In this document: positions 1 to 21,626 of the stretch, one piece after another | How positions within the stretch are numbered: the first letter of the stretch is position 1 | Layout: every line of letters starts with the position of its first letter | Virus record (IMG/VR): IMGVR_UViG_3300025093_000145 | Span: 1-21,626 of that record | DNA: 21,626 nt | Direction: 5' to 3' (one strand) | Source of the DNA: a virus | Notes under the pieces: model-generated | The model's database searches: none | What the model was told of the DNA's origin: nothing | What the model saw: only the letters and a program-made list of their open reading frames with translations | Translations under genes and position numbers: made by a program

Positions 1-1132
1 CTATAGCGGTGGCTTTGTAGGGATTGCCGCCTGCAAGTCTCTGCTCAACGACAGGGACTCCATCGGCTCCCGTTATAGTGAACGGCACTGTGGCGGGTTC
101 GACATTGATCACGTCGATTTCTTCTTCCGCAACAGGCATTGACCGTGCCGCTCGACGCGCTTGCTCTTGAGCCTCTTCCGCCTCTCTAAGCTCTTGCTCT
201 TTGGCGAGAGAGGCTTGGTCAATAGCCGCCTTACGCCTGCCCGCCGCATAATTCACAACGAGATCTGCGGCGGCACCGACCGCTCCGCCAACAGTCAGGT
301 CATCCCATGCTGACTCGCCGATAGGGGTGTTTGGATCATATAGGCCGCGAGCAGTAAAGTCTTGGAGGAGGCCGGCAGTTACCTCTTGAACGCCCTCTAC
401 CCCGCCTGTCTTCGCCGCGCTTATTATTCTGGGCATGATTGATTTGGCAAGCGATTGGCCAGCAATGTCCGCCGGCAGTCCTCTGAACAATCGTTCAACG
501 GGCGCTAACTCGGTCAGGCCAATGGCCCCGCCAATGGAGATGGCTGTATCCTCGGTCTCGGGGCTGATTTCTATGCCCTGTGCGCGTGCCTGAGCGATTC
601 TCTGTGACTGGTCACCAGCACCAGCGCCAACTGCTAGGGTGCCCGCACCGCCGAGTTGAGCGGCCTTCAGCCCCTTGCCGGTAAGCCCTGCCATTTTCCC
701 GATCAGGCCGGGGCCGAGGAATGTGAAGAAAGACCCAAGACCCTCACCAAACTTAGTTCCGAATGAGTCCTGATAGCGTTGATCCACGCCCAAGGCACTT
801 TCGTTGATGGCCTCTCGGCCTTGGCGAGCGAGGTTCAGAAGATAATCTTCGTCTTCGTCATCTATTGCGTCTTCAAGCCCGACCAAGTTCAGACCGGCAT
901 CAGCAAGCTGAAATAAACCTTCTCCAGTGGAGATCAGGCTGTTTGCTACACCGCGAGGAACGCCTTTGGCAAACTCGCCGACAGCGCCCAGCATGGTGGT
1001 TTCGCTCAGCAAATCCCCGAAGTCATCCACCGTGGCCAAGTTGTTGTCAACAGCAAGCCTCGCCAACTCCACTTGCGTTATGTCTTCCGGTACACCGCTG
1101 ATTACAGTGCCGTTAGGAAGGGTGACATTCAT
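1..1132 (-). CDS. Large internal virion-like protein, N-terminal part (runs off left edge)
   Basis: The reading frame opens at ATG 1132 and stays open to the window edge, giving 377 codons without a stop. The start lies 6 bases after the previous gene's stop, and no strong Shine-Dalgarno is visible. The N-terminus (MNVTLPNGTVISGVPEDITQ) is of the type 'LPDG-x-VP-x-ITQxEL' that I recognise at the front of large ejected or internal proteins of marine phages. Residues about 45-65 and 115-175 are rich in Gly/Ala and hydrophobic residues (for example GLGSFFTFLGPGLIGKMAGL), suggesting membrane-inserting segments. A charged, coiled-coil-like Glu/Gln/Ala/Arg stretch follows near residue 305-335. The position at the end of the structural block fits an internal or ejection protein. 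No catalytic domain is visible in this part; a lytic or polyvalent enzyme domain could lie beyond the edge. Confidence 0.75.
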   Translation of the reverse strand, partial: MNVTLPNGTVISGVPEDITQVELARLAVDNNLATVDDFGDLLSETTMLGAVGEFAKGVPRGVANSLISTGEGLFQLADAGLNLVGLEDAIDDEDEDYLLNLARQGREAINESALGVDQRYQDSFGTKFGEGLGSFFTFLGPGLIGKMAGLTGKGLKAAQLGGAGTLAVGAGAGDQSQRIAQARAQGIEISPETEDTAISIGGAIGLTELAPVERLFRGLPADIAGQSLAKSIMPRIISAAKTGGVEGVQEVTAGLLQDFTARGLYDPNTPIGESAWDDLTVGGAVGAAADLVVNYAAGRRKAAIDQASLAKEQELREAEEAQEQARRAARSMPVAEEEIDVINVEPATVPFTITGADGVPVVEQRLAGGNPYKATAI

Positions 1133-1137
1133 GCCTG

Positions 1138-3351
1138 TTACCGCTGTTGGAGGAGTGTATCGAACGGAATGGCTCCTGCCGCGCCAGCACCAGAGGCTAC
1201 AAGCTCGGAAACATCAACATCTAAGAACGGACCAAACTGGCTCAGAAGCTGATTTTGAAGCGCAGTCAGCATGTCTTGCCGGGTTTGTCCTTCTTGCGGT
1301 ATCAGGTCTCTACCTGACTCCTTGAGCACATCTGCTATGTAGTTTAGTAATTGCCCCTTGCTCACGCGGACACCTTTGTCGATATCCGCCTTTATCTTCT
1401 CGCCGGCTTGCGCCAGTGTTCGATCAAACTGGTCCTCGCTGATGTCCACCTTGCGCTCTTGCAACGTCATCTGACGCTCAAATCGTTCAGCCTCTTCTCC
1501 GCGCCGGATATCCTCGCGACCTGCTTGGTACTCAGCCAGACGGCGCTTCATATCCAGCGCTCTTGCGTCGGCAGTGCCCCGCATGGCGGCAGTGCCTGCG
1601 GCAGACAGACCTTTCGCTACGTCACCAGAGGCAACCCCAGCGCCAAGCTGTATCATCGCGTTGGCCAGAGCCTGTTGCTTGCTCTCTGCTATTAGGTCTG
1701 AGAAGTCAAGAGCAGGCATGTCCGGGTCGCTTCTGTCGTTTCTTGGCAACTCAGCAACCGCATCTGTCAGTCTTGTCTGGGGAGTCCTTTCTCCCTTGGT
1801 CGTTTCTGTCCCTGCGCCCGCAGTCCTGTAGATATCCTCGCCAGCAAACGTGCTGAAGTCTTCGTTTCTAGCCTTCTCCCTTGCCGCCGCGATAGCGTTC
1901 TCGCGCTGAAGGAACTCAGGGCTAAACGGAAACTGCGCCGCAACTTCATCCGCCGCAACCGCCGGGAGCAATGTTGTGTAATCCGTGTACCCAGAAAGCA
2001 TTCCGTTTCCTTGAGTCTGAACGGGGCTTCTGCCTTGCTTGGTAGCGTCTTTAGACCCGAATATCTGGCCAAGAGTTAATGGGTCATCTACCGACCCAGT
2101 GATAAGCTGATCAAGCGCTCTGGCTTGCTCGCTGATAATTGGCGTGTCTGCAACATATCCTACTCCCTCGCCAACCGCGCCAAGGATCGGAGCGATCCCG
2201 CCCTCCACCACGGTCCTTGCCGCAGGCATGACAGACGCAACGGCCTCCCTGCCAAACTGACCGATTGCCGCCCCTATTCCATCTTTTTCCATAACTTCGC
2301 GAATACGCTGGCTTGCCTCTCGGTCAAACTGAGCTAGTGGAGTGGCTGACAGCTCGCCCGATATGGCGCCACCGAGAGCCTCTATGCCTCTCTTGAGGGA
2401 GGAGCCTGCATATATCTCGCTTGCCGGCTTAACTTGCGGTTTCGGCCTCGTTTCGGAGAGAGTAATCCCCTTGAAGCTCCTGTCTTCTGGCGTTACGGGC
2501 ATTCCGTCAAGAGCATCCAACTGCGCTTCTGCGGTCAGCCTTTGAGATAAATCTGGCGTGGCGTACTGAGCCTCAAGATCGCGAACAAGTGCCGAGGCCA
2601 TAGGCTCAGCCATTCGCTCCTGCTCAGGTTTTTCCTTGAAAGAATCAAAAAGACCCAAGGCATCCGCCGCACGCAAAACCATAGGCGCCTTGTATATGTC
2701 AGAGCCTCCAGCCAGCATAGGCATGCGAGCCTCCTTCGACTCATAAGGCTCGCGCTCAAGAGCCTCTCTTGCCTCTGGAATCATGCTATCACCCATGCTG
2801 GCCTGCGGCCTCCCGACCTTGGACTGCACATACTCCAGAACCTCTGGTCGCCCGTAAAAGGTCTTGCTTACAAAAGACAGAATCTCTGGATAAGACATTC
2901 CTGACGCCAGCAACCGGTCTATCTGATCCCGAACGGTTGAGCCTCCCGGCATTGGACCCGCCTCAGCGCCAGCAACATACTGGTCCAAAAACCCGCCTCT
3001 CTGCATCTGAACTACCCCGCCTGCGGCCATTCCCATTGGCGGCATACCCGTAGGCATTCCTTGGGGAGGCATGCCCTGAGGGGGCATCCCCTGCGGCATC
3101 ATCTGGGGAGGCATTCCCATAGGCTGTTGCGGCATCATAGCGGCGATACCTTCACGCATGATCTGGTCTTTCACGGTGCCTTGGGATTGCTCCTGCATCT
3201 GGGCTTCGTGGCGTTTACGCATGTCAGATCGACGCTGTATTTCAGAGATCACCAAGAACTGAGGAAGCTCTCCGGTAGGCATCTGGGCCTGTTGCATCAG
3301 GGTTTGATCCGGCAAGCCCTTGATCATGTCTTCTGCATCAAGAATGTTCAT
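1138..3351 (-). CDS. Conserved marine-phage virion-associated protein, 737 aa
   Basis: The frame starts at ATG 3351, preceded by tandem stops TAATAA of the upstream gene, and ends 6 bases before the next start. The N-terminus (MNILDAEDMIKGLPDQTLMQ, then MPTGELPQFLVISEIQRR) is a pattern I recognise from hypothetical proteins in the structural block of marine podoviruses. Residues 72-110 are a low-complexity Met/Pro/Gly/Gln tract, followed by AAGGVVQMQRGG at 109-120. The middle holds a Gly/Ala-rich hydrophobic region (about residues 375-410, including APILGAVGEGVGYVADTP). The C-terminal third, about 550-680, is Ala-rich then strongly charged and probably helical. No enzyme motif was found. An internal or ejected virion component is the best inference from size, composition and its place between the repeat protein and the left-end protein. 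Confidence 0.85.
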   Translation of the reverse strand: MNILDAEDMIKGLPDQTLMQQAQMPTGELPQFLVISEIQRRSDMRKRHEAQMQEQSQGTVKDQIMREGIAAMMPQQPMGMPPQMMPQGMPPQGMPPQGMPTGMPPMGMAAGGVVQMQRGGFLDQYVAGAEAGPMPGGSTVRDQIDRLLASGMSYPEILSFVSKTFYGRPEVLEYVQSKVGRPQASMGDSMIPEAREALEREPYESKEARMPMLAGGSDIYKAPMVLRAADALGLFDSFKEKPEQERMAEPMASALVRDLEAQYATPDLSQRLTAEAQLDALDGMPVTPEDRSFKGITLSETRPKPQVKPASEIYAGSSLKRGIEALGGAISGELSATPLAQFDREASQRIREVMEKDGIGAAIGQFGREAVASVMPAARTVVEGGIAPILGAVGEGVGYVADTPIISEQARALDQLITGSVDDPLTLGQIFGSKDATKQGRSPVQTQGNGMLSGYTDYTTLLPAVAADEVAAQFPFSPEFLQRENAIAAAREKARNEDFSTFAGEDIYRTAGAGTETTKGERTPQTRLTDAVAELPRNDRSDPDMPALDFSDLIAESKQQALANAMIQLGAGVASGDVAKGLSAAGTAAMRGTADARALDMKRRLAEYQAGREDIRRGEEAERFERQMTLQERKVDISEDQFDRTLAQAGEKIKADIDKGVRVSKGQLLNYIADVLKESGRDLIPQEGQTRQDMLTALQNQLLSQFGPFLDVDVSELVASGAGAAGAIPFDTLLQQR
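3022..3138 (-). repeat. Met/Pro/Gly/Gln low-complexity tract (codons of a virion protein)
   Basis: These codons encode residues 72-110 of the 737-residue protein. They consist of irregular repeats of MPPQG and MGMPP, for example PQGMPPQGMPPQGMP. The DNA shows corresponding imperfect repeats of a 15-base unit. The tract probably forms a flexible linker between the conserved N-terminal part and the rest of the protein. Confidence 0.8.
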
Positions 3352-3354
3352 TTA

Positions 3355-5475
3355 TTAGCCCCCGAATCCGCCAAGTGCGTTATACAGACCGACACCCGCT
3401 ATGCCTGCCCCCAGTAATTGCTGAGTGGTTGACGGGGTAATGCCGTAGGATTGTGATATTTGACCCGGAGCAATAGGCAATCCCTGCAACATTGAGCTGT
3501 AGAATGCGAGTTGCTCTTTCGGGTATGCCTGTTGTCTGAGGAAGTCTGTGTAGCCGAGATCCAAGCCGCGCTGAAGAAGCTCGCGCTCTATCTGGCCCGC
3601 AGTCTGCATTGCTCTGAGTCGTTCCATTTCTTGAGCCTGACGCTGAGCAACAAAGTCGCCCATCATGCCAGCCGCCGCCAATCGTTGTTGCTCTCCGGAC
3701 AGTAACTGACCATAACCAGACTGAGCCAGCTCCGCGCTTGTCCTTGCCCGAGCAAGCGCCGCCTGCTCTTGGGCTTGTCTTGCGGCTTCGTTTGCTTGGA
3801 ACTGCTGTAGCCGCAACTGCTCTGCGCTTTGCATAGCGCCAATACCGGCCCCAAACCGCTCCAGCCCAAGTTGCATCTGGGCTTGGCGCATTGCCTCATT
3901 TTGCTCAAATGTACGCTGTCTAAATTGCTCTTTAGCCTGCCTTGCCGCTTCCTCTTGCTGTTGCGCGCTAAGGCCCATCTCTGCGGCACGCTGTCTCGCC
4001 TGCTCTCCGAACTGGAATGCCTGCTGTTCTGACTGTTCTTGGAACTGCCGTTGCTGAAACTCCTGCTGGAATATAGATTGCCTGAACTGCTCTTGCGCTT
4101 GACGGGCCGCGTCCTCCTGTTGCTGAGCAGTCAGACCCATCTGGGCCGCTTGCTGTTTTGCGGACTCGCCGGCCTGAAATGCCTGCACATCCATCTCTTG
4201 CTGTGCTCTTCGCCCCGCCTCTGTCTGCTGGAACGCCTGTTGCTCAAACTGCTCTTGCGCTTGTCGAGCGGCATCTGATTGCTGTTGGGCAGTCATGCCC
4301 ATCTGCGCGGCTTGCTGACGGGCACGCTCACCGGCCTCAAACGAAGATATGGCCATCTGTTGCTGAGCCTGTCTTGCCTGCTCTGTTGTGCCGAACGCCG
4401 CTTGCCTGAACCGCTCCGCCTCTTGGAGGGCCTGCTGTTGAGCCTGCCCCGTCTGCAACCCAAACTGCCCAGCCTGCAACCTTGCGGCCCTATCCGCCTC
4501 AAAGGCACGCTGTGCCTGCTCAAATGCTTGCTGAGAGCCTGCCGCCTGAATGTCACCAAGCTGGTCTTCAAGACTTCTTTGGCGCTCTGCCTGCATGATC
4601 GCTTCACGATAGCCACCCAAGCTACCGGCGCCAGCCGCCTGAAGGCCCAGTTGCTGTTCCATGATGCGTGATTGTCGGCGAGCTTCTTCTTTTTCCCTAT
4701 CCACAACAAGTTGCTGATAAGGACTCATGTACGCTTCAATCGTTCTTGGGTCTGCTATCGTGCCCGCTTCAAATCCGGGGCCAACATCCAGAGCGCCCTT
4801 GTATTCGCTTTGCAAGTCTCTGGCCGTGTAGTCTTGGCCTAGCTCTCGGGCGACGTAGCCGGGATCGAACTCTCTGGCTTTGTAGCCGGCCTGAAGGTCT
4901 CTAGCGGTATATCCCTGCTGTATATCCCCAGCTTCATATTCGGGGTCAAAGGCGCCGGCCTGATAACCAAGTCCTATTAGCCTTTCTGCGTCAAAACCAG
5001 ATTCACGTTGTTGTGCTAAGTAGCCCGGATCAAAGTCCCCCGGACTGTAGGTGCTTAGCCTGCCCTGAGCCGTATACTGCGATGGAAGCCCTGTCATGAT
5101 TGATCTGGCGCCGGGAAGGTAGGTAAACCCAGACTGGCCAGCTTCGTAAGTAGACGGCCCCTGAGCGCCCGCTGTAGCCGCCAGCATTGCCTCCGTGTAT
5201 GGGCTACCTCTGCCGACTTGAGCCGCAATGTCGCCTGCGGCCATCAACTCCTCGGGAGTGCCTGACACGCCCAACTGCTGGAAGCGCCGCATAGCCTCTT
5301 GCTCGGAGGGAGTAAAATACTCCAGCCTCTGCGCGGGGTACGCCTCGTAAGGCACAGCGCTTTCGTAGCCAACGCGAGCCAATAGGTCGCGGTAAAATGG
5401 TTCCGCATACTCCGGCAAGTTTGACTGAATAACAGTCTGTTCAGTGGGAGCTGAGCCGCCGCCGCCTTTAGACAT
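3355..5475 (-). CDS. Gln/Ala-rich repeat virion protein, 706 aa
   Basis: ATG 5475 lies inside the end of the GNAT-like gene (8-base overlap), and the stop is followed after 3 bases by the next start. Residues 1-110 form a conserved head region (SNLPEYAEPFYRDLLARVGY), a type I recognise next to other marine-phage structural genes. Residues 171-233 are seven nonapeptide repeats of pattern Y-x-A-R-[DE]-[LF]-x-x-[GE]. Residues about 255-640 are extremely Gln/Ala/Arg/Glu-rich with few prolines, so probably long helix or coiled coil. They include three exact-period 54-residue repeats (382-543). The C-terminus ends in a short hydrophobic Gly-rich tail (LLGAGIAGVGLYNALGGFGG). A fibrous or internal virion protein is inferred. 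A tape-measure-like role is possible by composition but not shown, and no catalytic motif is seen. Confidence 0.85.
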   Translation of the reverse strand: MSKGGGGSAPTEQTVIQSNLPEYAEPFYRDLLARVGYESAVPYEAYPAQRLEYFTPSEQEAMRRFQQLGVSGTPEELMAAGDIAAQVGRGSPYTEAMLAATAGAQGPSTYEAGQSGFTYLPGARSIMTGLPSQYTAQGRLSTYSPGDFDPGYLAQQRESGFDAERLIGLGYQAGAFDPEYEAGDIQQGYTARDLQAGYKAREFDPGYVARELGQDYTARDLQSEYKGALDVGPGFEAGTIADPRTIEAYMSPYQQLVVDREKEEARRQSRIMEQQLGLQAAGAGSLGGYREAIMQAERQRSLEDQLGDIQAAGSQQAFEQAQRAFEADRAARLQAGQFGLQTGQAQQQALQEAERFRQAAFGTTEQARQAQQQMAISSFEAGERARQQAAQMGMTAQQQSDAARQAQEQFEQQAFQQTEAGRRAQQEMDVQAFQAGESAKQQAAQMGLTAQQQEDAARQAQEQFRQSIFQQEFQQRQFQEQSEQQAFQFGEQARQRAAEMGLSAQQQEEAARQAKEQFRQRTFEQNEAMRQAQMQLGLERFGAGIGAMQSAEQLRLQQFQANEAARQAQEQAALARARTSAELAQSGYGQLLSGEQQRLAAAGMMGDFVAQRQAQEMERLRAMQTAGQIERELLQRGLDLGYTDFLRQQAYPKEQLAFYSSMLQGLPIAPGQISQSYGITPSTTQQLLGAGIAGVGLYNALGGFGG
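3847..4332 (-). repeat. Three 162-bp tandem units encoding 54-residue Gln/Ala repeats
   Basis: The units cover residues 382-435, 436-489 and 490-543 of the 706-residue protein. Each begins GE[RSQ]A[RK]Q and contains AAQMGLTAQQQxDAARQAQE with few changes. The spacing is exactly 54 residues with no insertion. The first 30 residues of each unit are better conserved than the last 24. Confidence 0.85.
4777..4965 (-). repeat. Seven 27-bp units encoding nonapeptide repeats
   Basis: Residues 171-233 of the 706-residue protein read as consecutive nine-residue units, each starting with Tyr: YQAGAFDPE, YEAGDIQQG, YTARDLQAG, YKAREFDPG, YVARELGQD, YTARDLQSE, then YKGALDVGP. Degenerate copies may extend on both sides. 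The DNA has diverged more than the Y-x-A pattern, which suggests selection on the protein. Confidence 0.8.
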
Positions 5476-5890
5476 CGCTTATATCCTTTTCGTAAAATAT
5501 AGAGGCTTTTTCAAAGCCGTCTTTTTCTAGCCATTTCCAGAAACCAAACCGAGCAACACCCTCAAGGGCGTCACAGCCGCAATCTTTTGCGTAGCGGGTT
5601 ATCGTTTCCAGCAACTGTGGATACCAGTTATCAAAGCCCTCACCGCCAATAAAGTGCATGGAGAGCATCTTTCGTGCTGGGTATTGAGTGATCTCAGTGG
5701 TCAAGGCTCCGTGGACCTTTAGGTCTTCATCGAATGCGATCCAAAGCTGTGATCTGCCTGTGGCCACTGCGGCGCAAAGATGGTCTGTAGTCCACCTGCC
5801 CTTGCACCTGTCTACCGCTGGCGCTAAGTGGACCTTCGCGTCATTCCAGACGTACATCACCTGATCCGGGGGAACAAGCGTTATATTCAT
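5468..5890 (-). CDS. GNAT-like acetyltransferase-fold phage protein, 140 aa
   Basis: The ATG at 5890 overlaps the upstream TGA (ATGA), and the 3' end overlaps the next gene by 8 bases. The sequence has the layout of a small GNAT-type fold: an N-terminal helix region, a central strand pair (QLWIAFDEDLKVHGALTTEI), then a strand MLSMHFIGGEG, a helix LLETITRYAKDCGCDALEG and a C-terminal strand region with FWKWLEKDGFEKASIFYEKD. The last segment matches the usual GNAT ending, in which a helix is followed by 'GF' and a strand. I recognise this family as a recurrent small gene among podovirus structural genes. The classical Q/RxxGxG/A acetyl-CoA loop is not clear, with only FIGGEG near it, so enzymatic activity is uncertain. 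Confidence 0.75.
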   Translation of the reverse strand: MNITLVPPDQVMYVWNDAKVHLAPAVDRCKGRWTTDHLCAAVATGRSQLWIAFDEDLKVHGALTTEITQYPARKMLSMHFIGGEGFDNWYPQLLETITRYAKDCGCDALEGVARFGFWKWLEKDGFEKASIFYEKDISDV

Positions 5891-8800
5891 GCGGGCATAG
5901 ATCTCCTCGCGTCAATCGCGGGTGGCTGGTCGCCGTTTCCACCTCTCGACTTTCGTACTCGGTCCATCATTGCATATAACTCATCAGCTCCAGCATCAGA
6001 GCTTCCATCGCCCAGTCCAGATACCACATCCGCTGGAACAATAAACTCACCGGGGGACACCGCAACAGGCTGTTGATCCCCTATCATGCCGGGGACCGCG
6101 TCATCCATGCCACTGCCATTTCCATCAATCATCCCTTCGGTCTGGGCTTGGGGCACAACGCTCTTTAAGATCATGTCTCTCACCATCGCAAATACTTCAT
6201 TACCGTATTTCTTGGTGAAGGCGCTGACAATGGCGTCGGCATCCTCGGTGCGACCCAGTACGGCTTGGGCCAGAATCATTATCTCCTCTTCGCTAGGAGT
6301 CGCGCTAAACTGGTTATCAACTTCAGCGATACCCCCCGCTGGTGCGCGTACTTCGCCGAGCGGCGTCCTGAGCGCGACAGCGTCATCCCTTTTAGGGCGA
6401 GGCGCGCTCTTGGCTTCATCCGGAATGTCGGTTATGCCGCCCTCTTTTCTGAACGTGGGGGACTCGCCCTCCGGCATGCGGAATTGATACGACGCTATAT
6501 TGCCGTTATCCAAGAAATACATGCGGTCGCCAATCGTTACCTCTTGGCCACCCATCAGCTTGCGGTTCCCCATCATTTTGGCACGAATTTGTTCTGTGTC
6601 CGTCATTTGATCTGGGTTAATCCCAAACGGCATGCCCTGAGCCTCCCTGTATCGAGCTAGCTCCGCTTCTGAGATATTGCTAAACAAGCCGCGAGCCGGA
6701 TCATAAGTCATCCCCTGACCATACCTACCCTCCGCCTGCTGAAGCGCGGACATAAAATCCTCCATGCTCACATCTTGGCGAGAGCCATGCAAAAACTCCC
6801 GAAGGTCACTTATCCGGCTCCGCCGAGAATGCAACAAGGGGTCAATATCTTTGTATTGCGGAGCCCTAGCGTACTCACCTATGGCCGGGCGATAATCAAG
6901 CGCCGCCTGAACGGGGTCGACACCACCTTCACCGCCACCAGTGGTTCCTGTGGTTCCTGTGGTTCCTGTGGTTCCTGTGGTTCCTGTGGTTCCTGTGGTT
7001 CCTGTGGTTCCTGTGGTTCCTGTGGTTCCTGTGGTTCCTGTGGTTCCTGTGGTTCCTGTGGTTCCTGTGGTTCCATCACTGGAGGGGGGAGTGGCAGTAT
7101 CGCCCGGCAAATCCGCAACCCACTCCGGAGGAGAGGTAGGCATGTCCGTCCCCCTTCGGGTGGTGTAGTTCGCGGAAACTGTCTGCCCGCCATACAGCCT
7201 AACCCACCTGCCGCCCGCCTGCCCTATTGGGGCATCCCAGTACCAGCCTACATGCGGGCTTTCACCCGGCACAACGTCGGGCGGCTCCTCGCCCACATCA
7301 GAATCTGGCACCTCTGGCTCTTCAGGGGGGGGTTCGTCGGCTGGCGGCTCTTGGCCAAGGCCATAACTGGCAAGAGTGCGATAATACTCACGCAGTTGCG
7401 TTAAGTAATCTTCGCGATCCAGTATCGGGTCAAACGGGGCGCCCACCTGATCCGCATCTACGCCGAGCTTTGTCGGACGAAAAACTCTGGTTGGAATGTA
7501 TGGCGCAAGGGGATCGTCTTGAAAAGACTGGAACTCCGGCTCAAAGCCATATCGGTAATCAGTAGGCGCGCGCACCGCGTATTTTCCGCGAAGACCCGCC
7601 TGTATACCCACGGGATCAATGCCGGAGAGTCCCTGCCCGAGATAGCCAAATGTCGCCGGGTTGAATACACCCATGTCAACAAGATCTATCTGCTCTTCTC
7701 TTGGCATGAGACTTTCTCGCTCCTGTCGAGCCTGCTCGTACCGGTTGTAGTAGTCTTCTAGGAGGCCCTGATCATATTCCCCAAGAGCGCCTCTCCTTGC
7801 GCGAGCAAGCGCCGCCGCCTCTTCCTCAGTCGGGGTTACCTGAGGCGGTCGGGCTCTTATAAATTCATTGTCAGTGACAATGCCGTCATCATTAAGATCG
7901 TAGCCTTGTTCGATTGCATAATTTTGATTTGCAATCGCCTGCTCCCTTGTCATCCCTCTATCCATGAGGGCTTGTATTCTTTGCTCATACAGGGAGCTTT
8001 GCGACCCGCCCGTACCGCCCGTGCCACCAGATCCCGCGTTGGGGAAGAACGCCGCCTTAAACTCCTCAAACGTCATGTTGGCAACCGCCTGATTGCCAGC
8101 GGCCTTCAAGGCTTCAAAAATGCTTCTATAGTAATCCTCTCCAGTAACCGCTCCGCCTCTCCTCATAGAAGGCATTTGGCCCCCCTCTGCCGCATACATT
8201 CCCGGCAAGGCATAGCCTGCGGTACGCCTGCTCATCATGGATCGGTATGGGCTGGCGCCACCCATCAATCCGGGCTGTGCCGCTCGGTATCCGGACTGGA
8301 GGTCCGCATAGGACTCACCCCTCTTCTTCTCGGCCTCCTCCATTCTGGCTCTTTGTGCGCGCTCAAAATCCTCCTGCACGTCCATTTGCTCTAGCATGGA
8401 CTGCCCAGTGGAGGCGGCAACAAACTGTCCCGTGCCGCCCAGCCTTTGCATGCCGGCTTGAGCTATGTCTTCGGCTCTGCCGAAAACGGCATCACTCATG
8501 TTGGGGGTTCTTGCGGTGGGGGCAACCTGAGAAAGCGCCTTGGACATCTCAGGCGTTACTTCCCCCGCTCCGATGTCAGCCATACTGAAATCTATCTGAG
8601 AAGGCGGAGTATTTGGAACAAATCCCGGCATCATCTCTGGGGCGCCAATGTCAGCCATGCTAAAATCTACGCCGGGCGCCTCTTGCGCGATTGCTGTGCT
8701 GGCGTCTAGCCCCGCAGTGGCCGCGTCTGTGGCTCCGGTTGCTACGTCGGCGCCCGTGGTGGCCGCATCGGCAAGAGTCGTTGTCGTTTCTGCTCCAGAT

Positions 8801-9147
8801 TCAAATAGGCTACCAATGCCCTCACCCAGCCCAGAGGCAAAACCTGCGGTCAATCCGCTAATCAAGCCGCGCTTGAGGTCTCCCGTGACAGCGGCGGTTC
8901 CTATCCCGGTGAGCGCCGCAGTGCCTATCGTGCCTAAACCCATCGCCCCGCCCAGTGCGCCAAACAACAAAGGCAAAAATGCCTCGGGCTGTCCGGTAAC
9001 AGGGTTGATCGTCAGACTGCCCGTAGGGGACAATGACGCGATCCCTGCAACTTCAACTGGGTTCATGTGAACCAGCATGGAGTCGCCATAACGCCCATAC
9101 TGCGCCATCTGGTCCATCATTGGCTTGGCTGGATATTGATTCATCAT
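5887..9147 (-). CDS. Large modular virion protein with Gly-Thr-Thr repeats, 1086 aa
   Basis: The start at ATG 9147 shares one base with the upstream stop (TAATG). Residues 56-115 form a Gly/Ala-rich hydrophobic, glycine-zipper-like stretch ([20 protein letters not shown]), followed by an Ala/Thr-rich linker. DFSMADIG occurs twice near residues 160-200. Residues 417-428 fit an EF-hand or dockerin-type calcium loop ([12 protein letters not shown]). Residues 692-736 are fifteen Gly-Thr-Thr triplets encoded by an almost perfect 9-bp minisatellite. The last 150 or so residues, containing [17 protein letters not shown] and [20 protein letters not shown], are a C-terminal module I recognise in large proteins of many marine phages. 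Probably an internal, ejected or tail-associated protein; its function is unknown. The GC-rich repeat could collapse in assemblies, so copy number is provisional. Confidence 0.85.
6940..7074 (-). repeat. 9-bp minisatellite, about 15 copies, encoding (Gly-Thr-Thr)15
   Basis: The unit on the coding strand is GGAACCACA. From 7074 to 6943 it repeats without a single mismatch (14 full copies plus six bases). The final Thr codon, at 6942-6940, is the synonymous ACT. Because the unit is a multiple of three, gain or loss of copies keeps the reading frame. The perfect identity, including third codon positions, points to recent expansion by slippage. Confidence 0.95.
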
Positions 9148-9476
9148 TAGCTGGTCTCTACCCCAAATAAACTGAAGCTCATGCCCGTTGCGCTGGCATA
9201 AACCTTGACTACATCATTTTGCCCCAAAGTCAGGCCCAGCACCGCAGATAGGGTATCTGCCGCTGATACTGACTTGTCATAGTAAATAAACTGCTTGTCA
9301 TCGGCGCTGGCGTCGTTGACGTGTATGCTGACTCTGACACTGATCGCACCGCCCGTCCTGTTGCACATAACAAGTGAGCTACAAGTGGTCTGCGTTAAAT
9401 CCGGAACCGTGTACAAAACAGTTGTGGTTGTGGCGGCGGCATCGACCTGACCCAGCACCTTCGTGGAGTCAGCCAT
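9147..9476 (-). CDS. Small conserved virion protein, 109 aa
   Basis: The protein begins MADSTKVLGQVDAAATTTTV and consists of predicted beta strands (VLYTVPDLTQTTCSSLVMCN, GAISVRVSIHV, VVKVYASATGMSFSLFGVE). I recognise this as a small structural-protein family common in marine phages; its exact position in the particle is not known to me. I chose ATG 9476, which overlaps the upstream TGA within ATGGCTGA. A GTG at 9485 would add three residues (MRP) and fits the family less well. The gene shares one base with the following large gene (TAATG), suggesting translational coupling. Confidence 0.8.
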   Translation of the reverse strand: MADSTKVLGQVDAAATTTTVLYTVPDLTQTTCSSLVMCNRTGGAISVRVSIHVNDASADDKQFIYYDKSVSAADTLSAVLGLTLGQNDVVKVYASATGMSFSLFGVETS

Positions 9477-9663
9477 TGGACGCACCCATCAGCAAAAACT
9501 GAAATCGCCTCAGGGCTAAAGAGGACGGCTTGCTGGTCTTGTTAGTGTTGCCGTCAACCTTGGCCTCAAGGTCTTGGAATGAGTTCTCAATCGTCCTTCT
9601 TGTAATCTGCTCGTTATTCGCCTCGTACTCCTGCGAGGCTACAGGCAAGGGTCTTGTCGGCAT
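9469..9663 (-). CDS. Small conserved phage protein with helical core, 64 aa
   Basis: The start at 9663 shares one base with the stop of the gp10-like gene (TAATG). The sequence MPTRPLPVASQEYEANNEQI followed by TRRTIENSFQDLEAKVD and ending SLALRRFQFLLMGASNG matches a short protein recurring immediately after the gp10-like gene in related marine phages. The central part should form an amphipathic helix or short coiled coil. Its constant placement suggests a tail or neck component or assembly factor; no catalytic motif is present. It overlaps the next gene by 8 bases. Confidence 0.8.
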   Translation of the reverse strand: MPTRPLPVASQEYEANNEQITRRTIENSFQDLEAKVDGNTNKTSKPSSLALRRFQFLLMGASNG

Positions 9664-11516
9664 TATCTTCTCCCGTCTGTCCTGATGCCAAAGCGCAGAT
9701 CACCAAGCGACCAGCCGTACCCAGATCCAGTAGACTCAATTCTAACGATCTGTTCCCGCGCCCTTGCCCGAACATGGGACTGGCTCGTTGAGTTGGTCAC
9801 TGTTGCTGTGGATAGGGTCGAAGCGGTCTCCAAGGGGAAGTTCCTGCCCTTCAGTGTTATGTCAATGCTGGCAGTAGACTGACTACCGGTAAAGGTGAAG
9901 TCGGGAATAATTCGATTCACCATCATGAATGATTCGCCGTCCCCAATCCCCAAGTCCCCAGACTCAACATAAGCCGTGATCGGAGAGCCGTCCCCGTCGT
10001 AGCCAATCTCCTGAGTGTAGAGATAGTTTAAGAGGGGGCTGTCTATGTCGTTTGTTGTTGCGATAGGGTACTCTTTCGTGGCGGTAGGGATGTAAGCGCC
10101 CCTATCTAACGTGCCAACCGCCCATAAGTTTTCTAGGTAATTAAACGACACATAGTTAGTCGTTTCGGTGTTGCCCTCGCCAACAGGATAAAACCAAGTT
10201 ACTTCTGAGTAGTCAGCATTAGTGGTGGCGAACACCTTGTAAATCTGGTCTTTATTTAGGTTGTCAAAAACGTACCTGTGCACCGAGCATGGCAGTCTTT
10301 GGACCGCGCCCCTATAAACATAGAAGCCGCCGGGGTCCATAAAATACAGCGAGTCAGCCGCCACCACCCCGGCTCGCGGCGATGCAAACCTTGTATTCTC
10401 AGCAACCGGCGTAAACGAAAATATAAACGGGGCGCCAACAAAGCGCATAGACACTAGGCCGAGGTCCGTGCTGATAATAATCTCTTGCCTAGTCTTGATC
10501 GCCCCAACAATCTGAGTCCCGACAGAAAGCACCTGCCCCCCAGCGCTGTTGGTTGCTGTGGGAGTCCAATCTGCCGCGTTTTCCTGATCCGACCAGCGAA
10601 CTAGCAATGGGTCGAGAGTACCGCTTCCGATCCCGTTTGCGCCAAAGCAAATCACATGGCGGTCAATATCAGAAACCATGACTTGCAGGGACGCGACAGG
10701 GGTATTACTTGCACCCGCTAAGGCGCTGAGCGCAACCGCTCTCGCGCTCGTTCCGGTGGACTTATCCCAGTAATAAACGCCCCCCGCTCTGGGATTGAAA
10801 ATCAAATCATCCCCGAACGCATCTTGGCTGTACAGCCTGAGCTGATTGGAGGCGCTTATGGATGATGAAGATCCCCAAGCGCCACTGCTCCATGCTCCCA
10901 CGCCCCAGCCCGTTGACCGGACATAAGCGTTCAACCCCGTGTTGATTTGGTACGCCGCAGTGACTGCTCCGCCGCCGTTACCGGTATCGCTTGCATTTGC
11001 CGTCACCACGCTCCCGCCGGTATCCAGTGCAGTGATGGTGTAGGTGTCTGCGGTTAGAACGGCGTCAATCTGGTATTCTTGATTTAGCACGTCGGCAGTG
11101 ATATTGCCGCCCAAGCTGACAGCGCCAGAAAACGTCACAAAGTCGTCTGTTTCCGCTCCGTGGGACGTGTCAGTAATAGTAATTGTGGATGAGCCATTGA
11201 CAGCGGCAAAAGTCGCGGTATTTGTCGTGGTTGCGCGAATCGGCGTGATATCGCTCGCCGCTCCGCCAGTCTCCACATAAAACTTCAGGTTGGTGCCAAT
11301 GCCCAAGAAGGTCTGGCCATCCTGAGAACCCCAGTCCATCAAAGATCGGCACACGCCTTTTATCGCCGCCGCGATGTATTTTTCCCAACCCCCGATCTTT
11401 TCGACGCGACCCTTACGAAACCTGATCTTGTCGGAATCAAACCAGCCGGAGTCCGCTGTGTACTGAGTGCCTTCCTTGTCAATGCCGGGGTTAAATGCAA
11501 TCTTAGACAGCGCCAC
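9663..11516 (-). CDS. Virion stabilisation / tail-hub protein, P22 gp10-like, 617 aa
   Basis: Translation starts at GTG 11516, preceded by the Shine-Dalgarno GAGGTG five bases upstream. The N-terminus (FNPGIDKEGTQYTADSGWFD, then SDKIRFRKGRVEKIGGWEKY) is the characteristic opening of the phage DNA-stabilisation family related to P22 gp10, a tail-hub protein that plugs the portal channel. The body is rich in beta strands with repeated blade-like segments (for example VARHVICFGANG-type strands, LGLVSMRFVGAPFIFSFTPV, DSLYFMDPGGFYVYRGAVQR), compatible with a beta-propeller. The C-terminal part around residue 555-617 contains IDITLKGRNFPLETASTLST and ends in a compact LGDLRFGIRTDGRR motif. Family assignment is from recognition and not profile-tested. 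A non-homologous beta-propeller tail protein is the alternative. Confidence 0.8.
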   Translation of the reverse strand: MALSKIAFNPGIDKEGTQYTADSGWFDSDKIRFRKGRVEKIGGWEKYIAAAIKGVCRSLMDWGSQDGQTFLGIGTNLKFYVETGGAASDITPIRATTTNTATFAAVNGSSTITITDTSHGAETDDFVTFSGAVSLGGNITADVLNQEYQIDAVLTADTYTITALDTGGSVVTANASDTGNGGGAVTAAYQINTGLNAYVRSTGWGVGAWSSGAWGSSSSISASNQLRLYSQDAFGDDLIFNPRAGGVYYWDKSTGTSARAVALSALAGASNTPVASLQVMVSDIDRHVICFGANGIGSGTLDPLLVRWSDQENAADWTPTATNSAGGQVLSVGTQIVGAIKTRQEIIISTDLGLVSMRFVGAPFIFSFTPVAENTRFASPRAGVVAADSLYFMDPGGFYVYRGAVQRLPCSVHRYVFDNLNKDQIYKVFATTNADYSEVTWFYPVGEGNTETTNYVSFNYLENLWAVGTLDRGAYIPTATKEYPIATTNDIDSPLLNYLYTQEIGYDGDGSPITAYVESGDLGIGDGESFMMVNRIIPDFTFTGSQSTASIDITLKGRNFPLETASTLSTATVTNSTSQSHVRARAREQIVRIESTGSGYGWSLGDLRFGIRTDGRR

Positions 11517-11528
11517 GATTACACCTCG

Positions 11529-11882
11529 CTAATAAGACCAAATGGTTGGGTATGGGCGCTCATAGTCCCAGTCCAAATGTATAAAGCGCCCCTCACCACG
11601 CTGATTCACTCCGATTCGTGGGCACCCATGCGCTATAGCGGCCTCAATTAACTTGTAGGCGTCACCTCTGCTAACTCCAATATCAACCGCCTTTCCAGTG
11701 CAGTGCGCCCCCGGCTGTTGCTTCTTGGCCTCTATCGGATGGTCTACACAGCGGTATCCGCTGGTTACAGGCATAGGCCCAAATTCCCGTCGAATTGCGT
11801 TAAGTATTTTGAGGACGCCCTCATCAAACTTGTACTTGCCGCAATGCTGGCAAGCCAACTCTTCTTCAGAGAAATAACTCAT
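11529..11882 (-). CDS. Peptidase M15 endolysin, 117 aa
   Basis: The protein is a compact zinc peptidase of the M15 (D-Ala-D-Ala carboxypeptidase-like, PF08291-type) family that cleaves cell-wall peptide cross-links. Visible signatures are the N-terminal CQHC at residues 11-14, the core TSGYRC at 40-45, HCTGKAVDIG with zinc ligands His60 and Asp67, and the terminal RFIHLDWD with ligand His102. The length is normal for single-domain phage M15 endolysins. There is no signal peptide, so release through the neighbouring holin is expected. The ATG overlaps the holin's TGA (ATGA), placing endolysin last in the lysis cassette. Confidence 0.92.
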   Translation of the reverse strand: MSYFSEEELACQHCGKYKFDEGVLKILNAIRREFGPMPVTSGYRCVDHPIEAKKQQPGAHCTGKAVDIGVSRGDAYKLIEAAIAHGCPRIGVNQRGEGRFIHLDWDYERPYPTIWSY

Positions 11883-12277
11883 TTTTCTCTCTGCACCCCT
11901 TTGGACTTTTCGTATGTACGCATTGCGCCAAGCCCGAGCATTCCCATCAGAACAGGCATCATCGTCTGCAAGTCAACTAGCGGCACTTCAATATCAGATC
12001 CATTAAGGCGAAGAATAAGATTACCGACAGGAGCAACGAGAAAGTTGCAAGCCATCCCCATAACGCAAACCCAGCCAACAGCCGGTCTCCAGCCTGCGAC
12101 AAAAAGGCTCTTATGCGCGGCCTCTGTTTGATTAACCGCCAGTTGCGCCTTGGAGATTTCGTGAGCGTGTCGCTCAGACATGGTGGCGATTTCATGGGCA
12201 AGCCTATTACGCTCATCTGCATCAGGAATGAATTTATCCAGCAGGGCAGATACGGGGCCAACTAAAAGATCAATCAT
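11879..12277 (-). CDS. Holin of the 3TM (GTA-holin) superfamily, 132 aa
   Basis: The protein has a soluble helical N-terminus (residues 1-50, rich in charged residues), then AGWRPAVGWVCVMGMACNFL, a signature I associate with the GTA_holin_3TM family, followed by hydrophobic segments about residues 56-90 and 103-121 and a short basic tail. Holins form the inner-membrane lesions that time lysis and free the endolysin. The ATG at 12277 lies inside the end of the small lipoprotein gene, and the stop overlaps the M15 peptidase start, so all three should be translationally coupled. Confidence 0.88.
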   Translation of the reverse strand: MIDLLVGPVSALLDKFIPDADERNRLAHEIATMSERHAHEISKAQLAVNQTEAAHKSLFVAGWRPAVGWVCVMGMACNFLVAPVGNLILRLNGSDIEVPLVDLQTMMPVLMGMLGLGAMRTYEKSKGVQREK

Positions 12278-12359
12278 GGGGCCATTGCCATTGTGGATCG
12301 TTGCTTGTGACTACTGTGCAGGAAGTCAGCAACAGTAAGCTAAAAAATATCGCCTTCAC
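12270..12359 (-). CDS. Tiny lipoprotein, candidate outer-membrane spanin (Rz1-like), 29 aa
   Basis: The GTG at 12359 overlaps the TGA of the upstream gene as GTGA, and the frame runs 29 codons to a TGA at 12272-12270 that overlaps the holin start by 8 bases. The product begins MKAIFFSLLLLTSC: a basic residue, a hydrophobic core and a lipobox L-T-S-C with Cys14 as the lipidated residue. The mature peptide would be only 16 residues, ending DPQWQWPHD. Position in the lysis cassette, just after a one-TM coiled-coil protein, is where Rz/Rz1 pairs occur. The mature chain is shorter than usual o-spanins, so it could instead be a lipid-anchored accessory. A weak AAGG lies upstream. Confidence 0.7.
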   Translation of the reverse strand: MKAIFFSLLLLTSCTVVTSNDPQWQWPHD

Positions 12360-12586
12360 TTATCTGCCTTGCGATCTAGCTTTTCTTCAATCGCATCCAG
12401 CTTGTCAAATAGCCTTTGCATATCAGACTTCCATTCTTCCCGCTTGAGGTATTCCCCAGCGACAGAGACTTCTAGCTTGCCAACCTGCTCATCTAAATGC
12501 TTCACGGCATCCCACATCCCTTTTAGCAGTAAGGCATACGCCCCTGCGGCAATGGAAATAATCGTGTTAATTAACGCCTGATCCAT
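12356..12586 (-). CDS. Membrane-anchored coiled-coil lysis-cassette protein, 76 aa
   Basis: The sequence MDQALINTIISIAAGAYALL gives one N-terminal membrane helix (about residues 3-24). It is followed by a long charged helix with heptad character (VKHLDEQVGKLEVS, then MQRLFDKLDAIEEKLDRKADK). I recognise this small protein family from many marine and other podoviruses, usually beside holin and endolysin genes. I chose ATG 12586, which forms TAATG with the upstream stop; an in-frame ATG at 12595 would add three residues. The topology would suit either an i-spanin partner for the following lipoprotein or a holin-like/accessory protein. Its 50-residue soluble part is short for a spanin that crosses the periplasm. 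Confidence 0.8.
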   Translation of the reverse strand: MDQALINTIISIAAGAYALLLKGMWDAVKHLDEQVGKLEVSVAGEYLKREEWKSDMQRLFDKLDAIEEKLDRKADK

Positions 12587-12765
12587 TATCTCCATACTTC
12601 ATGCCACGCTTGTTTAACGGCCTTCTTTGCCTTCTTGTACCGTATTTTGATATCTACCCGAACGGTATAGAGAAAACCATCAACACGGGTAATAGCAGTG
12701 CGGATATCACTCCTAACACCAGCAATGACTCGATTAACTTCATCTTTGAATGATTCACGATCCAT
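12586..12765 (-). CDS. Small basic hypothetical protein, 59 aa
   Basis: From ATG 12765 the protein reads MDRESFKDEVNRVIAGVRSD, then a helical region ending in the very basic IRYKKAKKAVKQAWHEVWR. A GGGAAG Shine-Dalgarno-like stretch lies seven bases before this start, and the overlap with the upstream gene is then 11 bases. Longer in-frame starts exist at ATG 12780 and GTG 12879. The longest would overlap the secreted-protein gene by 125 bases and has no ribosome-binding site. I do not recognise the family. The amphipathic basic C-terminus might bind membrane or nucleic acid, but that is speculation. Confidence 0.6.
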   Translation of the reverse strand: MDRESFKDEVNRVIAGVRSDIRTAITRVDGFLYTVRVDIKIRYKKAKKAVKQAWHEVWR

Positions 12766-13201
12766 CCCAAGGCTTCCCATTGTTACAGCGATCTTGCCAC
12801 TCAAACTCTTCGAACGTAGGAATTCCAGTAGGCTCATACCAATCACAAATATTGTACTCACCGTCGCTGTTTGTATCACAATGGCGTTGCCACGTTACCA
12901 TATTAAAAGTTAGCCCTTCGGACCAAGGGATGTAGCTTTCGCACCATTCGTGACTACCAACAGCGCCTACCGCACCCGTTTCAACAGGCACATGGTCGCG
13001 CTTAGTCGTTGGCAAAATTTGTGTCAGCTTAATGTCGCCCCTGCTGTACTGCTTCAGGTAATACAGCTTAGAGTAATTGCTGACATACACCTTCTCGTTT
13101 TCGCTCAAGGTGTACTGCAAGCCGTCATCAAACAAAATTACTGTCTGCGCCGATGCCAGCATTGTTGCGCCAGCCGCAATACTTGCGATCCACTGTTTCA
13201 T
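12755..13201 (-). CDS. Secreted cysteine-containing protein with calcium-loop-like motif, 148 aa
   Basis: The N-terminus MKQWIASIAAGATMLASAQT is a typical Sec signal peptide with an A-S-A cleavage site after residue 18. The mature part has four cysteines (87, 108, 119, 139), enough for two disulfides. Residues 109-120 (DTNSDGEYNICD) follow the D-x-N-x-D-G spacing of dockerin/EF-hand or Excalibur-type calcium loops. A second cysteine-bounded segment runs from there to RCNNGKPWDGS. The start overlaps the upstream stop (ATGA). I have a vague memory of related small secreted proteins in marine phages but cannot name a family. Periplasmic or envelope localisation beside the lysis genes suggests a host-envelope or superinfection role; this is inference. 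Confidence 0.8.
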   Translation of the reverse strand: MKQWIASIAAGATMLASAQTVILFDDGLQYTLSENEKVYVSNYSKLYYLKQYSRGDIKLTQILPTTKRDHVPVETGAVGAVGSHEWCESYIPWSEGLTFNMVTWQRHCDTNSDGEYNICDWYEPTGIPTFEEFEWQDRCNNGKPWDGS

Positions 13202-13668
13202 AATGCCCCCTGTATGACTGATACAGTCCCGAAAACGATTGCCCCGCAGACTAACGCGGCTATAACTACAAGAGTGGTATCCATAATTAGTCTTTGCTTC
13301 CTGCGTTGTTTATAAATTGCCCGCTCCCGCTTCGCCTTGATCTCCCTTCGGAGCATTATCATTTCTTGATATGTTTCGACTCCGTAAGCCCAGACAATCA
13401 ATTCTCTGATCTGCTTTTCCTGCTCCTCCAGCTTTTTCTTGGCTATGACGCTATTCAGCGCCTGTTGCTCTACCGTCTGCCCATCAAATAGCTTTTTAAA
13501 GACCCCCGGACTCTCGGCCTCCTTCTCTGCTTGTTTGATATCTGCCGCGAACGAATACCAAGCGCCCAGCTTTTGAGCTACAGCCTCAATCTCTGCCCCT
13601 TTGTTTACTAATGTTTGGATGCCCTTGAACGTAGTCGAGGCCATCGCTATAAGGGACAGCGGATCCAT
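13198..13668 (-). CDS. Conserved phage protein, coiled coil with C-terminal membrane helix, 156 aa
   Basis: The opening MDPLSLIAMASTTFKGIQTL is a form I recognise from a protein family widespread in marine podoviruses and myoviruses. The middle (residues about 55-125) is a highly charged helix rich in Glu, Lys and Arg. The C-terminus, residues 129-153 (TTLVVIAALVCGAIVFGTVS), is a single membrane helix, so the soluble part should face the cytoplasm. Start and previous stop share a base (TAATG); the stop overlaps the next start by four bases (ATGA). The role is unknown; its place before the lysis genes suggests a membrane-associated late function. Confidence 0.82.
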   Translation of the reverse strand: MDPLSLIAMASTTFKGIQTLVNKGAEIEAVAQKLGAWYSFAADIKQAEKEAESPGVFKKLFDGQTVEQQALNSVIAKKKLEEQEKQIRELIVWAYGVETYQEMIMLRREIKAKRERAIYKQRRKQRLIMDTTLVVIAALVCGAIVFGTVSVIQGAL

Positions 13669-13817
13669 TAATCATCGCTTTCTTCTGGCTCGACCTGACC
13701 TTCAGCCTGCTCTTTGATCTTAACAATCAAGGGCCATGCGCCCGTCTTGGTGGGCAAATCGCCCAATACGCCAAGGATTGCGTTTACTTCTTCTACACTC
13801 AACTCTAGGTTAATCAC
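13668..13817 (-). CDS. Small conserved phage protein starting with GTG, 49 aa
   Basis: The start GTG 13817 is preceded by AAGGAG seven bases upstream and overlaps the previous gene's TGA as GTGA. The product begins MINLELSVEEVNAILGVLGD, then LPTKTGAWPLIVKIKEQAEG, and ends in an acidic tail. This matches a family I recognise in very many marine phages (usually about 45-60 residues, with 'LTLDEVNxILxxLGxLP' at the start), where it generally sits right behind the DUF7936-like gene, as here. It should form two helices. No function is known to me. The stop shares one base with the next start (TAATG). Confidence 0.88.
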   Translation of the reverse strand: MINLELSVEEVNAILGVLGDLPTKTGAWPLIVKIKEQAEGQVEPEESDD

Positions 13818-14122
13818 CAAGGAACTCCTTCTCCGCGAGTGGGATTAGCTTCCTCTGCAATCTGTGCATCAATACCCGCTTCAATAGAGGACACTTGCTC
13901 GTCACCCAGAGCCGCCTTAGCCCAGCCAACAGCTATCTCTTCGGTAATGTCAGCCCATTCAACAAACGACTCTCCGGGTGGCTCAAGGCCAACAGTGCCG
14001 TATGAAGAACCAGAGTTATCTCCGTCAGTCTTTGATACACGCCAGTGTACGGTGTTGACTACGTTGGTGTGTCCGTCTTGTGACACGGTGTAGTCCATTG
14101 CTGATACAGTCCAGTTAAACAT
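13814..14122 (-). CDS. DUF7936-like small phage protein, 102 aa
   Basis: The protein has an N-terminal beta-rich half (MFNWTVSAMDYTVSQDGHTN, VHWRVSKTDGDNSGSSYGTV) and a helical second half (DITEEIAVGWAKAALGDEQV, IEAGIDAQIAEEANPTRGEG), ending in VPW. This layout, including the terminal '(G)VPW', is what I recall for the DUF7936 family found in many phage tail-fibre regions. It sits 3 bases after the tail fibre stop and is coupled to the 49-residue gene. A tail-associated or fibre-assembly role is a guess from position only. Confidence 0.82.
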   Translation of the reverse strand: MFNWTVSAMDYTVSQDGHTNVVNTVHWRVSKTDGDNSGSSYGTVGLEPPGESFVEWADITEEIAVGWAKAALGDEQVSSIEAGIDAQIAEEANPTRGEGVPW

Positions 14123-14125
14123 AGT

Positions 14126-16459
14126 TTATGCTCCTTTTAGTGCCGCTACTTCGGCTTTTAAGTCTTGAATCTCTTTAATCATCATTGGGACTAACTTGCT
14201 GTAATCAACGGCCCACATATCATCGTCAGTTTCACCTTGTGTTACAGCTTCAGGTGCAACGTCAACAAGTTCTTGTGCGACCATGCCGTAGGTCTGGTGT
14301 GATCCGTCAACCTTCCAATCAAACGAACGTACACGAACAGCGTCGATGTTACCTGCTGGTGCGTCTACGATGTTTTCTTTGAGGCGTTCGTCTGAAGATG
14401 TGTTGTAGGCTGTTGCAGATCCGCTTGTTGTTACAGACCCTACATTTCCGTTAGAGTTGTAAAGTAACCAGTGTCCAACTGATGCGGTGTTATTTCTAGC
14501 TGTTTTAAAATAACCAAAGTCGCCACGAAGCTCAATTCCCTCAGACCCATTTGAAACTGAACTCGTAGTCCCAACCAGCAAGTTGCCGCTGGAGGAGATA
14601 CGCATACGCTCGTACATCGTAGATGAGGTGCTTGTATAAAAAAGCATATCATTATCTGTGGCATAGTTAGTGTTACTAGAACTTGCAATCGCTACGCCAC
14701 GATTTTCATCAGTAGTGCAATGAAGCCTTATCATTGCTCCATGCCCAGTACCCGCCGCATTTTGAGCATTACCTACGTCCAAAACATTGGTTATGCTTGA
14801 TGATGCGGCAGAACGTACACTTAATTTTGCGCCAATGTCGGTAGTGCCAATGCCAACGTTGCCACTACTGTCGATACGCATACGTTCTGTGCCGCCTGTT
14901 GAAAAACGACCGAACGGACTGCCAGAGTTATAAAAACCCTGAATCCCAAAGTAATCATTATCACTTGCCGACCCAAAGTTTAGGGTAGCGTTATTGGCAT
15001 CTGGGGACGTTATTGTAATTCCGGTTGAGCCTGTGCTTTTTACAACCAAGTTGTCAGCAATAGCGGCTCCGTCTGATGTTGGCGCTGTGCTACCAATACC
15101 AACGTTGCCAGAGCTATCAATAATCATACTTTGGGTCAAAGAAACGGCTGAATCTGCGGCTCCTGTTACATCACGATAAAAGTAAGTTGCACCACCAGAA
15201 AACTGAATTAGACTAACAGGCACAGCATTAATTCGCTTATATCCTGAACCGTCCCAATAAGCGTTTGCGCCGACAATAGTCCCTACGTTATTGCCGCTTG
15301 CAAAAACCCCACCGCCATAAGTGTTTCCAAGAATCTGAAACGCGTTTTCACCGCTTCCCCATGCGCTTGGCGTTACCCCAAGACCTACGTTGCCGCTGGA
15401 ATCAATACGCATACGCTCTGCGTTGTTAGCATAAAACGCAACAGGGTCACTAGACGATGTACCAAACTGCAATATATTTGTAGATACTTGTAAAAACGAT
15501 GATGTTGTTGCGTTTGATAGCAAAAAGGTACTGTCGCCTTTAATTGTGCCGACAACATCAAGGGCTTGAGCAGGACTCGCAGTACCAATACCAACGTTGC
15601 CATCTTCCTGAACCCTAAATAACTCAGTTCCACCAGAAGTGCTTGTACGGTCTTTAGCAATTACAAAATCTTCACCTGTATTAGTGCCATCGCTATCAAT
15701 GTTTATAAATAGTGAAGCGGGTACATTAATAATTCCGTTGTGAGTTCCGTTATCGTCTAATTCTAAAGTACCGTTAAGGGCTGTTAATTTTGTCGCTGAC
15801 AAATTACCGGTTACTGTTATGTCGTTAGCAAATGTCACCGATTCATTAGTGGCAATCGTAATCGCAGTGGTTGTGGCGTTATCGTCGATGCCTGTGGAGG
15901 TGAACGTGGTGAAGGTTCCTGCGGCGGCGGAAGACCCGCCAATGGTAGTGCCGTCAATAGTACCGCCGTTGATGTCGGCAGTGGCTATAGTCGCGCCTGT
16001 CACCGTCAAGTCAACATTAACGTCAGTAACGGTCGCGCCCGTTCCAGCCCCGTCAAACTTCAGGGTGACATCTGCGCCGTTGGCAATCTCGAAGTCATTG
16101 GATGCGTTATAGGTGCCCTGAAAGACAATAATTGACCGGCTACCAGACAAGCTGTTGCGGATGTGAACAATCTTCTCGGCATCATTAGGGGTAAGCTGGA
16201 CATACGCTGTCGCGCCAAGGTCGCCGCCATCAACAAACTCAATAAACTTGTTGCGGCCATTAGACGCAGTGCCGTCAGTGATCGGTAAATCGTTGGGTGA
16301 GCCGGAGGTTCCCGCACTAGCGAGAGTGATTGAAACAATGCCGTTTACCGCAGTGTCAATCAGATCAAAGTTGGTATTGGTGGTGGTTCCCCATGTACCT
16401 GACTGCTCACCAGTAGCAATCTTCTCAATACCAAGATTTGTAGTGTATGTGCTAGGCAT
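14126..16459 (-). CDS. Tail fibre with C-terminal self-cleaving S74 chaperone domain, 777 aa
   Basis: An AAGAGGA ribosome-binding site precedes ATG 16459. The N-terminal 130 residues (MPSTYTTNLGIEKIATGEQS, then GTWGTTTNTNFDLID) form the conserved virion-attachment region of marine-phage fibres. The middle is Thr/Ser/Gly/Asn-rich beta structure with at least five copies of a motif like ERMRIDSSGNVGIGT, typical of trimeric fibre shafts. The C-terminus carries a peptidase S74 intramolecular chaperone: SDERLKENI at residues 689-697 has the catalytic Ser689 and Lys694 at the spacing seen in endosialidase chaperones, and later YGMVAQELVDVAPEAV and VDYSKLVPMMIKEIQDLKAE match the family's conserved end. 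Cleavage before Ser689 would free an 89-residue chaperone after trimer folding. Confidence 0.93.
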   Translation of the reverse strand: MPSTYTTNLGIEKIATGEQSGTWGTTTNTNFDLIDTAVNGIVSITLASAGTSGSPNDLPITDGTASNGRNKFIEFVDGGDLGATAYVQLTPNDAEKIVHIRNSLSGSRSIIVFQGTYNASNDFEIANGADVTLKFDGAGTGATVTDVNVDLTVTGATIATADINGGTIDGTTIGGSSAAAGTFTTFTSTGIDDNATTTAITIATNESVTFANDITVTGNLSATKLTALNGTLELDDNGTHNGIINVPASLFINIDSDGTNTGEDFVIAKDRTSTSGGTELFRVQEDGNVGIGTASPAQALDVVGTIKGDSTFLLSNATTSSFLQVSTNILQFGTSSSDPVAFYANNAERMRIDSSGNVGLGVTPSAWGSGENAFQILGNTYGGGVFASGNNVGTIVGANAYWDGSGYKRINAVPVSLIQFSGGATYFYRDVTGAADSAVSLTQSMIIDSSGNVGIGSTAPTSDGAAIADNLVVKSTGSTGITITSPDANNATLNFGSASDNDYFGIQGFYNSGSPFGRFSTGGTERMRIDSSGNVGIGTTDIGAKLSVRSAASSSITNVLDVGNAQNAAGTGHGAMIRLHCTTDENRGVAIASSSNTNYATDNDMLFYTSTSSTMYERMRISSSGNLLVGTTSSVSNGSEGIELRGDFGYFKTARNNTASVGHWLLYNSNGNVGSVTTSGSATAYNTSSDERLKENIVDAPAGNIDAVRVRSFDWKVDGSHQTYGMVAQELVDVAPEAVTQGETDDDMWAVDYSKLVPMMIKEIQDLKAEVAALKGA

Positions 16460-16472
16460 TCGTTAATCCTCT

Positions 16473-17174
16473 TTATGCCGCAATATCTTCATAGTTTGGC
16501 GTCTGCGACGGTGTTATTGCCGACCACCCCGGAGACTGAGACGGCGTCACGTTGACATAATTTGGCGTTTGATCCGGAACAATAACGCCCCAAACCAAGA
16601 CGGGTCCGACCTCTCCGGTTCCAGATACCCCCACAGGGTATACATTGGCCGGAGCAACAGTGGTAACCGACCCAACCGCACCCGTCCCAGAAACACCCGT
16701 GACAGGCACGCTGTTGACGGTCCTGACCGTAATGGAGCCTACCGCGCTTGTTGCCTCAAGCCCCGTAACCGCTACATTTGCAATGCCAGTTACGGTCACC
16801 GACCCCACTGCGCCGGTCGCCTCAAGCCCAGTGACGCTTGTGTTGGCATCGGCGGTGACAGTTACTGAACCCACCGCAGATGTGCCTGCAAGGCCGGTCA
16901 CTGCCACGTTCGCGTCGGCAATGACAGCTACTGAGCCTACCGCACCGGTTGCTTCAAGCCCGGTGACACTTGTGTTGGCGTCTGCCGTTACAGTGACGGT
17001 TCCTGCCGCCGCCGTCGCAGAAAGCCCTGTTACATTGACATTGGCCTCTGCTATTACTGTGACGGAGCCTACATTACCCGTAGCCCCCGCATTGGTAACA
17101 CTGCCCTCGCCCCAGCCAAGATCGCTCCACGCGCCTCGGCCCCATCCGGTTAAGGGGACGACGACATCGGTCAT
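16473..17174 (-). CDS. Repeat-containing tail protein with seven 22-residue units, 233 aa
   Basis: The N-terminus (PLTGWGRGAWSDLGWGEG) has Trp-Gly pairs that I recognise at the head of repeat-containing tail proteins in marine phages. Residues 36-189 are seven 22-residue repeats of the type GSVTVTADANVxVTGLEATGAV, predicted beta-strand pairs, with a partial eighth. The end has three 11-residue units (DQTPNYVNVTP, SQSPGWSAITP, SQTPNYEDIAA). Position between the 144-residue structural protein and the tail fibre supports a tail or fibre role. Start shares one base with the previous stop (TAATG). Confidence 0.83.
   Translation of the reverse strand: MTDVVVPLTGWGRGAWSDLGWGEGSVTNAGATGNVGSVTVIAEANVNVTGLSATAAAGTVTVTADANTSVTGLEATGAVGSVAVIADANVAVTGLAGTSAVGSVTVTADANTSVTGLEATGAVGSVTVTGIANVAVTGLEATSAVGSITVRTVNSVPVTGVSGTGAVGSVTTVAPANVYPVGVSGTGEVGPVLVWGVIVPDQTPNYVNVTPSQSPGWSAITPSQTPNYEDIAA
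16608..17069 (-). repeat. Seven 66-bp tandem units encoding 22-residue beta repeats
   Basis: Units begin with Gly at residues 36, 58, 80, 102, 124, 146 and 168, an exact 22-residue period. Units two and four are nearly identical (both include VTADANTSVTGLEATGA or close to it), while others differ more. This suggests internal duplication of larger blocks. Confidence 0.85.
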
Positions 17175-17608
17175 TACGCTATCCGAATAATTGCGTTACT
17201 GGCATCCGCAGTGGGGAAAACAATAGTGAAGTCGCCCGCTGTAGATGTCTTGTCAGCACCAAAATCTAAAACCACCACGCTGGGATCGCCCGCCGCTGTG
17301 TCGTTATAGATCAAAGCTCCGCGAGCAGTAACAGTAGCCGTGCTAAATGTAAGGTCAGCAAAGTCCGTGAACGCCGTTGTGCCGGAGGTGGTCGGATCTA
17401 CCCGAGTTAGAGTGCCACCGCCCGCACTATACCCCGTGCCGCTAACCTCGTTTGTCGCGGTATAGGCCGTGGTTGCCGCAGTAAAGCTGGCGTTGTTGTC
17501 ATACATTGCCAGCTTGAAGGTGCTACCGCCCGACAGCTTAAAGTTGTGTACACCCTCCATTAGCTCCTGCTTAAAGGAGGTACACATGTAGTTTCCGGTA
17601 AATGCCAT
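17174..17608 (-). CDS. Conserved phage structural protein, 144 aa
   Basis: The protein starts MAFTGNYMCTSFKQELMEGV, followed by HNFKLSGGSTFKLAMYDNNA and a series of Thr/Ala/Ser-rich beta strands, ending FTIVFPTADASNAIIRIA. I recognise this as a common structural protein in tail regions of marine and other environmental phages. No enzymatic motif is present. An AAAGGAGG-like sequence occurs inside the gene near its start but does not mark an alternative start. The upstream stop and this start form TAAATG. Confidence 0.82.
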   Translation of the reverse strand: MAFTGNYMCTSFKQELMEGVHNFKLSGGSTFKLAMYDNNASFTAATTAYTATNEVSGTGYSAGGGTLTRVDPTTSGTTAFTDFADLTFSTATVTARGALIYNDTAAGDPSVVVLDFGADKTSTAGDFTIVFPTADASNAIIRIA

Positions 17609-17887
17609 TTAAAGTCTCCTGATAGCTTCGGCTAGGTCTTTTTGCCCTGCATCAACCAGAGCGTTATAAATAGTGGTGCGATCACTGTTGATCGCCTCTT
17701 TCATGTAATAAAGCAAAACAGCGCGGATGCTCTTGCGATAAGACAAAGCCTGATCCCGCAAAGCCTGAGGGGCGGACTCCGACACGCTAATAATCTTATC
17801 GAGACACCTCTCCGCAACCTCTTCCGGAGTAAAGCCTCTATTACTGGTGGTTTGGACGCTAACAGTGCCTACGCTCAACTCCAGCAT
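17609..17887 (-). CDS. Small helical conserved phage protein, 92 aa
   Basis: After a short beta-like N-terminus (MLELSVGTVSVQTTSNRGFT) the protein is predicted helical: PEEVAERCLDKIISVSESAP, then ALRDQALSYRKSIRAVLLYY and a final helix DAGQKDLAEAIRRL. I recognise related small proteins next to the connector genes of marine phages, but know no function. It lies between the adaptor-like gene (TAATG overlap) and a structural gene, so a neck or connector role is possible. Confidence 0.78.
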   Translation of the reverse strand: MLELSVGTVSVQTTSNRGFTPEEVAERCLDKIISVSESAPQALRDQALSYRKSIRAVLLYYMKEAINSDRTTIYNALVDAGQKDLAEAIRRL

Positions 17888-18528
17888 TAGCTTCTAGGCT
17901 TCCTCACTGCGCCGCTACGGTAACTGTCCGTGGTGCTATAACCCTCGCCCAGTTCCTCCAGCCTTAATATGGCGTCTTCGTAGCGCTGAGCATATAACTG
18001 CATTAGGTCGGCATCCCCTTTGAGGTAGGTATACGCCTCAACAAGACAGCCATAAAGCAAAGTAGATTCGGCGTTGTCGCCAAGCCAGCTCGTTCCGGAG
18101 GCCGCGACCGTGATTGACTCCGGCTTGTGGAAGTAATGAAGCTCTACCGCGTAATTGCTGTCCGGGGTCGGCCCAATCAAAAAGTAAGTGTCGCTGAAGA
18201 TTGCGTAGCACTTTGGAGTGCCCGTAGTAGAAGATGACGGGTATGCCTGACGAACGAAGTTGACATCTTTAAAGAGCAGGTAGTCGTACCCAGAGTTGTC
18301 TATTGCAAGCGAGTACGGCGTCAAGAAATCTGGCGGCATTGCGAGATACTGGTTTCCGGAGGTCATGTTCGCCGTGACATTCTGCCTGAAGTCTGGCAAC
18401 TGACATCGCTTCAGTATCCTGTCTTCAGCCTGCGTAATGATCGTTGGCAGGTTGTTAACGAAGCTGGTTTCCGTTGACTCAACATAATCCTGAATCGCCT
18501 GCTTCAGCGTGGTATAGGTAAAAGCCAT
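17887..18528 (-). CDS. Head-tail adaptor-like protein (SU10-type), 213 aa
   Basis: The N-terminus MAFTYTTLKQAIQDYVESTE, then NLPTIITQAEDRILKRCQLP, is the typical opening of SU10-type phage adaptor proteins that sit under the portal. The middle contains MPPDFLTPYSLAID and the strand-rich FLIGPTPDSNYAVELHYFHK with the 'YxxKP' turn, followed by helices in the C-terminal part (LLYGCLVEAYTYLKGDADLM) that match the helical bundle of adaptors. The length of 213 residues is normal. It is coupled to its neighbours by a TGATG start/stop overlap. Confidence 0.8.
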   Translation of the reverse strand: MAFTYTTLKQAIQDYVESTETSFVNNLPTIITQAEDRILKRCQLPDFRQNVTANMTSGNQYLAMPPDFLTPYSLAIDNSGYDYLLFKDVNFVRQAYPSSSTTGTPKCYAIFSDTYFLIGPTPDSNYAVELHYFHKPESITVAASGTSWLGDNAESTLLYGCLVEAYTYLKGDADLMQLYAQRYEDAILRLEELGEGYSTTDSYRSGAVRKPRS

Positions 18529-18872
18529 CAGGATATCTCCACCGTGACGCGGCCTACTTGTCCAGCCATGTCGAGGCCAACAGTCCTACTACCAAGAGCA
18601 GTGTTGCCGCCGCCAACCGGATCAAAAGCAGACAAGGATCGGCTTTCATCAAGGCTATTGTCTGGCCTTGGGAACCTAAGCGCCTGAGGATCGCTTGCAT
18701 TAACATCTCCTAGCTTGAGCTGAGGCTGATCTTGATCAACCACGTCCCGACCAACCAGTAGGCCATTCCAGCGCCCATCTTCAATTTGTCTGACAAGGTC
18801 TCTGATCGGATACCGGAAACCCGTCCTGTCGCAAAACCCGAATGCGCGCTTCCCCTTGGCATAACTACTCAT
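18528..18872 (-). CDS. Conserved phage structural-region protein, 114 aa
   Basis: The N-terminal half (KGKRAFGFCDRTGFRYPIRD, then GRWNGLLVGRDVVDQDQPQL) contains the conserved CDRTGFRYP and RDVVDxDxPQ signatures that I recognise from a family found between connector genes in many marine phages. The rest is Asp/Ser/Gly-rich and ends with a strand RVTVEIS. A single Cys near a Lys/Arg-rich start hints at metal or nucleic-acid binding but only one Cys is conserved here. Start overlaps the upstream stop (ATGA). Confidence 0.8.
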   Translation of the reverse strand: MSSYAKGKRAFGFCDRTGFRYPIRDLVRQIEDGRWNGLLVGRDVVDQDQPQLKLGDVNASDPQALRFPRPDNSLDESRSLSAFDPVGGGNTALGSRTVGLDMAGQVGRVTVEIS

Positions 18873-19564
18873 AGGTCGTTATAGCCTCCGGGTGCCACAT
18901 ACAAAGACGCCTTTTCTCTTGCCGCGTCAGCCGCCAAGCTCCATTGCTCCTCATAAACCTGCTTTAGGGTTGGAGCTAGTTGTAGCGCCTCCGGCCTTTT
19001 ACTGGCAATTTGATATGCCAGCCCCGCAACCAGACAGGGAAGAAAGCGAGCCGGCACATCCATGTTGTTAGAAGCAGGGCTTCCGCTATCCTCAATGCGC
19101 TCCATGTAGTAGTACGCAAAGGTGTAGCTGGTTGTGGCGTCCGGCACTGGCCAGAAGTGCACAGTAATGCCCGTTGGCTTGCGCTCAACATAGTATTGCA
19201 AGGGGCGTCCCTGAGTTAGCTTGTTGGTCTGATGTGCATATTGGCTGACAGAGATTCTCTGCATTGTCAGGTCGGACTGCTTGGAGCTATCGCCTGCGTC
19301 CGTGCGGAGCAGTCCCTCTATAATGTCTAACTTGTCAGCACTAAGGTTGTATGATCCCGTCCCCGCAACAAGAGCCACCGTGGTGTCCCGTACCGTCCAG
19401 AGATTAAGGCCCCGGTTTTGCCACTCAAGCATGAGCAGATCAAGACTGCGGCGAGCAGTTTTGTAGTCATAGCCGCTTCGTAGCTCAAGGCCCGCACGCT
19501 CATACGCCTCTTCAATAATATCTGACAAGTCAAGAGTAAAGCCGGTCGTTCCGCTCGTAGCCAT
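18869..19564 (-). CDS. Connector / tail-tube-like structural protein, 231 aa
   Basis: The sequence opens with FTLDLSDIIEEAYERAGLEL and continues YKTARRSLDLLMLEWQNRGL with NLWTVRDTTVALVAGTGSYN, a conserved arrangement of helices followed by strands that I recognise in connector or tail-tube proteins of podovirus-like environmental phages. A region ITVHFWPVPDATTSYTFAYY with YME and the final helices ARFLPCLVAGLAYQIASKRP complete the domain. The resemblance to the adaptor downstream (strand block then helices) suggests related folds. It begins three bases from the last basic-protein stop (TAAATG). Confidence 0.8.
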   Translation of the reverse strand: MATSGTTGFTLDLSDIIEEAYERAGLELRSGYDYKTARRSLDLLMLEWQNRGLNLWTVRDTTVALVAGTGSYNLSADKLDIIEGLLRTDAGDSSKQSDLTMQRISVSQYAHQTNKLTQGRPLQYYVERKPTGITVHFWPVPDATTSYTFAYYYMERIEDSGSPASNNMDVPARFLPCLVAGLAYQIASKRPEALQLAPTLKQVYEEQWSLAADAAREKASLYVAPGGYNDL

Positions 19565-19837
19565 TTATACAACCCGCCCTCTGGTTCTTCCGCGAACAGC
19601 TATACCGTTCCTACACTTTGGTTTTGGTACGGTACCGCCATTTCTCTTGCTAAGTCCGGCCTCAGACAAGGCAATGGCAATAGCCTGCTTCTTGTCGGTC
19701 ACTTTCTTTTTTGATCCGCCGGACTTTAGCTTGCCGGCTTCAAACTCACGCATTACCTTGCTGACCTTGTCCTGCTTCTTTCTGGATCTCGGCGCGTTTT
19801 GGGTTTGCTTTGATGCCTGCGCCCTGCTAATCGCCAT
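19565..19837 (-). CDS. Small basic protein, DUF6496-like, 90 aa
   Basis: The core KVMREFEAGKLKSGGSKKKV, then TDKKQAIAIALSEAGLSKRN, is the pattern I associate with DUF6496 ('KVMxEFKxGKLxSxxGxxVTxRKQAIAIALSEA'). Lys and Arg make up about a quarter of the residues, with very few acidic ones, so the protein should be strongly basic. It is the last of four consecutive small basic genes. Nucleic-acid binding or packaging inside the capsid is a plausible inference but unproven. Confidence 0.85.
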   Translation of the reverse strand: MAISRAQASKQTQNAPRSRKKQDKVSKVMREFEAGKLKSGGSKKKVTDKKQAIAIALSEAGLSKRNGGTVPKPKCRNGIAVRGRTRGRVV

Positions 19838-19838
19838 G

Positions 19839-20153
19839 TCAGCTACCTTTCTTCCATTTCTTGGATTGAGACTTGGTCTTGCTGGGCGACCATTTAACCT
19901 TATCCGCCCAGTAGGCCGCAGACATCTTTCCCTTTTTTATGTTCTTGGCATGACGCGACTTAAACGCCTTGCGTTGACCAACCGTCTGATTGGTCTTGAC
20001 GCCCTGCTGGCCAAAGCGAATCACCTTTTCCTTGCCGCCTTCACACGCCTTTACGATGTGCGACTTTTTCGGATGATTTGGCGTCCGCTTTGGCTTGTTG
20101 CAGGACATTGCTTTTTTATCGACTCGACCACCTTTGCTGTAATACTGTCGCAT
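19839..20153 (-). CDS. Small basic conserved phage protein, 104 aa
   Basis: The segment CNKPKRTPNHPKKSHIVKAC with EGGKEKVIRFGQQGVKTNQT and the ending AKNIKKGKMSAAYWADKVKW are conserved signatures that I recognise from a phage family of about 75-105 residues in environmental phages. The final 15 residues are almost all Lys, Ser, Thr. Two cysteines flank the central HPKKSHIVKA segment, which could form a small metal- or disulfide-stabilised knuckle. It shares one base with the upstream stop (TAATG region). Function unknown. Confidence 0.83.
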   Translation of the reverse strand: MRQYYSKGGRVDKKAMSCNKPKRTPNHPKKSHIVKACEGGKEKVIRFGQQGVKTNQTVGQRKAFKSRHAKNIKKGKMSAAYWADKVKWSPSKTKSQSKKWKKGS

Positions 20154-20407
20154 TACTTCCTATGCCTCGCCGTTTTCTTGGCAACCTTCTTGGGTTGCTT
20201 GGAGTGCTGTTTGCCTTTCTTGGTGTCTGCACGCTTCTTCCGGGTAGTGGCGGCATACTCGCTAGACGACAAAGACTTAATGGCTTTTTCAGGCAAATAC
20301 CTTTCGCCCGTCGCTTTCGAGCCTTGGGTGCTCGGCTTGCCGGACTTTGTGCGCCACTTCTGCTTTGTCCACTTCTTGAGTGACTTTTGCGGTTTTTTGA
20401 GCGCCAT
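20153..20407 (-). CDS. Small basic protein, DUF5872-like, 84 aa
   Basis: I chose ATG 20407 (MALKKPQKSLKKWTKQKWRT), which shares one base with the upstream stop (TAATG); a longer in-frame start at 20476 would overlap the previous gene by 70 bases. The body TKSGKPSTQGSKATGERYLP, then EKAIKSLSSSEYAATTRKKR, matches what I recall of DUF5872: a Lys-rich sequence with 'RYLPxKAxxxLSxxExAATxxKK'. The C-terminus is again Lys/Arg-rich. Function unknown; grouping with three other basic proteins is its strongest contextual clue. Confidence 0.85.
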   Translation of the reverse strand: MALKKPQKSLKKWTKQKWRTKSGKPSTQGSKATGERYLPEKAIKSLSSSEYAATTRKKRADTKKGKQHSKQPKKVAKKTARHRK

Positions 20408-20610
20408 TAGTCCTTGTAGCCTCCGCCAGCCTCTTTGTACTGCTTTGCGAGCATTTGGGCCTTTCTTGCTGACCACTGCCCCGGCTTACCGCCTTTTCCC
20501 CCAGCTTTGATTTTGTTAAATAGCCGCTTCCGTAAAGAGGGCTTAGTGTAGTTTCCAGCTTCATTTACCTTCGACTTCGTTTTGCCGCCTTTTTTATAGT
20601 ACAGCCGCAT
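20407..20610 (-). CDS. Small basic conserved phage protein, 67 aa
   Basis: The sequence MRLYYKKGGKTKSKVNEAGN, then YTKPSLRKRLFNKIKAGGKG and QWSARKAQMLAKQYKEAGGG, is a small protein I recognise beside the DUF5872-like gene in many marine phages. It is very basic with several aromatic residues, and its beginning resembles the start of the 104-residue protein two genes on (MRQYYSKGGR against MRLYYKKGGK). This hints at a shared N-terminal element. Start shares one base with the upstream stop (TAATG). Confidence 0.85.
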   Translation of the reverse strand: MRLYYKKGGKTKSKVNEAGNYTKPSLRKRLFNKIKAGGKGGKPGQWSARKAQMLAKQYKEAGGGYKD

Positions 20611-21017
20611 TAGCCGTAGCTCTTCTTCACCTTCATGACGATGCTGTATGAATCACCGCTAGAGTGCCCCACCGTCGTAAAGTTGATATCGCCAGTCTTG
20701 CCGCTACCGGCGTTATTAGGTATGCCTACGAAATCAGAAAAATCCAATGAGTCTGAATAGTCAGCAGGAAGCTCCCACGCTAAAACATCCGTCGTCGCAT
20801 CAAACAAGATCTCAACGCCCATGCCGATGGTCGAATACCAAATGCACTCAATCTGAACGCTAGTGCAGGCGGCATTGTCAGCAGGATTTTTTGAGAGGGT
20901 AGATACGTCGATCTTGGTCACAGCAGATTCGCCTGTGCCGTCGCTGACGTTGGTGAACGCAAAGATTGCGGTGCGGGGGCCGTCTTCTATTGTCTGACTG
21001 GTAACTGTGTCAGCCAT
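20610..21017 (-). CDS. Small structural protein, 135 aa
   Basis: The start is ATG 21017, five bases after an ideal GGAGG Shine-Dalgarno. A start at 21029 (adding MEDK) lies upstream of that site and is unlikely. The sequence MADTVTSQTIEDGPRTAIFA, then FTNVSDGTGESAVTKIDVST, and the region WELPADYSDSLDFSDFVGIP with NNAGSGKTGDINFTTVGHSS match a structural-protein family I know from marine phages, where it lies shortly after the capsid gene. The fold should be all-beta. Capsid decoration or a tail role are both possible. It lies directly behind a terminator-like hairpin whose T-run precedes the Shine-Dalgarno. Confidence 0.82.
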   Translation of the reverse strand: MADTVTSQTIEDGPRTAIFAFTNVSDGTGESAVTKIDVSTLSKNPADNAACTSVQIECIWYSTIGMGVEILFDATTDVLAWELPADYSDSLDFSDFVGIPNNAGSGKTGDINFTTVGHSSGDSYSIVMKVKKSYG

Positions 21018-21026
21018 TTTGTCCTC

Positions 21027-21048
21027 CAAAAGGGGGGCTTACGCCCCC
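21027..21048 (-). terminator. Rho-independent terminator or attenuator with GUAA loop
   Basis: On the minus strand a six-pair stem GGGGGC/GCCCCC closes the tetraloop GTAA, a GNRA-type loop, and is followed by CTTTTG. The T-run is short, so readthrough is likely and the element may act as an attenuator. It lies between two structural genes. Confidence 0.75.
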
Positions 21049-21055
21049 GAGCTGA

Positions 21056-21520
21056 TTAAGAAAGGTTTCTGTTTTGGAGGTACAGAACGGTAACCGTTGC
21101 GGCACCAGCCGTAGCGGCAGTGCCTGTCTGGTTGTAGGTAACGGTTACATCGACATCCGTCGTACCAATGTCAACCAAGTTACCAAGCTGGCTCACGTCA
21201 GATGTGGCAAGCAATCTTGCCGCAGAGCTAACATCTAGCGCGTCAGCGTACTTGTCAGCAGTAGTGCCGTCACCAATGTCAAACGTGTTAGTGGTGGCCG
21301 CGTCAAAAGCGGTAGTGACATCCACGCTGACCTGCCAAAGCTGGCTGTTCGCAGGAACAGTGGCAACAACCGTCTCGGTGCCATCGTCGCCAAAAACGAC
21401 GTTGGTGCTCTGCGCCATAAGCACAAAGCCGACGTTAGCCTTGTCTGTGCCGACAGTGGTGCCGGTGGTGTCTTTGATGGTTCCGGCCTTAATAGGCCCA
21501 GAAAAAGTAGTAGTACCCAT
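21056..21520 (-). CDS. Small structural protein next to capsid region, 154 aa
   Basis: The ATG at 21520 is preceded by AGGAG seven bases upstream. The protein starts MGTTTFSGPIKAGTIKDTTG and continues with beta-rich segments (NVGFVLMAQSTNVVFGDDGT, SQLWQVSVDVTTAFDAATTN, DVDVTVTYNQTGTAATAGAA) and ends VLYLQNRNLS. The opening 'TTFSGPIxxGTI' and the 'NVGxVxMAQ' strand are what I recall from a structural-protein family that follows the major capsid gene in marine phages. It sits between two terminators, so it can be expressed at a level different from its neighbours. The exact location in the virion is unknown. Confidence 0.83.
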   Translation of the reverse strand: MGTTTFSGPIKAGTIKDTTGTTVGTDKANVGFVLMAQSTNVVFGDDGTETVVATVPANSQLWQVSVDVTTAFDAATTNTFDIGDGTTADKYADALDVSSAARLLATSDVSQLGNLVDIGTTDVDVTVTYNQTGTAATAGAATVTVLYLQNRNLS

Positions 21521-21543
21521 GTGAGTCTCCTGTCTGGGTGAGT

Positions 21544-21568
21544 CTAATGTTCCATGTGGAACAATTAG
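21544..21568. promoter_or_regulatory. Strong dyad, one mismatch from a parS (ParB-binding) site
   Basis: The core TGTTCCATGTGGAACA at 21548-21563 has two perfect seven-base arms around a TG centre. CTAAT and ATTAG extend the symmetry on both sides with one bulged base. Against the Pseudomonas-type parS TGTTCCACGTGGAACA the match is 15 of 16 on the minus strand, differing only at the centre. It lies between a terminator and a start codon, so a transcription-factor operator is the other main reading. Confidence 0.6.
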
Positions 21569-21576
21569 TCAGGAAT

Positions 21577-21596
21577 AAAAGGGGGCCGAAGCCCCC
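21577..21596 (-). terminator. Rho-independent terminator with UUCG loop
   Basis: The minus strand reads GGGGGC-TTCG-GCCCCC followed by TTTTATT. The stem is six GC pairs and the C(UUCG)G loop is an exceptionally stable type. It starts six bases after the stop codons of the gene at the right edge, where a terminator for a highly expressed gene would be expected. Confidence 0.88.
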
Positions 21597-21602
21597 GTGC
21601 TA

Positions 21603-21626
21603 TTAGGAAGTTCCGGGCGAGCCGTA
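21603..21626 (-). CDS. 3' end of an upstream gene, possibly the major capsid protein
   Basis: Only the last seven codons, reading YGSPGTS, and the stop TAA are in the window, followed directly by a second stop TAG and the UUCG-loop terminator. A tandem stop with a terminator right after it supports this as a true gene end. In related marine phages the gene at this position, before the 'TTFSGPI' protein, is usually the major capsid protein. Seven residues cannot confirm this. Confidence 0.45.
   Translation of the reverse strand, partial: YGSPGTS

Follow-up and report, generated by a model that had tools for sequence, protein, structure and literature searches.

In a group of phages, small basic proteins whose genes lie between those of the major capsid protein (MCP) and a head-tail adaptor carry two shared N-terminal segments, hereafter tag A and tag B. 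Both tags recur on otherwise unrelated basic sequences, nearly always between these two genes, and tag A copies the N-terminus of the MCP itself. We propose that the tags are capsid-loading signals for basic internal head proteins that would work like the capsid targeting sequence of phage T4, a reading to which we give a probability of roughly 0.68. Many phages have small basic late proteins that are filed as unknown, and a head-loading sequence signal would give them a testable role.

The window, the whole stretch of DNA analysed, is a 21,626-bp virus fragment in which ORFs were picked by simple rules, with no gene finder. The cassette consists of four minus-strand ORFs encoding, in this order, proteins of 67, 84, 104, and 90 residues, between a gene for a 139-aa protein and a head-tail adaptor gene. 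The features are as follows.

21603-21626, minus strand: end of the MCP gene, last codons and stop (YGSPGTS*); the body of the MCP lies outside the window, and the whole MCP is found in contig L008
21056-21520, minus strand: 154-aa protein (cluster c20) between the MCP and the cassette
20610-21029, minus strand: 135-139-aa protein (cluster c12), directly upstream of the cassette, without a family match
20407-20610, minus strand: 67-aa basic protein, P0004 family, phrog_17747 (E 4e-34), net charge +16
20581-20610, minus strand: tag B of the 67-aa protein, MRLYYKKGGK, a start shared with the 104-aa protein
20153-20407, minus strand: 84-aa basic protein, P0003 family, phrog_14910 (E 3e-37), net charge +25, without tag A or B
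19839-20153, minus strand: 104-aa basic protein, P0002 family, phrog_7595 (E 3e-29), net charge +27
20124-20153, minus strand: tag B of the 104-aa protein, MRQYYSKGGR, a start shared with the 67-aa protein
19565-19837, minus strand: 90-aa basic protein, DUF6496 (PF20106, E 2e-10), net charge +20
19802-19837, minus strand: tag A at the start of the 90-aa protein, MAISRAQASKQT, which copies the N-terminal MCP sequence MAISRAQMLKEL of L008
18869-19564, minus strand: SU10-type head-tail adaptor (PF24175, E 8e-14), directly downstream of the cassette
17887-18528, minus strand: second SU10-type adaptor (PF24175, E 2.5e-24)

Positions 16143-21626 of the window are 99.93% identical over 5484 bp to L008, which runs beyond the window edge. 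Since this near-identical contig continues into a whole MCP gene, the final 24 bases of the window can be assigned to the end of an MCP gene. The gene order is the MCP, two small genes, the four basic genes, and the adaptor (PF24175), and the sequence-only reading had correctly placed the cassette between capsid-region and connector genes. Its translational linkage of the four genes is plausible, because adjacent cassette genes overlap by one base or lie 0-1 base apart, as they also do toward both flanking genes. For the 84-aa protein, we chose the shorter start over a 107-aa call (GTG at 20476), since the longer call overlaps the previous gene and homologues start with MALKK[SP]Q. The two SU10-type adaptor genes of the window are different from each other and separated by one gene. 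A 1086-aa ORF contains, at window 6879-7193, a long Gly-Thr-Thr repeat run that is open in several frames.

The ORFs and their charges confirm four consecutive small, highly basic proteins. Their pI values are 10.5-11.7, and their charge per residue ranges from +0.22 to +0.30, while the next most basic of the 26 picked minus-strand ORFs of at least 60 residues has +0.03. Nucleic-acid binding of the four proteins is likely from this charge. The 90-aa protein belongs to DUF6496, its profile match scoring 41.2 bits against a curated cut-off of 24, and it alone of the four falls into a named Pfam family. DUF5872, which had been named together with DUF6496, does not hold for the window, as none of the four window proteins matches this Pfam profile (PF19197) at E ≤ 1; a protein of a relative does match it, and that protein carries tag B. 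The PHROGs profiles phrog_17747, phrog_14910, and phrog_7595 match over most of the 67-, 84-, and 104-aa proteins, respectively, and the 104-aa protein also has a weak match to phrog_220 (minor head protein and DNA pilot, E 3e-4). Scans of viral contigs confirmed relatives in 67 loci for the 90-aa protein and in at least 594 loci for each of the other three. The dN/dS against relatives is 0.01-0.06, a value that rests on the 84- and 104-aa proteins, as the 67-aa protein has saturated synonymous sites and the 90-aa protein was left out because of unaligned indels. Because of these relatives and the low dN/dS of the 84- and 104-aa proteins, the four ORFs are real genes, and they belong to large conserved phage families.

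The 84- and 67-aa families occur together in 214 loci, out of 222 and 215 loci, respectively, among the first 303 loci, a sample that was fetched using the queries of these two families themselves. Fusions join the 84- and 104-aa families in three loci, the 67- and 84-aa families in seven, and the 84-aa family and DUF6496 in two. A 320-aa protein (L185:5559-6518 and L186:1055-2014) combines a region of the 84-aa family with a DUF6496-like stretch and an extended C-terminal region, and its gene lies downstream of terminase and portal genes; its C-terminal motif SDSIPARLSDGEF presumably resembles those of phage virion proteins. Isolates with some of the families include HMO-2011-type phages, SIO1, and cyanophages, in whose genomes the families are located elsewhere, near lysis, terminase, and portal genes in the HMO-2011-type phages. 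The HMO-2011 genome has a gene annotated as methanesulfonate monooxygenase (L002:6465-7547) between its 67-aa-family and 84-aa-family genes. The AlphaFold2 model of the 104-aa protein has two strands and two helices at its core (mean pLDDT 79.6) and no match in the PDB at E ≤ 0.001 (best E 1.8). Likewise, searches for solved structures gave nothing useful with phmmer for the 90- and 84-aa proteins or with profiles for the MCP and the 104-aa family. Some members of the 104-aa family (alignment A3) read RARHNCDT...ARYWSCKAW, an arrangement of Cys and His like that of a metal site; these cysteines are absent from the branch of the window.

The MCP (cluster c3) matches phrog_371 (E 4.6e-23) and Phage_capsid_4 (PF25209, E 4e-12). 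It has the HK97 fold: its model (pLDDT 84.6) finds a best PDB match at E 2e-12 and 379 matches at E ≤ 0.001, with encapsulins among the HK97-fold shells matched. Since residues 5-26 are modelled as a helix with moderate confidence, tag A would correspond to the first half of the N-terminal helix of the MCP. Other MCP lineages start with MAINRAS.., MAMNRAQF.., MAISRAN.., or MAINRAD.. among the matches listed in two further scans. Upstream of the MCP lie a GroES-like gene and an acidic, scaffold-like gene, the latter name being a guess from the sequence of an acidic protein without a named family match. The GroES-like co-chaperonin gene is found a few genes before the MCP throughout the phage group (for example, L160:1480-1854, Pfam Cpn10 E 1e-5), and all 13 phage records that were fetched (L686-L698) annotate it as such at the corresponding position.

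With tag A (MAISRAQ...), the 90-aa protein repeats the MCP N-terminus over its first 12 residues. The motif begins 150 of 5009 picked ORFs, and 141 of the 150 encode the MCP or members of the basic families (72 MCP, 51 DUF6496, 11 P0004, and 7 P0003, with 9 others). After an internal methionine, the tag A string is found in only 2 of 16,339 cases. We also scanned public viral contigs blindly for any ATG start encoding MAI[ST]RAQM (at least 120 stretches). The viral-contig scans list matches in part, so their loci are samples. Among the matches listed, 117 new loci gave 118 ORFs: 98 MCP, 2 P0004, and 18 others. Seventeen of these 18 are Lys/Arg-rich proteins of 28-106 residues, and one is a 480-aa protein. 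Some of the basic proteins scarcely exceed the tag and a poly-lysine stretch. For the 20 non-MCP ORFs among the matches listed, the MCP is encoded on the same piece in 10 cases and the adaptor in 8 more.

The resemblance is to the start of the local MCP. At a score of at least 22, it was detected at 123 of 26,119 same-strand starts, versus 0 of 9604 opposite-strand starts and 24 of 130,595 with shuffled tags. In uncultured relatives with other MCP starts, small basic proteins carry the local version, which pairs MAINRGNIA of the MCP with MAINRGNIG of the cargo, MAINRADIA with MPISRSDIP, and MAMNRAQFA with MINRSSFSS. Among 285 loci with both MCP and adaptor genes, 118 tag-A genes lie between the two and 10 outside.

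Tag A covaries with the MCP of the same locus. For this analysis, the regular expression left positions 7 and 8 free, and loci were fetched only through the MCP; of 131 distinct matching ORFs (identical ORFs are collapsed wherever counts are given as distinct), 41 non-basic ones were dropped before the count and 90 were kept. Agreement at MCP positions 7 and 8 was 29/43 and 28/43, against permutation means of 21.5 and 20.1, and none of 5000 permutations reached the observed agreement at either position. When the set was thinned to MCP bodies below 75% identity, agreement was 9/10 and 8/10, versus 4.5 and 5.2 expected, and 4 and 36 of 5000 permutations, respectively, came up to these values. 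At position 4, covariation fades on thinning, and 816 of 5000 permutations were as high at the strictest level. Cargo starts that track the local MCP sequence are direct evolutionary evidence for a common binding site. The earlier suggestion that the proteins belong in the head thus gains much support from tag A, at the level of sequence comparison. The roles proposed with it, namely condensing DNA, protecting it after ejection, or binding nucleic acids of the host, are candidate functions.

Tag B, MRxYYxxGG[KR], is found on the 67- and 104-aa proteins. Their similar starts, already noticed in the sequence-only reading, are not due to chance, as tag B recurs across related phages. A scan for it gave 112 ORFs in 103 new loci among the matches listed, which comprise 62 of an unnamed ICxKGK family, 21 of the 104-aa family, 13 DUF5872-like, 9 DUF6321-like, and 6 of the 67-aa family, the remaining one being a spurious ORF of 11 residues. 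These families were sorted by short regular expressions, with one DUF5872 and one DUF6321 example confirmed by Pfam. Head-module genes are present in 102 of the 103 loci among the matches listed. In the 285 loci with MCP and adaptor genes, 176 tag-B genes lie between the two and 1 outside; at least one tagged gene, A or B, occurs in 167 of the 285 loci, and in 86 of 180 once loci fetched by a tag pattern are removed. Tag-B genes are frequently two per locus, while tag-A proteins never exceed one (324 loci). No MCP-like start resembling tag B was seen in the loci examined.

Tagged cargo does not accompany every related capsid. Thirteen phage records were fetched from the 22 catalogued records with a related MCP, and in all 13 a tag-A basic protein is missing from the 4.5 kb downstream of the MCP (best score 12, threshold 22). 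Seven of them, HTVC023P, HTVC027P, Pag-Yong1, DSL-LC04, CRP-901, CRP-902, and 023Pt_psg01, have an R-containing MCP start. Since this start is present in seven records and tag-A cargo in none, the MCP N-terminus serves the MCP itself. A tag-A protein is also absent at a score of at least 20 from 40 of 75 contig loci with at least 6 kb downstream, and the MNR lineage has one in only 1 of 21 loci. Judging from these sequences, only some members of the lineage have tagged cargo, as an accessory. In HMO-2011, whose coat is P22-type, three of the families are present with neither tag, and this single case fits a tag that is tied to one capsid type.

We found no virion proteomics of any carrier, and the accessible portions of PMC9860041, PMC8515928, and PMC12753301 do not report these proteins. 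The transcriptome of HTVC027P, a phage studied in this literature, is uninformative here, because HTVC027P lacks a tag-A protein despite its related MCP. The tag strings MAISRAQ, ISRAQM, YYKSGGK, and YYKKGGK did not turn up in print in the open PMC library, where we likewise found no paper on DUF6496, DUF6321, or DUF7208 and nothing usable on a start shared by an MCP and an internal protein.

Conservation, charge, gene position, tag sharing, and covariation are established by the sequence comparisons above, and we infer a virion location and DNA binding for the four proteins. The cassette would encode small cationic internal head proteins. During assembly, tag A may bind the partner of the MCP N-terminal helix, either the scaffold or neighbouring shell subunits, and would thereby compete for or join the site of the MCP N-terminus on the scaffold or shell, so that the tagged polycation is built into the procapsid. 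Its cationic tail may later lie against the packaged DNA, neutralising or ordering it, or leave the head together with it. Tag B would act as another loading signal. The packaging of the 84-aa protein is the weakest part of the proposal, because it has neither tag; this protein is provisionally grouped with the internal head proteins only by its constant company in the cassette. A more far-reaching version, which is speculative and which we consider somewhat doubtful, is that uncultured aquatic phages use an exchangeable code for capsid loading. Tag A would mimic the N-terminal helix of the shell and plant a short protamine-like polycation on the inner head wall, and tag B would load a second set with up to five unrelated basic domains; the tag would co-evolve with the shell while payloads are freely exchanged.

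The alternative that survives best, though we think it improbable, is that the tagged protein is an assembly regulator or decoy. It would compete with the MCP N-terminus for the scaffold or for the phage GroES-like chaperonin encoded upstream, its basic tail would grip the acidic scaffold, and it would control shell growth with no need to stay in the virion. This is consistent with the GroES-like gene and the acidic gene, scaffold-like by our guess, before the MCP, and with the number of tag-A proteins per locus: among 324 loci with a readable MCP start, 119 have one (score ≥ 20) and none has two. Against this stand the five basic families that carry tag B within the MCP-adaptor interval, together with tagged proteins of which some have just 25-30 residues and a lysine tail; both suit DNA-facing cargo better than a folding client. 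It is rather less probable still that the proteins are late, host-directed nucleic-acid-binding proteins that are not packaged and whose common N-termini promote stability or translation. Proteins that are small, basic, late, and of unknown role would suit such a function, as would the DUF6496 domain within an 812-aa protein with a NUDIX domain, but one would expect a signal for stability or translation neither to follow the phage's own MCP position by position nor to be confined to the MCP-adaptor interval. That 812-aa ORF (L034:5083-7518) matches NUDIX at E 5.5e-22 and DUF6496 at E 5.4e-8 in Pfam, and its remainder has no Pfam match.

Codon usage bears on whether the tags are shared as peptides or as DNA. 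In 24 distinct same-locus pairs of MCP and cargo, 130 of 144 residues are equal and just 24 of these 130 share the codon, where codon usage alone predicts 19-50% shared codons, varying by residue. Many of the pairs shown from the window's lineage use serine codons from different blocks, and the upstream sequences differ. Since so few equal residues share a codon, tag A is a peptide identity and not a recent DNA identity, and a recent DNA duplication is disfavoured in this lineage. The codon difference is weaker in the MCP-fetched set, where 82 of 176 equal residues have the same codon, near the expectation from codon bias, and tag-B pairs share the codon at 84 of 150 equal residues, from which recent copying appears possible for tag B. 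That the shared starts are functionless DNA-level copies of a convenient gene start, spread by recombination, might draw on these last two counts and is nevertheless very improbable, given the codons and upstream sequences of the window's lineage and the confinement of the tags to basic proteins.

Encapsulins use short peptides to load cargo into an HK97-fold shell, and these cargo peptides are usually C-terminal and are not known to copy the shell protein. Loading by tag A would resemble this, as the MCP here also has the HK97 fold, whereas tag A is N-terminal and copies the shell protein. DUF6496, DUF6321, DUF5872, phrog_7595, phrog_14910, and phrog_17747 are comparable as the payload domains of the cassette and its relatives; the search outputs for these families give no function and no description of the tags. 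In phage P1, a 30-residue N-terminal segment of DarB directs the protein or a reporter into the capsid, according to the available part of the source (PMC9024508), and an N-terminal segment as a capsid-entry signal is what we propose for the tags. DarB differs in being a 250-kDa anti-restriction protein and not a short polycation, and that part of the source mentions no sequence link to the P1 coat (PMC9024508).

The closest parallel is T4. As described in the accessible part of PMC9026906, its internal proteins IPI, IPII, and IPIII are basic, present in ~360 copies each, and made with N-terminal targeting propeptides of 10-19 residues, the first 10 of which are enough for packaging; relatives of T4 carry other basic proteins with similar starts. 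The capsid targeting sequence shows affinity for core proteins, and the protease gp21 removes it (PMC9026906). Both systems, as far as that source describes T4, have small basic head-region proteins with a common short N-terminal segment, and here such a segment is common to several basic proteins of one phage, with tag B on the 67- and 104-aa proteins and tag A on the 90-aa protein and the MCP. Unlike in T4, tag A copies the MCP itself and covaries with it, and there is no conserved glutamate (6/81 at MCP position 11). No protease family match was found among the four upstream head-module proteins scanned (clusters c14, c10, c8, and c5), and we do not file the system as a T4-type member, which would call for removal of the tag by a prohead protease. 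If the loading reading is true, the tags represent a second targeting system beside that of T4 and give a lead to what the MCP N-terminus binds as the head assembles.
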